From SAR324 cluster bacterium (GTDB lineage: Bacteria > SAR324 > NAC60-12): a DNA stretch of 64,000 bases. Below the pieces are notes generated by a model. It was given only the letters and a program-made list of their open reading frames with translations, had not been told where the DNA came from and made no database searches. The stretch lies in the NCBI GenBank assembly GCA_015232315.1, contig JADFZZ010000004.1:259644-323643 (forward strand), in the 5' to 3' direction. The translations under genes were made by a program, and so were the position numbers. Below are positions 1 through 64,000 of the stretch, piece after piece; the first letter of the stretch is position 1, and every line of letters starts with the position of its first letter.

Positions 1-5
1 CGACG

Positions 6-641
6 ATGTTGACTCCCGATGAAAAGAAACGCATAGAAGGCTATTTACTCAATACCCTGGGAATTTCCATGAATTCCGGAATTTCATGGTATTCCAACCA
101 ATTATCAAAAACTATTTACAAAAGCATCCTCAGACAGATTCAAAAAGCAAATCCGTCACTGTCACCGGAACTCCAAAACAACAAGGCATATACTCATTGG
201 CGAGTCGTGTTGAGTGATATTGTCAATGAATTGTCTCAAATAAAAACTCATGCGGAGTCTCCGTCCGGACCTGCGCCAGTATGGGATATTATTACAGGAG
301 AATTCCATTCCGTATTAGAAACCTATGTGGGGTCCGTTCCTGAAGTTATTGAAATGGTTCATGACAAAATCACCATTGATCTTACCTCCATCCTGAGGGT
401 ACAAAAAGACCATGAGATTAAAACAAAAATTATGCTGTTCAAACTGCTGAGTTCTATTTTAGAAACTCATAATGTTAAAACATTGGAAGAACTAAAATCA
501 TACACCCAGGCGATCAATAAGGGACATTCACAAAAAAACTTTTCCTCCATTGAGGATATCCGTCATGCTTTCATTAATGAAAACATCAATAACTTTAGTA
601 TTTTATTGGATAGGAACTTGACCAGACACATGGTTTCCTGA
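6..641 (+). CDS. Hypothetical protein, possibly 5'-truncated by the window edge
   Basis: This gene encodes 211 residues from the first ATG in the window. The frame is open to the left edge, so the true start may lie outside. The product is mostly polar and helical by composition, has no signal peptide or membrane segment, and contains no motif I recognise. A weak hairpin (6-bp stem, 670-675 with 685-690) follows the stop codon. The next gene is a separate small ORF in the same direction. I cannot assign a function; a cytoplasmic protein is most likely because export signals are absent from the visible part. Confidence 0.6.
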   Translation: MLTPDEKKRIEGYLLNTLGISMNSGISWYSNQLSKTIYKSILRQIQKANPSLSPELQNNKAYTHWRVVLSDIVNELSQIKTHAESPSGPAPVWDIITGEFHSVLETYVGSVPEVIEMVHDKITIDLTSILRVQKDHEIKTKIMLFKLLSSILETHNVKTLEELKSYTQAINKGHSQKNFSSIEDIRHAFINENINNFSILLDRNLTRHMVS

Positions 642-744
642 ATTCGTTTTTCAAAATACATGAGACTTGATACCACATGAATTATGGTATGACTTTTGAA
701 GAGTTATAAGCATGAGGAGATTCTTTTTATTATCAGGAGGTCTC

Positions 745-912
745 ATGCCACAAAATATTCAACAACAGTTTTTATTGGATCAAGTTTCTGAAATTAATCG
801 CTATCTGGCATTCTTTCACTTTGAAGACAGAGAAAAAGCGGTTCTGCGATGGATTGAACTCTATGCGCCGAGTTTTCGTAAATTCTGGATGAACACACAT
901 CTTGCCTGCTAG
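745..912 (+). CDS. Small 55-residue protein of unknown function
   Basis: I chose the ATG at 745 because a perfect AGGAGG (735-740) lies four bases upstream. An in-frame ATG at 712 has no such site. The 55-residue product has no signal peptide or membrane segment and is rich in aromatic and charged residues, with a Leu-Arg-Trp-Ile-Glu-Leu stretch in the middle. It ends in Cys. A strong hairpin terminator begins 34 bases after the stop, so this looks like an autonomous transcription unit rather than a chance ORF. I do not recognise the family. Confidence 0.5.
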   Translation: MPQNIQQQFLLDQVSEINRYLAFFHFEDREKAVLRWIELYAPSFRKFWMNTHLAC

Positions 913-946
913 ATCCGGATCTCCGGAATCCCACATATACAATTTA

Positions 947-975
947 TGTCCGGTTAGAGAACCGGACACCCTTTT
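947..975 (+). terminator. Intrinsic terminator of the small gene
   Basis: A perfect 9-bp stem (947-955 with 960-968) with the tetraloop AGAG is followed by CCCTTTTG. It lies just after the 55-residue gene and supports that gene being transcribed on its own. Confidence 0.65.
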
Positions 976-1369
976 GTCACGCATTCCTTCCACAATTGGC
1001 TCTTCCAAAGCTTGTTCCCGTTTATCAAAACGAAAAGGGGTCGAATGTTCCTTAGGGACTTTCTAAACGGGACGTAGGGCACGAGCTAACTTTTACAACT
1101 TATTATTTTGTTGTCCGTTAGACAGAATAGTGTTGCTACGAAAAATGGGCATTCAGCCGATTTTTCGTCAACCCATCTGGTCATAATTATTTGGTTTTTA
1201 AGGTAACGTGAGTTCGTAGTGAAGAATTTATCGTAGCCTTTTCTTACTGAATTCACGTTTTACAAGTTCAAAAATAAACGACAGGTCTGCGGTATTGCAA
1301 GGTGGCATCCTCATTGCAGAAGGGTATGGAAAGAAGTTTATGATTCAACTCCATACGACAGGAGAGGTT
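976..1369. other. Gene-free gap with structured repeats
   Basis: No credible gene is visible here. The gap holds the 3' half of a dispersed repeat (1067-1118, see the repeat entry). It also holds a short inverted repeat ATGGG/CCCAT enclosing GCCGATTTTTCG (about 1145-1174), and an imperfect inverted repeat of about 23 bases per arm (1204-1226 with 1242-1264). The promoter of the downstream signalling operon probably lies in the right part, but no clear -35/-10 pair can be named. Confidence 0.45.
1067..1118 (+). repeat. Partial copy of the 111-bp dispersed repeat
   Basis: This segment matches the 3' half of the repeats at 48968-49078 and 51901-52011. The shared parts include ACGGGACGTAGGGCACGAGC and the following AACTTTTACAACTTATT. 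A fragment resembling the repeat's 3' end (TGTTCCTTAGGGA, about 1046-1059) sits just upstream, so this copy looks rearranged. Confidence 0.7.
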
Positions 1370-2296
1370 ATGCAGAGTCCATTGCCCTTAAAAGTTTTGC
1401 TGGTTACTAACAATAAGGATTCACGCAGCATGGTTCAGGACACGTTGACAAAATTGAACGTGTGTAATGTCCATCATGCCGAAACCCCGCAAAAAGGTAT
1501 TGATCTCCTGAATCAGCATTCAATTTATGATTTATCCATTGTTGATGAATTCAATCTTGGTGGCAACGCTCTGATCAAAGCCTGGGTTCATCGCCCACAT
1601 CTGCGAAATATTCCCATGATTTTGATGACGGAGGAAGTTTCTTTGTTCAAGTTGCAGATGTACCGTCGCAATTACATTCGTCATGTGCTGATCAAACCCT
1701 TTGATTCTTCCACTTTTTTTCAGAAATTTGAAAATGTCCTTCGTCTTGGTGAACATTTTTCACCGGAATATATCAATAAAATCAGGAAAATCGATTTTTT
1801 CAGCCACTTCAAGTTATGTGATCTATACCAGATTCTTGAAACAGGATTTATCAAGGAGTTTCAGGCGGGCAGCACCTTGATTCATGAATCAGGCAAAGTG
1901 AACAAATTTGGTGTAATCCTGAAAGGTGAAGCCGGGATTTACAGAACGGACAAAGAGGGGAATTCCACTGAAGTGAGTACCCTTAAAAAAGGGGATTTTC
2001 TGGGTGAAACGAATCTGTTGTCTTCAGAACATTCATCAACACGGATTGTTGCTCATACCAATTCGATTGTATTCATGATGCCTAATTACGCGTTTCAATT
2101 GTTTCCTGAAAAACTTCGAGATCAATTTTATCAGCTCATAATCTTGAATTTGACGAAAAAACTGCGTTATATGACAGATGTCGCATGTGAAGAAAAAAAT
2201 AAGGTCTTTCAAAATTACAGATCTCAACCAACCCCTCCACCATTTAGTGATACATGGGGTGCCCACACTACAGGGTTTGTTCCCTCCTATTTTTGA
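1370..2296 (+). CDS. Response-regulator receiver domain fused to a cyclic-nucleotide-binding-like domain
   Basis: The start at ATG 1370 has GGAGAGG nine bases upstream; the longer frame from a TTG at 1295 has no such support. Residues ~8-125 look like a receiver domain: the phospho-acceptor position is present (IVDEF) and so is the switch Lys (LIKPF), but the usual N-terminal acidic pair reads Asn-Asn (VTNN). Residues ~150-265 resemble a CRP/FNR cyclic-nucleotide-binding fold, with the hallmark Gly-Glu in FLGETNLL. The phosphate-binding Arg expected after it is Ser. There is no DNA-binding helix-turn-helix, so it is probably a non-transcriptional effector or adaptor. It heads a likely operon with two GGDEF genes. 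Confidence 0.75.
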   Translation: MQSPLPLKVLLVTNNKDSRSMVQDTLTKLNVCNVHHAETPQKGIDLLNQHSIYDLSIVDEFNLGGNALIKAWVHRPHLRNIPMILMTEEVSLFKLQMYRRNYIRHVLIKPFDSSTFFQKFENVLRLGEHFSPEYINKIRKIDFFSHFKLCDLYQILETGFIKEFQAGSTLIHESGKVNKFGVILKGEAGIYRTDKEGNSTEVSTLKKGDFLGETNLLSSEHSSTRIVAHTNSIVFMMPNYAFQLFPEKLRDQFYQLIILNLTKKLRYMTDVACEEKNKVFQNYRSQPTPPPFSDTWGAHTTGFVPSYF

Positions 2297-2457
2297 ATAA
2301 ACCGGAGTTAATGACTTTATCTCCATTCATACATGAGAGACATCGCTATTATTAAACTTTGTCATTTCTGCCTGTTTTTGCACTCATTGTGCATACGATT
2401 CCGGCAATGTTTAATATTCTTGATTCAAGCGTTTCTGACATTGAAAATGGAGATCTC

Positions 2458-4371
2458 ATGCCCGTTAAAATTTCCTGGTTAACCCGATTTATTAATTTTG
2501 TAACGTTTATAAATCAGCCCATCAAACAACGCTTCATATCTTTTTTCTTTGCTATCATCTTCTGGTTTATTGTCATTTCCGTGATCAGTATTTTCTCCCT
2601 GGTACATGTCAAAGGGTTGGTCGACGAAGTGATTGTTGACACCATTCCTCATGAAATGGTCGCACAGAAAATCATTCGAAAACTTCAGGCGGTTAACATC
2701 AATGTCATTGAATTGATTGGAACTGATGAACTGGAGATTGCCAACAAAGCCATCAGTCTGGCTGATATTCGATTGAGTGATATCAATACTTATGTGATGA
2801 CGTTGAGGAATGGCGGGTTTCTGAATGATTATACCCGTGACACCGGAGAGTTGGTTGAAACACTGTTTATTAAAGTGGTGTCAACTGATCAGAAAGACCA
2901 GCAGTTTATACAGGATTTCTCTCACCTGTTTAGTAGTATTGAAGACAATTATCAACAACTTGTTTCTCTTAAAACAGACGCGATAGAAACTCATAACCCC
3001 GGTCTGATAGAACCGCTGAAACGTTTAAGTCGGGAATTATCGGAACAGTTGACAAAAGCCATCTCCCTTTCCAACCAGTATTCGGCTGAACATTCAACAA
3101 TTTATGGTATGAACGGTGAGAAAATTAACGAATTCACATTTCTGGCGTTATTTGTGCTGGGGGTTGCGTTGACAGTCACCACCATGCTGCTCATATTTTT
3201 AATTTCTTCCACTTCCCGAGCCATCGTAAATCCACTCAATGCCATCGTAGATCAGATCAAATTGTTGAATGAGGGGGTCGTTGATCTCAGTCGAAGTCAG
3301 CAACTGGATATTTATCTTAAAGATGAAATTGGTATGCTGGCCCATGAACTGAATGGACTCATCACTTCAATACACGGAATGAACAGTTTCAAGAAAGTGA
3401 TTGAAGCTGATGAAAGCCTGACAGATGTCTACTCCCGACTTGGGAAATCCTTTGAAGAACTGGGTTTACCTGATTATATCATATATGAAGTCCTTGATAG
3501 TAAATTAATCCCTGTCGGTCAGGAGTTTACCGGAAAAGTGGAAATTAATTGTAATGAAGATATTTTGAGCAACTGTGATTTATGCAGAGCCAAACGCACC
3601 AGTAATGTCATTTCATCCTTTGATTATCCCCAGATCTGTAAACAATTCAGAATGGAAGTCAAAATGGAACATATCTGCGTTCCTATGATTATTGGAAGCA
3701 GCACTGGTGGCGTCATCCAGTTTTTACTCCCTCAAAATCAGGAATATAATCGTTCGGAAGTGGATCGGAAAATTTTCAGAGCCAAAAATTACATCACTGA
3801 ATCCATTCATGTGATTGAGGCCAAGCGGTTGATGAATACCCTGAAAGATTCGGCGATCAAGGATACCTTGACGGGATTGTACAATCGGAGGCTTCTTCAG
3901 GAATCAGGAGATTCCATCGTTTCAGGTGTACTGAGACGCAAGAAAACACTGGGATTGCTGATGGTCGATCTGGATTATTTCAAACAGGTGAATGATACCT
4001 ATGGGCACGATGTAGGGGATCAGGTTTTGTCCACGCTGGCAGTTGTCCTTAAATCAAGTGTGCGCACTTCAGATATTGTCATCCGGTTTGGCGGAGAGGA
4101 ATTTCTGATCATTTTGATGGATGTTGAAGATGGTGAATCTCTAAAAATCGCTGAAAAAATCCGGTCAAACATTGAAAAAATGGAAGTCAAGGTACATGAC
4201 GGTGTTCTGAAAAAAACTGGAAGTATCGGTTTGAGTGAGTTTCCTAAAGATACGGATGGATTCTGGCAAGCCATCAAATATGCTGATATTTCCCTGTATT
4301 TTGCCAAGGAAAGTGGGCGGAACAGGGTGATACGATTCGATCAAAGCATGTGGAAAGGGCAAGAGTTTTGA
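2458..4371 (+). CDS. Membrane diguanylate cyclase (HAMP, GAF-like, intact GGDEF)
   Basis: I placed the start at ATG 2458, preceded by TGGAGATC, rather than the upstream TTG at 2359. The product is 637 residues. It has one membrane helix near residues 15-40, a periplasmic helical sensor, a second helix near 225-250 and then HAMP. A GAF-like module follows with a cluster of Cys residues (CDLCRAKRT and later PQICKQF). The C-terminal GGDEF domain keeps the active site as RFGGEEF, the metal-binding VDLDYFKQVND and an RxxD inhibitory site (RTSD) five residues before GGEEF. It should therefore make c-di-GMP from two GTP with product inhibition. The next gene is a paralogue 37 bases downstream, suggesting co-transcription. 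Confidence 0.88.
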   Translation: MPVKISWLTRFINFVTFINQPIKQRFISFFFAIIFWFIVISVISIFSLVHVKGLVDEVIVDTIPHEMVAQKIIRKLQAVNINVIELIGTDELEIANKAISLADIRLSDINTYVMTLRNGGFLNDYTRDTGELVETLFIKVVSTDQKDQQFIQDFSHLFSSIEDNYQQLVSLKTDAIETHNPGLIEPLKRLSRELSEQLTKAISLSNQYSAEHSTIYGMNGEKINEFTFLALFVLGVALTVTTMLLIFLISSTSRAIVNPLNAIVDQIKLLNEGVVDLSRSQQLDIYLKDEIGMLAHELNGLITSIHGMNSFKKVIEADESLTDVYSRLGKSFEELGLPDYIIYEVLDSKLIPVGQEFTGKVEINCNEDILSNCDLCRAKRTSNVISSFDYPQICKQFRMEVKMEHICVPMIIGSSTGGVIQFLLPQNQEYNRSEVDRKIFRAKNYITESIHVIEAKRLMNTLKDSAIKDTLTGLYNRRLLQESGDSIVSGVLRRKKTLGLLMVDLDYFKQVNDTYGHDVGDQVLSTLAVVLKSSVRTSDIVIRFGGEEFLIILMDVEDGESLKIAEKIRSNIEKMEVKVHDGVLKKTGSIGLSEFPKDTDGFWQAIKYADISLYFAKESGRNRVIRFDQSMWKGQEF

Positions 4372-4408
4372 GCAGTCTTGATTAATTCTGTCCGGAGATG
4401 ACACGACA

Positions 4409-6655
4409 ATGAACCTCAGAATCAAACTGCTACTCAGTATAACCCTGGTTATTTCCATTATCATCAGTGGTCTCATTTATATCGCGGTTCACTATGCCCA
4501 GGAATCCGTATTAAACCAGATTACGGAACAGTTTCGAACCACGCATGAATTGATTCAGGAATTACAGACGAGAGAGTTTGAAAAACTGATCAATATCCTG
4601 AGAATTGTCGCGACCTCCCCCAGAATTAAAATTGTGGCCTCAACTCAGGGGATGGACCATGCCACCATTCTTTATTCTCTTGAAGAAATGCTGGAGGTGG
4701 TGGAGTCTGATTTGCTGATGTTGCTTGATACCTCAGGAAGGGTGTTGGCAAACACCATCGAACCGGAATCCTTCGGCGAGGATTTATCCAAAGTTCATTT
4801 GATCCATCAAGTGCTTCAGGGTGATGATGATATATGGGATCTGTGGATCATTCATGATGAACTTTATCTCATGGCTTCACAGCATATTCACCTTAATAGT
4901 GGCGAAACGACTGCCATTATTCTATCCGGCAAAAAAATTAATAACAGTTTTGCAATTTCTCTCTCCAAACTTCTGAAAACCAAAGTTGCCTTTATTTTGG
5001 CACCGTCTTCCATTATCGCGTCCTCCACCATCAAGCCTGATCTTTTTGACAGTGCTACCACGGCATGGGTGATTGATGAGCAGATTCGAACAAAACAGGA
5101 ACTTTCTCACCTCATTTCTATCAACGATATTGATCTGGACAATGTTTCATCCACAAAGAAAGTGTACTTTGATGGTGAAAATCATTTGTATGCGGTGTCT
5201 CTATTGGCAAATAACTCTGGAGAACGTCTGGGAAGTATTGTTGTTCTGCAAAACCTGGATAAAAAATTACAAGGTTATTATCAAATTCGTAAGACTCTTG
5301 CGTTGGTTGGGTTGATAGCCATTGCCTGTGCGGGATTTGTGTTATGGCTTATCACCCGACCCATTTTAAAAATGATTGGAAGCGTGGTTGGGAAAATGAA
5401 GGAGATCGCCAAAGGTGAAGCCATCCTGACCAAACGAATTGATATCGAGAGTAATGATGAAATCGGGCATATGGTGTTCTGGTTTAATGAAATCATCCAC
5501 AATATCCAGTCTCTCTCCTTTTTTAAGAGAACTATTGAAGAAGATGAAACTCTTCTCGATATCTATTTTCGTTTGGGAAAAATTTTCAAAAAGATGGAAA
5601 TCGAGGACTTCACCATCTATGACACTACCAAGTTTCTGATACCGGTATATCCATTCAGGTTTCCGGATGAACCATTGTATTGCAAGAAGGAAATTTTGAA
5701 TCAGTCGTCTTTATGCTGGGCCAAACGAACAGGACGGAGGATGAACTCCGTGGATTTTCCAGGAATCTGTACGCAATTCTGTGCTGACCGTGGAAAAGAA
5801 GCGGTTTGTGTTCCCCTGAATATGAGCGGTAACATCAGAACTGTGATTCAGTTTCTCTTTGATGCCTCAGACAAAAAAGCAAAATCGGTGTTGGAAGACA
5901 AAATCAACAAGATCAGCCAGTTTATTCGTGAGGCTATTCCAGCCATGGATTCCAGACAGCATCTTGACAAGGATATTGAACACGGACTCCGAGACCAGAT
6001 CACCGATCTGTATAACATGGCGTTTTTGCAGGAACATTTTGATACAATCATGGCAGGGGTTGCCAAAAGAAATATCAATCTCGGGATTATTGTCGGGGAG
6101 ATTGATAATTTGAATTTAATTCTAAGAGTTTGTGGGAAATATGACAGGGATGCCCTCCTCTTTGAATATTCCAAAATTCTGAAGGCTAATATTAAGCAGT
6201 CCGATCTGCCGATTCGAATCGGTGACAAGGAATTCTTTCTGGTTCTATTCAATATCAAAGATGAAGAGCAGTTGTATCAAATCGCCGAACGTATCCGGGT
6301 TAGAATCAAAGGTTACAAGGGAAATATCCCTCTGGAGGAAGTTTCTCCTGTCACCATCAGCCTTGGATTGAGCATGTTCCCCGCGGATAATCCTGATTTC
6401 TGGCAAGTCAAAAATCAGGCGAACAAAGCTTTTAATCGTGCGAGTGAATTTATGGACAAGGTTATCTGCTTTTCACAAATGTCCTTAAAAGACACCGCAC
6501 CTTTAAGTGAGCCGTCCAATGAACATCTGACACACAAGGAAATCACGGACGATTCTGAGAACGAGGCTTTAACCCAGGAATCAACGGCCCTCATCGTGGT
6601 TGATTCGCCTGTCGAGGAAGTTTCTGTTTCAGACAAAAAAGACTCAGAAACTTAG
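4409..6655 (+). CDS. Membrane sensor with degenerate GGDEF domain
   Basis: This 748-residue paralogue of the preceding cyclase starts at ATG 4409 with GGAG upstream. It has an N-terminal membrane helix (residues ~5-27), a long Cache-like periplasmic domain (~30-290), a second helix (~297-315) and HAMP. It carries the same Cys-containing GAF-like module (SLCWAKRTG, then PGICTQF). The GGDEF signature is replaced by GDKEF in the string RIGDKEFF, and the RxxD site reads KQSD, so it is very unlikely to make c-di-GMP. An acidic, Ser/Thr-rich tail of about 80 residues follows. It may act as a c-di-GMP-independent sensor or as a partner of the active cyclase; that pairing is inference. Confidence 0.85.
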   Translation: MNLRIKLLLSITLVISIIISGLIYIAVHYAQESVLNQITEQFRTTHELIQELQTREFEKLINILRIVATSPRIKIVASTQGMDHATILYSLEEMLEVVESDLLMLLDTSGRVLANTIEPESFGEDLSKVHLIHQVLQGDDDIWDLWIIHDELYLMASQHIHLNSGETTAIILSGKKINNSFAISLSKLLKTKVAFILAPSSIIASSTIKPDLFDSATTAWVIDEQIRTKQELSHLISINDIDLDNVSSTKKVYFDGENHLYAVSLLANNSGERLGSIVVLQNLDKKLQGYYQIRKTLALVGLIAIACAGFVLWLITRPILKMIGSVVGKMKEIAKGEAILTKRIDIESNDEIGHMVFWFNEIIHNIQSLSFFKRTIEEDETLLDIYFRLGKIFKKMEIEDFTIYDTTKFLIPVYPFRFPDEPLYCKKEILNQSSLCWAKRTGRRMNSVDFPGICTQFCADRGKEAVCVPLNMSGNIRTVIQFLFDASDKKAKSVLEDKINKISQFIREAIPAMDSRQHLDKDIEHGLRDQITDLYNMAFLQEHFDTIMAGVAKRNINLGIIVGEIDNLNLILRVCGKYDRDALLFEYSKILKANIKQSDLPIRIGDKEFFLVLFNIKDEEQLYQIAERIRVRIKGYKGNIPLEEVSPVTISLGLSMFPADNPDFWQVKNQANKAFNRASEFMDKVICFSQMSLKDTAPLSEPSNEHLTHKEITDDSENEALTQESTALIVVDSPVEEVSVSDKKDSET

Positions 6656-6736
6656 AATCTTCAGACAGCAATTCGCTCACGTCCCTTTCTAAAACCCACA
6701 TCATAATTCCTACGACCTGTTGCATAAGAATGAACC

Positions 6737-7921
6737 ATGAAGAGATACATGAAATTGTTGATAGGTGCTGGTTTTGGAGTTTTGTTTTTAGTGGTAGCGG
6801 GAATTTTCTATTTGTTGGACACACCCGTTGAAAACAGCATGGAATTGAATTCAGTCAAAACAACGATTCGGAAAACACAGGAAACAGTCTCTCCCAACAA
6901 AGAATACACTCCGCTCTTGGAGGAAGAGGATACACAGAGAGAACCTGACAGGGCAACTCCTCAAAAAAATGATTTTGTGGTTCAGGCAATAAAGGAACTC
7001 AATTCGGATCAGCCCGATTCTGAAGCAAAAGACACCTTGAAAAAAATCAGTGAAAATTATAGCCAGATGGCAAGATTCCCTTCCTATTCTCAACCCATCT
7101 CGTCAGACCAACTGGACTTAATGGAACCGAACCGGTTTCAGTCCGCCAGTCGCCAAATCGGTTCCCATTATAGAGTACAGGTAAAATTAAGTTCCTATAA
7201 ATTGATTCAGGGTGATTCTGTGACACCTGTGATTGACATATACTCCAAAGGTTATCCAATCCCGGCGGTAACAGTTTCTGTAAAAATCATGACGAACCAG
7301 CAACAGGAACTTAAAGAGATTCCTGTTGAATTGGCAGAAGAAGTGCCTGATGAACGAAAAATTTATCATGGTAGATTCACTCCCACTGAAGCCGAATATT
7401 TAAACTGGCCCAACGAACTCATTCTTTCGGTTCTTGTGAACATAGACGGAGAAAAACCTTATCCCCTGATAGAAATGTTTGAGTATGTCAATCCAGTGGC
7501 CACCCTTTCTCCCGGAATAAAAAAAATTCAGGTGGAAGGTTCCCATCTGGTGATTCCTGTTCAGGTACATCCCAAAGAAGCAGGGTTTTATCATCTTTCA
7601 GGTGTTTTATATGCCGAAGATGGCCAACCGCTTCTCCACTTGACTGGTAAACATGAAGTTAATACCGCTGGAGGCGATGTTGAGTTCAAGGCGCATATCA
7701 GCGCACTCAAGGCATCAGGAACCGAAGGACCTTATTATTTGCAGGTGACAGGATTGCAAAAATTGAGAAATACCATGGAGGAGGATAATAAAGAGGGTTC
7801 TCCCAGAATGGAAAAAATTTTGATTCCAAAAATAGAATTTTATCAATATACGGAGGAGCCGTTTGAGGGCGATCCGATCATGCTGAAGAAGGCTCAGATG
7901 TTACAGACTCTATCTCAATAA
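6737..7921 (+). CDS. Membrane-anchored periplasmic protein of unknown function
   Basis: The product has 394 residues. A single N-terminal hydrophobic segment (residues ~5-28) is followed by a charged, probably disordered region to ~residue 110. Then come two beta-rich stretches resembling Ig-like or macroglobulin-type sandwiches (~140-230 and ~250-370). No catalytic motif is visible. It lies 81 bases after the degenerate GGDEF gene in the same direction and may be the last gene of that operon. A hairpin terminator lies 30 bases past its stop. Anchoring in the inner membrane with the bulk in the periplasm is inferred from the N-terminus. Confidence 0.65.
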   Translation: MKRYMKLLIGAGFGVLFLVVAGIFYLLDTPVENSMELNSVKTTIRKTQETVSPNKEYTPLLEEEDTQREPDRATPQKNDFVVQAIKELNSDQPDSEAKDTLKKISENYSQMARFPSYSQPISSDQLDLMEPNRFQSASRQIGSHYRVQVKLSSYKLIQGDSVTPVIDIYSKGYPIPAVTVSVKIMTNQQQELKEIPVELAEEVPDERKIYHGRFTPTEAEYLNWPNELILSVLVNIDGEKPYPLIEMFEYVNPVATLSPGIKKIQVEGSHLVIPVQVHPKEAGFYHLSGVLYAEDGQPLLHLTGKHEVNTAGGDVEFKAHISALKASGTEGPYYLQVTGLQKLRNTMEEDNKEGSPRMEKILIPKIEFYQYTEEPFEGDPIMLKKAQMLQTLSQ

Positions 7922-7939
7922 TCGGAAAGACTGTCACTG

Positions 7940-7979
7940 TTTGTATAAAACCGGTTCCCACTAATTGAAGGGGAACCGG
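7940..7979. terminator. Shared hairpin terminator between convergent genes
   Basis: A perfect 9-bp stem (7951-7959 with 7971-7979) and 11-base loop separates the plus-strand gene ending at 7921 from the minus-strand gene ending at 8000. Read on the minus strand it is followed by TTTTATAC, so it fits an intrinsic terminator for the hydrolase gene best. Confidence 0.65.
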
Positions 7980-7999
7980 AAGTCTAGTCTCAGGTAACT

Positions 8000-9391
8000 T
8001 TAGAAAGACAGATGTTTCTTGACCAGTTCCAGAACAGTTAACTGATCATCTGAAATTTCTCTGAAATCATTCCCCACCCAATCAGACCATGCGGTGTCAT
8101 CAATAGTTAAAGAATATCGTTGAGCCGTGGTGTAGTTATCATTGCTATGACCATAATAAAGCAGGACTTCCTTTGCTGAAGCATTCTCGGAATGAACCAG
8201 ATTAAAATGGGTACCTTCAGACATGATCCATGGATAATGGTAGGCATAAACACCCGTAGGACCCGTAGCGACATCATCATAATAGTAACTGCTATAGGTT
8301 TTACAGGTTCCCAGCCAATTTCGCTCAAGACAATCGCGTTTATAATTGTAGCGACCGCCTTTTGTCAGATTCGCGGAAAGCTTCAGAACAATTTTGGAAG
8401 AGCAGCTTTCAATCCCCTCAATGGTCACGTCTCCACATGATGAATGCAGAGGAACCACAGAATCATTGGTTCCAGGCAGGAATTGCGCGGATAGTTTTTC
8501 AGACAGACTGTTAGCACCTGTCCCTGCAACCATTAATGTCGGCGTATATGTTAAACTGGCTTGATTGAGCGAACGGGCCACATTAGGGACCAGATCATTC
8601 AGGATTCCAAGAGATCCTCCACGGGCACCACATTCAACCCCTTTAAATAACCAGTTCATCACCTCACCAGGTAATGCGGCACAGGCACCAAAAGCAAAAT
8701 CCTTGGCCAGACTTGCCAACTCGGAACCACCTGTGGCAGAAGCCAGATTCACATTGAGGATTGTGTTATAATAGATTTCTGAAAAGTCCGTGGGTGTCCC
8801 GTATGATTTTTTAGACTCTGCAAGAAGATAATCCATCACCAGTCCGCCTGTAGAGTGAGAAACCGCGATACAGGGACGACTCACACAGACATCCTGCGCT
8901 CTCAACTGGTCAATCATGGATTTGAGAACACCATTCCTCAGACGGTCCGCGGAACTCCACACAATGGAAACAATTTTTTTACCACCACTGGACGTGGTAC
9001 TCTGAACTCTTGGATTTCCACCTAAAAGTGTTTTGATATCCGCAAAGGATTGATAATCTCGATCGGTATCCAGATAGGAACCTGTCTGTCCATACCAATA
9101 ACGTTTATAATTCAGTTCGCCCCATTGGGGCATGCTTCCATCAAAAAACACGGATTGATCCATGCCCGGCACCAGAATCACATCGATGGTGGTCAGCAGG
9201 CGTCCCTGAAAAGTTCCTGAATAACGTGACTGATTTTCAGTGGAATTGGTATTCTGTTCAATACTTTTTTCGCTGATGATTTCATTGGGATTATCTCTTT
9301 CGGAGATGTTTCCATCTTCGAAAGGAGCACAAGAGATCAGGCCAAATCCCAATAGGAGGGCGGCAAGACCTGAATAAAAATTTGATTTCAT
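8000..9391 (-). CDS. Alpha/beta-hydrolase-fold lipoprotein, lipase-like
   Basis: The product has 463 residues with a lipoprotein signal ending LISC (Cys ~21), so it should be lipid-anchored in the outer membrane or periplasm. The nucleophile elbow is AVSHSTGGLV, a Gly-to-Ser variant of the GHSxGG lipase motif with the catalytic Ser preserved. Plausible triad partners are Asp in GTNDSVVPLH and His in SEGTHFNLVH. AGGA lies a few bases before the ATG. The substrate is unknown; the Cys-rich loops near the C-terminus may form disulphides. It stands alone between a convergent operon and a repeat-rich gap. Confidence 0.75.
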   Translation of the reverse strand: MKSNFYSGLAALLLGFGLISCAPFEDGNISERDNPNEIISEKSIEQNTNSTENQSRYSGTFQGRLLTTIDVILVPGMDQSVFFDGSMPQWGELNYKRYWYGQTGSYLDTDRDYQSFADIKTLLGGNPRVQSTTSSGGKKIVSIVWSSADRLRNGVLKSMIDQLRAQDVCVSRPCIAVSHSTGGLVMDYLLAESKKSYGTPTDFSEIYYNTILNVNLASATGGSELASLAKDFAFGACAALPGEVMNWLFKGVECGARGGSLGILNDLVPNVARSLNQASLTYTPTLMVAGTGANSLSEKLSAQFLPGTNDSVVPLHSSCGDVTIEGIESCSSKIVLKLSANLTKGGRYNYKRDCLERNWLGTCKTYSSYYYDDVATGPTGVYAYHYPWIMSEGTHFNLVHSENASAKEVLLYYGHSNDNYTTAQRYSLTIDDTAWSDWVGNDFREISDDQLTVLELVKKHLSF

Positions 9392-9429
9392 AAAATCCTG
9401 TTAAAAAGGTTATGGTTTGTAAAAAACAT

Positions 9430-9775
9430 GGCTCATTCGCTCTCATCACACTGATCTATGTCCATGAATAGATCATGTGTGCTGGTTACAAAATAGCATG
9501 TTCTTTTACAATCCGTACTGCGTCACAACAAACTTGACGAAATTAAATACTGCAATAGAAGCGCCATTTTGAAATTCAATGAATTTCAATTGGTTACAAT
9601 CAATATCCGCTTCAGATGTTAACGATGATAGCCGAAAAATCGTCTGGTTTTTATGGAATAAGGTCTGAGTTTTGAGTTCAGGTGATGTCGGAAATCTCAA
9701 TTTTTCAAGGGATTCATGGCGTGCCGTGAATTCGGCTATATAAAATTGAAAATGCTGATTTTTCGGCGGGATTTA
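9430..9775. repeat. Copy A of a ~340-bp diverged direct repeat
   Basis: This non-coding segment aligns by eye along its length with 10385-10730. Shared landmarks in the same order are ATCACACTGA, CATGTGTGC, AATCCGTACT, CTGCAATA, GCCGAAAAATC, GTCGGAA, GGCATGCCGTGA (here GGCGTGCCGTGA), AAAATTGAAA and GATTTTTCGGC. The last motif is the reverse complement of the internal GCCGAAAAATC, so each copy carries an inverted pair about 130 bases apart. A 64-codon minus-strand frame exists here but is not conserved in copy B. Confidence 0.75.
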
Positions 9776-9978
9776 TATTCCACAAGGTCATATTCGAGCA
9801 TTATGGGGGGATTTAGGATGGTTTAACCACTACCGGTGGCATGCCTCTGGTACTTGAATGAGCACCAGCGGTCGGTATCAATCTGAAAACTTTAGTTCGT
9901 AAAGATCCCTCACGTTGTTCTGGATGACAGCGGGCTGACCGTTCTAACTTGGGTTGGTTTATTGAATTGGAAATTAGT
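9776..9978. other. Gene-free gap
   Basis: This stretch lies between repeat copy A and the 3' end of the two-CW gene. It contains short inverted segments around ACCACTACCGGTGG (about 9827-9840) but no gene or clear terminator. Confidence 0.4.
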
Positions 9979-10338
9979 CTAGTCATCGGAGGGTTCCTCG
10001 TCTCCTTTTCTGTATTTAGGGGCTGTTTTTGGATAATAATTTATGTCCCAGATTTGCTCCCCTTTCTCGAAATTAGATTGCTCTCTGGAAACCTTTTTAA
10101 AAAAATCACACTTTTGGCAGTTATCGATTTTTTGGGCGTAGCTTCCTCTTACTTTGCCGCCACAAAGGGTGCCAACAACTGACCAGCAGATCCTCCCACC
10201 ATTTTTTCCGTCATTTATGCCATGCCCAAGATAAATGGTTGATGCGGGACATTCTCCAAGTTCATCAACCTTTTTTCCGCCTCTTTCTCTGCCACATTGA
10301 AAGTGTTGCCAGCAGTTGATCTTGTAAGATTCTTCCAT
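9979..10338 (-). CDS. Two-CW domain protein
   Basis: The 119-residue soluble protein shows the two-CW signature: an N-terminal NCWQHFQCGRERGG, then CPAS, then GINDGKNGGRICW, LCGG and a distal DNCQKC pair. The paired Cys-Trp motifs and spaced Cys residues suggest metal or iron-sulfur binding, but no biochemical role is established for the family. AAAGGA precedes the ATG. A longer paralogue lies at 29589-30191 in the cytochrome/cupredoxin region. The gene is bracketed by two copies of a ~340-bp direct repeat, so it may have been duplicated or inserted as a cassette. Confidence 0.8.
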   Translation of the reverse strand: MEESYKINCWQHFQCGRERGGKKVDELGECPASTIYLGHGINDGKNGGRICWSVVGTLCGGKVRGSYAQKIDNCQKCDFFKKVSREQSNFEKGEQIWDINYYPKTAPKYRKGDEEPSDD

Positions 10339-10384
10339 TTTTCCTTTGATTTTTTGCTAATGATTTCATTGGTTATCGGGAACA

Positions 10385-10730
10385 GGGCTTCTTCACAATC
10401 ATCACACTGAGCTTTGTCACCGGAGACAAAGCATGTGTGCCGTTCACAAAACAGCCTGATTTCTCATAATCCGTACTACACCACAATAAATTTGACGACT
10501 AAATCTGCAATATAAGAGCCATTTTTAAAACACACTAAATTTCATATAGTTACAGTTAGCAGCCCATTTAACGGTTAGCGCGATCTGCCGAAAAATCAGC
10601 CATTTATCATGGGATAACGCCTCTTTTTTGAATTCCGGTAACGTCGGAAGGCTCAATTCCTCAAGGCCGTTCTGGCATGCCGTGACTTTGGCTATTTAAA
10701 ATTGAAAGGGATGATTTTTCGGCAGAATTT
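10385..10730. repeat. Copy B of a ~340-bp diverged direct repeat
   Basis: This is the partner of 9430-9775, in the same orientation and on the other side of the two-CW gene. It retains the inverted GCCGAAAAATC/GATTTTTCGGC pair (near 10588 and 10709). A further GATTTTTCGG occurs at about 10738, next to the end of the kinase-cyclase gene. Confidence 0.75.
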
Positions 10731-10776
10731 CACATTGATTTTTCGGATGTTCTTTTTTTCGACAAGATAACTGTCA

Positions 10777-13700
10777 TCATTTTTCTGTCAGCCGTTCAGA
10801 GCCATTCCAGCTTTCATCAGGAGGTTCCTGTTGATATTTAACGCAACGTGCCAAATAGTTCTGAGAAACAATGTCTTCAGGAAACACGTTCAAACATTCC
10901 TCAAACAGCCGCCGGGCTTCGTTCCATTTCCTGGAAAGATAGAGCTTTAGTCCTTCCCGGTATGGTTTCAGGATTCTTGTTTTCTTCTCCCGAAGGGTGT
11001 TTTCATTGGCATTGAATATCTCATAAATGGTAATGGATTGTTCTTTTCCAAGAACCTTTACAAGGTCGAGTTCCCGCCAAAGAAGCCCTTCCTCATGTTG
11101 AACAAAATTCCACGTCTGGTCAGAAATAATGATTTGTGCGTGATACTTTTTAGTCAATCCTTCCAGTCGGGATGCTAAATTCACGGTATCCCCCAAGACA
11201 GTAGAATCCATGCGATCCTGAGCACCTACAGTTCCAATAATGACCGGGCCGCTATGAATTCCAATTCCCGTCGCGACGGGCGGAATTCCCAGTATTTGGC
11301 GTTGCTGATTGTAGGCCGTCAATACGTCCTGCATGCCGATGGCCGCCTTTACGGCTGAAATAGCTTCCACGGCGTCATTCTGACCGGGAAAATCAAACAA
11401 GGCCATGATGGCGTCGCCAATGAACTTATCAATGAATCCATTATTTTCGTGGATGGGGATCGTCATTTTTTTGAAATAGTCATTGAGAAAATTCAGCAAT
11501 TCCTGTGGCGACATCATTTCAGAGAGAGACGTGAAACCCCGGATATCTGAAAACAGAATGGTAATGGTTTCATGCTCCGCTTTGCCCAATTCAATATTTT
11601 CAATCCCCTCGCTTGCGATTCTTCGAAGAAACTGATTGGGGACGAATTTTTTAAAGGTAACAAGGAATGCTTCTTCTTTTTTAAGGAGTTCCTTCAGACT
11701 TTCGATGGAGTTCTGAAGTTGCAGGTGAAGATTGATCCGACTCAACAATTCAGCTTTATGAAAAGGTTTGGTCAGATAGTCGTTGGCACCACTGTCGAAC
11801 CCTTTGACCAGATCACTGACCTGATTTTTGGCGGTGAGCATCAGAATGGGGAGTTGAGCGGGCGGGTGGTTCTGACGGAGTTTGAGCGCCACTTCATACC
11901 CATTCATACGTGGCATCATCAAATCAAGCAGAACAAGATCCGGATGTTCACTATGAAAAAGTTCGAGGGCTTCAAAACCATCCTGTGCAGTCAAAACCCG
12001 ATAATTGTTTAATTGCAGATGATTTTGCAAAACCTTGATATTGATTGGTTCATCATCCACGACCAGAATGGTTTTCGCTTTGAGTTTATTGTCCTGTTGA
12101 TTTTCCAGAGGCATTAATTCATTCAACGAGAGTGAATGATCATCCTGCTCCCACGAATTAAAACGGATGTGTGCCTGTTTTGCATGAAGACTCTGTTGAT
12201 CTGCGGCTTTTGCCGGAAGGGAGAGATCTTCCGCATAAACGGGTAAATCAAACCAAAAGATTGAGCCTTGACCGGGCGTACTATCCACCAGGATTTTCCC
12301 GCCATGCGCTTCCACCAGTTTTCGCGTGATGCTAAGTCCCAGACCTGTCCCGCCATATTCTCTGGAGGTCGAACCATCGGCCTGTTCAAATACCTCAAAG
12401 ATGCGTTCCTGTTGGTCTGACTGTATTCCGATTCCAGTATCAGAAACCGAGAGCCAAATGCGTGATTCCTGCTGTTCAGCCTTGAGCAGAATTTCTCCCT
12501 GATGCGTAAATTTGATGGCATTCCCGATCAGATTCATAAAAATTTGCTGTAGCCGATTTTCATCCGCATAAACAAAGGGCAGTGTGTCAGGAATCTCCGT
12601 GCGCAGGATAATCTGTTTTTTACCTAGCAACGTAGAGGCGATTTTCAAAACCACTTCCGTAATACTTTTCAGATCCACAGGACGGAATTGCAGTTGCAGT
12701 TCATGATTTTTCATTTTGGAAAAATCCAGAATGTCATTGACCAGGTTGGCCAGACGTTTCCCGCTCTGAATAATGAGTTCCAGATTCTCGGAAGTGGCTT
12801 TGGAAAGTTTTCCAGTGGCGCCATCCACCAGCGATTCCGCCAACCCGATAATTCCGTTGAGGGGCGTTCTCAATTCATGAGACGTATTGGCCAAAAACTC
12901 ATCTTTAAGCTTGTCCACCCGTTTCAGATTTTCCACGGACTGATGTTCGGCTTTCAGCACTTCCTGCTGGGCTTCCAACAGTTTTTGCTGGGCGACAAAA
13001 CGTTCCTTTTTCATCGTATTAACGCGATCGGCCAATCCAAAGGAGAGAAATATCACCTCAAGGGCTGAGCCAATATGGGGTCCATAATTGGTTATGAACA
13101 TCATGGGGAGTATACCGAAACTCCTCAGAGCGGAGGCTAAACCGCCCAACAGGAACAGTGAAAAGGAGAGAAGAAAAAAACGTGCGGGACGACTTCCCTT
13201 GAGAACGGCCAGGAATGAAACCCAAAGGATGATCACATAGGAGTTCATTGCGCTTAATACCACCAGACTACCACTGGTGACTGTATTGACAAAGAGGGAA
13301 AGAGGCATCAGTCCTGCTAAAATAACGGATAAAAAAATCAGTAGCTTATCCCATCCGTGTAATATTTTTGCCGAGTCCACAAAGCTACGGAAAAAACTGA
13401 TTCCCCAAAAACCCGTAAAAGCCAGAAAGAAGGGCAGACTCTTGTTGGTCCAGGAAGGAGAGTCCGGCCATAAATAGCGATAGGCCAGACCATTATAAAC
13501 CATTTGATAAAGAAGCAATCCGGCAGTATGGAGCACATAATACAAATAACTCCGATCACGAATTACTGTAAAAAGAAACAGATTATAAATCAGCATGACC
13601 AGGATCATTCCATAATAAAGTCCCAATCCGGAATGTTCCTCAGTGGAATTTTCCAGAAAGGTTTCTGGATTCCACAACTTGAAACTCATTTGCATGGAAC

Positions 13701-14241
13701 TCTCCGATTTGACCCGGATATAGAGTGTTTGAACATGCTGAGAAGGCAAAGACAACGGGAAGATAATATTTCGATGTTTAACATCGCGTTGCTCAAAAGG
13801 ATACTGATCGCCAGCGGTATATTTCAGAAATGTTCCATCTACCTGCTGAATAAAAAGACTGACATGATCAATAATCGGGAAGGCCTGTTCAAGATACCAC
13901 ATGGTGCTTGATGGCAGAGGATTCAAAACCTGAAGGTATGCCCAATACACGGAATGTGTATTCCCGAAATTTGGAGCATCCAGGGAACCACTTTGAAAAC
14001 TTGATGAAAATTCGGAACTGGAAACCTGTTCAATAGTCAGTTGTCCATCCACATCTTCCAGAAATTCCATATGTTTTCCCAGTGGATATACTCCCTGGGA
14101 CGGGTTGAGTAACAGGGGGGTCGCGGCATAAATCAGGATAGGGTTCATGAGGATCAAGACACAAAAAAACGAGATCATCCTCCTTATTTCTTGAAACCTG
14201 TTCAACAGGGTATTCCTGATATAAATGTAACGACGAAGCAT
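10777..14241 (-). CDS. 7TMR-DISM hybrid histidine kinase with receiver and adenylate/guanylate cyclase domains
   Basis: The 1154-residue product has, in order: a signal-anchor; a 7TMR-DISMED2 periplasmic domain (~50-195); seven membrane helices (~205-405); a coiled coil; HisKA with SHELRTPLNG (His ~455); HATPase with NLIGNAIKFT, DTGIGI and GTGLGLS; a receiver with VVDDEP, LLDLMMP and LTKPF; and a class III cyclase (~890-1070). A short TPR-like tail ends it. The cyclase keeps both metal Asp residues (FSDIRGF, FIGDAIM) and has the Lys/Asp pattern typical of ATP specificity, so cAMP is the likely product. It lies 85 bases downstream of the chemosensory operon in the same direction. The start is uncertain: no good ribosome site precedes 14241, while GGAGG directly abuts an in-frame ATG at 14178. 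Confidence 0.88.
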   Translation of the reverse strand: MLRRYIYIRNTLLNRFQEIRRMISFFCVLILMNPILIYAATPLLLNPSQGVYPLGKHMEFLEDVDGQLTIEQVSSSEFSSSFQSGSLDAPNFGNTHSVYWAYLQVLNPLPSSTMWYLEQAFPIIDHVSLFIQQVDGTFLKYTAGDQYPFEQRDVKHRNIIFPLSLPSQHVQTLYIRVKSESSMQMSFKLWNPETFLENSTEEHSGLGLYYGMILVMLIYNLFLFTVIRDRSYLYYVLHTAGLLLYQMVYNGLAYRYLWPDSPSWTNKSLPFFLAFTGFWGISFFRSFVDSAKILHGWDKLLIFLSVILAGLMPLSLFVNTVTSGSLVVLSAMNSYVIILWVSFLAVLKGSRPARFFLLSFSLFLLGGLASALRSFGILPMMFITNYGPHIGSALEVIFLSFGLADRVNTMKKERFVAQQKLLEAQQEVLKAEHQSVENLKRVDKLKDEFLANTSHELRTPLNGIIGLAESLVDGATGKLSKATSENLELIIQSGKRLANLVNDILDFSKMKNHELQLQFRPVDLKSITEVVLKIASTLLGKKQIILRTEIPDTLPFVYADENRLQQIFMNLIGNAIKFTHQGEILLKAEQQESRIWLSVSDTGIGIQSDQQERIFEVFEQADGSTSREYGGTGLGLSITRKLVEAHGGKILVDSTPGQGSIFWFDLPVYAEDLSLPAKAADQQSLHAKQAHIRFNSWEQDDHSLSLNELMPLENQQDNKLKAKTILVVDDEPINIKVLQNHLQLNNYRVLTAQDGFEALELFHSEHPDLVLLDLMMPRMNGYEVALKLRQNHPPAQLPILMLTAKNQVSDLVKGFDSGANDYLTKPFHKAELLSRINLHLQLQNSIESLKELLKKEEAFLVTFKKFVPNQFLRRIASEGIENIELGKAEHETITILFSDIRGFTSLSEMMSPQELLNFLNDYFKKMTIPIHENNGFIDKFIGDAIMALFDFPGQNDAVEAISAVKAAIGMQDVLTAYNQQRQILGIPPVATGIGIHSGPVIIGTVGAQDRMDSTVLGDTVNLASRLEGLTKKYHAQIIISDQTWNFVQHEEGLLWRELDLVKVLGKEQSITIYEIFNANENTLREKKTRILKPYREGLKLYLSRKWNEARRLFEECLNVFPEDIVSQNYLARCVKYQQEPPDESWNGSERLTEK

Positions 14242-14326
14242 ATTCAGAGGATAAACGAAGGAGTCAAAAATGACAGGATTCCATAAAACCAGATCTGATA
14301 AAGTTGTTTGAATGGGACTGGATGTA

Positions 14327-15208
14327 CTAAGGACATGAGACCAGGATGATTGAAATTTTTAATTGATGATGGGGAGCTGAAACAAACAGACATTGTTTGT
14401 TATCAAGGGGGATTTGTTCCTTCAATTTTTTTCCGGCCAGAATAGCGGATTTCCATTTTATAAATTCCGAATAAATGGGGGAGAAGTATTGTTTGGGGTC
14501 CTCTTGTGCTGATTCGGAAAGATCATGTTTCAGTTGGAGCGATATTGTTTTGACTGAATCAGCGAGTACCAGACCTGTATCATCCATTACAATCAATCTT
14601 TTGTTTTCGAGAAATGTGAGCAACTGATCGATGTATTCTCCCAGATATCTTTCATAGTGCAGGAATGCGGGGATGCTGCCATTTGAAAGAACCACAGGTG
14701 TCGAATAGGCGACAACCCAACGGTGAGAGTCGTGAGATATATAGGCACTCTGAATACGTACTTCCTGATCCTTGAGTTTGAATGATGGTTCATAAAAAGG
14801 ATTATCGCCTTCCTCCAGGGATAATTCGTCATTGGTCGCGATTTTATTTCCTGAAATTCTCATAATTTCGGGAGTAATGACTTTCCCATCAGGCAGTGTG
14901 ACTGGTCTGCTTATCAGACACATTTCATCCATGTTGAATCTGGAATGAGTGTATAAACTTAGTTTTTGAATGCTCGCCAACGCCTGTTTTCTTTTCGGGG
15001 GATCGTTTTCATATTCAAAATATTCTTCAAAACCGGAATCATTGCGTACGGTAAGTAACTCATTCGCATAACGCAGGTGAATTCGGTCAAGAGTGCGCAT
15101 CTTTTTATCGAGCATTGTTTCAAGCGCTTCATATGAATTAGCAAAAGCATAAGCCGGGAATAGACAGAATCCTGCCAATACATATTTTATGAAGCGTTTC
15201 TTAAACAT
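14327..15208 (-). CDS. Free-standing periplasmic Cache-like sensor domain protein
   Basis: The 293-residue product has a signal peptide with a likely cleavage after AYAFA (~residue 23) and no second membrane helix, so it should be secreted to the periplasm. Its body is clearly related to the periplasmic domain of the operon's first receptor (25219-27342). Shared segments include PFYEPSFKLK against PFFEPSFNLK, a W-V-(V/F)-A-Y-(S/T)-TP-(V/I)-(V/I)-L stretch, and a following PAF-(L/F)-H-(Y/F)-E segment. It lacks HAMP and signalling domains. It could bind the same ligand class as a co-receptor, buffer or decoy. It is the next-to-last gene before the kinase-cyclase, 64 bases after the degenerate CheA gene. 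Confidence 0.8.
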   Translation of the reverse strand: MFKKRFIKYVLAGFCLFPAYAFANSYEALETMLDKKMRTLDRIHLRYANELLTVRNDSGFEEYFEYENDPPKRKQALASIQKLSLYTHSRFNMDEMCLISRPVTLPDGKVITPEIMRISGNKIATNDELSLEEGDNPFYEPSFKLKDQEVRIQSAYISHDSHRWVVAYSTPVVLSNGSIPAFLHYERYLGEYIDQLLTFLENKRLIVMDDTGLVLADSVKTISLQLKHDLSESAQEDPKQYFSPIYSEFIKWKSAILAGKKLKEQIPLDNKQCLFVSAPHHQLKISIILVSCP

Positions 15209-15272
15209 TATACACCATTGGGTTAAAGGTTTCTGCAGCTTAAAGAGAAGGGATCACAACTTGGGTTAAATG

Positions 15273-17549
15273 CTAGTCCTGCAAATATCGCGTCAGTTCG
15301 GCCACATCCAAAACAAGCGATACACCGCCATGTCCCATGATCGCGCCTCCGGCAATGCCCCGGTGTTTCAAGTGGTCTCCCATTTTGTCAATTTGCAGGT
15401 CTTTCACGACTACCTGTGCTTTTCCCAGCAAACAATCAACCATCAACGCAAATTGATGGTGTCGGTATTCCACCACAATCAAAATCGATTCTTCCGGTTT
15501 TATACATTGAGAAGATGTGTCAAAAATTTCATAAAGACGTACAACTCGTAACATGTGATTGTTGTAGCGTATGACTTCTTTGTGATTTGCTGTAAACACC
15601 TGCCCTGATTTCGGCTGAAAGGCTGTTTTCATAAATTCCATTGGCAGAATGTATTCCTCATTCCCCACTTTGGTATTGATGCCTTCAATAATCAGGAAAC
15701 TACTGGACGCCGGCATCCTGATATGAAAGGTGGTGCCCTTTTCAGGGGTTGTCTCTACGAAAAAATAGCCATTGGCCGATTCAATCAGTTGTTTTATCTG
15801 ACTCAACCCCATGTCGGGCAAAGAGTCTGTCAATGTTGAGGACTCCGTAAAAAATCCTGATAATAAAAGACAGTTTTGCAGTTCTTCTTCAGTGTAGCGA
15901 TCCAGTTCCGCAGAGGGAACCAGTTCCGTTTCCAGAACACGGTGTTTAATCTCAGCCATTGAGATTCCGTTTCCATCATCTGAAATCCGGAAATGCACCC
16001 AGTCATCTTCATCAGAAAAAGCTTCAATCTGCACACTTCCTTTGAGCAACTTGCCTTTGCTTCTGCGTTCCATCGGTGATTCAATGCCATATTCCACCGC
16101 ATGGGCTACAAGATAGAACAGGGGTCGTTCCAACAAATCATGAATACTCTTGTCAATTCTGATTTGACCTCCACGAATCGCCACATCGATCTGTTTTCCC
16201 AATTTATCAGCAACACTGCGCGCGAATCCGGGCAACTTGATAAAAAGGCCTTCCATCGGAATCAGTCTGATTTTCAGCAGACTAGAGATCATTTTCTGGG
16301 AAAGGAGATTGAAAGTCTGGTTTGCCTGTTTGAACCGTTCATGAAGTTCTCTTTCCACGTCAGTCTTGCTCATGGCATTACTGACATATTGAAACATGTC
16401 TGAAACAACAACCAGTTCACCCACAAAATGCATAAACCCATCGATTTCTTCTTCCGCGACACGCATCGTTTTATGTTCTGTCTGAGTGCCGGTGATGGAA
16501 TGCCCCTTCAAAACGCCTGATTGGGATGAAACATTAGAAAAATGAGCCAGTGCCGGCTGGAAAATATTCTTCAATTCCGTCCTGAACTCAGGGACAAATT
16601 TTTGAACACCTGACACCACCTGATCCAGTTTGAGTTCCAGAATCCGAATGATATTCAGTGCTTCACCTGAAATTTTCGGTTTTACGCACACAACCGCGTC
16701 TTTCATTCGTTGCGCGGTACTGACAGGTAAAAATTCTTCTGAGGGACGAAACAGAATATCACGGATCGTGCTGATTTCACCTGAAACATCGATATCCTTA
16801 AAGAAAAAATCAGCGGATTTTCGAAAATTGGATGTTCTGGATGCGGATTGCGAAACAATATTCAATCGAATGATATTATTATGCAGAATTTTGAAATCCC
16901 GATGATTCTTTGTGCTTTCTGGAATCCCTGACTCAAACTCATGAAAAGATTGGATGAAGTTTGGCGCTGTTTTTTCCAGGCTATCGGTCACCAGAATTCC
17001 CAGATGCCGTGCCTGTGCCTCAAGTTTTTGAAACGCGTTAGAACCTTTGACAGATTCAGGCAAGTGGGCGGTCAGAGCATTGAACGCATTGAAAGAAATG
17101 AAGGCTTCCTCTCTCAATCCTCGTTTCTGTTGGCTGAGTTGATCAATCTTGAGCAAAAGTTGATTGAATGATTCCGTATCACGAACTTCGATACGTTCAT
17201 GTTTGAATGTTTCCGCGATATGTTTGAGTCCATTCAATCCACTGATGAGCGTTGAAATCACCATGGAAGACGCTGGAATTTCCTGCTTTGAAATCATTTG
17301 CAGAATAGTGCCCGTTGAGTGAGCCAACTTCTGAAAAAAAACGAGTTGAAAAAATCCGGCCGCATCTCTCATTGAAAAAAAGGAATCAAGAATTTTCCCC
17401 AATATTTCTATGTCTGAATCATACTTTTCAAATTCCAGAAGAAGATTTCCCAACTGATTCAGATTTTCAGCGGAATCCTCCAGAAATTCAAGCAGACTTT
17501 GAAGATCTATAGTGATGTCGGTTGAGGATGTCGGTTGTTCAGATATCAA
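15273..17549 (-). CDS. Degenerate CheA paralogue (probable pseudokinase)
   Basis: The 758-residue product starts at a TTG with GAGG six bases upstream and only 12 bases after cheB. It has CheA order: P1/Hpt-like region (~15-110), linker, P3 dimerisation (VGELVVVSDM, ~375), P4 ATPase-like (~480-610) and P5/CheW-like C-terminus (~615-755). Compared with the operon's true CheA, the Hpt core FHSLKG reads FFSMRD, so the phospho-acceptor His is Phe58. The N-box RNAIDHG reads AHAVEYG, losing the Mg-binding Asn. The GRGVGM glycine loop reads LPDMGL. DDGNGI of G1 remains. It probably cannot autophosphorylate but may dimerise with CheA and bind receptors through P5. Confidence 0.85.
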   Translation of the reverse strand: MISEQPTSSTDITIDLQSLLEFLEDSAENLNQLGNLLLEFEKYDSDIEILGKILDSFFSMRDAAGFFQLVFFQKLAHSTGTILQMISKQEIPASSMVISTLISGLNGLKHIAETFKHERIEVRDTESFNQLLLKIDQLSQQKRGLREEAFISFNAFNALTAHLPESVKGSNAFQKLEAQARHLGILVTDSLEKTAPNFIQSFHEFESGIPESTKNHRDFKILHNNIIRLNIVSQSASRTSNFRKSADFFFKDIDVSGEISTIRDILFRPSEEFLPVSTAQRMKDAVVCVKPKISGEALNIIRILELKLDQVVSGVQKFVPEFRTELKNIFQPALAHFSNVSSQSGVLKGHSITGTQTEHKTMRVAEEEIDGFMHFVGELVVVSDMFQYVSNAMSKTDVERELHERFKQANQTFNLLSQKMISSLLKIRLIPMEGLFIKLPGFARSVADKLGKQIDVAIRGGQIRIDKSIHDLLERPLFYLVAHAVEYGIESPMERRSKGKLLKGSVQIEAFSDEDDWVHFRISDDGNGISMAEIKHRVLETELVPSAELDRYTEEELQNCLLLSGFFTESSTLTDSLPDMGLSQIKQLIESANGYFFVETTPEKGTTFHIRMPASSSFLIIEGINTKVGNEEYILPMEFMKTAFQPKSGQVFTANHKEVIRYNNHMLRVVRLYEIFDTSSQCIKPEESILIVVEYRHHQFALMVDCLLGKAQVVVKDLQIDKMGDHLKHRGIAGGAIMGHGGVSLVLDVAELTRYLQD

Positions 17550-17561
17550 ATTGTCCTCATT

Positions 17562-18590
17562 TCATAAAAATGAAACCAGTTTATGAGGAATGTTATCCAG
17601 CGAAATCAGAAATTCAGCCCCCCCTGATTTGTAAGCTTCACAAGGCATGCCAAAAACCACGCAGGATTTTTCATCCTGAGCCATGGTGCGAGCACCCGCA
17701 CGACGCATGGACAGCATTCCCGCCGCACCATCATTGCCCATTCCGGTCAGGATAATACCAATCGCATTGGCTCCGGCAAAACGGGCCACAGAATCAAAAA
17801 GTACATCCACAGAAGGGCAATGACCACTCACTTTCTCTCCAGGTTCACAATGGACCAGATAGACCCCTCCTGAGCGTTTTACAGTCATCTGCAAATTACC
17901 TGGCGCAAGCAAAGCCTGTCCCGGCATGATCCTGTCTCCATGTTTGGCTTCCTTGACTTTAATCGCGCATTGTTCATTGAGACGTTCCGCATAGGTTTGT
18001 GTGAATCCCGGGGGCATATGCTGCACAATCACGATTCCGGGCAAGGTGGCTGGCAACTGGGTCAGAATCCTGGAAATTGCCTGCACCCCGCCTGTGGAAG
18101 CGCCAATGGCAATCACTTTATCAGTGGAAGTACTCAGGGCTGTGTCCATGCGTACTTTGGCAGGTGTCGGAGTGCGCTGCTTCCAGTGACTGACATCTGT
18201 CATTGAGGCCTGTTTTACTTTTTGGCGAATGTCCTCCAGCATGATTTCCAACCCACGAGCCACATCAGAGCTGGGTTTTGTCACAAAATCCACCGCACCG
18301 GCTTCCAAAGCCTCCATGGTGATGCGTTTCCCTTTTTCGGTCAAGGCACTGACCACCACCACCGGCAGAGGATACTGAGGCATCATATACCGCAAAAACT
18401 GCACGCCATCCATGCGTGGCATTTCAATATCCAGTGTGAGCACATCCGGACGAAGTTTTGCGATTTTTTCTCTGGCGACATAAGGATCAGGAGCAGACCC
18501 CACCACCTGAATTTCCGGATCACGCGCAAGTCCTTCACTTAAAATATCACGCACCAGCGCTGAATCATCAATGACAAGTACCTTGATCAT
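17562..18590 (-). CDS. cheB: CheB protein-glutamate methylesterase/deamidase
   Basis: The 342-residue product has an N-terminal receiver (VIDDSALVRD; phospho-Asp in LTLDIEMPRMDG, ~54; Lys in VTKPSS) and a C-terminal methylesterase domain. Catalytic Ser lies in IGASTGG (~163), His in QHMPPGFT and Asp in TGMGNDGAAG. Once phosphorylated by CheA it removes methyl groups from receptor glutamates, providing adaptation. GGAAAG precedes the ATG. Being the only complete receiver protein in the operon, it is the one obvious CheA phosphotransfer target here. The downstream degenerate cheA begins 12 bases after it. Confidence 0.95.
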   Translation of the reverse strand: MIKVLVIDDSALVRDILSEGLARDPEIQVVGSAPDPYVAREKIAKLRPDVLTLDIEMPRMDGVQFLRYMMPQYPLPVVVVSALTEKGKRITMEALEAGAVDFVTKPSSDVARGLEIMLEDIRQKVKQASMTDVSHWKQRTPTPAKVRMDTALSTSTDKVIAIGASTGGVQAISRILTQLPATLPGIVIVQHMPPGFTQTYAERLNEQCAIKVKEAKHGDRIMPGQALLAPGNLQMTVKRSGGVYLVHCEPGEKVSGHCPSVDVLFDSVARFAGANAIGIILTGMGNDGAAGMLSMRRAGARTMAQDEKSCVVFGMPCEAYKSGGAEFLISLDNIPHKLVSFL

Positions 18591-18627
18591 AATACTTTCC
18601 CTGGTTTTTGTTTAATTTGAGAAAAAA

Positions 18628-19452
18628 TTATCGTGGAATTTTCTGATAAATCGCGGGGGCAACATACCGATAGGGGCATTTGTCCTTGTCCAGATTTTCT
18701 GTTTGTCCGATGAACAGAAAACCATAGTCCTCTGTAACCTCATAAAAACGCTGTACCAATGCTGTGATTGTCGCACGATCGAAGTAAATCATGACATTCC
18801 GGCAAAAAATGGCATAAAATTTAGATTTAAACACAAATTTGGGGCGGATCAGATTATAGTTGCTGAAGTGAATCAGTTGTTTCAGTTGAGGACGAACTTG
18901 CCATTTTGTTTTATCCAATGCCTGAAAATAGTTTGTTTTATATATCGGGGGAACATTTTTCATCCGGTCGCCGGTATAGATCCCCTTATGCGCTTCCTGG
19001 AGTTTTTCACTATCAATGTCTGTTGCCAGAATACCAATGTCCCATCTTGGTGTGGTTTTTGCCAAAAATTCTTTCAACAACATTGCCAGCGTATAGGCTT
19101 CTTCTCCTGAAGAACAGGCGGCGGACCATATATGCAGATCATTGGTGTCTTCAGTAATATCCCGTGATTTTTTTTGAGGCAGAACATGATTCATCAGATA
19201 ATCAAAATGCTCGTGTTCTCTGAAAAAATAACTGTAATTGGTTGTGATCTGGTTGATGAATTGTTGTAAGCGCTTTCCCTCAGTGTCAGCACGCAGCCAG
19301 GCGTGATATTCACCAAAATCCTTGAGTCCCAATGATTGCACCAGGAATTGAAGACGATTGGATAAAAGTGATTTTTTATCCTCAGTCAGATAAATTCCAC
19401 ACTTTTCATAAGCCAATTGGGCGATTTGCTGGAAATGCTGGTCATTCATCAT
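18628..19452 (-). CDS. cheR: CheR chemoreceptor methyltransferase
   Basis: The 274-residue product has an N-terminal helical domain and a SAM-binding domain with WSAACSSGEEAYTLAM (~105-120) and the family hallmark CRNVMIYFD (~220). It transfers methyl groups from SAM to receptor glutamates in opposition to CheB, which follows 37 bases later. No TPR extension is present. A 150-base gap with a long inverted repeat separates it from the upstream receptor gene. Confidence 0.95.
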   Translation of the reverse strand: MMNDQHFQQIAQLAYEKCGIYLTEDKKSLLSNRLQFLVQSLGLKDFGEYHAWLRADTEGKRLQQFINQITTNYSYFFREHEHFDYLMNHVLPQKKSRDITEDTNDLHIWSAACSSGEEAYTLAMLLKEFLAKTTPRWDIGILATDIDSEKLQEAHKGIYTGDRMKNVPPIYKTNYFQALDKTKWQVRPQLKQLIHFSNYNLIRPKFVFKSKFYAIFCRNVMIYFDRATITALVQRFYEVTEDYGFLFIGQTENLDKDKCPYRYVAPAIYQKIPR

Positions 19453-19506
19453 AGAGTAAATCAGGTGTAACTGTTTCAGTTAAAAGAAGAGGCCAGGTGT
19501 AGCGTT

Positions 19507-19586
19507 CAGGCTCTATGGTCATGCCCCTGTTGTTGATGAATTCACCGCGTTATTATTTTTAGAGCATTTGTGATTCATAGAGCCTG
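19507..19586. promoter_or_regulatory. 11-bp inverted repeat in the receptor-cheR gap
   Basis: CAGGCTCTATG at 19507-19517 is perfectly complementary to CATAGAGCCTG at 19576-19586, enclosing 58 bases. It lies within the chemosensory operon between a receptor and cheR, so it could form an RNA structure that tunes expression across the largest internal gap, or be an operator. There is no terminal T-run. Confidence 0.4.
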
Positions 19587-19602
19587 TCAACCGTACAGAA
19601 AA

Positions 19603-21450
19603 TTAGAATTTCCCAGTGTCCTCATCCCCGAACGAAATAAGATCTTCGCCACTCACTTCATCAGAATGTTTGTGTTTGTGTTCCACGTGAGGGGTGGAAT
19701 AAACTGCTTTTTTGATATGCGGAGCATGGGTGATCTGATGACTTTTGCGCATCGGCAGGGTTTTGGTCTGTGCGGGAGGAGGATTCATGACACTGTTTTT
19801 CAGTTGAAAACGGAAGACCAGCTCTTTGAGATGCTGGGATTGGCCTGTTAATTCCTCACTGGCCGCCGCTGTTTGTTCTGCGACCTGAGCGTTTTGCTGA
19901 ACCACCTGGTTCAGTTGGTTCAGGCCCGTATTGATTTCACGAACGCCACGTGCCTGTTCATTGCTGGCGGTTGCGATTTCATTCACCAGATCTGTCACTT
20001 TGGTGGAGGAGTTGACAATCTCTTTCAGGGAAGAGGCGGTTTCATCCGCCATTTTCGCGCCGGATTCAACTTTTTTTACTGAATCATTGATCATGACAGT
20101 GGTTTCCTTAGCCGCCTGAGCACTGCGTTGAGCCAGATTTCGGACTTCTTCCGCGACAACAGCGAAACCCTTTCCATGCACACCGGCACGTGCGGCTTCG
20201 ACCGCCGCGTTGATTGCCAACACATTGGTCTGAAACGCGATTTCGTCAATGGTTTTGATGATGTGGGCAATGTTGGTGGAGGAATTATTGATTTCTTTCA
20301 TGGCTTCCAGCATTTTTTGCATCTGACGATCACCCTGTTCCGCGCGACGTCTGGCGTCTATCGCGATCTGATTTGCCTGATTCGCGTTTTCAGCGTTGGA
20401 TTTGGTTTGGGAGTTCATTTCTTCCATGGAAGAAGAAATCTGTTCCAGTGACGCGGATTGTTCAGTGGCTCCCTGAGAAATAATCTGACTGGATTCTGAG
20501 ACCTGATGGGCTCCAATGGATAATTGATCCGCAGAGGTGATCACCTGGTGGAGTGTTTCATTAAGGCTTGTAGTCATTTCCTGAATAGCGATCCCCAGAA
20601 CATCCTTATCTGAAGCCAATTGTGTTTCAGCGCTCAAATCCCCTTTGGCAATGCGTTGAGCCACTTTGGTTTTGGCGCTGATGGCATCGACCATGTGCTG
20701 GAAGGATCGTCCCAAATCGCCAAATTCATCTTTGCGGACAGTATCCACCTCAATCTGTAATTCACCATTTGAGAGGGTTTCTGAACCTTTTTTGATGGCG
20801 GAAATCGCTCCAAGAATCGTGCGTGATAAAAAAAACATGATAACCACACCTAGCGCAAAAGCAAAAACGCCAGCACTGAGCAAAGTAATTTTAATGGTGT
20901 GGATCGAACTTGAAATCAGTTCCATGTTGAGCGTGGCTTCGTCAGACTGTTCTGTTTTTAACTGAACCACTTTTTGTTTGATCGAGGCGGCATCCGCATC
21001 AAATGTTTCCATAATGTGGTTCCCCGCGTCTAAGCCCTGATTGATATAGGCCGCTGTCATTTTTTTCCCGCTTTCATAGAACTGGTCAAAGGCCTGTGCC
21101 ATGGCTTCCATGTTCTTTAACTGTGGCAGATTATTTTCTTTGGAATACATTTCACGAAATTGGGAGAGCCTTCGTTTGAAATTCTGGGCCGCAACCTCAG
21201 CATCTCTCAGTCCATCTTTATTATGACTGGCTGATACGTCTGTAAGCCACTGCTGGACGTTTGTTACATTAGTGTCCATCTCTCCGGCGAGTAGTGCAAA
21301 GGGCACACTTTCATGCTTGACCCTGGAGGATAATTGTTCAACTTCATTAAGCATCCACAGACCACCCAGACCCGCAATTCCGAACAGCGCGACAATCGCA
21401 AAAAAACTCACACTCAATTGTAAAGAAATTTTCATATTTTTGAATGACAT
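19603..21450 (-). CDS. Methyl-accepting chemotaxis protein (4HB-type sensor, HAMP)
   Basis: I placed the start at ATG 21450 because GGAGG lies six bases upstream; the frame extends further without support. The 615-residue product has a membrane helix (~10-32), a helical periplasmic bundle (~35-185) with low conservation typical of 4HB sensors, a second helix (~190-212), HAMP, and a long cytoplasmic coiled coil. The conserved hairpin tip reads [23 protein letters not shown] in the usual form, split by the standard turn. There is no C-terminal CheR-tethering pentapeptide; the tail is His- and acid-rich. It signals to CheA/CheW encoded just upstream in the transcript. Confidence 0.92.
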
Positions 21451-21520
21451 TGGAACCTCCGAATATAAGTTAAAAGAACAGGCGAGTTTGAAAGGGAGAC
21501 GTTGGCTTACCATTTGTTGA

Positions 21521-22048
21521 TCACGCCACGGAACCCATTTTTTCCAGGATCTGGATTTCTTCAGGAATCAGAAGATTATCCACATTGATCAGGATATAGA
21601 CCTGATCTTTGGTTTTCCCCATACCGGCAATAAAACGGCTTTGCCCTGAATTCTCCAGATCAGGAGCCGGGTCAATTTCGGTTTTTGGAATACTCACAAC
21701 ACCCGACACAGTATCCGTAATCAGTCCGGTCATAACGCCCCTGATACTGACGACCACAAAGCAGGTCCGGTCATTGTATTCAATTTCATCCATCCGAAAG
21801 CGTAACCGCAGATCAATGACCGGAATCACTTTTCCCCGGAGATTGATCACACCTTTGGTATAAGCGGGCATATGTGGAACTTTGGTAATGCGTGTGTTGG
21901 TATTCCGGATGACAACTTCAAGCACATGATGAATATCAATGCCATACAAACTTTCTCCCAGTGGGAAACTAAGGTATTTACTGTCGGTTTCATCTACGTC
22001 ATCGTTTTCCTGATTCAGCAATGAATCATCCATCTGTCCTTCGTCCAT
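21521..22048 (-). CDS. cheW: CheW adaptor protein
   Basis: The 175-residue product has a single CheW domain (~25-165), with conserved [10 protein letters not shown] and a [15 protein letters not shown] core. An acidic N-terminal extension of about 20 residues precedes it. It links receptors to CheA. GGAGG lies six bases before the ATG. It is located between cheA (64 bases upstream) and the 4HB receptor gene. Confidence 0.95.
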
Positions 22049-22112
22049 ATTCCTCCATTATTGTTTTATAATTCCAAGACGCCTCAGAAAATCGTGGTTT
22101 TTTCTCCAGCCA

Positions 22113-24671
22113 TCAGTTGCTGGAATGACTTCCCATGCTTGACATATCCAGAATCAACCCTACCTGCCCATCACCAAGAATCGTACAACCCGCAAGATAG
22201 GGAATTTCTGTCATTGATGGTGGTAAGGTTTTTACTACAATTTGCTGCTGTCCGACAATGGCGTCCACAAACAAACAAAACGCGCGTTCAGATGATTCAA
22301 TCACGAGCAACATTCCTCCGGTCAAATCCTGAATCCCGGTTTCTATCTGATACAAACGATGCAGTCGGATAACAGGCAATAACCGGTTTCGGATTCTAAG
22401 CATCTCTGATCCGTCTGGTGTAAGAAAGATATTCGCAGCCTTGGGTTGCAGGGATTCCTTGATGGAAATGGTGGGTAACACATAGGACACCTCGCCCACA
22501 TTCACCAGCAAGCCGTCAATAATACTCAGTGTCAGTGGCACTTTTAAGGTGAAGAGGGTGCCCTTGCCTTGCTGGGTCGCGATATGAATACTGCCACGTA
22601 ATTTTTCAATGTTCTTCTTGACAACATCCATTCCCACACCACGTCCTGAAAACGCGGTAACTTCTGTGTTTGTGGAAAAACCGGGTTCCAGAATCATCTT
22701 CCATAGTTCATGATCAGGCAGATTGGCATCCGGCCCAATCAGATTCTGTTCACGGGCTTTTGCCAGGATTTTTTCCCGGTTCAGTCCCTTCCCATCATCC
22801 TGAATGGTGATCCAAAGTTCATTTCCCACATAGCGAGCTTCCAGAACAATGATGCCCTTATCCGGTTTTTTGGCTGTTTTCCGGCCTTCCTTGTCTTCAA
22901 TACCATGATCAATGGCATTACGAATGAGATGCAACAACGGATCGCTTACCTGTTCAATCAGGCTTTTATCAACTTCAGTTTCTTCTCCCTTCAATACCAG
23001 TTCTACCTGTTTATTGAGTTTTTTGGACGCGTCATGCACAACCCGAATCATTTTGCGGAACACGCTGGCCACAGGGATCATTCTCAGTGACATGGCTATT
23101 TCCTGAAGTTCACGCATATTGCGATGCATCTGGCCTGATACGGATTTCAGTTCTTGTGTGTCGATATAATCCTTATCAAGACGTTGCGCCATCATGGAGT
23201 CTGATATGACCAACTCCCCCACCAGATCAATCAGATGATCCAGTTTATCCAGACTCACCCGAATATCAGAAAGTTGTGGGGTGCCTGCCGGAACATCCGT
23301 TTTAGCGGCTGGCGTTGAGGTCGCGGATTTTGCCTTTTCTATTGCGGGAGTCGCGGGTATCTGGGGCTGAGGAACTGGTTTGGATGCATTCTGAGAAGAA
23401 GCCGGTGTCGTGACAGAAACTGCTGTTGGTGATGCGGGAATTTGAACAGACGGGATCTCCTTGGCTTTTTTATTGGCGGGAATCAGCTTATCCAGAAGAT
23501 TCATGCATTGTTCAAACTTGTTTGTATCTATTTCCTGTCCTGAGGCAATTGCTCCGGATCCATCACGCAAAACATCAATTGTTTCCAATACAGGATTCAT
23601 CACATCACTGTTGATGGACAGCGTTCCATCCTGTAACATCTCCAGCACACTTTCAGCCTTGTGGCTGAGACGTTCAACATGCGCCATCCCCAGAAATCCG
23701 GCATTGCCTTTGATGGTGTGAAAACTGCGTTTTGCGGAATTCAGGAATTCCCCTTTATCGACATCCTCTCCCAGTTTATCCAGAACCAGAAACACACCTT
23801 CGATGGTTTCCAGATGTTCAAGAATATCACTGATGAACAGTTGTATCCGCTCAGGATTTTGTACGGAGCCTGTTGAAAGTGTTGCCGGTTTTGTTATTTC
23901 AGTCGGAGACTGTACATCGGCCTTTTTCGGATCTGGTTTTATATCTGGTGACGCTGTGGATTTTGCGGGTGGAAGTGAATCCTGAGGTGGCAGATCAAAC
24001 AGGGACAAGGGATCCAATTCAACATACAAATTTTCAGACGCGACATGAGGCTCCGAAGCCGGTTCCATTTTTAAAGTCGCATAGCGTTTCAGTTCATAGA
24101 GAATCAGGGTTGCTTCTTCTACGATATTTTCACTTTCAAACAGTGGTAGATATTTACTCATCAAACTTTCCAGCAGACTGCCCCCTTGGGAAAGAACTTC
24201 CTGGATGGAGAGAGTCGGTTTCCATTCTTCATGCTTTACAGGTTGAGTGATTTCGCCCTTCTGGGAAAGCTCAATCATGATATCCAGAGCGTCCAGATGC
24301 TGGCTGATCTCAGGTTCAAAAGCCCGGTCATTTCCTGTTGATTCTACATGATTGAGCAGGTTGTTGACCAGGTCACAGCTTTTTACCAGAATTTCTGAAA
24401 ACCCATATTGCCATTTGTCAGGATTCACCCTGACTTCCTGCAACAGGGTTTCTGTTCGATGGGTGAGTTTTTCAATGTTGTGAAATCCCAGGAAGCCGGC
24501 ACTTCCCTTCAGACTGTGGAACGGACGGAAAATCAGATTGATGATGTCCTGAAGCTCGTGAGCATCTGAAATTCCTTCCATATGAATCAATGCGGGTTCC
24601 ACCGTTTCAATGGTTTCCTGACTTTCGGTGACAAAGTCTATGATCAGTTGCTGATCTTCATTGAATGTCAT
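22113..24671 (-). CDS. cheA: CheA sensor kinase with two Hpt domains
   Basis: I chose the ATG at 24671, with AAGG and GAGG just upstream; a TTG start at 24686 is possible. The 852-residue product has two P1 Hpt domains, each with a phospho-acceptor His (FHSLKG, His ~52; FHTIKG further on), separated by a Pro-rich linker. P3 dimerisation (LVGELVI) follows, then a full P4 kinase core (RNAIDHGIE, QDDGKGL, GRGVGMDVV) and a CheW-like P5. It autophosphorylates in trans and donates to CheB and to outputs not identified here. The first 14 bases overlap the upstream 185-aa gene, showing translational coupling. Confidence 0.95.
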   Translation of the reverse strand: MTFNEDQQLIIDFVTESQETIETVEPALIHMEGISDAHELQDIINLIFRPFHSLKGSAGFLGFHNIEKLTHRTETLLQEVRVNPDKWQYGFSEILVKSCDLVNNLLNHVESTGNDRAFEPEISQHLDALDIMIELSQKGEITQPVKHEEWKPTLSIQEVLSQGGSLLESLMSKYLPLFESENIVEEATLILYELKRYATLKMEPASEPHVASENLYVELDPLSLFDLPPQDSLPPAKSTASPDIKPDPKKADVQSPTEITKPATLSTGSVQNPERIQLFISDILEHLETIEGVFLVLDKLGEDVDKGEFLNSAKRSFHTIKGNAGFLGMAHVERLSHKAESVLEMLQDGTLSINSDVMNPVLETIDVLRDGSGAIASGQEIDTNKFEQCMNLLDKLIPANKKAKEIPSVQIPASPTAVSVTTPASSQNASKPVPQPQIPATPAIEKAKSATSTPAAKTDVPAGTPQLSDIRVSLDKLDHLIDLVGELVISDSMMAQRLDKDYIDTQELKSVSGQMHRNMRELQEIAMSLRMIPVASVFRKMIRVVHDASKKLNKQVELVLKGEETEVDKSLIEQVSDPLLHLIRNAIDHGIEDKEGRKTAKKPDKGIIVLEARYVGNELWITIQDDGKGLNREKILAKAREQNLIGPDANLPDHELWKMILEPGFSTNTEVTAFSGRGVGMDVVKKNIEKLRGSIHIATQQGKGTLFTLKVPLTLSIIDGLLVNVGEVSYVLPTISIKESLQPKAANIFLTPDGSEMLRIRNRLLPVIRLHRLYQIETGIQDLTGGMLLVIESSERAFCLFVDAIVGQQQIVVKTLPPSMTEIPYLAGCTILGDGQVGLILDMSSMGSHSSN

Positions 24672-25215
24672 TCCTTGTCCTCGCAATAAGGTTAGACAAG
24701 GCTTTCAGGCTTTCTTCCCTGTTTTTCCCGGCATATCGTGTTAAAAATTTTTCCATGAGGTGTTTCAGGCTGTTGATCACATCGTTCAGATTGATCAGAT
24801 CAAGCGCGTTCAACTCAGGGCGCAAATAGCAGTTGGCGATGATCAGCATGCCTTCAACCTGGTGCATGGCGTCCAATGTCAAGGGGTTGTCCTTCCAACC
24901 GGGTTCAGTGATAAAATCACGAATTTCCGTACAGAGGAAACTCACGATGGTGGGGCCTTTCCATGCGCCAATAAAACGTAAAAGTTCATCCAGACGGTAA
25001 CTTATTTTCGTGACATGTTGCTGAACCTTTATTTTCTGTGCCCAGTCCGCTCCTGATTCCCGCATGCTATGGCACAGATACATCCAGGAATGTTCCAGGT
25101 CATTCATGTGATAGGTGAGTTCCTGCAGCAAAACGGTTTCAGCGTTAAGGCCGCGCTCTATTTCAAATCGATAACCTGCCTTGTTGCTCAGAATGACATC
25201 AGAAAAACTCGGCAT
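24658..25215 (-). CDS. Unknown protein within the chemosensory operon
   Basis: The 185-residue, mainly helical product has no signal peptide, membrane segment or motif I recognise. It starts three bases after the stop of the first receptor gene, with GGGAGTG upstream of its ATG, and its end overlaps the start of cheA by 14 bases. That tight placement argues it is a genuine member of the pathway. The helical composition and several Leu-rich heptads would fit a four-helix bundle, for example an Hpt-like, CheZ-like or adaptor role, but no phospho-acceptor motif is visible and this is speculation. Confidence 0.75.
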   Translation of the reverse strand: MPSFSDVILSNKAGYRFEIERGLNAETVLLQELTYHMNDLEHSWMYLCHSMRESGADWAQKIKVQQHVTKISYRLDELLRFIGAWKGPTIVSFLCTEIRDFITEPGWKDNPLTLDAMHQVEGMLIIANCYLRPELNALDLINLNDVINSLKHLMEKFLTRYAGKNREESLKALSNLIARTRNDIQ

Positions 25216-25218
25216 ATT

Positions 25219-27342
25219 TTACACTCCCTTGATCAACGCATGAGACGATTGTTTGAGTCTGAATCGAGTTAAAATCTGCTTGAGTTGATGCACCGATTCA
25301 TCAAGATCGGCTGCTGCTGCGGCACTTTCTTCAACGATCACAGAATTGTTGCTGGTCGTGTGTTCAATCTGATTGAGACCAAGGTTAATCTGCTTCACTC
25401 CCGCGGCTTGCTCCTTACTTGCCACAGAAACTTCCGCCATCAGATCACTCATTTTTGAAACCCCCTGAACAATCTCTTCCAGAGATTTTGCTGTTTCCTG
25501 AACAATTTCAATCCCCTGACGCACTTTTTTATTTGAATCATCAATCAGATTTGTGGACTCTCGCGCAGCTTGAGCACTACGTCCCGCCAGATCACGAACT
25601 TCATCGGCTACGACAGCAAAACCTTTGCCAAAACGTCCGGCACGCGCGGCTTCCACCGCCGCATTCAACGCCAGAATGTTGGTATGGAAGGAGATTTCAT
25701 CAATCACTCTGATAATCTGGGAGATGTTGGAACTTGCCTGGTCAATTTCATCCATGGAGTGAATCATGGTTCGCATGCTGGCATCACCCCTGTCTGCTGC
25801 TTTTCTGACTGAAACACCCAACTGGTTGGCCCAATTCAGATTCTCGGAATTCTGTTGAATCTGATGCAGGATGGTCGTGCTTGACGCACCAATTTCCTTG
25901 ACCGCGCTGGCTTGTTCCGTGGCCCCCATTGACAACCGTTGACTGTCTTCAGCAACGGTCCGGGATAATTCCGCGATGGTCTCGGCAATATCAATCACCT
26001 CATGCATGGTACTGTTCAGATTCACATTCATGGTCTGCAACGCTTTTCCTAAAACATCCTGTGGTGATGAAAGCAACGCCTCTGAAGAAAAATCGCCATG
26101 ACTGATTGTTTCAGCCAATTTTACTTTTATTTTCAGGGACTCCAGCATTTTTTTTGTCGCGCCTAACAATTGTCCCACTTCATCCTTAGGAAATTCTGCT
26201 GGCAGAACAACATCCAGTTTTCCGGTCGAGACTTGTTCCAGTACGGTTGTAAGCTGAACCAGTGGTTGCGTGATTTTTTGAGAAATCCACAAAATAACCA
26301 GTGTCGCGACCACCAGCATTCCCAGCAACATTAGCAGGATGGCAATTTTAAGTTCACTCAGCGAAACACTTCCTTCGAGTAACATCTCATACGGTTTGAT
26401 CTGCGCGACACTCCAGCCAAACGTAGGCAGAGGTTGATATACCACATAATAGGTGATTCCATTTTCTGAATAGGTCCCTTTCCCGATTTTTCCGGATTTC
26501 ATATCAACAAGAATATTCCTGAAGTCAGAATTTTTGCTGATCGAATCCACCGAAGGAAAATAATCTTCGATTTTATGTTCATCATCAACAGTTGTTCCAG
26601 GATTCAGATCAATGGAAATATCTTGATGGCTGTCGGCGATGATCCTGTTTTCAGGGTCCAGTACAAAAGTTCTTTCGGGTGTGTCGTGTCCAATAATTTC
26701 CTGAAAAAAGGCCACAGGAATTTCAAAATGAAAAAAGGCGGGTTTGGAGCCATCATCCAGGATAATAGGGGTGGTATAAGCAAACACCCATTTTTTATAG
26801 TCCGCGGACATATACGGATAGGCGATATGAACTTCTTCATTTTTTAAATTAAAACTCGGTTCAAAAAAAGGTGCCTCATTTTCTTCACTGGAAAAATCAT
26901 CATCCGGGGCGATTTCACGGAGAGTCAGACGTGAATGCTCCTGACCAGTCCGGTCAATCAAACAGGTTTCAACGACTGGAAAACGACTCTGGATATACAT
27001 AATCCATGCGTCCAGTTTGTTTTTTAAAGCACGTTGAGCTTCAGTGAACTGAATCACCTGATTACCATCCTGTTCCTCATACCTGTTTCCAGCCCTGGTT
27101 TCAGGAAGATCAAAATACTCCTTGAATACAGGATATTGCACTGTCAGCACCAGGTCACTCTTCGCTTTATCGTGGAACACCTTGAGTTGGGATTCTTTCT
27201 GACGCAAATCATTCTCCATTGTGCGTAACGCATTGGCAATGATGGCGTTCTCTGTGATTTTGAATTCAATAAGGACACTGCCTCCCAATGTGAGACAGAG
27301 CAATCCAAGAAACGCGGTCAAAAATTTATATTTGATCTTCAT
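25219..27342 (-). CDS. Methyl-accepting chemotaxis protein with periplasmic double Cache sensor
   Basis: The 707-residue product is the first gene of the chemosensory operon, with GAGG upstream of its ATG. It has membrane helix 1 (~8-28), a large dCache-like sensor (~35-345), helix 2 (~352-375), HAMP and a cytoplasmic signalling domain whose tip reads [23 protein letters not shown] in the standard form split at the turn. Note His where most receptors have Gln. There is no CheR pentapeptide at the C-terminus. The sensor is paralogous to the secreted protein at 14327-15208, suggesting a shared ligand class. Confidence 0.93.
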   Translation of the reverse strand: MKIKYKFLTAFLGLLCLTLGGSVLIEFKITENAIIANALRTMENDLRQKESQLKVFHDKAKSDLVLTVQYPVFKEYFDLPETRAGNRYEEQDGNQVIQFTEAQRALKNKLDAWIMYIQSRFPVVETCLIDRTGQEHSRLTLREIAPDDDFSSEENEAPFFEPSFNLKNEEVHIAYPYMSADYKKWVFAYTTPIILDDGSKPAFFHFEIPVAFFQEIIGHDTPERTFVLDPENRIIADSHQDISIDLNPGTTVDDEHKIEDYFPSVDSISKNSDFRNILVDMKSGKIGKGTYSENGITYYVVYQPLPTFGWSVAQIKPYEMLLEGSVSLSELKIAILLMLLGMLVVATLVILWISQKITQPLVQLTTVLEQVSTGKLDVVLPAEFPKDEVGQLLGATKKMLESLKIKVKLAETISHGDFSSEALLSSPQDVLGKALQTMNVNLNSTMHEVIDIAETIAELSRTVAEDSQRLSMGATEQASAVKEIGASSTTILHQIQQNSENLNWANQLGVSVRKAADRGDASMRTMIHSMDEIDQASSNISQIIRVIDEISFHTNILALNAAVEAARAGRFGKGFAVVADEVRDLAGRSAQAARESTNLIDDSNKKVRQGIEIVQETAKSLEEIVQGVSKMSDLMAEVSVASKEQAAGVKQINLGLNQIEHTTSNNSVIVEESAAAAADLDESVHQLKQILTRFRLKQSSHALIKGV

Positions 27343-27659
27343 TTTTCCTCATAAAATGTTACTTGAAGAGAAAACAGGAATCCCTAAAAAAACAATCAAC
27401 TATTATTCCTGCATGTCCAGATTTTTTCAGAGAGGGGGATTTACTTTTAAAAATTGCTTAACAATTTTTTATCAGGGCGTGTCTCTCCTGTAGCACACCA
27501 ACTCCGTTTGCTCAATGATTTTTCCTGATTGGCCTGTTTAACTTTGGTAATCATGCAACAGAACCGGAGAGAGGGGGATCCTGGGTGTTCATTAATCTCT
27601 CCGAAGAAAGGAAAAGAGGGTAACGTAATAGAAATAATTGAGGAGTAGTTACAAAGACC
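27343..27659. other. Gap: chemosensory promoter region and terminator of the cupredoxin genes
   Basis: This 317-base gap lies upstream of the chemosensory operon and downstream of the cupredoxin genes, all on the minus strand. It holds one AT-rich hairpin (27449-27469) and must contain the operon promoter. No clear sigma-factor site can be named by eye. Confidence 0.4.
27449..27469 (-). terminator. AT-rich bidirectional hairpin terminator
   Basis: AAAAATTG (27449-27456) pairs with CAATTTTT (27462-27469) around a 5-base loop. Symmetry gives a T-run on either strand. It lies downstream of the minus-strand cupredoxin genes, which it would terminate. Confidence 0.5.
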
Positions 27660-28316
27660 TTAATAATTCAGTTTATCCTTTTTTTCACGTCCTTTGCGGG
27701 TGGGAATTTTGCTTGACGGGGTGTCTTTACTGAATTGAAATTCACGGGGACCGGTAATGGTATTTCCCTGAATGTTGATTTTATCAATTTGAGGAGGGGT
27801 TGTTGTCAAATTATGGCGAACCTCGACCTGATAAACACCATCCGGAACATTCTTGATGCTGAAATTATATTGTTCATCCAGATAGGTGTAAAATGGGGTG
27901 TTGACGACCCAGACAGCCATATACATGTTTTGGTGGATGTTGCAAAATACCTCCACAACACCCACTTCATTGAATTTTACAATCGGTTCATCACCTTCAT
28001 CCAGCAATCCCAGATCAAATCGCCTGATTTTGCTCATGGACCAGGCATTATGTTTTACCTCATCGTCATTTGAAAAATTGACGGAACTGCCCTGGGGGAC
28101 AATCAGTAATGGCGGACGAAATATTTTCCCTTTCTGGGATATGGCAATGGATTGCGGTGTGACAGATGTATTTTTTTCTGGAACTAAAACAATGCCAAAA
28201 TCCTGATAGGCATATTCTGTTATGATCTTTCCAGTGTAATCCGCGGCATACAAAGATGTGAATATTCCGGCCTGTAATAACGCAATTGTCAGAAATATTT
28301 TAATATTCATCCGCAT
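27660..28316 (-). CDS. Exported cupredoxin-like copper protein
   Basis: The 218-residue product has a signal peptide (cleavage near SLYAA, ~25). A plastocyanin-like domain (~60-150) shows a type-1 copper set: His in EVKHNAWSM, then Cys, His and Met in VEVFCNIHQNMYM. The C-terminal ~70 residues add a beta-rich extension and a basic tail. It is probably a periplasmic electron carrier or copper-binding protein of the methylamine-utilisation-like plastocyanin group. It starts next to the stop of the preceding cupredoxin gene, so the two are co-transcribed. A second Met two codons in could be the true start. Confidence 0.8.
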   Translation of the reverse strand: MRMNIKIFLTIALLQAGIFTSLYAADYTGKIITEYAYQDFGIVLVPEKNTSVTPQSIAISQKGKIFRPPLLIVPQGSSVNFSNDDEVKHNAWSMSKIRRFDLGLLDEGDEPIVKFNEVGVVEVFCNIHQNMYMAVWVVNTPFYTYLDEQYNFSIKNVPDGVYQVEVRHNLTTTPPQIDKINIQGNTITGPREFQFSKDTPSSKIPTRKGREKKDKLNY

Positions 28317-28317
28317 A

Positions 28318-28782
28318 TCATTTTATTGTATTGGGGTTAATGACAATCTGAACCTTTCCTCTCATTTCTTCATGTCCGGGAAGGTAACATGTGATATCAA
28401 AATTAGATCCGGGTTTTTTTGGTGTGAAATACCATTCAATATGGTTATCAGGAAATATAATGAACTTGCAAACTGAACCTTCAAACATTTCCGCAACAGG
28501 GTATTTCTCAAAGTCAAGAACGACAATTTTGTGAGTTGTTACAGAATCCTCCATATATTTTGAACAAAAAACATGCTTCAGTCTGCCGGAATTTTTCATG
28601 ACAAGTTTATAAAGTTTTTCTGTTTCAAAAACGAGAAGATCAGGACTGTACACAAATTCATTATCCGTCGTGCTGACACTGAGATCAACAGGGATAGCAT
28701 TCATATAATCGATTTTTTCAGAGGCTTCGATTCCGGGATGTATCAAAAATATTAAAACAATTAATCCAAAAATATATTTCAT
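28318..28782 (-). CDS. Exported cupredoxin (azurin-like copper site)
   Basis: The 154-residue product has a signal peptide (to ~20). The cupredoxin fold carries candidate copper ligands: His in RLKHVFCS and the C-terminal loop CYLPGHEEMRG, which matches the Cys-x4-His-x2-Met spacing of small blue copper loops. An extra Cys in VFCS and a second in GSVCKF may form a disulphide. GAGG lies upstream of its ATG. It is followed at once by the larger cupredoxin gene, and a related protein lies upstream at 28946. Confidence 0.8.
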   Translation of the reverse strand: MKYIFGLIVLIFLIHPGIEASEKIDYMNAIPVDLSVSTTDNEFVYSPDLLVFETEKLYKLVMKNSGRLKHVFCSKYMEDSVTTHKIVVLDFEKYPVAEMFEGSVCKFIIFPDNHIEWYFTPKKPGSNFDITCYLPGHEEMRGKVQIVINPNTIK

Positions 28783-28945
28783 CTCATCCTCTTCAAGAAT
28801 ACGATTGTATGAATAGACTGAATTGTTGTTACATCAATCTGCAAAAACTTATGGATTAATATGCGAGAGCGAATCTCCTGCCGGTTGAAGTATTCCAGGT
28901 CATAGGAATAACAGGCAGGAGACGCGGGAGGAGTTTTTAAATTTT

Positions 28946-29464
28946 TTAATACACTTCGTATGACATGGTCATACCAAGATCCGCATGAGATTTGCCGACA
29001 TTTTTCCCATCACTTTCCGTAATGTGGCAGTGGACATCGTTTCCTTTGCCGGTTTTAACCGGAACAAAATACCAATCCGTTTTGGTCATAGGTGCGATTT
29101 CTATTTCAGTGACATTTCCTTTTACCTCGGCGGCCCATCCATCCATGACCTCCAACCCTTTGAACACGTGAACTTTCCGGGTAAAAACCAACCGGGCAAG
29201 ACTGTAGGATGTGAAATAATGTTTTTGTTTACTTTTATTCAATAAAACCAGTTTATAGGCTTTACCTGTTTCAAACTTCAAAAGTTTGGGGTTCTCACAA
29301 TCAATACAGTTGAAAACATAATCACCCTTCTCATTGCTGATTTCAACCGTGATTTTATTGATATCTGTTTCAGTCAAATCGCCTTTTGCCCACAGGTTCT
29401 GCCCCAGAATGATCAGAAAAAACATTGCTAAAGATATTTTGAAATAAATATTCAGGGCCTTCAT
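28946..29464 (-). CDS. Exported cupredoxin-like protein with modified copper loop
   Basis: The 172-residue product has a signal peptide (cleavage near NLWA, ~26). It parallels the neighbouring cupredoxin: a KHYFTS segment supplies the first His, and the C-terminal loop VHCHITESDGKNVGKSHADLGM supplies Cys, His and Met with an unusually long insertion. A mature N-terminal pair FNCIDCEN is an additional possible metal or disulphide site. It may be a copper electron carrier or copper sensor/chaperone. The ribosome site is weak. It is the first of three cupredoxin-type genes in a row. Confidence 0.7.
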   Translation of the reverse strand: MKALNIYFKISLAMFFLIILGQNLWAKGDLTETDINKITVEISNEKGDYVFNCIDCENPKLLKFETGKAYKLVLLNKSKQKHYFTSYSLARLVFTRKVHVFKGLEVMDGWAAEVKGNVTEIEIAPMTKTDWYFVPVKTGKGNDVHCHITESDGKNVGKSHADLGMTMSYEVY

Positions 29465-29588
29465 AGATTCTCACTTGTTAAGGTTAATGTTATTTAAAAA
29501 TTAATGGAAAAACTGCATTTTTATCTGCAAAAATCTGTCCAAATATTTTTCGCATATAATAATTATTGAAGATCACGAGAAACAGGCA

Positions 29589-30191
29589 TCATTGGAGAGT
29601 GCTTTGTTCTGTCTCAGGTTCTTCAAAAAAAAGATCTTCGCATTCAATCTCCTGACTACAACGGTTCTCAACCTGATATTTGAAATGTTCATAGTCTTCG
29701 AGTACCAGATCAGGATGTTCACCGTTGAACAGTCGAAGTTGCAAATTACCACAATTAACAGCTTCATTCGTATCATTCCTCAAGGTACTCCAGCATTGTT
29801 CATCCATGTCATTGTGAATTTTCATAAAAACTCTCTTTGCTTCAGATGAGAGCGAATTAGTACTTTGGGAGGGGGCCAGATATTCAGGTGAGTATAATCT
29901 TGAAAAAACCTCGCGCGTATTCCGATAATTGTGGCCTTCTTCATTCATCACCTGCTGATAGACTTTGCAGCGGATACAATGAGCTATTTTTTCAGAAAAA
30001 GGGTCAATGTTACGTCCACGACATCTGGAGTCAGCAATTGCCCAGCATGCCCGCCCCCCGTTTTTACCTCCATTTATGCCATTCGTTGTTGTGGTCAGCG
30101 GGATAGGGCAGGGTTCCCTGTGAGACAGTCGTCCCCCCGGTTCTCGACCACATTGTTTGATTTCCCAACAATTCATTTTTATGGAAGACAT
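29589..30191 (-). CDS. Two-CW domain protein with C-terminal extension
   Basis: The 200-residue product has the same signature as the protein at 9979-10338: MNCWEIKQCGREPGG, CPIP, GINGGKNGGRACW, SRCRG and a distal HCIRCKV pair in the first ~85 residues. An acidic extension of about 110 residues with two further Cys pairs follows. There is no signal peptide, so it should be cytoplasmic although it neighbours exported copper proteins. GGAG precedes the ATG. The family has no settled function; metal binding is suggested by the Cys pattern. Confidence 0.8.
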   Translation of the reverse strand: MSSIKMNCWEIKQCGREPGGRLSHREPCPIPLTTTTNGINGGKNGGRACWAIADSRCRGRNIDPFSEKIAHCIRCKVYQQVMNEEGHNYRNTREVFSRLYSPEYLAPSQSTNSLSSEAKRVFMKIHNDMDEQCWSTLRNDTNEAVNCGNLQLRLFNGEHPDLVLEDYEHFKYQVENRCSQEIECEDLFFEEPETEQSTLQ

Positions 30192-30812
30192 AAGAGCTCC
30201 ATTTTATGGGGTGATGGTTGATTTGAATTTCATTTGATGGGCTTGATCACGTTTTAGAACAATGACCTGTTTGTCATGTATCAGGACTAACGTTTATCAC
30301 ATGAATAACGTAAAGATGATAACCTGAATGAGAATTCTTTTTTTATGTTGGTTGATGATACTCCATTTAAAAAATTTTTATAAACAACACCCTTACTTCT
30401 GCAAACACGATACCAATTCAGTGCCAATTTCGTAACCAGGCATGTGTTTGGGGAATATTAGAAAATAACCAGGAGCAATTTGCCTGTGCGTTACCTTCCT
30501 TGATTCACCTGCTCTTTCAGGCTCACCTCTGGTACGCACACGCGATGTCATCAGCTTCTGGATTTTGAATGTTACTGTATTTCCTTCCACTTTGGTTCAA
30601 GGAGGTTCGGAGGAATGTAATTCTGATCGTTGGATTCCCCATACCGACTTTGTAAAAGGGACTTCTTGGGGAAGAATTCATTGAGTTGAGATATTGTGGA
30701 ACACAGGAGAGATACGAACAGGTTGTTAGTATTATTTCGCTTAACCCGAATTAAAAAAGGAAGGGAATGCCGGGAATGGATAATCCAGATTCCCGGTAAA
30801 GGAGACATGTAA
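30192..30812. other. Gene-free gap of about 620 bases
   Basis: Two short minus-strand frames (30393-30590 from GTG, and 30572-30808) overlap in different phases and look like chance or a decayed gene; neither has a ribosome site or recognisable motif. The right end holds the terminator of the cytochrome gene. The left end must contain the promoter of the two-CW gene. Confidence 0.4.
30750..30796 (-). terminator. Intrinsic terminator of the dihaem cytochrome gene
   Basis: An 8-bp perfect stem (30770-30777 with 30789-30796) lies just past the cytochrome stop. On the minus strand it is followed, after a short pyrimidine spacer, by CCTTTTTTAA. It separates the cytochrome gene from the two-CW/cupredoxin genes. 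Confidence 0.55.
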
Positions 30813-31442
30813 TTATTTCAGTGTATTGACATAGCTTGCGACATTGATGAGTTCCTGTTCACTGGCAAGTGCCTGTGACATTGGACGCATTTGCGCTCCA
30901 GTGGAATCCTGTGGATGAGCACCTCGAATTCCTGCTCTGAAATTCTGAAGCTGGCGAACGACATACCAGTCATGCTGTCCTGTCAGTCGTGGGGCGTTTA
31001 CTGCCTGATTTCCTTCACCATTCGGTCCGTGGCAACCTGCGCACAGCGCGAATTTGGCTTTACCGCCAGCAATATCACCTTTCACTGTTGCTGGAGAATC
31101 AGCGGGAACCAGCGAAGAAATATAAGCGGCGACATCATTGACAGCCTGATCATTGGCCAATGTCATTGCCATGGGGCGCATTTGAGCACCATAAGTGTCC
31201 TGAGCATGAGCGCCTCGAATGCCAGCCTTGAAATTGTTCAATTGCCGAACGACATACCATTCTTCCTGTCCAGCAAGAGCGGGTGCATTTAACGCTGTAT
31301 TTCCAGCCGCTTTATCGCCATGACAGCCAACGCATACCGCATAAAGAGTTTTTCCCGCATTGGGGTTGCCCGCGGCCATAACACTGGTTCCAACAGAAAT
31401 GACTGACAAAAGTGTCAATCCTGTGATGATGATTTTTTTCAT
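30813..31442 (-). CDS. Periplasmic dihaem cytochrome c (c4/c553 type)
   Basis: The 209-residue product has a signal peptide (cleavage after VMAA) and two tandem homologous cytochrome c domains with haem motifs CVGCH (~37-41) and CAGCH (~133). Each is followed by a W-Y-V-V-R-Q-L segment and a Met-containing QMRPM that supplies the distal ligand. The two halves are nearly identical over long stretches, showing internal duplication. It should carry electrons in the periplasm between membrane complexes and terminal acceptors. AGGAG precedes the ATG. A haem-bearing barrel gene lies just upstream. Confidence 0.92.
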   Translation of the reverse strand: MKKIIITGLTLLSVISVGTSVMAAGNPNAGKTLYAVCVGCHGDKAAGNTALNAPALAGQEEWYVVRQLNNFKAGIRGAHAQDTYGAQMRPMAMTLANDQAVNDVAAYISSLVPADSPATVKGDIAGGKAKFALCAGCHGPNGEGNQAVNAPRLTGQHDWYVVRQLQNFRAGIRGAHPQDSTGAQMRPMSQALASEQELINVASYVNTLK

Positions 31443-31632
31443 TGAGAATTCTCCTAAAAAAATGATTGCAGTTTAACAATAATATCCTGATTACTCAGGA
31501 TTACACAGCGGGAAGATGAAAACTGTTCTATTGGAAAAACAGATGTTCAGGTTCCCTATAAACTTTTCCAGGCCTTTTTAGCCGGAAAAAGTCTAATTTC
31601 TAAAAAATGGAATTCAAAGGAATAAAATATTG

Positions 31633-32787
31633 TCAGAAAATTAGATGCAGTTCTGTGAACAATAGTTTGAGATTAGCCGCGGTGTTTTCAGAAGGCCCGC
31701 TATAGTTGCGATATCCCGTGCGTATCTGGAAGAATTGGGTCAGAAATGGTTCATAAGCAATGCTCATTCGGGCTTCAGTGTCGTCTTCTTCATTAATATT
31801 CGGATCATGAAAATCATAAGTCAGCTTTAGATTCGCGCCTTTATACAGCATCACATTCAATTCCAGAAAACCTACCTGTTTTTCCAGTTTTGGAGAGCCA
31901 TCCTGATCTTCCTCAATTTTGTCAACTTGTGCCAGACCCGTCAACCGGCCCGCATTGAATCCGGCGAAAATGTTCATGACATGTTTGGAAGATTCAGATT
32001 TTTTAACAGATTGTGAAAATCCGATCATTCCGGGTTCTCCAATCATATATCCATAAAAACTGGTTTGCTTGTCAATTTCCGTTCCACCATTGGTTACGGC
32101 GAGACTGAAAGAAAAGGGTCCCGGTTCCACACCAACTTCAAAACCTTCATCCGATAACCCGTAAGTGAATCCTGAAACGGCGCGAACATAGGCGTCATCA
32201 TCCTGTAACCTGAAACCGGAAGGTAAAAACATACGTCCGACTTTCAGATACGCGTCATATTCTGTTCCACGAAACATCGCGAAGTTTTCACGGATGTTGG
32301 CAACATCCGACTGATCAACATAGAGAAACGCCTGATCAGGAATAAAATCTATCCGGTAATACAGTAATGTTTTGCTTAATTTAAAACCGTGAGTCTTATC
32401 CTGCCCAGGTTCTTCAAGATATCTAAGTTCTGCACGGATATCACCCCCGATAGAGAAAAAATCATTCACATTCCCGTTATACAAGTTTTGTTGGGGCGGT
32501 ATTTCTTCAGGTTGCTCTTCTTTCTTCTTTTTCTGAGCGGAACTTAATTCTTCCTCAACAGGCTCGGTCTGATCTCCGGGAGAAGCCCATTGAACAAAAT
32601 ATTGAGGCAATCGGGTCTGAACATAAATATTGCCGAAATCGGTTCTTTTGCCGCCACCGGTGATGTTGACATGGCATTTGGAACATTTATAACCTTCTCT
32701 GATGGCGATATAGGGTTCAGCCCACAAGATGCTACAAAAATAGATGTTAACAGCACTGATAATCAGGAGAGAGACCTTCAGTTTCAT
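31633..32787 (-). CDS. Outer-membrane barrel with N-terminal c-type haem motif
   Basis: The 384-residue product has a signal peptide (cleavage near ILWA) and then one haem c motif CSKCH (35-39) in a context typical of small cytochromes. A Lys/Glu/Pro-rich linker (~80-105) follows. The rest is amphipathic beta strands ending in aromatic FTELHLIF, a classic outer-membrane barrel terminus. It looks like a porin-type barrel carrying its own haem, possibly linking periplasmic cytochromes to the outside. GAGG precedes the ATG. The dihaem cytochrome gene follows 190 bases downstream. Confidence 0.75.
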   Translation of the reverse strand: MKLKVSLLIISAVNIYFCSILWAEPYIAIREGYKCSKCHVNITGGGKRTDFGNIYVQTRLPQYFVQWASPGDQTEPVEEELSSAQKKKKEEQPEEIPPQQNLYNGNVNDFFSIGGDIRAELRYLEEPGQDKTHGFKLSKTLLYYRIDFIPDQAFLYVDQSDVANIRENFAMFRGTEYDAYLKVGRMFLPSGFRLQDDDAYVRAVSGFTYGLSDEGFEVGVEPGPFSFSLAVTNGGTEIDKQTSFYGYMIGEPGMIGFSQSVKKSESSKHVMNIFAGFNAGRLTGLAQVDKIEEDQDGSPKLEKQVGFLELNVMLYKGANLKLTYDFHDPNINEEDDTEARMSIAYEPFLTQFFQIRTGYRNYSGPSENTAANLKLLFTELHLIF

Positions 32788-32807
32788 TCTTTACCTCATA
32801 AAAATAG

Positions 32808-33779
32808 TTATCTCAGTTCCATGGTATTCCATGCACTCATTTCCTTATTTTCAAGACTCTGATACTGGATCATCAATCTGGAAATGAAATCATCCAGAAT
32901 TTGCAATGGAAGACGGTCAAGTATTTGGCGCTCCGCATCAATAACGCCCCTGGAATCAAACGTTCGAAGATCGCGCAGATCTGCGCTGAGGCCCGTGGAT
33001 ATGTGTGTCAAAGGCCTGTATTCTTCATAAAGATCTGCTTTGAGACTGCTCATAACGGGGATTGACGATTTGTTCAACCGGTCTTTAGTGCGTGTCACAT
33101 CTCTAAGCCAATATTTAAAATATTCATTTCGATAGGCCAGATACAAAGGCAGTCCCTGGTGCCCCAGCATCACATGAATTAAATCCGAATATTGATTCAT
33201 GATTTGATGATAGGGTTTGCTATTATCATGAAACAACAAATCTGTTTTGTGAAAACTCAGCATTGACAGATTCCTGGGGGAAAGCTTTCGATTGGAATAC
33301 TGTGGGAGGTTGGGTGGAATTAATTGAATTATCAGATGATTTAACGCATCCAACATGGATTTTAACGCATTTCCAACTTGTTGATGCATCTGTTCTGAAA
33401 CAAAAATGTGCGGAGTTTGTGTCAGTTGTTCAACCGCAAGATTGGTAGAACTGATTTTTTTCAATAATTTACGAAACGTTTGCTCCTTATGTTGTGTTCC
33501 TCCTTTAAACAATTTTTTGATAAAATCCAGAAAACCCGTTACTGTTGAAAAAAACGAATATTGATGCGCGACGACTCTTCTGGCATCGTCTGACATGGAT
33601 TGAAAAGATTCATCCAATTTTCTGCAAAGCTGGATTGAAGCGTTACTGCTTTCTGTATCCAGTCCTATCCCTGTTTTCTGGATAGACTGAATCACTTCAT
33701 GAATCTTCCCGGAAGATGGAAGGTCACGTGTTTTGGAAACAGGATGGCTTTCAGTGGTAAATCTAAGATTTTGAAGCAT
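32808..33779 (-). CDS. Hypothetical cytoplasmic protein
   Basis: The product is 323 residues from the ATG at 33779; a GTG at 33788 is also possible. It is helical, without signal peptide or membrane helices. It contains no motif I recognise, though it shows a basic patch near residues 85-100 and several His residues. It ends 20 bases before the start of the haem-barrel gene, so it is likely the first gene of that transcript. Confidence 0.65.
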   Translation of the reverse strand: MLQNLRFTTESHPVSKTRDLPSSGKIHEVIQSIQKTGIGLDTESSNASIQLCRKLDESFQSMSDDARRVVAHQYSFFSTVTGFLDFIKKLFKGGTQHKEQTFRKLLKKISSTNLAVEQLTQTPHIFVSEQMHQQVGNALKSMLDALNHLIIQLIPPNLPQYSNRKLSPRNLSMLSFHKTDLLFHDNSKPYHQIMNQYSDLIHVMLGHQGLPLYLAYRNEYFKYWLRDVTRTKDRLNKSSIPVMSSLKADLYEEYRPLTHISTGLSADLRDLRTFDSRGVIDAERQILDRLPLQILDDFISRLMIQYQSLENKEMSAWNTMELR

Positions 33780-33788
33780 ATCACGCAC

Positions 33789-34181
33789 TCAGCTTATTAA
33801 ATACTAATTCAATATAATCATGATTTTATGTATGGATGGCATTAATCTGCAACAAAAATGCCATGATTTTTTTAATGACATCATGCCATGTTTGAGAATT
33901 ATGAGGGAAACATAAACGCCGAAAAATCGGCTTTAACCATTACAGGCGGATGTCCTGAAGATTGGCGGGCGGGGTTTCAATATGAAAAACCGGATGTCAG
34001 CCGAAAAACCGGCACAATAGACGACTTGTCGGCGATAATGAAGAATTATGCTCTGAAAGTGCCTGTTCCGCAGGCATAAAAGTAAATATTTGTCCTCAAG
34101 CTATCTCATGCGAGAGATAAATATCTCAATATTTCTACAAGTTAAAAACAGACTCCATTTTTAAGGTCAGGTAATTGCAGT
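33789..34181. other. Gap with hairpins and GCCGAAAAATC-type repeat sequence
   Basis: A stem of 8 bp (33836-33843 with 33857-33864) is followed by GATTTTTTT, a terminator-like structure with no plus-strand gene before it. At 33909-34020 GCCGAAAAATC and AGCCGAAAAACCGGC occur. Nearby sequence resembles the segment just after repeat copy A (around 9790-9850), for example GA-ATTATG followed by TTTAACCA. A 63-codon plus-strand frame (33888-34079) spans this repeat and is probably not a gene. Confidence 0.45.
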
Positions 34182-34394
34182 AAAAATAGTAGTTGTTTCA
34201 TAACTCGACAGTGGTAAGTTCTCAGCTTTCAGTTCTCAGTTTTTTAACCGATTGAAATTATTTTTATTTTTATATAAGCATAAAACTTTCTTTGAAAGTT
34301 AGATATTTATAAAACTTTTAATTTCAATGATTTACTAAAAGCTGATAGCTGATAACTTACAACTCTTGAGTTTCATAAGACAACTACTATTTTT
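34182..34394. mobile_element. Hairpin-type MITE-like element (213 bp)
   Basis: AAAAATAGTAGTTG at 34182-34195 is repeated in perfect inverse at 34381-34394. The arms remain largely complementary inward, with CTCAGCTTTCAG against GCTGATAGCTGA and GATTGAAATTA against TAATTTCAAT, plus a central palindrome AACTTTCTTTGAAAGTT. No ORF lies inside. TA dinucleotides flank both ends, which would fit a TA target duplication. It sits directly upstream of the FKBP gene. Confidence 0.65.
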
Positions 34395-34453
34395 CTAAAA
34401 AGCAGCGATTGATGATATTCTGTAAAGTGCCTTATCCTTATTGGAGCGTGATT

Positions 34454-35212
34454 ATGAATACAAAATTGAATATTTTAGTTTTAACGCTATTGGGTAGTCT
34501 AATAATTGGTTGTGAACAAAAAAATGGCGAAACAGCATTGACACTGTCAGATTTACAATCAGATAAAGATAAATTGAGCTACAGTTTGGGCTATACCATT
34601 GGTGACAGTTATAACCGTCAAAAAATGGATGTTTCCTTGAATATCGTCATTCAAGGCATCAAAGATGGACAGAACGGTGCCTCCCTGATGCCACCGCGAG
34701 AAATTCAGCAAACTATCCAGAATTACTATTTGAATAAGTCAAAAGATTCGGCTCAAACTGCCCTCGCTCCCCAAAACGCCTTCAATACTAAAGATCTTCG
34801 TGAAAAAAATCTGAAGGAAGGTCAGGCTTATCTCGAAAGCAACAAAACAAAAGAAGGGGTTGTCGTATTGCCCAATGGTCTGCAATATCTGGAATTGAGA
34901 CAGGGAACAGGAGAATCACCCTCCGCGACAGATCAGATCACAGTTCATTATCAGGGACAATTGCTCAATGGAAAAATAATTGACTCCTCCTATCAAAGAG
35001 GAACACCATTGAAAATGAGACTGGATCAGGGCATTGAAGGTTGGCAAGCAGGACTCAAGTTGATGAAAGCCGGAGCCAAATGGAGATTATTTATTCCTTC
35101 TGCTCTGGCCTATGGTGAAAAAGGTATTGGGCATGGGAATATGATTGAACCCAATTCCACACTGATCTTCGATATTGAATTGATCTCGGTTGATAAAAAT
35201 GAAAACCATTAA
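34454..35212 (+). CDS. FKBP-type peptidyl-prolyl isomerase lipoprotein (Mip-like)
   Basis: I chose ATG 34454 with GGAG seven bases upstream over the longer frame. The 252-residue product has a lipoprotein signal ending LIIGC, an N-terminal helical dimerisation region typical of Mip/FkpA (SYSLGYTIGDS), and a C-terminal FKBP domain (~145-250). Expected features are present: GLQYLELRQGTG, VHYQGQLLNG, DSSY, GWQAGLKLM and a final IFDIELI. It would catalyse prolyl isomerisation and assist folding in the periplasm. A histidine kinase gene follows 46 bases downstream. Confidence 0.92.
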   Translation: MNTKLNILVLTLLGSLIIGCEQKNGETALTLSDLQSDKDKLSYSLGYTIGDSYNRQKMDVSLNIVIQGIKDGQNGASLMPPREIQQTIQNYYLNKSKDSAQTALAPQNAFNTKDLREKNLKEGQAYLESNKTKEGVVVLPNGLQYLELRQGTGESPSATDQITVHYQGQLLNGKIIDSSYQRGTPLKMRLDQGIEGWQAGLKLMKAGAKWRLFIPSALAYGEKGIGHGNMIEPNSTLIFDIELISVDKNENH

Positions 35213-35258
35213 AACAATATCGTCTACCTGAAATAAATTTTGGTATAAAGCAGGACTT

Positions 35259-37496
35259 ATGAAAAATCTGACTGTTATTCAGAAATTTTCACTGTTATTT
35301 TTGGTGACCCTGATTCTGTTTGGGATTCTGTCGATCGGGGTGCTCAACTATGTGGTTGAAACCAATATGGTCAGACATGCTCAATTTGCTTTGGCCAGGT
35401 CCATTTCCCTGCACATCAAGACAGAATTTCGCAAGGAAGAGTTGTTTCTGAATGGTGGTTCTACTTCAGAAAAAATCTCGATAAAGATGAAACATTTCAT
35501 GCTTGATCATAATGTGGATCGAGTGAAAGTCTGGAGTCGTGACAGTGTCATTCTCTGGTCAGATCAGTCTGATTTGATCGGACAGGCTTTTCCGGATAAC
35601 GATGAACTTGAGGAAGCACTGGCGGGAGAGATTGTTGCTGAAATGAAGCATCCGGAAAAAACTGAACATGTCCATGAAACAGAATATGTGAAAATCATCG
35701 AATTGTATGTCCCGATACAATTTGACTCAATAAATGTCGATTTTGTTTTTGAAGTCTATCAGGATGTCGGTTATTTGTTTGATGAAATCGCGTTGACTCA
35801 AAAAATTATATGGTCCTCAATCATTGTCGGTTTTTCAATCATTTATATGATTTTTTTCCCATTGATGTGGCAAACTTCAAAACGACTCCGTCAACAAACG
35901 GAGCAGATTGTCAAATCAGAACAAAAATACCGTAGTCTGTTTGAACTTGGAGGTGATGCGGTCATTATCAGCCAGCTTTCCGGCAAAATCATCGAAACCA
36001 ATCAAGTGTGTTCCCAACTGTTGGGATACTCTCATGAAGAGCTTTCCGTCATGAATATTTTCGATTTAATCGACGAAAAAAAACGTGCTGAGTATCAAAA
36101 TAAAATTAAAGATATCGTCGCAAACCAACCGTTGATCCAGGAACACCGTTTTTCAGGAAAAGCCGGAGAAATACTGGATGTGGAAATCAGCAGTCACCTG
36201 ATTGAGCATGAGGAACAGAAGGTATTACAGAGCTTTATTCGAGATATCCGGGAACGTAAAAACGCTGAAAACACCGCAAAAATGTATATGCGCCAGCAAT
36301 CGCTGATCGCGACACTTGGCGGGGAAGCTCTTTCTGGCACAAAACCTGATGACCTTATTTCAATGGCGACCAAATATGTTTTAACTGGACTTGATGTGGA
36401 TTGTTGCTGGGTTCTAAGGCCACATCCCGTGGATAATGAAACTTTTCGGATGTCTGTCGGTGCTGGTTTCGTCTGCTCAAAAAATGAGTTGATACATGTG
36501 CAGAACTCCATGGCGCAATACACGCTGAAAGAAAAAACTGTCGTTATTTCAGACAATATCCAGACAGACCCCCGCTTTAATACAAATTCCACGTTGTGTC
36601 ATAAAATGATTGGGGGCATCAGTGTTCCTATTTATGGAAGGGAGAATAATCCTTATGGGGTGTTGTGTGTATGCACAGGAAACCCCAATCGAAAATTCAC
36701 CGAATTTGATACATTTTTCGTGTTTTCGGTCGCAAACCTTCTGGCTACGGCTATCGCCAGAAAACAGGCTGAAAATGATAGTCTCATGAATGAAAGAATC
36801 GCATCCTACCATGAGCGACAGTCAAGAATCGGTGTGATTGTGGCAGGGGTGGCTCATACCATGCGCAATCCCGTGCATGGAGCGATCAATTGTCTCGATA
36901 TTCTGAAGCGGAGACTGAATGGCGAGGATCAGGATTCACAGGAAATTTTTGAAATGGTCATTGAAGCTCTGGATCGTATAGAAAGAATCACTCAGCGTCT
37001 GCTACTGTTCTCTCGAGAATCAGTTACAGAGAAATCCATGATAAACATTGTCGATAATGTAGAAGATGTTCTGGCTTCAGGCCTCCAGAAAGACGCTACA
37101 CAAAAACAGATCCTCATTCATATTGAGTCTCCAGAAGTGCCCTCAGTGTACCTTGACCCCAAATATTTCAAGGAGATTCTCCATCATTTGCTGGAAAACG
37201 CGGTCGAAGCCTGCCTGGAAGGTGACAAAATTCATATCCGGTTTGCGTTGGATCTAAACAAAAATCTCTTCACTATTTTTGTAGAAGACACGGGAAAAGG
37301 TATCTCACCAGAGGATCTATCCAAGGTCACGGAACCTTTCTATACTACAAAATCCATTGCGGATGGTAGTGGTTTGGGGTTGGCCATTGTTCAGCAAATA
37401 GTTGAAGAACAGGGAGGCACACTGAATATTCAGAGTATTTTAGGTGAAGGGACAACCGTGATAGTGGTTATTCCTGTTTCTTTTGATAAAAATTAA
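35259..37496 (+). CDS. Membrane sensor histidine kinase (PAS-GAF-HisKA-HATPase)
   Basis: The 745-residue product has membrane helices at ~10-32 and ~187-208 around a periplasmic sensor. A PAS domain (~225-330), a GAF domain (~350-500) and a HisKA-type dimerisation domain with VAHTMRNPVHG (His ~530) follow. The HATPase domain keeps NAVEAC, DTGKGI and GSGLGLAI. There is no receiver domain, so a separate response regulator is needed and none is adjacent. AGGA precedes the ATG. A repeat element with 13-bp inverted ends begins two bases after the stop codon. Confidence 0.9.
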   Translation: MKNLTVIQKFSLLFLVTLILFGILSIGVLNYVVETNMVRHAQFALARSISLHIKTEFRKEELFLNGGSTSEKISIKMKHFMLDHNVDRVKVWSRDSVILWSDQSDLIGQAFPDNDELEEALAGEIVAEMKHPEKTEHVHETEYVKIIELYVPIQFDSINVDFVFEVYQDVGYLFDEIALTQKIIWSSIIVGFSIIYMIFFPLMWQTSKRLRQQTEQIVKSEQKYRSLFELGGDAVIISQLSGKIIETNQVCSQLLGYSHEELSVMNIFDLIDEKKRAEYQNKIKDIVANQPLIQEHRFSGKAGEILDVEISSHLIEHEEQKVLQSFIRDIRERKNAENTAKMYMRQQSLIATLGGEALSGTKPDDLISMATKYVLTGLDVDCCWVLRPHPVDNETFRMSVGAGFVCSKNELIHVQNSMAQYTLKEKTVVISDNIQTDPRFNTNSTLCHKMIGGISVPIYGRENNPYGVLCVCTGNPNRKFTEFDTFFVFSVANLLATAIARKQAENDSLMNERIASYHERQSRIGVIVAGVAHTMRNPVHGAINCLDILKRRLNGEDQDSQEIFEMVIEALDRIERITQRLLLFSRESVTEKSMINIVDNVEDVLASGLQKDATQKQILIHIESPEVPSVYLDPKYFKEILHHLLENAVEACLEGDKIHIRFALDLNKNLFTIFVEDTGKGISPEDLSKVTEPFYTTKSIADGSGLGLAIVQQIVEEQGGTLNIQSILGEGTTVIVVIPVSFDKN

Positions 37497-37497
37497 A

Positions 37498-37614
37498 GTA
37501 AGCGTTCAGTCGTCAGCTATCAGTTTTCAATAATTCTCAAGGCATGGCAACCAAACGATATTTTCTGCTATGGAGTCATAATGCTTCTGAAGCGCATAAA
37601 CACTGAACGCTTAC
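37498..37614. mobile_element. Small inverted-repeat element (117 bp), copy 1
   Basis: GTAAGCGTTCAGT at the left end is the exact reverse complement of ACTGAACGCTTAC at the right end. The interior has no ORF. It is nearly identical to sequence at 63874-64000. Both copies sit immediately after the stop codon of a plus-strand gene. Confidence 0.75.
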
Positions 37615-37672
37615 AAATTAAATGTTGGTTCCATAAAGTGTCAATTCCGCTCCACAACTTGAAAAAGGGATT

Positions 37673-38797
37673 ATGTATCAGGAAGAACAACTCAGAAGTT
37701 TTGGTGATATCGTCATGAGATTGATCCGTCGGGAAAATCTTTCTCGTCAAGAAGCCCGTGAAGGTTGGATGCATATCATCCAGAACACACAACCTGACCT
37801 GCAACAGGGAGCTTTCATGGCGGCTCTTGTTGCCAAAGGGGAGACGTTTGAGGAAGTTGCGGGAAGTTGGGATGCCATTTATGAATTTGATACCAACAAA
37901 GTCGATCTGAGTCATATTGATCCATTGGTTGAAAATTGCGGAACCGGAATGGATACACTGAAAACGTTCAATATCAGCACAGGGGCTTCTATCATTGCGG
38001 CGGCTAATGGTGTTTCCATGGCAAAGCATGGAGCCAGATCCATTACATCCAAATGCGGCACGGTTGATGTTCTGGAACATCTGGGCGTTGATGTTGAATG
38101 TGATCTCAATTGTGTCAAACACAGCATTGAACAGGCCGGGATAGGCATTTTCAACGGTATGAGCGCCAAAGTCCACCCCTCGGCATTAGGACGGATTCTG
38201 TCCCAGATCCGTTTTGGTTCGACGCTTAATATCTCTGGTTCTCTCGCTCATCCTGCCAACCCCCGTTATGCGCTTCGCGGAGTGTTTTCTCCTACAATTC
38301 TGAATCATACCATTGAAACCATGAGAGAGATCGGATACAGAAAAGCCATGGTCGTTTACGGATGGAATGACAAAAAAACCAAGGGTATAGACGAAATCTC
38401 GACTTTTGGAATCACAGAAGTTCGTGAACTTCATGAAAATGGAGCCATAGAATCCTATGAAATCACTCCGGAAGATTTTGGTATCAAACGACCTTCGTTT
38501 GACAAGATCGCATCCACCGGAACAGTGATCGGGGATGCGCAGGAATTATTAAAAACACTGCTGGGGCGAGCCAGTAACGCAAAACGCAATATTATGTGCC
38601 TGAACGCGGCTCCAATCATATATATCGCTGGAAAAGCCAAAGATCTCAAACAGGGGTATCAAATGGCACAGGAAACTCTGGCAAGAGGACTTGCTGTTGA
38701 AAAACTTCAGGAATGGGTATTGACCCAGACCAGAAATCGCATGAAAAGCGAAGAACAATTCCATGCAACCCTGGGTGAGATTCAGATCCCGATGTAA
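37673..38797 (+). CDS. Divergent TrpD-family (anthranilate phosphoribosyltransferase-like) enzyme
   Basis: The 374-residue product has the family's helical N-domain and alpha/beta domain. The PRPP-loop reads CGTGMDTLKTFNIST instead of GTGGD. The KHGNR segment reads KHGARSITSKCGTVDVLE. The region normally containing LGxRTIFNxLGPLxNP reads IRFGSTLNISGSLAHP, losing the Arg and Pro linked to anthranilate binding. The fold and PRPP-dependent phosphoribosyl transfer are likely retained, but the acceptor may not be anthranilate. No other trp gene is nearby. AAAGGGA precedes the ATG, and a hairpin follows the stop. Confidence 0.8.
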   Translation: MYQEEQLRSFGDIVMRLIRRENLSRQEAREGWMHIIQNTQPDLQQGAFMAALVAKGETFEEVAGSWDAIYEFDTNKVDLSHIDPLVENCGTGMDTLKTFNISTGASIIAAANGVSMAKHGARSITSKCGTVDVLEHLGVDVECDLNCVKHSIEQAGIGIFNGMSAKVHPSALGRILSQIRFGSTLNISGSLAHPANPRYALRGVFSPTILNHTIETMREIGYRKAMVVYGWNDKKTKGIDEISTFGITEVRELHENGAIESYEITPEDFGIKRPSFDKIASTGTVIGDAQELLKTLLGRASNAKRNIMCLNAAPIIYIAGKAKDLKQGYQMAQETLARGLAVEKLQEWVLTQTRNRMKSEEQFHATLGEIQIPM

Positions 38798-38826
38798 AGC
38801 ATATCTCGCCACGATTCCATCAAAAT

Positions 38827-38851
38827 GGGATATTGCGCTGATCAATATCCC
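38827..38851 (+). terminator. Hairpin after the TrpD-like gene
   Basis: GGGATATTG (38827-38835) and CAATATCCC (38843-38851) form a perfect 9-bp stem with a 7-base loop, 29 bases past the stop. No T-run follows directly, so it may be a weak or factor-dependent terminator. Confidence 0.5.
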
Positions 38852-39081
38852 GATGGATCAATCCTCATTTTATCCTGTATTTCTGACGAAATCCCGGTGA
38901 CAACTGACGAAATCTCGTCATCCCCCAAGGAGTACAACCGCAAGATTTACTAACATAGTGAATAATTAAACACTTGTTTTTGTTGTGTAATAATTTTTGT
39001 TTCAGTGTAGCACGGATAAGGCATGAGGCGTGAAGGAGGAATATCAGACTTTGTAACCAATTAAACATTCGAGAGGTGATC

Positions 39082-40656
39082 ATGAAAACAGATATCAAAC
39101 TATTCCTGGTTATTCTGATAATGATTATTTCAGTGGTTTCATGTTCTGATATCGAAGGAACAGGCATGAAGAAAAACTCAAAAAGTGCCACAACAGGGAT
39201 GGAAACCACTACGACAGAAACCAATATTGAGACAACAAAGGATAAGGAACCTATCAGCGGAATATCATGGGAAAAAATATATGCGGCGTTTCTTTCAAAA
39301 AACTGTGTGAGTTGTCACAATGACGCATCACCAGCATCAGGTCTTTCATGGACTCTGGAAAGTTATGACGCGATCGTGACTGCTCAGCGGAAAAGCTCAA
39401 CCACGGAAGACCTGATTGTAAAACCTTTTGATCCGGAAAACAGTTTTGTCATTAAAAAACTCAAAGGTCTGGATGGTGTTTCAAGGATGCCTCTTGGTGG
39501 TCCTTATCTGGAAGAGGTGGCAATTCAATACTTTGAAATGTGGATTGCTGACGGCGCCTTGAGAGAATCAGCGCTTCCCACGGAATTACAGGCAGAGGAT
39601 ACACCATTGAGTGATGAAACCGCCGCTGGCGTAGTGGCTCCATCCATAGCCGCGGAACCTACTTGGGATTACATTACAAAATATGTGTTGGGACCGGGTT
39701 GTCAGATGTGTCATTCTAACAGTTTCAATTACAAAAACCTATCCTGGTCTGCTGATCGATATGATGACATTGTGGCCAGAGGAAGAAGAAGCTCGGAAGT
39801 CTCAGAATTAAAAATTGTCGAGCCTTTCAATAAAGATAAAAGTTATTTGTATCTCAAGCTGATCGGCAGCGACATCAAGGGTAGTAAAATGCCCGGATTG
39901 GGAATTGCGCTGCCCGGCAGTGAAATCGAAAACATCGGCAAATGGATTGATAACGGCGCTTTGCCTTCTGTGGAATATGTTTCATGGGATGCCATTGAAC
40001 AATCCATTCTACGCAATAACTGCTCTGGATGCCATAATAAGAATCTGAAAAATGGAGACCTGAATCTCGACTTTAACAGTTATAAAGAAATTGTGACCAA
40101 TGGAAAGAAAAGTTCTTCAGGAATAAAAATTGTTGAAGTTGGAAACAAGGAACAGAGTATGTTGTATAAAAAAATTAAAGGTGAAGCAGGGAAACGCATG
40201 CCTTTGGGGTCGGCCTTGTCAGATGAAAGCATCAATCTGATAGGTACATGGATTGATAATGGCGCGAAAAAACTGAAAGTAACGGATTCATCCGGATCGC
40301 TTTCTGGTATTGAAATCCCGAAAGATGTGGAAGCAACAATAGAAATCAATTCTCAATTGTTCGTATGGAGTGATATTCAAAAAGAAATATTTCAAAAACG
40401 TTGTGTTGTTTGTCATAACGCGACAACACCTGCCTCAAAGCTGAGTTGGACGGCAGATCAATATGAAACAGTGCTTTATAAACAAAGTGCTACGGGCGAA
40501 CTTTTGATCAAGCGTGGAGATGGTATCTCGAGTTACCTTGTTAAAAAACTCAAAGGCATGGGGTCTGGAAACCGGATGCCATTAGGAGGACCCTATTTAA
40601 CTGAAGACGAACTCAATAAGATCGTTCTTTGGATTGATAGCGGTGCCAACGAATAA
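39082..40656 (+). CDS. Cytochrome c lipoprotein with four planctomycete-type haem modules
   Basis: I chose ATG 39082 with GAGAGG five bases upstream. The 524-residue product has a lipobox VVSC (~residue 15) and a Thr/Ser-rich linker. It then has four repeats of ~110 residues, each with a haem motif: CVSCH (~75), CQMCH (~207), CSGCH (~314) and CVVCH (~441). Each module ends in a KMPLG or RMPLGGP-type Met and a W-I-D-x-GA tail. This is the planctomycete-type cytochrome c fold often attached to surface lipoproteins. It is related to the genes at 43628 and 45515, and is likely an outer-membrane electron carrier. Confidence 0.85.
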   Translation: MKTDIKLFLVILIMIISVVSCSDIEGTGMKKNSKSATTGMETTTTETNIETTKDKEPISGISWEKIYAAFLSKNCVSCHNDASPASGLSWTLESYDAIVTAQRKSSTTEDLIVKPFDPENSFVIKKLKGLDGVSRMPLGGPYLEEVAIQYFEMWIADGALRESALPTELQAEDTPLSDETAAGVVAPSIAAEPTWDYITKYVLGPGCQMCHSNSFNYKNLSWSADRYDDIVARGRRSSEVSELKIVEPFNKDKSYLYLKLIGSDIKGSKMPGLGIALPGSEIENIGKWIDNGALPSVEYVSWDAIEQSILRNNCSGCHNKNLKNGDLNLDFNSYKEIVTNGKKSSSGIKIVEVGNKEQSMLYKKIKGEAGKRMPLGSALSDESINLIGTWIDNGAKKLKVTDSSGSLSGIEIPKDVEATIEINSQLFVWSDIQKEIFQKRCVVCHNATTPASKLSWTADQYETVLYKQSATGELLIKRGDGISSYLVKKLKGMGSGNRMPLGGPYLTEDELNKIVLWIDSGANE

Positions 40657-40671
40657 ACATGAATTCATCTT

Positions 40672-40701
40672 CAGGGATGATTCTATTATCATCCCTGTTT
40701 C
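40672..40701 (+). terminator. Intrinsic terminator of the four-module cytochrome gene
   Basis: CAGGGATGAT (40672-40681) pairs perfectly with ATCATCCCTG (40688-40697) around a 6-base loop and is followed by TTTC. Confidence 0.7.
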
Positions 40702-40851
40702 TCACATATCGTCAATACCTGACATGCCTTTATTTCCCCTAAATTCCCCAAAAAATACCAGGATCGAATTATCTATAGTTCTCCAGAAAAATATCCAGCA
40801 AGTATTCCCCCTTTTTCTAAAGTGATTCAGGTGGATGTTGCCGAATAATTT

Positions 40852-41064
40852 TTATGGAATACGATAAAACCCTGTCTGAACAAACTCTGAAAGAGCCCTT
40901 GACTCATCCAAAGGTAATTTATCGTGTCGAGATCTTGGAATCAGTCGAAACCCATGGATTTCTTGTTTTCGATTCAAAATGACACATTTGCTTTTTTGAT
41001 AAACTGACCAAAATTTTGATTTATCCTCACGAAGCAAAATATATCCTTGATTATCCATATCCAT
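40852..41064 (-). CDS. Possible small protein
   Basis: A 70-residue minus-strand frame starts at an ATG with no clear ribosome site. The composition looks protein-like (Trp, Tyr, several Arg/Lys, one Cys), with no signal peptide or recognised motif. It lies alone in a 555-base interval between two plus-strand genes. It could equally be a decayed fragment or non-coding. Confidence 0.3.
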   Translation of the reverse strand: MDMDNQGYILLREDKSKFWSVYQKSKCVILNRKQEIHGFRLIPRSRHDKLPLDESRALSEFVQTGFYRIP

Positions 41065-41211
41065 TTTTTTTAACTATCAGGATAACCATCTCAATGAATT
41101 CAAAGGCTACCCACTTAACCGGGACAATATTTATTTAATTTGGGATTTTCGATAAGTCAGTTGTTGATTTTGAGGAAAGCATGGTTTTACCAGATTGCAA
41201 TCAAGTTGAGT

Positions 41212-43116
41212 ATGATATTTAAAAAATTAAACTTTATAAGTGCTAAGGAATTTGTGACACCCAGGTATTCATTCCTGGTGATTGTCGGAACCACCTTTCT
41301 GGCTGAGGCTCTGGTCATGATCATGTTCAGATTCTGGCCGCCAGCACCCTGGATGGAAGTCTTCATTGACGCATGTATTCTATCAATAGTAATGTGGGGG
41401 TGTCTTCATTATTTCCTTATCAGACCTCTTGATAATCATCTCATCCATTATAAAAATCTGGTTGAACAACTGAGCAAGCGTGACGCATTGGCCAGATCCC
41501 TGGATTATACCGGTGACGGGTTGATGATCACAGATCTGAATGAAATAATTATTTACGCGAATCCATCCCTTGAATCCATGACCGGTTACAGCGCACAGGA
41601 ATTACTTGGAAAAACATCCCGCATGCTCAACAGTGATCGGCAAAATACTGAAATCTATCAGGATCTCCTGAAAACGGTTTCAGGTGGCCAATGCTGGAGG
41701 AATGAAACGATATCCCAACGGAAAAATGGTTCTCGATTTTATGCGGATGTCACTGTTTCACCTGTGTTCAATCAGTCGGGGGATATCACACATTTTTCCA
41801 CCATCATGCGGGATGTTACGGAAAAACATGAAATGGAAGCCCGTCTGCTTGCAGCTCAGAAGTTGGAAGTTATTGGTATCCTTTCTGCTGGAGTGGCTCA
41901 TAATTTCAACAATCTGCTGAATATCATTGCCGGTGCCATTGCTATCATGTCAGAGGAACCCAACCATTCCGAACGTGATGTAAAAATGCTGGATCTCGTC
42001 CAGAAAACGGTGACACGTGGATCCAGACTGGTTAAACAGATCATGGTATTAGGCGGTACAACAAAAAATTTGATGGTGATCAACCTGTCAGAATACCTGC
42101 GACAGGAAGCTGACAGGCTCAGCATGATCATTCCAAAATCAGTTCAATTGAAAGTCAATATCCAGACCGAAAACATTTTTATCAAAATGGATTCCGGGCA
42201 AATTTCTGAAATTCTGCTGAATCTTTGCCTTAACGCTGTTCATGCCATGGACACAACAGGAGGAACGCTTGAAATTATTCTCCAGGGCATGCCGCAAACC
42301 AGTCAGGATTTTGGTGATAACGATCCTGCCTGGAAATACGGTCAACTCCAATGCGCGCGTTTGAGTTTGAGTGATACCGGATGCGGAATACCTCCTGAAA
42401 CGCTAAATAGAATTTTTGAGCCTTTTTTTACCACAAAAGAAACCGGGAATGGCTCTGGTCTGGGGCTTTCGGTCGTTCAGGGACTGATCGAGGCTAATAA
42501 AGGACAAATCTCTGTCAGCAGCGAGGTTGGTAAGGGAACCACGTTTGACCTTTATTTTCCTACGACCAGTGAACTTCCTTTGAAAAATATGGAGCGTTCA
42601 GAAGACATGGTAAGATCGCCTATCCTTACAGCCATACAGGCCCAGTCATTGTTTGAGAATAAAACTGTGGCTCCTTCAGATGTTTTATCAATGGAATCTT
42701 CACATCAATCCCCTGAAACGGTGTTGGGAATTGAGCAGATCCATCCTGAAAAACGCTACGTACTGATAGCGGAGGATGAACCCGTTCTCATCGAAATATA
42801 TAAAGCTATGCTGAAAAAAAAAGGAGTTCCTGTGATCGTGTGTGGAGACGGAGAGAAAGCGTTTCAAACCTGGAAGGATAATCCCGAGAAATTTTCCCTG
42901 GTTATTACGGATTATGCCATGCCCAACATGAATGGTGCCCAACTGGCAATAAACCTTCATCAACATGCGCCGGATCTGCCTATTCTCATGGTTACAGGCT
43001 ATGGTGACGCATTCAGTCAAAAAGAACTGGATGCTTGGGGAATCCGTGAATGTTTGTCCAAACCCGTCAATTTTAAAATGCTCATTGATCTGATTCGTCA
43101 ATATCAGGAGCAATAA
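41212..43116 (+). CDS. Hybrid sensor histidine kinase (PAS-kinase-receiver)
   Basis: I prefer ATG 41212 over a TTG at 41140, though the ribosome site is weak (GTTGAG). The 634-residue product has two membrane helices near ~20-38 and ~48-72, joined by a very short periplasmic loop, then a PAS domain (~105-225). The kinase core has VAHNFNNLLNI (His ~250), CLNAVHAM, DTGCGI and GSGLGLSV. A receiver domain at ~530-630 has IAEDEP, VITDYAMPNMNG and LSKPVNF. It lacks a further output domain. It is clearly related to the hybrid kinase at 46949-48889, which faces the same cytochrome lipoprotein genes. Confidence 0.88.
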   Translation: MIFKKLNFISAKEFVTPRYSFLVIVGTTFLAEALVMIMFRFWPPAPWMEVFIDACILSIVMWGCLHYFLIRPLDNHLIHYKNLVEQLSKRDALARSLDYTGDGLMITDLNEIIIYANPSLESMTGYSAQELLGKTSRMLNSDRQNTEIYQDLLKTVSGGQCWRNETISQRKNGSRFYADVTVSPVFNQSGDITHFSTIMRDVTEKHEMEARLLAAQKLEVIGILSAGVAHNFNNLLNIIAGAIAIMSEEPNHSERDVKMLDLVQKTVTRGSRLVKQIMVLGGTTKNLMVINLSEYLRQEADRLSMIIPKSVQLKVNIQTENIFIKMDSGQISEILLNLCLNAVHAMDTTGGTLEIILQGMPQTSQDFGDNDPAWKYGQLQCARLSLSDTGCGIPPETLNRIFEPFFTTKETGNGSGLGLSVVQGLIEANKGQISVSSEVGKGTTFDLYFPTTSELPLKNMERSEDMVRSPILTAIQAQSLFENKTVAPSDVLSMESSHQSPETVLGIEQIHPEKRYVLIAEDEPVLIEIYKAMLKKKGVPVIVCGDGEKAFQTWKDNPEKFSLVITDYAMPNMNGAQLAINLHQHAPDLPILMVTGYGDAFSQKELDAWGIRECLSKPVNFKMLIDLIRQYQEQ

Positions 43117-43627
43117 GGTCCATCGACACAGTGTTCCATAAATCTGGGTTCATAAATCAATTATATGAACCATACGATCCTTCAAACAATACACTTGAAT
43201 CAATTTTTAGATTTTCCTCGCCGAAATTTCGTCCAGATCTGCCGGTTAATAGGCAGCCTCCAGTTTCATCATTCCCCTTATTTATTGTCATCTGAAAACA
43301 TAAAAAGTACGACTTGTTTCTCAAGCAGGCTTTTGCCTGTTTGAGCCATGATCCATGCAGTTTGCAGAGACTCAAAGACAACGGCATTAAGGATCGTTGA
43401 TGAGTGTTTTTAACCCTGTGATGCAAGCTCATAAATCACAATAAATCTATTGAAAAATTATCTGGAATTATCTGGAATTTTTATAAAAATTAAAATTAAT
43501 TACTGATTAATATCAGCATGTTATTCATGTGTTTTTTTTAATTTAAAAAAGTGGCCAGCTAGTTGCAGAAAGGTATCCGAAACCAAAATCATGGTGATTT
43601 AGGAATAAACCTAACTTTAGGAGGAAT
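43117..43627. other. Gene-free gap upstream of the haem lipoprotein gene
   Basis: The gap holds an 8-bp hairpin (43147-43154 with 43164-43171), which may end the hybrid kinase transcript. A near-perfect 10-bp hairpin TCAAGCAGGC/GCCTGTTTGA lies at 43321-43344. The right half is AT-rich and probably contains the promoter. Just before the start codon CCTAACTTTAGG could fold over part of the AGGAGG site. I see no match to a known riboswitch. Confidence 0.4.
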
Positions 43628-45418
43628 ATGAGAGTGATAACCTTTATGAAATGGCTATCAATGATTGTCATGGCAAGTATGCTGTTTGCGGCTTGCAGTG
43701 AGTTGAATCCAACAGATAAAAATTCAGCACAAAGTGAAAATAAAATAACAGCGGCTGTCGAAAAATCCGCTGAAGAAGCCACTGAAGTTGATGTTACGAT
43801 TCAATTAACCATGCCAGGTTCGGCAGTATCTAAATTGGCACGAGCTGGGTTCGCTGATGTGACCTCTGTCAAAGTCAGTGTAAAACAGGGTTCTACCTTT
43901 AGAGTGGAAAATCAGGAATTCACTAAAAATGGTAACACTTGGGAAGGTACCCTAGCCAAAATGCCAGTGGGAATCGAACTGAGTTTTATCGCCAAAGCCT
44001 ATAACGGAACAACAGAAGTATTCAACGGCATGACCGTGACTACTTTGGCTGCGAGCGTGACATCTGTTTCAATCACCCTGGCCACCTCTGAAGGAACCAA
44101 GACGGTCAAGTTCCCCAAAGTTGAACAAATCAGTCGTACGGCTGCTGGTGTCGAATCCGGAAATACCAGTCAGATCAACTTCTTTCTTTCCGGTTCATTT
44201 GGAGAAGCACTGCAATGGGACATCCTGGGAACAGCCGGAAGTTTTACCCCGAGTTCAGGGACTGTAACACTTGAAGGCACCAGCGCCAAACTGGTTGTTG
44301 ATTTTACAGCGCCTACCACAGCCGGTGTTTATACCCATTCATTCCGTTTGACCAACACTCAGGGAAATTCAATCAAAGTTGTGTTTAACACTACCATTAT
44401 TGGTTTAGGTGACGCGAATGTTTCCTTGTACTTCAATCCTTCAATTGAAAATCTGGCATCCCAGCGAGTTGGTGACAATATCATCCTGGAAGCGACTGTG
44501 ACTGATGACAAAGCGTTGAGCAACCTGAATTACAGTTGGACTTTCAGTGGCGACGCAACCCGCTTTGCCAATCCAACCGTGAATCCCGCTCAACTGACTG
44601 GTTATACCACCAATGATGCCGGAATGATTGAACTGGTTGTGACAGATGCCGATGGTGGAAGCTCCACTCTGCAATATAACCTGTCCAAAGAACAATTCCC
44701 CAATGATGATGTGCTGGTTGTGGATATTGGCAAGGAAACCATTGGCAAAGGCGGCGGACCTTACACCAACGAATCATGGGCCTCCATGCAGACAAAAATC
44801 TTCTCCACATGTACCGGATGTCATGGTGGCGGAAGCCCAACCATGGGACTTTCATGGGAAGCGACCAAGTATGACGAAGTTGTAACCGCTGGTAAAATGT
44901 CGACTGCCGGAATTCCGTATATCGCTCCCGGAAATCCTGATGGAAGTTACGCTGTACAAAAAATTGAAGGTGCCGGTGCGAATTACGGTGGTTCCAGAAT
45001 GCCATTGGGCGGCCCAAACGTATCTGATGCTAATGTCGCTCTGCTGAGAGAGTGGATCCTGGCCGGTGCCAATTTTGAAGCAAAACCAGAACCTGCTGGA
45101 CCAACCACTTCAGAAACCTGGACAACCATGCAAACCGATGTGTTTTCAAAATGTACCGGATGTCATGGTGGCGGAAGCCCAACCATGGGACTTTCATGGG
45201 AAGCCAGCAAATATGATGAAGTTGTTACCAACGCAAAGGTTTCTACAGCCGGAATTCCATACATCGCAGTGGGTGATGTCGCTTCTTCCTACCTGATTCA
45301 GAAACTTGAAGGTGCTGGTCCAAATTTCAGCGGTTCAAAAATGCCTCTAGGTGGCTCAATTGATCAAGCGACCATTGATCGTGTCAAAGAATGGATTGCC
45401 GCAGGCGCTCCTCAATAA
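43628..45418 (+). CDS. Lipoprotein with Ig-like domains and two planctomycete-type haem c modules
   Basis: The 596-residue product starts at an ATG with AGGAGG just upstream. A lipobox LFAAC (~22) is followed by an N-terminal beta domain (~45-165) shared with the gene at 45515. Two Ig/cadherin-like beta domains (~170-365) follow. Two haem modules then carry CTGCH (~395 and ~509), each ending in a SRMPLGGP or SKMPLGG Met. The two modules share an exactly identical 54-bp stretch (44809-44862 and 45151-45204), showing recent duplication or gene conversion. A surface-exposed haem carrier on an adhesin-like stalk is inferred. Confidence 0.82.
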   Translation: MRVITFMKWLSMIVMASMLFAACSELNPTDKNSAQSENKITAAVEKSAEEATEVDVTIQLTMPGSAVSKLARAGFADVTSVKVSVKQGSTFRVENQEFTKNGNTWEGTLAKMPVGIELSFIAKAYNGTTEVFNGMTVTTLAASVTSVSITLATSEGTKTVKFPKVEQISRTAAGVESGNTSQINFFLSGSFGEALQWDILGTAGSFTPSSGTVTLEGTSAKLVVDFTAPTTAGVYTHSFRLTNTQGNSIKVVFNTTIIGLGDANVSLYFNPSIENLASQRVGDNIILEATVTDDKALSNLNYSWTFSGDATRFANPTVNPAQLTGYTTNDAGMIELVVTDADGGSSTLQYNLSKEQFPNDDVLVVDIGKETIGKGGGPYTNESWASMQTKIFSTCTGCHGGGSPTMGLSWEATKYDEVVTAGKMSTAGIPYIAPGNPDGSYAVQKIEGAGANYGGSRMPLGGPNVSDANVALLREWILAGANFEAKPEPAGPTTSETWTTMQTDVFSKCTGCHGGGSPTMGLSWEASKYDEVVTNAKVSTAGIPYIAVGDVASSYLIQKLEGAGPNFSGSKMPLGGSIDQATIDRVKEWIAAGAPQ

Positions 45419-45430
45419 TTGATCAACAAG

Positions 45431-45458
45431 AGAGATACCCTCGGGTATCTCTCCTTTT
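45431..45458 (+). terminator. Intrinsic terminator between the two haem lipoprotein genes
   Basis: AGAGATACCC (45431-45440) is perfectly complementary to GGGTATCTCT (45443-45452), and the hairpin is followed by CCTTTTTA. It lies 13 bases past the previous stop and inside the upstream extension of the next frame, arguing that the next gene starts at 45515. Confidence 0.85.
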
Positions 45459-45514
45459 TACCTTTAGTGTCAAATATTCAATCAACAGGTTTGTTACTTC
45501 AGCCAAGAGGACTT

Positions 45515-46942
45515 ATGAAAATGGGACTTATAGGAATTGTACTCATGTCATTCATGATGATTTCTTGTGCGGATATTTATGAGCCGAATGAACTTACGCG
45601 TACTTTGGACGTGATTCCAAATACAGAAGATTCCGGCACAGTTCAGAAAAAAGAATTTGTAGACATCAGTGTTAAAATTAATTTGATTCAGGGCATGAAT
45701 CGAAATGCTCGAAGTTTTTCAGATGTGACAAATGTCAAAGTGAGTGTCAAGGATGGTTCCACTTTCAGAATTGAAAACCAGGCTTTCACAAAAAATAACA
45801 ATGTCTGGGAAGGAACTCTGGCACAGATTCCAGTTCTCAAAGAACTGACTTTTATAACCAGCGCGACAGATGCTTCAGGAAATGAATTGTTCAATAGTTC
45901 AACCAATTACACTCTACAATCAGAATCAAGCAGCATCAGTCTCTCGCTTAAAATGAGTAATGACGGCGATACCTACAAGTTGCCCAAAATTGAGCAAATC
46001 AGCCGTCCAACCACAATTCCTGCTGGTACAACCAAACCCGTCAATTTTTATGTATCAGGCACTTTCAATGAAACCCTGACATGGACAATTGAAAGTCAAA
46101 CAGGCACGTTTTCATCAACGACTGGAACGATCACACTGGAAGGAACGCTGGGACTTGTATCCCTGCAATTTCAATCACCAGAAACGATTGGGGCGTTTCA
46201 GCACAGTATCCGTGTTGTTAACAGTGACGGCAACGCGATCAAAGCGATGTTTGATACGTCGATCGTTGACACCTGGAAAACAATCCAGTCTAGTATCTTT
46301 GGTACCTGTGTGAGTTGCCATAACAACACCACAGACGCATCGGGGAATGGTCTCAGTTTTGCGCTGGATCGCTATACAACACTGGTCAATAATCGGCAGA
46401 TTTCATCAAGAGCGTTGCCATACATTGATTCCAGAAAGAGCAAAAATTCTTACGTCATTCAAAAATTACAGGGAAGCGGAAGTTTATACACAGGCGCTCG
46501 AATGCCGAAAAATGGGCCATACCTTTCAGCCGCTCAGATTACACGATTGACAGACTGGATTAATGCAGGAGCGATTGATGTAAATGGCGATGCGGCGGCT
46601 CCTAACAATTACCCAGTGGGTTCCTGGATGTATGTTCAATCAAAAGTATTTCAAATATGTACTGCGTGCCATACCGATAATGCTATTTTCCCGGTTGCCA
46701 ATCCAGTGGATGGCGGTTTTTTTAACAGCAAACCCAAAGGTATTTCCTTTGACCCTGACAAGTATTTCAGTGTCGTGAATGACTCAACAGTCAGGCCTTA
46801 TGAACCCAATAACAGTAAGGCATGGACACGTGTTATTGAGACCGATGTGGACAAAAGAATGCCCTATGGGATGCCCGCATTAAGTGCTGAACAGAAACAG
46901 ATCATGAAAGACTGGATCAACGCTGGCGCAAAGAAAAAATAA
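45515..46942 (+). CDS. Lipoprotein with beta domain and two haem c modules
   Basis: I set the start at ATG 45515, with AGAGGA upstream and a terminator in the longer frame. The 475-residue product has lipobox MISC (~18). Its N-terminal domain is clearly paralogous to the gene at 43628 (shared TNVKVSVKDGSTFRIENQ against TSVKVSVKQGSTFRVENQ). An Ig-like domain (~165-255) and two haem modules with CVSCH (~265) and CTACH (~382) follow. The second module has a longer insert before its KRMPYGMP Met. It ends six bases before the convergent hybrid kinase gene, with no room for a separate terminator. Confidence 0.82.
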   Translation: MKMGLIGIVLMSFMMISCADIYEPNELTRTLDVIPNTEDSGTVQKKEFVDISVKINLIQGMNRNARSFSDVTNVKVSVKDGSTFRIENQAFTKNNNVWEGTLAQIPVLKELTFITSATDASGNELFNSSTNYTLQSESSSISLSLKMSNDGDTYKLPKIEQISRPTTIPAGTTKPVNFYVSGTFNETLTWTIESQTGTFSSTTGTITLEGTLGLVSLQFQSPETIGAFQHSIRVVNSDGNAIKAMFDTSIVDTWKTIQSSIFGTCVSCHNNTTDASGNGLSFALDRYTTLVNNRQISSRALPYIDSRKSKNSYVIQKLQGSGSLYTGARMPKNGPYLSAAQITRLTDWINAGAIDVNGDAAAPNNYPVGSWMYVQSKVFQICTACHTDNAIFPVANPVDGGFFNSKPKGISFDPDKYFSVVNDSTVRPYEPNNSKAWTRVIETDVDKRMPYGMPALSAEQKQIMKDWINAGAKKK

Positions 46943-46948
46943 CAGGGG

Positions 46949-48889
46949 TCACATAACGCCGGAAGACATGGTCAGGATTTCATGAATTTCTCTGGCCAGT
47001 TTTTCAAAATTAACAGGTTTCATAAAAAATTTCCGGATTCCTGTTTTGAGGATGGCTGTTTCATCAATCATGTCGCTGTATCCGGTCAACAAAATTATCG
47101 GGATATTCTGTCTTATTTTGAGTAGTTGTATGCTGAGCCGGATTCCATCTGTCATCGGCATGGTTTGATCGGTAAGAACCAGATCAAATTTTTCTGGAAA
47201 TTGACGAAAATGAGCCAGAGCTTTGTCCGCGTCTGACATGGCTGTTACTTCATAGCCGTAAGCTTCCAGCGACACTTTAAACATTCTGGCGATAGATTCT
47301 TCATCATCAATCATTAATAATCTTCCATCCCCGTGAGGATGCTCTGATTCGGACGATTCATAAGTCAGGACGGGAACCTCGCAGGCTGGAAAATACATGC
47401 TGATGGTTGTACCGGAGCCGGGCACGCTGTCCACCTTGATTGCTCCACCATGGCGTTTGATAATCCCGTGAACAATGGATAACCCCAGGCCACTGCCTTT
47501 GCCAACTTCTTTGGTGGTGAAAAAAGGCTCAAAAATGTGTTCCATAACATCCGGTACTATCCCGGATCCGGTATCCCCCACTTTTAACACTACGAATTCC
47601 CCCACACCCAGTCCGGCATGATCCTGTGAATCGTGAGAAATCGTGATTTTTTGGAGTGTCACAATAATCACACCAATATTCCCGGCAATGGCATGTGCGG
47701 AATTGTTGAGCAAATTCAACATGACTTGATGAATCTGGGTGGCATCGCCCATGATATTTCCGCAATCCTCATCAATTGTTTGCAGAATATCGATGGTTTT
47801 GGGAAGAGTCGCGCGCATCATCCTGATGGATTCTCTGATGATCGGAGTGATTGGCAACGATTTATGCTCGGTTGAGGCGGGTCTACTGAATGTCAGCAAT
47901 TGTTCTACCAGATCACGGGCCCGATTTCCCGCCACCCGTATTTCATCCAGACAATCATGAATGAAGTCATCTGAAACCTTTTTCAGTGCGACATGGGTAT
48001 AACCTGAAATAATCTGGATAATATTGTTGAATTCATGAGCAATTCCTCCAGCCAGTGTTCCAACAGCTTCCAGTTTTTGTGATTGCATCAATTGCTGTTC
48101 CAGTGCGAGTTCTTTGGTAATGTCATATTGAACACCTACATAATTGGTGATTTGCCCGATTGAATTTCTGATCGGTGATATCGTCATCACACCTTCGTAC
48201 AAGGTGCCGTCTTTTCTCTTGTTGGTCAACCGTCGACTCCAGATTTCGCCCTGGCTGATGCTATTCCACATTTCCGCGTAAAAAGAATCATCCTGTTTAT
48301 GACTTCGGAGAATTCGGGGAGTGCATCCAATCGCTTCATTCGAGGAATACCCCGTCATGCGTTCAAAGGCTGAATTCACATATTCGATGGTTCCTGATGA
48401 GTTAGTGATAATTATGGTTTCCGCCGATTGTTGAACTACGGTGCTGAGCAGTGTTTTCTCATGCTCCACCTGTTTTTGAGTGGTGATATTGCGTACCATT
48501 ACTAAAAGTCTGGAAAATTGATTGGAGGCATCAGTTTCAGGTATCAGATGCAACTCAAAAAACTGTTTTTCAGCGGAAATACAGGGGAACAAAAGTTGAA
48601 TGATTCGGGGTTTTCCGGAGTCAATGACATCACGGCTATTTTGCTCCCAATACTCGAGTTCAGGACCATCCAATCCGAGTTCTCGATTTGTTTTGCCAAT
48701 CATCATGTCAGGGGTGAAATGACTGATTGTTTTCACCCTGTCATTGATGTAAATATATCTCATATCTCTGTCAAACCAGGCTATAATATCCGGAAGACTG
48801 TTCATCAGTTCCTTAAAACCTGACTCATCCCTGAATTCTTGAGTTTCTATGGATTCTTGTGAACTGAGCGTATTCCGATTTGGATTCAT
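46949..48889 (-). CDS. Soluble hybrid histidine kinase (PAS-PAS-kinase-receiver)
   Basis: I chose ATG 48889, with AAAGG upstream, over an upstream start at 48931. The 646-residue product has no membrane helix. It has two PAS domains (~20-135 and ~145-265), a kinase core with IAHEFNNIIQI (His ~285), LNNSAHAI, DTGSGI and GSGLGLSI, and a C-terminal receiver with MIDDEES, VLTDQTMPMTDG and FMKPVNF. It should sense a cytoplasmic cue and phosphorylate its own receiver. It converges on the haem lipoprotein gene and is related to the kinase at 41212-43116. Confidence 0.9.
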   Translation of the reverse strand: MNPNRNTLSSQESIETQEFRDESGFKELMNSLPDIIAWFDRDMRYIYINDRVKTISHFTPDMMIGKTNRELGLDGPELEYWEQNSRDVIDSGKPRIIQLLFPCISAEKQFFELHLIPETDASNQFSRLLVMVRNITTQKQVEHEKTLLSTVVQQSAETIIITNSSGTIEYVNSAFERMTGYSSNEAIGCTPRILRSHKQDDSFYAEMWNSISQGEIWSRRLTNKRKDGTLYEGVMTISPIRNSIGQITNYVGVQYDITKELALEQQLMQSQKLEAVGTLAGGIAHEFNNIIQIISGYTHVALKKVSDDFIHDCLDEIRVAGNRARDLVEQLLTFSRPASTEHKSLPITPIIRESIRMMRATLPKTIDILQTIDEDCGNIMGDATQIHQVMLNLLNNSAHAIAGNIGVIIVTLQKITISHDSQDHAGLGVGEFVVLKVGDTGSGIVPDVMEHIFEPFFTTKEVGKGSGLGLSIVHGIIKRHGGAIKVDSVPGSGTTISMYFPACEVPVLTYESSESEHPHGDGRLLMIDDEESIARMFKVSLEAYGYEVTAMSDADKALAHFRQFPEKFDLVLTDQTMPMTDGIRLSIQLLKIRQNIPIILLTGYSDMIDETAILKTGIRKFFMKPVNFEKLAREIHEILTMSSGVM

Positions 48890-48967
48890 TGTTTTACCTT
48901 TCATAATATGTTGGCTATCACTCCATTTCATAGCGGATTTGCGTTTGCCATGCCATAGAATTCAACG

Positions 48968-49078
48968 ACCCACCTCCGGTGGGTGCGAAGCAGAGCTTCT
49001 CCTGGTGGATAACCTACCCCACGGGACGTAGGGCACGAGCAAACTTTTACAACTTATTCTTTTGCAATTCCTTTGGGT
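48968..49078 (+). repeat. 111-bp structured dispersed repeat, copy 2
   Basis: It matches 51901-52011 nearly base for base in its first 40 and last 50 positions. It contains CCCACC/GGTGGGT and GAAGC/GCTTC short hairpins, then CCCCACGGGACGTAGGGCACGAG and AAACTTTTACAACTT. It lies between a hybrid kinase gene and tRNA-Cys. Confidence 0.8.
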
Positions 49079-49146
49079 CAAGAGGACACGGAACTGAGTG
49101 GGGGTCTGGTCTAAGACAAATCGAGGAAAACTTTTTTCGGGGAAAT

Positions 49147-49220
49147 TGGAGGCGACGACCGGATTTGAACCGGTGTACGAGGTTTTGCAGACCTCTGCCT
49201 GACCGCTCGGCCACATCGCC
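49147..49220 (-). tRNA. tRNA-Cys (anticodon GCA)
   Basis: On the minus strand the 74-base sequence folds as a cloverleaf. The acceptor stem GGCGATG pairs with CGTCGCC (one G-U). The anticodon GCA lies at 49186-49188, the T-arm has GGTTCAAATCC, the discriminator base is U, as expected for tRNA-Cys, and an encoded CCA lies at 49147-49149. Confidence 0.95.
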
Positions 49221-49312
49221 TTAAGGTAAGTCGGGGAAGATACCCAACCATTTGTATATATTCAAGCAGAAAATCAGATTTTTTAAAACCAGTCCACTTG
49301 ATACAATTAGGC

Positions 49313-51799
49313 TTACTTCACCCTGGACCAAAACAGAAAGCCCAAGCCCAGAACGATGCTGAGAAGAGCGAAGAAAGAAATAGCAATTGGGCTGTTAGAA
49401 CTCAATGCCAGCAGAAAATTGATCAGACTGGGGCCAACAACATGGCCACCGCGTTCCAGAAAAACATAGGTGGCAGAAATTGTTTTTTCACCATAGGTCA
49501 CGGCTGATGGTGTTTTGGAAATATGTGTCATGACAGGCGCAGCCAGAAGACCATTGGAAATGCCTGCCAGCAACAAGCACAGGATGATCGTGTAGGTGTT
49601 GATGTTTGCAATTTCGGTAGAGGCAAGAAAGCCGTTGAACTCAAGCGCCATATTTGAAAGTGAACTGATTCCAGGCAGAATACTGGTGACCGTGTGATCC
49701 ACACCAATAAAACCCAGAATAAACATTCCAACCCCGCCAATCAAAGCACTTAGAAACAGTACCATTTTAGTATTACCAAGGGCATCAACGGCCTTTGACG
49801 CAAAATGGGTCACAATCATTGAAAAAATATAATATAACATGAGAAACTGACCGATGTCTTCAGTGGCAATGCCTTGCTGAGACAGCAAAAGTGGCACCCC
49901 GAACATCACCACACCGGCAATAGCAATTTTACCGATCGAACCTACCAGAGCCAACGTTTTTAGAAATTCCATGTCTTTCAAAACTATGATGATGCTTTGG
50001 CTGAGCGGAAGAGGTTGTTTTTTTGGAGCTTTTTTAACCTGTGGTTTGTTGCTCATGATTTCTTCAACGTTCGGGACCAAGACCCATAGATAGCCCATAG
50101 CCACGAGACTGATCAATGACGAAATCATGAACAGATAATGATAATTCATGTAGGCATACAGCAAAGCTCCGATGGAGGTACCGGCAATGAGTCCCGCGTT
50201 ACGTCCTGTCACCTTGACAGCGGCTCCCTGAGTTCGTTTATCTGGAGGTGTAACCGCCAGAGTATACGATTGCAAACCAATGAGAAAAAATCCCTGCCCC
50301 AGCCCAGAGGCTGCCCGACCAATAGTGAGTACCCAATAATCGCTGGTAGCGGCCACACAGCCCAGACCAATGACTTCAGCCGCGAATCCCCACGCCATGA
50401 GTTTTTTGAGATCGCCATTTTCCGCATAATGTCCGGCGGGTATAAGAACCGCAGCAAATATGAGATAAAATATTGTAAAAGGGAGTGAGGCTGAGGCAAT
50501 GGACGAACCCGAATCAACCGCCATGGATTTTACTAATTGAGGCAGAAAAGAAATGGAAAGGGCATTCACCAGCACAATTAGAAAATACGCGGGTTTAATC
50601 AGGGTCAAACCAATTTCAAAATCTGAAAGTGTCTGACTGTTACTTGTATTTGACGATTCCCGGGAAGATTTGGATTTTTCTGCCATGAAGACCAGTGTGG
50701 TTCCGGCATCCAGGAATATCAGTGAAAAAAGTCCACAGGCGATCAGTAACACAATGAATGTTTTGGCACTGTCAAGAATCGCGTCTCGCACCACATCTGT
50801 CGGAATGGTCACTGCAACCCTGAATTCCTGAGCTGTAGTTCCTTTATCCAAGGCGACATCATAACTGATGGTTCCTTCCGGAGATTGGTATTGGGAGCCA
50901 ACCTTATCAGGATCCGTATGAAACATGGAGATTCCATCTTTGGTCAGTGCGATGGAACTGATATCAGGGTTATTGGATTTGTAATCGACCATTGATTTAT
51001 TGATGCCGCCAATATCAGCGATGTCAATCCCCAGTTCAACAATAGCGGATAAACGTTTACCCATGGATGAAGACAAGGCTTGTGTCTTGGAAAGAGCGCC
51101 ATGTTCATAGACCTGAACAATCACCAGGGCGATGATACCGGACATCAGCATAAAACTTGAAAAATAGGCCCATTTCAACACCGATTTACGATTTCTTTTG
51201 ACTCCGGGCAACAGTTCATAAACAACCACAAATCCGATAAAAGCCAAAGAGATTAGAATAAAGAAGAGAAACACGGTTTTATATTTTTCACTCAGATATG
51301 AGGAAACATCTTCCTTGCGCTCTTCCAGCACCACATAACCAGCCAAACCAAATTTACTTTCGAGATTCTGTACCACCCTGTAAGTGGTTGCGGATTCTTC
51401 CACAATCAAGGTTTCATGCCCTAACGCAATACTGCTGGGATAATAAACTCTGGTGGACAATTCCTGTTTCAGTTCAGCATCAGATATGTGACTCTGAGGA
51501 TTCAAAAAAACTTCTTCTTTTCGAGAATCCCAAATTTTGATGTGTTCAATGTGCGGATCTGATGACAGCAGGGCATCACTCAGGCTGGAAAATCCACTGA
51601 ATTGCTTTAAGGGCAAACCTGCCTGTAAATAACTGTCAAAACTGTTTTTTATAATTTCGCCCTGAGTGGCCAGTTTTCCAATTTCAAAATAAGGATATTT
51701 TCTGTTTGCTTCACCATAGCCAATATAAGTCAACAGTAACATTGTCAGGATCATTATGATTATAATAGGACCACTGAAAATCAAATTTCGGAATTTCAT
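49313..51799 (-). CDS. Sensor-transporter fusion: periplasmic sensor domains plus MFS permease
   Basis: I chose ATG 51799 with AGAGG upstream. The 828-residue product has a membrane helix (~8-28), a periplasmic Cache-like domain (~30-180), helices near ~185-210 and ~220-240, a second periplasmic domain (~245-355), another helix (~358-385), and then a complete 12-helix MFS transporter (~410-825). The MFS part has the characteristic GRAASGLGQGFFLIG stretch of helix 5 and a central Lys/Pro loop. The architecture suggests transport gated by, or coupled to, ligand sensing. An orphan substrate-binding protein gene lies just upstream in the same direction. Confidence 0.85.
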   Translation of the reverse strand: MKFRNLIFSGPIIIIMILTMLLLTYIGYGEANRKYPYFEIGKLATQGEIIKNSFDSYLQAGLPLKQFSGFSSLSDALLSSDPHIEHIKIWDSRKEEVFLNPQSHISDAELKQELSTRVYYPSSIALGHETLIVEESATTYRVVQNLESKFGLAGYVVLEERKEDVSSYLSEKYKTVFLFFILISLAFIGFVVVYELLPGVKRNRKSVLKWAYFSSFMLMSGIIALVIVQVYEHGALSKTQALSSSMGKRLSAIVELGIDIADIGGINKSMVDYKSNNPDISSIALTKDGISMFHTDPDKVGSQYQSPEGTISYDVALDKGTTAQEFRVAVTIPTDVVRDAILDSAKTFIVLLIACGLFSLIFLDAGTTLVFMAEKSKSSRESSNTSNSQTLSDFEIGLTLIKPAYFLIVLVNALSISFLPQLVKSMAVDSGSSIASASLPFTIFYLIFAAVLIPAGHYAENGDLKKLMAWGFAAEVIGLGCVAATSDYWVLTIGRAASGLGQGFFLIGLQSYTLAVTPPDKRTQGAAVKVTGRNAGLIAGTSIGALLYAYMNYHYLFMISSLISLVAMGYLWVLVPNVEEIMSNKPQVKKAPKKQPLPLSQSIIIVLKDMEFLKTLALVGSIGKIAIAGVVMFGVPLLLSQQGIATEDIGQFLMLYYIFSMIVTHFASKAVDALGNTKMVLFLSALIGGVGMFILGFIGVDHTVTSILPGISSLSNMALEFNGFLASTEIANINTYTIILCLLLAGISNGLLAAPVMTHISKTPSAVTYGEKTISATYVFLERGGHVVGPSLINFLLALSSNSPIAISFFALLSIVLGLGFLFWSRVK

Positions 51800-51867
51800 T
51801 AAACCTCTTTTCTGATTGAATTCATTGAGCACTTAGGAACGTTCAAAAAATAACAGGGAAAATTTTT

Positions 51868-51892
51868 GGTTACGAACGTCCCGTTCGTAACC
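51868..51892. repeat. Perfect 11-bp hairpin next to the 111-bp repeat
   Basis: GGTTACGAACG (51868-51878) and CGTTCGTAACC (51882-51892) enclose a 3-base loop. It lies between the substrate-binding protein gene and the sensor-MFS gene, 8 bases before repeat copy 3. It could stabilise RNA ends or attenuate read-through. Confidence 0.65.
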
Positions 51893-51900
51893 GTTCCATA

Positions 51901-52011
51901 ACCCACCGCATGTGGGTGCGAAGCAGAGCTTCGCCTGAGGGATAACGTGCCCCACGGAACGGAGGGCAAGAACAAACTTATACAACTTGTTCATTTGTTG
52001 TTCCTTAGGGT
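51901..52011 (+). repeat. 111-bp structured dispersed repeat, copy 3
   Basis: This is a full-length partner of 48968-49078 and shares its last half with 1067-1118. Hairpins ACCCACC-GGGTG, GAAGC-GCTTC and GTGCCC-GGGC are visible. It is intergenic between two minus-strand transport genes. Confidence 0.8.
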
Positions 52012-52028
52012 GAGTGGGTGTTCAACAA

Positions 52029-53234
52029 TCATTTGGAATAAACCACTTTTTCTCCAAAATCCCTGACCACCCGTCCTTCATAGTCATAAATAAATGCGGC
52101 ATTTTCAAAAAAGCTGAAGGGAATTTTTAATCCAATTTTCTGGGCAACCCTGAAATTGATTGCGACATCAGGTGGAGTAACGACCCCAACTTTCAAGTCA
52201 CCGGGTTTCACTTCTCCTCGCAAAATTCTGATGGCATAGATACTGGCCAGATGGGCATTATTTCTCCGATCGATTCCAATGGCGATCACAGCACTTTTTT
52301 CACCATTTTTTACAGCGTTAGGAATGGTTGCCAAAACAGGAACTTTTCCTGAATACTCGGCGATAGTGTCCAGTTCATCAAACACCGCGGTACTGCTGGT
52401 AATCCAGAAAATGCTGTTGTTCAACTCAGGATCATTGACTTGCATGGTTCGGATGGCTTCAGGAATGGCTTGTTGTAGCGTTTCCCTGGAGGTGGCCGCA
52501 TTCTGTACGGTCACATCAATCACATTCAACCCTGCATCCTTCATGACTTTTATAGCTGGCACAACCTCTGTGGCCATAACCTGAACATGATTCTGATCAT
52601 ACATGAGACCAATATTTTTCAAGTCAGGTTTTAGTTCAAACAAATAACTCATCTGAATTTTCAAGGGAACATTGAGAGATGTCATGGCAATGTTGGTGCC
52701 ACTCCCATTTTCATAATCAGCCATTTGTCCGAGTGGTACCGGATCTTTATTGGTGGAGGTCACCACGGGTAGTTTTCCGCCCTTGTAAAATTCATGGACA
52801 AAGTCGGCTGATTCAGAACCCATGGAAAAAATCAGATCGAAGCCTTCCTTTTCAGCAATCGCCAAGGCCTGTTTTCCATGAATCTCTTCTTTCCCCCAAT
52901 ACATGATGGTCACCTGGGCATGAATTCCCTCAATTTTGAGCAATTCGAGCAACTTGGTGGATGCCAGACTGTAACTGCTCGAGTCTTTGGGAACAAGTCC
53001 CAGAATTTTTTTGGAAAGTTCTTTATCAGATTTTTTCCATTTCGGATAAATGTTCATTCGGGAAACATCTTCAGGAGGAATTTCGATCTCGTAATTTTCA
53101 CCAACGCCCGGGGAAATCTTAAGCCATGAAACATCATACACTTTTTCTATTTCTTCCGCATGCGGGAACGATCCTGGCAGAATAAAAAGGAGGAGGAACA
53201 CACCTAAAGTTTTCAATATGGAAACATTTCTCAT
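52029..53234 (-). CDS. ABC-type substrate-binding protein (PF04392/TrpX-like), orphan
   Basis: I placed the start at ATG 53234, with AGGTGA upstream and a good signal peptide (cleavage near PHAEE). The 401-residue product has the two-lobed type-1 periplasmic binding fold of the ABC_sub_bind family: VTIMYWGKEEI, DLIFSMGSESADFV, PVVTSTNKDP, NIGLMYDQNH, and PPDVAINFRVAQKIGLKIP at the end. No ABC permease or ATPase is nearby. The next gene downstream is the sensor-MFS fusion, so this protein may deliver ligand to it or be sensed by it, as some binding proteins do for membrane sensors; that is inference. Confidence 0.82.
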   Translation of the reverse strand: MRNVSILKTLGVFLLLFILPGSFPHAEEIEKVYDVSWLKISPGVGENYEIEIPPEDVSRMNIYPKWKKSDKELSKKILGLVPKDSSSYSLASTKLLELLKIEGIHAQVTIMYWGKEEIHGKQALAIAEKEGFDLIFSMGSESADFVHEFYKGGKLPVVTSTNKDPVPLGQMADYENGSGTNIAMTSLNVPLKIQMSYLFELKPDLKNIGLMYDQNHVQVMATEVVPAIKVMKDAGLNVIDVTVQNAATSRETLQQAIPEAIRTMQVNDPELNNSIFWITSSTAVFDELDTIAEYSGKVPVLATIPNAVKNGEKSAVIAIGIDRRNNAHLASIYAIRILRGEVKPGDLKVGVVTPPDVAINFRVAQKIGLKIPFSFFENAAFIYDYEGRVVRDFGEKVVYSK

Positions 53235-53583
53235 AATAGTCACCTGTTCAATGAAGATAGAAGCTGAAAGATATTTCTTTTCCATATACAAAAGCTGGAA
53301 ACACTAGCAAGTATAAATCTTTGAAAAACTGTGTCGCAAAAGGCATGCCAATATTGATGAAGCTGTACTATAGACTTCAAAAAGTGCGTTACAAAGTTGC
53401 AAGAGGGTCTGTGACTTCTCTGAAAATCAATAATTTTTTCAGGAAAACATCCAGGAAAGGCGGAACTTCAAAAAATGAGGACCTTGTTTGAAAACCTGTC
53501 AGGTATTCCGTTGATCAAGGTACGCTGACAGGTGCATATAAATGTGTATTTTTCAGTCAAAGCGTGAATACAACGCTGAAATT
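53235..53583. other. Gene-free gap
   Basis: About 350 bases lie between the start of the binding-protein gene and the stop of the next minus-strand gene. It likely contains the promoter of the binding-protein/sensor-MFS pair. I see no gene, strong hairpin or recognisable operator. Confidence 0.4.
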
Positions 53584-54600
53584 TCATTCAAATTTTATGG
53601 TTCTTGCGAATTGTACAGCCAAATTAAAATAGGAGGTCGCAAGACGATTCAGTTCTACATGAGCCGCCTCCGATTCTGCCGGAGTTTCATGCAGATCAAG
53701 CCCTCTTCTCAAGGCGATCAGGGATTGATAGGCCGGCAACATTTTCAGCAATTCTCGATCTTTGGCTTGAGCGATATATCGTTTTATCAGAATCTCTGAG
53801 AGCGCTGATTCTCCTTTTTGAACCAGTTCTACTGACAGTGACGCCACATCATTAGCCGCATCCAGCGAACAGACTTTACGATTGATTTCCTGGGGACTGA
53901 GAAAATGTATGTCTTGACCACGAATATAAATATGCTCCGGGATGAACGCGCCATGTCCATGAAGGATTCGCCCTTTTTTAATGCGTTTCATGAATAATTT
54001 TCGATTTTCTGTAATAAATTTTTCCACAGGATGACGCAGCATATCCAGCAAGGGTTGTGAAACGGAGCTTCCCATATAGCGTTTTAACTGATACAGGGTT
54101 TCTTCAAAAAGATTGTAAAAATTTTCGGGTCGGCCAACATCCGCTTCTTTTTCACTAACGGCGCATTGTTCATGAGCGATGGCCAGTTTTTTTGCGATTC
54201 TACTGATATAGGTGGGTGTGATTTTTTTCTTTTCGAGAAGAACACTCATCAGATAACGTTCATTCAATTCCATCGTTTTTAGCGCATACTCTACAACTTG
54301 TCCCGAGGTCCCATAAGCGTAGTCTTCTCCGTTCTGACAAATTGGAATAACATCAAGATACAGCTCAGGATCAAAAATTTTTCCCAGTCTGAATTCCTCA
54401 CGGCAATAAGCTTCCTTGACAGCCGTGTTGGCATATTCTGGAGAAGTTTTTTTAATCTTGTAGATCGTTTCACCTGTCTTATACAACCAGGATGAACGTG
54501 TTTCAGTGAACTGGATCTTGTGCTTGGCTTCAGGATACAGTTCCTTGGTCATAAGACTTTTGTGAAACACAGGATACCTGGACATGGATTTGGTGGACAT
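53584..54600 (-). CDS. Kinase-fold (aminoglycoside phosphotransferase-like, COG2187-type) protein lacking the catalytic motif
   Basis: I chose ATG 54600 with AAGGGG upstream. The 338-residue product aligns by pattern with the N-terminal domain of COG2187/COG0645-type proteins: an early SSWLYKTGETIYKIKK strand with a Lys pair, the EEFRLGKI region, and a late block LHGHGAFIPEHIYI followed by a beta hairpin and SLDAANDVASLSVEL. In active members the block reads HGDLHxxN with catalytic Asp and metal-binding Asn. Here the Asp and following His are replaced (HGHGA) and the Asn is His, so phosphotransfer is doubtful. The C-terminal ATPase domain of longer relatives is absent. Confidence 0.65.
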   Translation of the reverse strand: MSTKSMSRYPVFHKSLMTKELYPEAKHKIQFTETRSSWLYKTGETIYKIKKTSPEYANTAVKEAYCREEFRLGKIFDPELYLDVIPICQNGEDYAYGTSGQVVEYALKTMELNERYLMSVLLEKKKITPTYISRIAKKLAIAHEQCAVSEKEADVGRPENFYNLFEETLYQLKRYMGSSVSQPLLDMLRHPVEKFITENRKLFMKRIKKGRILHGHGAFIPEHIYIRGQDIHFLSPQEINRKVCSLDAANDVASLSVELVQKGESALSEILIKRYIAQAKDRELLKMLPAYQSLIALRRGLDLHETPAESEAAHVELNRLATSYFNLAVQFARTIKFE

Positions 54601-54920
54601 ACATCCCCTTCTCAAACAATAAATTATTAAATAATTAATGGAAAACGGAAAAATGAAAGACTTAAGAGTTTACTTTGCACAACCTGATGGTTGTCAAACC
54701 AGGGGGAACATCATAATTTGCGGCGGATCATGAATTGGGGGTGTTAACACAGTTCCTCATTGTTGAGAAACCCGAAATCAATAATTCTTTGATTCAGGTA
54801 AAAAGTCTCTTAAAACCTGGGGGACTATCTCAATAAATTTTCAAAATTGCAAATGTTTTATTGAGACAATACATTGTACTCAATTGGATAAACTATTCTG
54901 AAATTCAAGGAGTTTTCGTT
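54601..54920. other. Divergent intergenic region
   Basis: About 320 bases separate the minus-strand kinase-fold gene from the plus-strand UDG-like gene, so promoters for both should lie here. An 11-base TCTCAATAAATTT/AATG..TTTTATTGAGA-type inverted pair occurs around 54830-54868. No gene or recognisable factor site is visible. Confidence 0.35.
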
Positions 54921-55613
54921 ATGGTGTTCGTAGAAAAACTATCACTTGTGATTAATTCCTTGGATCCCTTGTCCGTTAAATCAGATTTTTCCCGGGTTTA
55001 TGTTCCAGATTGTGTCATTGAGGGCAAAACCAGAGTTATTCTTGTTCTTGAATCACCTCACACCCAGGAAGTCAAGCAGGGATTTCCCCTGGCAGGGAAC
55101 AGCGGTAAGGAAGTGTCAAAATTACTGGATAAACTGATATTTCAGCAGGATAGTCCACTCAACCGACCTGTGGGTGCTTATATTTCTGAAAAATATCCCC
55201 TGTTTCAGGGCATTGGCTTGTTGAACATTTGCCCCATTCCCATGCAGACTGTGTGTTATGATCCTGTCTTGCAGGAACGTTATGGTTCATGGCTTCGCTG
55301 TTTGGCAATCTTGCGCGGAGCCCCCTCAAGCAAAAAAAGAAAAGATCCTCAGCTTCAAACCCTTGAAACCATGATTCTGGCTGATTTGAAGGAAAGAATT
55401 GAACAAGCAGGATCAGAAACGTTATTGATTCCATGTGGAAATGTTGCACGTGCCTTTCTCGATAAAGCTGGTATCCAGACTGAAATGAACCTTGTTCCGC
55501 ATCCCTCCTTCGGACAATGGTCCCGGGCTGGTAATCTTAAAATTTTACAGAACATGACCGACCAGATTGTGAAGGCGCTCAACTCGCCAGTGAGTGGCGC
55601 ACACGGGGCAGGA
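54921..55613 (+). CDS. Uracil-DNA-glycosylase-superfamily-like protein
   Basis: I chose ATG 54921 with AAGGAG eight bases upstream, discarding a 20-codon extension. The 231-residue soluble product shows the UDG fold order: VILVLESPHTQEVKQGFPLAGNSG resembles the GExPG...G.PF.G..G motif 1, followed by IGLLNICPIPM as motif 2 and LIPCGNVA. The C-terminal VPHPSFGQW matches the HPS motif 3. No Cys quartet for an Fe-S cluster is evident. The catalytic Asp/Asn position is unclear (Glu or His in ESPHTQE). It could be a DNA-repair glycosylase or an inactive relative. dnaE follows 70 bases later. Confidence 0.65.
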
Positions 55614-55635
55614 TGATACCTACATTTTCTTTACC

Positions 55636-55660
55636 GGCCAGACTATATGGCCCTTTATTT
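55636..55660 (+). terminator. Short hairpin between the UDG-like gene and dnaE
   Basis: GGCCA (55636-55640) pairs with TGGCC (55648-55652) and is followed by CTTTATTT, a weak intrinsic terminator. Confidence 0.4.
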
Positions 55661-55683
55661 CACTTCCAGAATGAGATTCAATC

Positions 55684-58600
55684 ATGTTCAATCACCTTCA
55701 TGTCCATTCGCAGTATTCCCTCATGGAGGGTGCCATCCGTATCAAGGCCTTAGCCAAAGTTTTGAAAGAAAAAGAATTCTCAGCCTGTGCCATCACAGAT
55801 CATGGCAATATGTTCGGCGTTGTTGAGTTTTATCAGGCTCTGAAAAAAGAAAAAATCAAACCCATCATTGGACTGGGAACCTTTGTCACTGAAGGTCTCA
55901 TCACAGATCCCCGTGAAAACGGGAAAGATACCAATGTGTATCAAACATTGCTGCTTTGCGCCGATCGACAGGGTTACCAAAACCTGACTTATATCGCGAG
56001 TCGGGCATTCACGGAAGGCAAGCATTGGGGCGTTCCCAGAACGGATCATGCCATGCTCGAAGAATATCGTCATGGATTGATCGCCTTGAGCGGAGGCATG
56101 GATGGCGAACTGTCAAAAAGACTTCTGGCTGGAAAAAATGAGGAAGCTTTGCAGATTGCCGGCTGGTATCGAGATGTCTTCGAAGGAAGATATTATATTG
56201 AAATTCAGAATACCGGCATCCCTGAGCAAAATGAAATCAATGTTCAGTTGATGGAAATTGCCCGAAAACTGGGAATTCCGCTGGTTGGAACCAATGATTG
56301 TTATTATTTGAAACAATCAGAGTCAGACGCACAGTATATTCTGGAACTGATGCGACTCCAGAAACGAGTGACGGATCGGGATATCCCCCCTAAATATCCT
56401 GATCAACGATATTTGAAATCAAAAGAAGAAATGCTGGAAACACTGGCTGGCTTTCCTGAAGAGGTCCTGAGCAATACCGTGCTGATTGCTGAACAGTGTG
56501 AACTATCCCTGGATAACAAACAGTATTTTCTGCCAAAATTTGAAATTCCCCAAGACTACACCCCAGATGAATGGTTTATCAAAGCTTCCTGGGAAGGACT
56601 CGAATTCCGGTTGAAACATTTGTATGATTTGTATCATCCAAAAGAGCCGTTTGAGGAATTCCGCAAACCGTATGATGCGCGTTTGAAATTTGAACTGGAT
56701 GTGATCATCTCCATGAAGTTTCCGGGATATTTCCTGATTGTGGCGGATTTTATCAACTGGTCCAAGGATAACGGCGTGCCGGTTGGTCCCGGACGAGGTT
56801 CCGGTGCAGGTTCGGTGGTCGCCTATGCGTTGAGAATCACCGATGTTGACCCACTCAAATATGGACTTCTGTTTGAGCGATTCCTCAATCCGGACCGGGT
56901 CAGCATGCCAGACTTTGACGTCGATTTCGAAGTCAAGGGTCGGGAGAAAGTGATTGATTATGTCAAACACAAATATGGGGAAAACAATGTCTGCCAGATT
57001 GCGACCTTTCAATCGCTCAAAGCCAAGGCTGTGGTCAGGAATGTGGCACGCGTTTTAGATTTTCCCTATTCTGAAGCAGACAAAATCGCCAAGCTTGTTC
57101 CGAACGATCTCAACATCACTCTGGAGGAAGCCCTTCAAAAAGAACCGGAACTGGCAAAACTCGAACAGGAGGGAACAGACAACGAAAAACAGCTCATCGC
57201 CTATTGCAGAGTGCTGGAGGGGTTGAACACTCACCTTGGAACACATGCGGCCGGTGTGATCATCATGGACCAGGATATCCGGAAAGTGATGCCGGTTTGT
57301 ACCAGCAAGGAAGACGCTCTGCAATCCATGTACACCATGAAATATGCCGAAGATCAAGGGGCGGTCAAATTTGATTTTCTGGGACTGCTCAACCTGTCGA
57401 TCATTGATGAAACCATCAAACTCATCAACGCCCAGTTTCCTGAGGAAGATCGGGTCGATATTGAAAAAATAAATATGGAAGACCCACTCACCTTTGATCT
57501 GTTCTGCAACGGCGAAACTACTGGTATTTTCCAGCTTGAATCTTCCGGGATGAAACGGTTGCTGGCAGACATGCAACCAACCCTGTTTGAGGACATTGTC
57601 GCCATTCTGGCCCTATATCGTCCTGGTCCTCTGGGATCTGGAATGGTCGAGGATTTTGTCCAGTGCAAACATGGCAAAAAGGAAGTGATCTACCCGCATC
57701 CGTTGCTGAAAAACATCCTCAAGGAAACCTATGGTGTGATGGTTTATCAGGAGCAGATCATGCAGGCCGTACAGGTACTTGCCGGTTTTTCCCTGGGCCA
57801 GGCGGATTTGTTGCGACGGGCGATCGGGAAAAAAATCCCGGAAATTCTGCGAGAGCAACGTGAAAAATTTGTGGAAGGGTGTCTGAAAAATCCGGAATAC
57901 ATGACTCAGTGCCCGCCTCATGTAGGCCCTGCCGACAAGGCCAATGAAATTTTTGATTTGATTGATTATTTTTCGGGCTACGGGTTCAACAAGTCTCACA
58001 CAGTGGCGTATGGTCTGATTTCTTATCAGACAGCTTATCTCAAGGCCCATTTTCCTGTGCAGTTCATGGCGGCTCTGTTGAATTGCTCCATCAACAATCC
58101 TGATAAAATTGTTACGTTCATCAGTGATTGCAAGGAAATGGGGATTCAAGTTCTACCACCGGATGTGAATTCCAGCCTCAAGGAGTTCACGGTTTCCCCG
58201 CTGGGCTATAAAGTAACAGACCGAACACTGCAATATCTTAAGGACTACGAGTTTCCCTCCGCCTTGAGGGAACATGTCCGCAATTTGAAGGGAATTCTTT
58301 ATGAGACAGAAAAATCGTTCATAGAATCATTGTCCCCTCTGGAAAAATTCGGGCCGAAGCCGGAACATTATCTCAGAACATTGCTCCGGGAGGCTCGCTG
58401 GGAAGCCGTCAGGTTTGGGTTGAATGCGGTTAAAAACGTGGGTGCCAATGCGGTGGACGCTATCATTGATGTACGCGAATCACGATCTGACAAACGCTTG
58501 AACGATTTCATGGAATTCATCCGGGCCGTTGATTTCAAGCGAATCAATCGCCGGATGCTTGAAACGCTCATTAAATGCGGTGCCTTTGATTCACTCCATT

Positions 58601-59403
58601 CCAACCGGGCCCAGTTGTTTGAATCGCTGGAGGAAGCAGTTCATCTGGGACAGGAATTCCAGCGTGAAGCCGATCCGTATCAAAATTCCCTGTTTGATCT
58701 ACTCAGTGCTGAAGATGTCAAAAATACAGAGACACCCCTGGTGTTCAAGGACATCCGGGATTGGCCCAACAAGGAACGGTTGCGTCTGGAAAAAGAAGCC
58801 CTGGGTTTTTATGTTTCAGGACATCCTTTGGATAATTACATGTCAGAAGTTCAACAACTCACCCGAACCACACAGGATCTCAGGGAAAAAGAAGTTAAGG
58901 AAGGCGAACAGATTGCGCTGGCAGGGGTTGTGGTTTCCAAAACGATCAGGCTCAACAAACAATTGCAGAAATTCGCGATTGTTAAAATTGAAGATTTGAA
59001 AGGAAGTCTGGAGTTTCCGGTTTATTATCAACTTTTCGAAAATTCAGGCCAGTTGCTGGATTCCGATGAGCCTCTGCTGATTACAGGCCGGGTCGTTTAT
59101 CGGGGGGAGGATGAAGTAAGCATTATGTCAGAGAGCCTGCAATTGTTGAGTGATTACCGTCTGGAAAAAGCAAAATCAATGACCATTGAAACTGGCAGAA
59201 CGCTCATTCCTGAACAAAACCTGAAATATGTCAGAGGAGAGTTTATGAAATTTCCGGGAACCCACCCCATCTATTTCAAGTTCCGAAGCCCTGATGATGT
59301 GGATGTCACCATTCAGATTCAGGAAAAAGTCAATTACACTCCGATGCTGGTCGAACGACTGGCTGAAATGCTCAAGGATCAGAATATTTATTTCAGATAC
59401 TAG
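55684..59403 (+). CDS. dnaE: DNA polymerase III alpha subunit
   Basis: The 1239-residue product has an N-terminal PHP domain (HLHVHSQYSLMEG, ~4-16; ITDHGNMFG). The polymerase palm has GPGRGSGAGS (~369-378) and the catalytic PDFDVDFE (~409-416), followed by RPGPLGSGMVEDF (~645) and the YFSGYGFNKSHTVAYG fingers motif (~763). It ends in a helix-hairpin-helix region and an OB fold (~1075-1160). It is the replicative polymerase, incorporating dNTPs as part of the holoenzyme. Length and order match DnaE1. It is the most conserved housekeeping gene in the window and useful for placing the organism. Confidence 0.97.
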   Translation: MFNHLHVHSQYSLMEGAIRIKALAKVLKEKEFSACAITDHGNMFGVVEFYQALKKEKIKPIIGLGTFVTEGLITDPRENGKDTNVYQTLLLCADRQGYQNLTYIASRAFTEGKHWGVPRTDHAMLEEYRHGLIALSGGMDGELSKRLLAGKNEEALQIAGWYRDVFEGRYYIEIQNTGIPEQNEINVQLMEIARKLGIPLVGTNDCYYLKQSESDAQYILELMRLQKRVTDRDIPPKYPDQRYLKSKEEMLETLAGFPEEVLSNTVLIAEQCELSLDNKQYFLPKFEIPQDYTPDEWFIKASWEGLEFRLKHLYDLYHPKEPFEEFRKPYDARLKFELDVIISMKFPGYFLIVADFINWSKDNGVPVGPGRGSGAGSVVAYALRITDVDPLKYGLLFERFLNPDRVSMPDFDVDFEVKGREKVIDYVKHKYGENNVCQIATFQSLKAKAVVRNVARVLDFPYSEADKIAKLVPNDLNITLEEALQKEPELAKLEQEGTDNEKQLIAYCRVLEGLNTHLGTHAAGVIIMDQDIRKVMPVCTSKEDALQSMYTMKYAEDQGAVKFDFLGLLNLSIIDETIKLINAQFPEEDRVDIEKINMEDPLTFDLFCNGETTGIFQLESSGMKRLLADMQPTLFEDIVAILALYRPGPLGSGMVEDFVQCKHGKKEVIYPHPLLKNILKETYGVMVYQEQIMQAVQVLAGFSLGQADLLRRAIGKKIPEILREQREKFVEGCLKNPEYMTQCPPHVGPADKANEIFDLIDYFSGYGFNKSHTVAYGLISYQTAYLKAHFPVQFMAALLNCSINNPDKIVTFISDCKEMGIQVLPPDVNSSLKEFTVSPLGYKVTDRTLQYLKDYEFPSALREHVRNLKGILYETEKSFIESLSPLEKFGPKPEHYLRTLLREARWEAVRFGLNAVKNVGANAVDAIIDVRESRSDKRLNDFMEFIRAVDFKRINRRMLETLIKCGAFDSLHSNRAQLFESLEEAVHLGQEFQREADPYQNSLFDLLSAEDVKNTETPLVFKDIRDWPNKERLRLEKEALGFYVSGHPLDNYMSEVQQLTRTTQDLREKEVKEGEQIALAGVVVSKTIRLNKQLQKFAIVKIEDLKGSLEFPVYYQLFENSGQLLDSDEPLLITGRVVYRGEDEVSIMSESLQLLSDYRLEKAKSMTIETGRTLIPEQNLKYVRGEFMKFPGTHPIYFKFRSPDDVDVTIQIQEKVNYTPMLVERLAEMLKDQNIYFRY

Positions 59404-59542
59404 GTTTTGATGGATTGATCCTTATGTTCAATAGTGACACAACTCAAATATCTGAGAACTCACGATCAACTATGTGTTTCGTTGAATGTAACCATTAAAT
59501 TTTACAGTTCTTACTGAACCTGATTTTGAATAAAGAGGAATC

Positions 59543-59755
59543 ATGCATATATCCATCAATGAAGTACTGCAACAGATTGACAGTTTTTCTTTGGAAGATC
59601 AGGAATTTCTTTTGGATACTCTAAATCACAGGATTCATGAAGCCAAACGATTACAATTACTGAAAAGAGCCAAGGTGGCTGAAACCAATTTCAATACAGG
59701 AAATTATTTTTCTGGTTCTGCCAAAGATTTGATGAATATGGTTGAGAATGATTGA
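59543..59755 (+). CDS. Antitoxin of a type II toxin-antitoxin pair
   Basis: The 70-residue product has AGAGGA before its ATG. It is a small acidic/helical protein with SLEDQEFLLDTLNHRIHEAKR, typical of antitoxins paired with RelE-family toxins that lack a clear DNA-binding motif. Its stop lies inside the toxin gene's start (8-base overlap), so the two are translationally coupled. Confidence 0.75.
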   Translation: MHISINEVLQQIDSFSLEDQEFLLDTLNHRIHEAKRLQLLKRAKVAETNFNTGNYFSGSAKDLMNMVEND

Positions 59756-60017
59756 ACTGGTTTGGGATGAGTCACTGTTAAGAACTCTGAAAAAATGGAG
59801 AAAGAAACACCCTGATTTGTTACTGCGTTTTGCGGACCGTATTGAACTATTCAGCAATGAACCTTTTCACCCATTCCTGAAAACGCATACATTGAGTGGT
59901 AATCTTGAAGGATACCATGCTTTCAGTATCACTTATGAGTATCGGATGGTTTTCAAATTCATTTCTGATACAAAAGTACTGCTTGTTGATATCGGTACTC
60001 ATGATGAAGTTTATTGA
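59748..60017 (+). CDS. RelE/YafQ-family mRNA interferase toxin
   Basis: The 89-residue product starts at ATG 59748, overlapping the antitoxin stop; a TTG two codons earlier is possible. It has the RelE fold pattern: basic helices (TLKKWRKKHPDL), PFHPFLKTHTLSGNLEGYHAFSI, YEYRMVFKF and the hallmark C-terminal VDIGTHDEVY. It would cleave mRNA on the ribosome when free of antitoxin. It sits just after dnaE and may act as a stabilising module. Confidence 0.85.
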   Translation: MIELVWDESLLRTLKKWRKKHPDLLLRFADRIELFSNEPFHPFLKTHTLSGNLEGYHAFSITYEYRMVFKFISDTKVLLVDIGTHDEVY

Positions 60018-60064
60018 AGTAACATACATGCCATTTTAAGAAATTTTTCTGGTGCGCTGTAACT

Positions 60065-60544
60065 TCAGATTCTGGGTGAAACCAAGGCTTTCATTCGGGT
60101 GAGTTTGCTTAAAAATTTCAAAGCGATGTCAGGCAATTTAATCAAATGTGTTTCAATCAGTCTTGAATCCTTCAAGGCGGCCGTTCGATGATGCATGATT
60201 TTCTTGTAGGCGTCGGAGGTCACCATTTTTTTGAATGCGTCACGATTGGGGTAGTAAATCAACATGAATTGATCCCAGGATTCCTCATCAGGAGCTATCA
60301 ATTGAGATCTGACTTTACCCATCAATAAAATCTGCCCGCCAATTTCCCAAAGCAAATTAATCACAGCTTTACTGTAACGATCATAGGCTTTTTTCCCGGA
60401 ACAGGGACTCGAATCCAAAGCTCCTGATTCATAATTCGCCTGCTCATTGAAACTCAGCAAATTCAGCATGACAATGGGTTTATTATCCACTGGTTCATTC
60501 AACCAGGCATTCATTTTTTCTTCTGACGGTTCCACAGTTCTCAT
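60065..60544 (-). CDS. DUF1330-type protein
   Basis: I chose ATG 60544 because GGAGG lies six bases upstream. The 159-residue product contains the DUF1330 pattern PIVMLNLLSF, YSKAVINLLWEIGGQILLMGKV, WDQFMLIYYPNRDAFKKMVTSDAYKKIMHHRTAAL. This is a small ferredoxin-like fold related to dimeric alpha-beta barrel monooxygenases. No catalytic role is established. It stands alone. Confidence 0.82.
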   Translation of the reverse strand: MRTVEPSEEKMNAWLNEPVDNKPIVMLNLLSFNEQANYESGALDSSPCSGKKAYDRYSKAVINLLWEIGGQILLMGKVRSQLIAPDEESWDQFMLIYYPNRDAFKKMVTSDAYKKIMHHRTAALKDSRLIETHLIKLPDIALKFLSKLTRMKALVSPRI

Positions 60545-60648
60545 TGCTCCCTCCAAGTTCAGAATCGGTGTAAATCACTACAATATTTATTTTTTCCTGT
60601 AAAGGTAGACTCGTGTGTCTGCCCGGGATCACGGCCAATGTCGTCAAC

Positions 60649-60876
60649 TTAAGAATCGTACAAAAACAACTTACCCAATGGAATAGCTCTGTAATTCCAA
60701 TTGGGTAGATAGTCATCAAACAGAAGTGTCATGCTCTCTTTGAAGTCATCTGCTACTTTTCTTCCTGTCAGAAATACGTGGTCGATAATATCGACAACAA
60801 CGCTCAAACCTGTTTTTGTTTGAGTTCGTTCCATCATGTGAGACACTTCTAAACTTCCACAAACACGTTGCTGAAG
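60649..60876 (-). pseudogene. C-terminal fragment of a transposase (ISAzo13-like)
   Basis: An open minus-strand stretch of about 75 codons encodes ERTQTKTGLSVVVDI, TGRKVADDFKESM and FDDYLPNWNYRAIP. This pattern of T-x-TGL-x-V, G-x-KV-x-D and WNY-x-x-P resembles the C-terminus of ISAzo13-type transposases. The rest of the gene is missing, and the 5' break abuts the inverted-repeat-like sequence at 60878. It is inactive. Confidence 0.5.
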
Positions 60877-60877
60877 G

Positions 60878-60912
60878 CTGATAACTGAAAACTTACAACT
60901 CTTGAGTTAAAT
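60878..60912. repeat. Half-copy of the MITE-like terminal sequence
   Basis: CTGATAACTGAAAACTTACAACTCTTGAGTT matches the right arm of the element at 34182-34394 (34342-34372) with few changes. No second arm is found beside it. Confidence 0.6.
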
Positions 60913-61027
60913 AAAACTCAGAAAATTTAACAAATGACGGGTCATTTACCAAGCTATACTTGGTACAGGTAATACATTCAGTTTTTGTCCCTCAATGAAA
61001 TGAAAGAAATGAGGGTTTCTGATGGAT

Positions 61028-62272
61028 TTATAATTGTCTGAAGAATGGAATTTTCTCTGATTTAGGTTCAGGAGACCAGTTGCGTTTGCGGGGAGAACCA
61101 AATTTCAGATCCATGGAGATGGTTGGATAGGTGACTTCTGATAGAACGGTCGCATCTGCGCCAAGCACTGTAACCGTTTGAAGCCCCAAACTTACGACTC
61201 CGAGATCCCATACCGGAAACGTGAGATTGGAGGTGATTTTTGTGACTTTGTATTCTCCCACATCCTTGGTTTGAGTGCCATAATACAAATCAACCAATGG
61301 CGGCATCAGAATCCTGATGAGTCCACCGTCCATGCCATCCCCTTTGCGTATTCCCTGAAAACTGTTTTCTGTGTCACTGAATACACCAAAATCGCGCATC
61401 AACTGGACTACGCCCCAATTACCCAGATCAAAGGTATAGGCAAATCCCAGAATGGTGAGTGAGGGTTCCTTGATTTCCAGTGTGTCATTTTCGGGTTTTG
61501 AAAAATTCAATCCTCCTGATTCATTGTACTGGTGAAAGGTGTCAATTTGATTCAAATCAGCCTTGATTTCCACAATCGGTCGATAAAACAACCCCATGCC
61601 AAACGTTGAGAACAGATAGGGAAACAAAACTCCATATTCATCAAAGGTATAATCTGCTGTGATGGAATATTCTCTGGTTCCTCCAATATTTTCTTCAGAG
61701 GCATAGTTATTCCACTGAATACTGGTGTTGGAATATTTCAATTGATATTTCATGTCCACCAGGCGCCGGTTGAGTTTCACACCCACATACATTTTGTCCA
61801 GAAAAGGGTATCCCAGAACTGCTGATGTGGTGAAGGTGCTGATATCCGTGTTAAAATCCAGATCACTTTGAGACTGAGATGAATATACCACCTCGCCATT
61901 ATTGAAATAATCATAGACTGATCCAGATTGTTTCGACTGATAAGTATATTGTTCCAGGGTAACTGTCTGCTCAAAGCCGATGGATCCACCTGTACCTGGA
62001 ATAATCACAGATCCTTCAGCATGATTAAACTGTCCTGTGTTATAGACTGTTTCAGCAAGTGGTGTGGTTTTTTGCAAATTGTCAGTGTTAAAACTAATCA
62101 CTTCATATTGGGTATGGACCTGATCGACGGCACTCACGGAGGCCGGATTGATGGTCATGGTATTGTTGCTCACTCCTCCCGTAAACTCTTTCAGACCTGC
62201 GCCTATCACTGGATGCACCATCCCTGTGATGATTAAAACAGTCAGAATTTTTGATACAAATGGTTTTCGCAT
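61028..62272 (-). CDS. Outer-membrane beta-barrel protein (FadL-like)
   Basis: I chose ATG 62272 with GGAAGG upstream, shortening the frame by six codons. The 414-residue product has a signal peptide (cleavage near PVIGA, ~25), then a mature N-terminus with TMTINPASVSAVDQ reminiscent of FadL/TodX-type hatch regions. Alternating amphipathic strands with many Tyr/Asn/Gly run to the end. The barrel terminus is not the usual Phe; a basic C-terminal tail follows SMDLKFGSP. A role in hydrophobic-substrate uptake is possible but unproven. Confidence 0.65.
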   Translation of the reverse strand: MRKPFVSKILTVLIITGMVHPVIGAGLKEFTGGVSNNTMTINPASVSAVDQVHTQYEVISFNTDNLQKTTPLAETVYNTGQFNHAEGSVIIPGTGGSIGFEQTVTLEQYTYQSKQSGSVYDYFNNGEVVYSSQSQSDLDFNTDISTFTTSAVLGYPFLDKMYVGVKLNRRLVDMKYQLKYSNTSIQWNNYASEENIGGTREYSITADYTFDEYGVLFPYLFSTFGMGLFYRPIVEIKADLNQIDTFHQYNESGGLNFSKPENDTLEIKEPSLTILGFAYTFDLGNWGVVQLMRDFGVFSDTENSFQGIRKGDGMDGGLIRILMPPLVDLYYGTQTKDVGEYKVTKITSNLTFPVWDLGVVSLGLQTVTVLGADATVLSEVTYPTISMDLKFGSPRKRNWSPEPKSEKIPFFRQL

Positions 62273-62775
62273 GACGCGAACCTTCCACAATTTAGTGAAA
62301 AAACAGAAATAGTGCTCTTCTTTGGTATCGGGAAAAATGCGGGAATCTTGAACATAAACGATAAATATAGTACTCAGAATCAGGTTTTTCCTGGCATGTT
62401 CCTTGCGACATAAAAAATTGAGAAAATTGATAGGCTTTAATTTTTATGCCAGGAGGCTGTCCGAAAATAGACTTCTGTTGGCAAAGAGCCAGTAACCGGG
62501 GTTGGTTTTTTTTCACCTGAATCAAATACACTCCCTGGTATTGATGAATCTGGGCGGTCGTTTCAGGATTACAATACAAGGCATCCAACGTTATTTTTTT
62601 GTCCCTTCAAGACTGAAGATTCCAGAAGAAAACGCACTATCAGTATTTCACTGTTCTTGATCCCTTGCATTATAGTCGGGTACTTAATGGTTTAGTTTTT
62701 ATTTTTTTTTTGATATGGCCTTGAAGTACAGGTCAAATCCATGCTGTTTTTCAATTCTTAAACGCAAAGGCTCCC
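62273..62775. other. Gap with transposase remnant
   Basis: This 500-base interval lies between divergent genes. It contains an ISAs1-type transposase fragment (about 62478-62588, minus strand) and presumably promoters for both neighbours. A run of nine or more T residues occurs at about 62701-62711. Confidence 0.5.
62478..62588 (-). pseudogene. Internal fragment of an ISAs1-type transposase
   Basis: About 37 codons encode DALYCNPETTAQI, GVYLIQVKKNQPRLL, the D-A-x-x-C...Y-x-(x)-x-VK-x-NQ pattern around the second catalytic Asp of ISAs1/H-repeat transposases. The frame loses similarity further downstream and has no flanking ends, so it is a decayed remnant. Confidence 0.55.
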
Positions 62776-63855
62776 ATGAAATCCAGAATTATGATTGTTT
62801 CAGGTTTTTTAGTTTTAACCATGGCGATTGTGTATCTTCTCACAGGACTACAACCGGGGGAGGACGCTCCTGTTACTGAATCGGAAAAAGTCGAACCCTA
62901 TACTGAAACCGAACTCATCGTTTATACTGCCGTCGAACAGGATGATCTGAAACGCTATTCCGAAGCGTTCAATGAAGACCATCCGGAAATACAGGTTCGC
63001 TGGATTCAGGATTCGACCGGGATCATCACAAATCGTCTGATCGCTGAAAAAAAGCATCCACAGGCGGATGTTGTCTGGGGCTTATCCGCCATCAGTCTGA
63101 TGGTGTTGAAAGAACAGGATTTGTTACAACCCTATGCGCCCAGAGGCGTTGAAAAACTGGATAAAAAATTTGTTGACCCAAGTGCGGAAATCGCCTGGAC
63201 AGGCATGGATGCCTGGGTGGCAACCATTTGTTATCATCCTGAAACACTGACCGGCAAAGGCCTCACCCCACCTCACTCATGGCAGGATCTGGCTGATGCC
63301 CGCTTTGAAGGTTTGATCACCATGCCCAATCCGGTGAGTTCCGGAACAGGCTTCATGAATGTTTCTGCCTGGTTACAAATATTTGGCGAGGAAAAAGGCT
63401 GGGAATTCATGGATGCCCTGCACCGGAACATCGGCTGGTACACACGTTCCGGTTCAATGCCCTGCCAGTTGGTCGCGTCGGGTGCGATCGCCATCGGAGT
63501 TTCCTTTGCCTATCGTGGCGCACAATTGAAAGCGACCGGCGTTCCGATTGAATTGATCACGCCCACCGAAGGCGTTGGCTGGGATATGGAGGCTTCGGCC
63601 ATTATCAGGGGAACCTCCAAACTGGAAGCCGCCAAAGTTTTGATGGATTGGTCCGTTTCTGAAAAAGCCAATGCGTTGTATAATCAAAATTATGCCGTCA
63701 TCGCGATGCCCGGGTTGGCAAAACCTGTTCCGGGCTATCCGGAAAATATTCAGGCCGCTATGATCAAAAACGATTTTCAATATGCAGCCCAAAACAGAAA
63801 ATCCATTTTGGAAGAATGGCAACGACGTTATGGCGCCAAAACACAAGTAGAGTAG
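62776..63855 (+). CDS. 2-aminoethylphosphonate ABC transporter substrate-binding protein
   Basis: The 359-residue product has an N-terminal signal/anchor (~5-25). Its body closely follows the AEP-binding protein family (TIGR03261-type): LIVYTAVEQDDLKRY, WIQDSTGIITNRLIAEK, QADVVWGLSAISL, PYAPRGVEKL, TMPNPVSSGTGFMNVSAWLQ, TRSGSMPCQLVASG, GVGWDMEASAI. It captures 2-aminoethylphosphonate or a related compound in the periplasm for import. The permease and ATPase genes, usually adjacent, would have to lie beyond the right edge. AAAGG precedes the ATG. Confidence 0.9.
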   Translation: MKSRIMIVSGFLVLTMAIVYLLTGLQPGEDAPVTESEKVEPYTETELIVYTAVEQDDLKRYSEAFNEDHPEIQVRWIQDSTGIITNRLIAEKKHPQADVVWGLSAISLMVLKEQDLLQPYAPRGVEKLDKKFVDPSAEIAWTGMDAWVATICYHPETLTGKGLTPPHSWQDLADARFEGLITMPNPVSSGTGFMNVSAWLQIFGEEKGWEFMDALHRNIGWYTRSGSMPCQLVASGAIAIGVSFAYRGAQLKATGVPIELITPTEGVGWDMEASAIIRGTSKLEAAKVLMDWSVSEKANALYNQNYAVIAMPGLAKPVPGYPENIQAAMIKNDFQYAAQNRKSILEEWQRRYGAKTQVE

Positions 63856-63873
63856 GAACCGCACTTAAAAAGT

Positions 63874-64000
63874 GTAAGCGTTCAGTCGTCAGCTATCAGT
63901 TTTCAGGAATTCTCAAGGCCTGGAAGCCAAACGATATTTTCTGCTATTGAGTCATAATGCTTCTGAAGCGCATAAACACTGAAAGCTGAATACTGAAAGC
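63874..64000. mobile_element. Small inverted-repeat element, copy 2 (runs to window edge)
   Basis: This segment is nearly identical to 37498-37614, from GTAAGCGTTCAGT through CATAAACACTGAA. It differs at the right end, where ACTGAAAGCTGAATACTGAAAGC replaces the perfect terminal repeat. It begins 19 bases after the stop of the phosphonate-binding protein gene. Confidence 0.7.

Follow-up and report, generated by a model that had tools for sequence, protein, structure and literature searches.

The gene cheA2, at positions 15273-17549 of the (-) strand in the window (the whole stretch of 64,000 nucleotides from a SAR324 cluster bacterium that was analysed), encodes a full-length CheA homologue with P1, a helical insert, P3, P4 and P5, and this protein is catalytically dead by sequence. 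CheA2 is a CheA by descent and architecture, yet it fails the sequence test for a functional CheA kinase. As the acceptor His and the residues that bind the ATP phosphates are gone and P3 and P5 are conserved, CheA2 is likely a pseudokinase. We propose, with about even confidence, that this pseudokinase, likely homodimerising, fills CheA positions in chemosensory arrays without making phosphate. The first-pass annotation had read the gene as a full-length dead CheA kept in a chemosensory operon, probably as a structural or inhibitory component; its coordinates, strand and frame are exact, and a role of that kind still appears the likeliest.

The cheA2 gene and its operon

CheA2 (P0001) has 758 aa and a TTG start, which lies 12 bases after the stop codon of cheB and is directly preceded on its 5' side by gaggac, a ribosome-binding-like site. 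Its parts, all on the (-) strand, are P1 of the Hpt fold (residues 14-135, positions 17145-17510), a helical insert characteristic of the CheA2 family between P1 and P3 (residues 136-355, 16485-17144), the P3 dimerisation hairpin (residues 359-427, 16269-16475), P4 of the GHKL fold (residues 428-614, 15708-16268) and the CheW-like domain P5 (residues 615-758, 15276-15707), so that P4 is followed by P5 as in the CheA architecture. P3 matches PF02895 with 25.2 bits at a cut-off of 23 (Pfam). In AlphaFold models every domain fold is retained and the P4 fold is complete.

The gene belongs to a row of (-) strand genes consisting of MCP1 (P0008, 25219-27342), a methyl-accepting chemotaxis protein with a dCache-like sensor below the Pfam cut-off, P0007 (24658-25215), a 185-aa uncharacterised protein directly upstream of cheA1, cheA1 (22113-24686), the intact CheA of the operon with two Hpt stretches and intact P3-P5, cheW (21521-22048), MCP2 (19603-21513), also a methyl-accepting chemotaxis protein, cheR (18628-19452), cheB (17562-18590), with receiver and methylesterase and directly upstream of cheA2, then cheA2 itself, P0009 (14327-15208) and, downstream of the che genes, a 7TMR-DISM histidine kinase (10777-14241) with receiver and adenylate/guanylate cyclase domains. 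From cheW to cheA2, neighbouring genes are 12 to 150 bases apart. No stand-alone CheY was found among the ten operon-region genes scanned, and the 7TMR-DISM kinase/cyclase is a possible output of the operon. P0009 is a stand-alone protein resembling the sensor part of MCP1 (BLAST), that is, a receptor sensor domain as a separate protein. For P0007 no family of Pfam or NCBIfam reached its cut-off, and its model, folded alone, has a pLDDT of 57.5, too low a value for fold searching; five of its eight matches in other genomes lie, by coordinates, just upstream of a CheA1-type cheA (G004 C164, G005 C36 and C37, G010 C152 and C440), and it appears to be a conserved chemosensory component without an assigned family.

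Loss of catalytic residues and constraint on the remaining domains

In the P1 core, FHSLKG has become FFSMRD (H58F, K61R, G62D), which replaces the acceptor His by Phe58, and a further conserved P1 residue, a Glu, is lost through E80G. In P4, the N-box (residues 475-490, 16080-16127 on the (-) strand, RPLFYLVAHAVEYGIE) reads AHAVEYG in place of RNAIDHG, with all five catalytic residues replaced (H479Y, R482A, N483H, D486E, H487Y), and the G2 region (residues 573-590, 15780-15833 on the (-) strand, LTDSLPDMGLSQIKQLIE) reads LPDMGL in place of GRGVGM, residues 577-580 being Leu-Pro-Asp-Met for Gly-Arg-Gly-Val (at 580 two other rows have Ile); D583S is an additional P4 loss. All these changes in P1, the N-box, G2 and at 583 are unique to CheA2 in comparison with 20 other aligned CheAs, two rows of which are without the P1 core. 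By alignment and chain numbering the lost N-box Asn is N409 of the Thermotoga CheA 1b3q, an Mg-coordinating residue.

CheA2 keeps 23 of the 38 P4 columns that are universal in nine intact CheAs. The N-box retains 3/8 and G2 3/10, five and seven universal residues being lost, respectively, and the F-box retains 2/3, whereas G1 (DDGNG) keeps 4/4, G3 2/2 and the rest of the domain 9/11. These motif-by-motif counts indicate that the phosphate and metal side of the site is destroyed and that the adenine side and the framework are kept. CheA2 autophosphorylation is thus predicted to be lost, although retention of the G1 box suggests that nucleotide binding in the adenine pocket may persist.

The three motif changes, pointed out in the first-pass annotation, are all present and exceed chance; that annotation did not mention E80G, H479Y and D583S among the losses, or the survival of G1, G3 and H77. 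Eight P4 residues lost in CheA2 are kept by 277/277 other aligned CheA rows and, in a smaller alignment, by 157/157 other rows. The 277 rows comprise the best 120 of 330, 325 and 297 matches from three overlapping searches together with CheAs of the same genome; this sample of CheAs is non-random, and its strings are distinct, but 16 groups of rows are identical over the final 400 residues and one row, P0157, repeats CheA1. At the P1 His column the same rows have 270 His, 6 gaps and 1 Tyr, and the sole Tyr belongs to L029 of the same genome, whose HSIKG-bearing Hpt is aligned elsewhere.

We also looked for a relocated acceptor, a conserved His at another place in the Hpt helix. H77, the second conserved P1 histidine, is retained in CheA2 and invariant in 50/50 aligned rows, but it is present alongside the acceptor His in other CheAs, so it was rejected as a relocated acceptor. 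Comparison of the helical insert with that of the orthologues gave no conserved His there, and an insert His was likewise rejected. A sequencing or frameshift artefact was rejected because the changes are in frame, both flanks align and a second sequence (P0011) has the same state.

The loss is selective: P1 and P4 evolve fast, and P3 and largely P5 are as constrained as in active orthologues. CheA2 retains 22/48 (P1) and 46/75 (P4) of the columns invariant in active orthologues, against 31/33 (P3) and 36/42 (P5), and all 14 universal P5 residues are kept, in agreement with the earlier description of the dimerisation and CheW-like domains as intact. By branch ratios on CheA2, P1 (0.70) and P4 (0.80) are the fastest-evolving parts, P3 is no faster than in active orthologues, P5 is slightly faster (0.32 vs 0.24 and 0.27 in the two orthologues scored) and the helical insert shows modest acceleration (0.35). 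In addition, the whole reading frame is open and the codon score is similar across the domains (0.70-0.75); third-position GC is 0.37 in the P1 part vs 0.42-0.47 in the other parts.

The CheA2 family, the origin of the loss and the likely dimer partner

Judged by its matches, CheA2 belongs to a separate CheA family found in SAR324-type bacteria. Among the best 120 of 330 matches in the protein search are five full- or near-full-length orthologues with 37-43% identity over 90-99% of the length and scores of 514-640 bits, the next matches being general CheAs at 221 bits, and a family-profile search gave neither a further orthologue nor another P4-dead member among its best 120 of 325 matches. 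When 57 other genomes were searched, CheA2 occurred at E 1e-60 in three; among the 51 same-class-or-nearer genomes besides the source genome, with the best candidates of each scored, it occurs in 3, all intact. The survey of homologues proposed earlier has thus recovered five orthologues, none with the same losses: the N-box and G2 are intact in 5/5, and the acceptor His is kept in the 4/4 that have the P1 core (P0015 starts after it). The idea that CheA2 arose by decay of a duplicated CheA1 of the same operon had to be given up, because CheA1 is 24% identical overall and the orthologues at 37-43% represent another CheA family, intact in the settings found in the relatives G004 and G005.

The CheA2 proteins form one clade with support of 100, although placement within the clade is weak (29-72). 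Given this clade, and as the ancestral residues are found in the orthologues and in the outgroups alike, the loss is derived. The dead state is seen in one lineage only, namely P0001 and the 99% identical P0011, which counts against the proposal that CheA2 fills CheA positions, as the state may be neither old nor fixed. P0011 also has 758 residues and 7 internal differences from CheA2, none of which lies in the N-box, G1, F-box, G2, G3 or P1 core; one of them is R428K, at a position that is Arg in 275/277 other rows, so conserved positions of P4 may still be drifting.

Two of the relatives with an orthologue, G004 and G010, are of the same family as the source genome. In G004 the orthologue and one MCP gene stand beside a chemosensory cluster on the opposite strand (MCP, CheY-like protein, CheA1-type CheA, CheW, MCP, CheR and two CheB). 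In G005 (C55, L017 8377-15527) the intact orthologue has an operon of its own, where it is flanked by a ParA-like ATPase on one side and CheB on the other, and where CheR, CheW and a CheW-receiver protein adjoin; the ParA/MinD-like ATPase suggests positioned arrays in that relative. Around the G010 orthologue (C302, L015 13026-15705, on a 16.6-kb contig) 0/10 other ORFs scanned have a chemosensory domain (Pfam); a STAS-domain gene follows it, and at a greater distance there is a CRISPR-Cas cluster.

P3 of CheA2 is 61-68% identical within its family, vs 17% to P3 of CheA1 and 13-23% to that of the 12 other CheAs examined from the genome. The P3 hairpin has 53 residues in 7/7 CheA2 proteins vs 47 in CheA1. 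Given this pattern of P3 identity and the difference in hairpin length, CheA2 homodimers appear likelier, and the CheA2-CheA1 heterodimers suggested in the first-pass annotation are disfavoured. The 53-residue hairpin occurs also in 10/152 other rows, including L025 of the same genome (P3 23% identical), so hairpin length by itself does not establish homodimers and CheA2 may have another partner. P5 of CheA2 is 30% identical to that of CheA1, so it is the operon that suggests a sharing of CheW and arrays with CheA1. The near-identical match to CheA1 among the best 120 of 297 matches is its own sequence alone (P0157, no differences).

The source genome, a 5.25-Mb draft, has 46 CheA-matching places, of which 12 besides CheA2 cover P3-P5; four further places reach past P4 but are without the CheW-like domain (Pfam) and were not counted as CheAs. 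P4 is intact in 12/12 of these other CheAs, and 11 have a His-bearing Hpt, the exception being L022 (215-1696, G000:C50), a CheA of 493 aa with P4 intact and no Hpt (Pfam), which may be a split CheA and begins 214 bases from the contig end. L062 (1056-3143, G000:C4) encodes 695 aa with a C-terminal CheZ domain over cut-off and a weak HATPase-like stretch. The genome is signalling-rich: it has no fewer than 13 CheA homologues, and scoring 150 of 268 candidates gave 151 receiver-domain matches.

Proposed function, alternatives and precedents

In the proposed mechanism, CheA2 homodimers formed through P3-P3 contacts would bind CheW and MCP tips via P5, as P5 conservation and the operon context suggest, and would enter or enlarge arrays in which CheA1 is also present. 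Placed where a CheA would be, CheA2 would lower or tune how much kinase output each receptor commands and how strongly active units are coupled. In E. coli, core units are coupled through interface 2 between CheW and P5; lesions of this interface in adaptation-deficient cells abolish cooperativity while kinase activity is unchanged (PMC5181776). In Azospirillum brasilense, the paralogues CheA1 and CheA4 share arrays with mixed baseplates (PMC6759762); unlike CheA2, neither is known to be catalytically dead. By analogy with the role of interface 2 and with the shared baseplates of Azospirillum, CheA2 dimers could lie beside CheA1 and tune its output. It is possible, although we hold this further step at somewhat less than even confidence, that a dedicated kinase-null CheA has evolved, with P1 and P4 dead and the protein maintained for the sake of P3 and P5. 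As a dummy component of core units it would let the cell set the density and coupling of active kinase in its arrays, and would be the chemotaxis counterpart of eukaryotic pseudokinase scaffolds.

Other explanations account for parts of the same evidence. The kept P4 fold and adenine side (G1 4/4, G3 2/2), together with the lost phosphate side, fit a repurposed pseudokinase like DivL, in which P1 and P4 are now a protein- or nucleotide-binding sensor rather than passive, and a histidine-kinase catalytic domain turned sensor is indeed found in Caulobacter (PMC4211667); P1 and P4 are, however, the fastest parts, unlike a conserved new binding site, even though positive selection could look alike, and we give this a small but real chance. 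A dead CheA2 that pairs with CheA1 via P3, as the inhibitory or asymmetric half of a dimer, would suit two genes that share an operon with intervals of 12 to 150 bases between cheW and cheA2, as well as the interaction of CheA1 and CheA4 in Azospirillum, for which P3 exchange is suggested at 59% P3 similarity (PMC6759762). Such pairing is nevertheless unlikely, in view of the 17% P3 identity to CheA1 vs 61-68% within the family and the hairpins of 53 vs 47 residues; in addition, the P3 domains of the orthologues are 17-24% identical to that of CheA1, so that P3 of CheA2 has not drifted towards it, and the G005 orthologue, which has an operon of its own, retains this P3.

It is rather improbable that cheA2 was recently inactivated and is in decay, with no stop codon yet. 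Its confinement to a single lineage, the damage to two catalytic domains, the intact copies elsewhere, the alteration of a further conserved P4 residue in P0011 (R428K) and the lower third-position GC of the P1 part would all be expected from decay, but P3 is no faster than in active orthologues, 14/14 universal P5 residues are kept, the frame is open throughout behind a ribosome-binding-like site, the codon score is 0.70-0.75 across the domains and the second, near-identical sequence also has 758 residues. Hardly credible is an active kinase with an unusual site and another acceptor residue: the G1 box and the predicted folds are kept and P1 offers Ser59 and H77, but the N-box Asn is gone, as are the other scored N-box residues and glycines 577 and 579 of G2, H77 is found also in active CheAs, and the His-less Hpt domains of ChpA are unphosphorylated in vitro (PMC10782961).

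The earlier statement that a full-length dead CheA has no precedent in such a setting was too strong. The closest precedent is CheA3 of Rhodobacter (Cereibacter) sphaeroides, whose kinase domain is non-functional and whose first Hpt is live and keeps its His, with CheA4 encoded in the same operon (PMC10782961). Like CheA3, CheA2 has a dead kinase domain and shares its operon with a working CheA. CheA3 has been located in arrays; it keeps a phosphorylated first Hpt and has a P4 that lacks helices (PMC10782961), whereas in CheA2 P1 is dead as well and P4 has a complete predicted fold. The partner CheA4 is without P1, whereas CheA1 has two Hpt stretches and P3-P5. Because CheA1 has its own Hpt domains, it is self-sufficient and needs no P1 donor. 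A CheA3-type split CheA has a live N-terminal Hpt, phosphorylated by a partner kinase, and a P1-less partner in the operon, and CheA2 has neither; the P1-less L022 is encoded elsewhere in the genome. Pseudomonas aeruginosa ChpA has His-less Hpt domains inside a CheA, similar to P1 of CheA2, but unlike CheA2 it retains other Hpt domains with His (PMC10782961).

A search of open-licence papers, most subscription titles lying outside it, gave none that names a full-length CheA with P1 and P4 both dead. CheA2 may work as an array component, like Vibrio ParP. ParP has an AIF domain; by contacting MCP and CheA it becomes part of core units, and it promotes the formation of arrays (PMC5706961). It tethers arrays to ParC, and it is not known to share the P1, P3 and P4 of a CheA. 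A more distant likeness is offered by Caulobacter DivL. DivL is not a CheA and is not known to have a CheW-like domain. It is a histidine-kinase homologue that is called a pseudokinase (PMC12471899, PMC9430884).

In a survey of thousands of CheAs, the kinase domain is the most conserved CheA domain, and P1, P3, P4 and P5 are treated as present in all (PMC10782961). A CheA that is dead at both catalytic ends and constrained at the assembly domains would separate the scaffold role from the kinase role in nature. With the natural dead CheA2 and intact orthologues as matched controls, the number of active kinases that an array needs becomes testable, and so does the question of whether cells dilute their array kinases on purpose.
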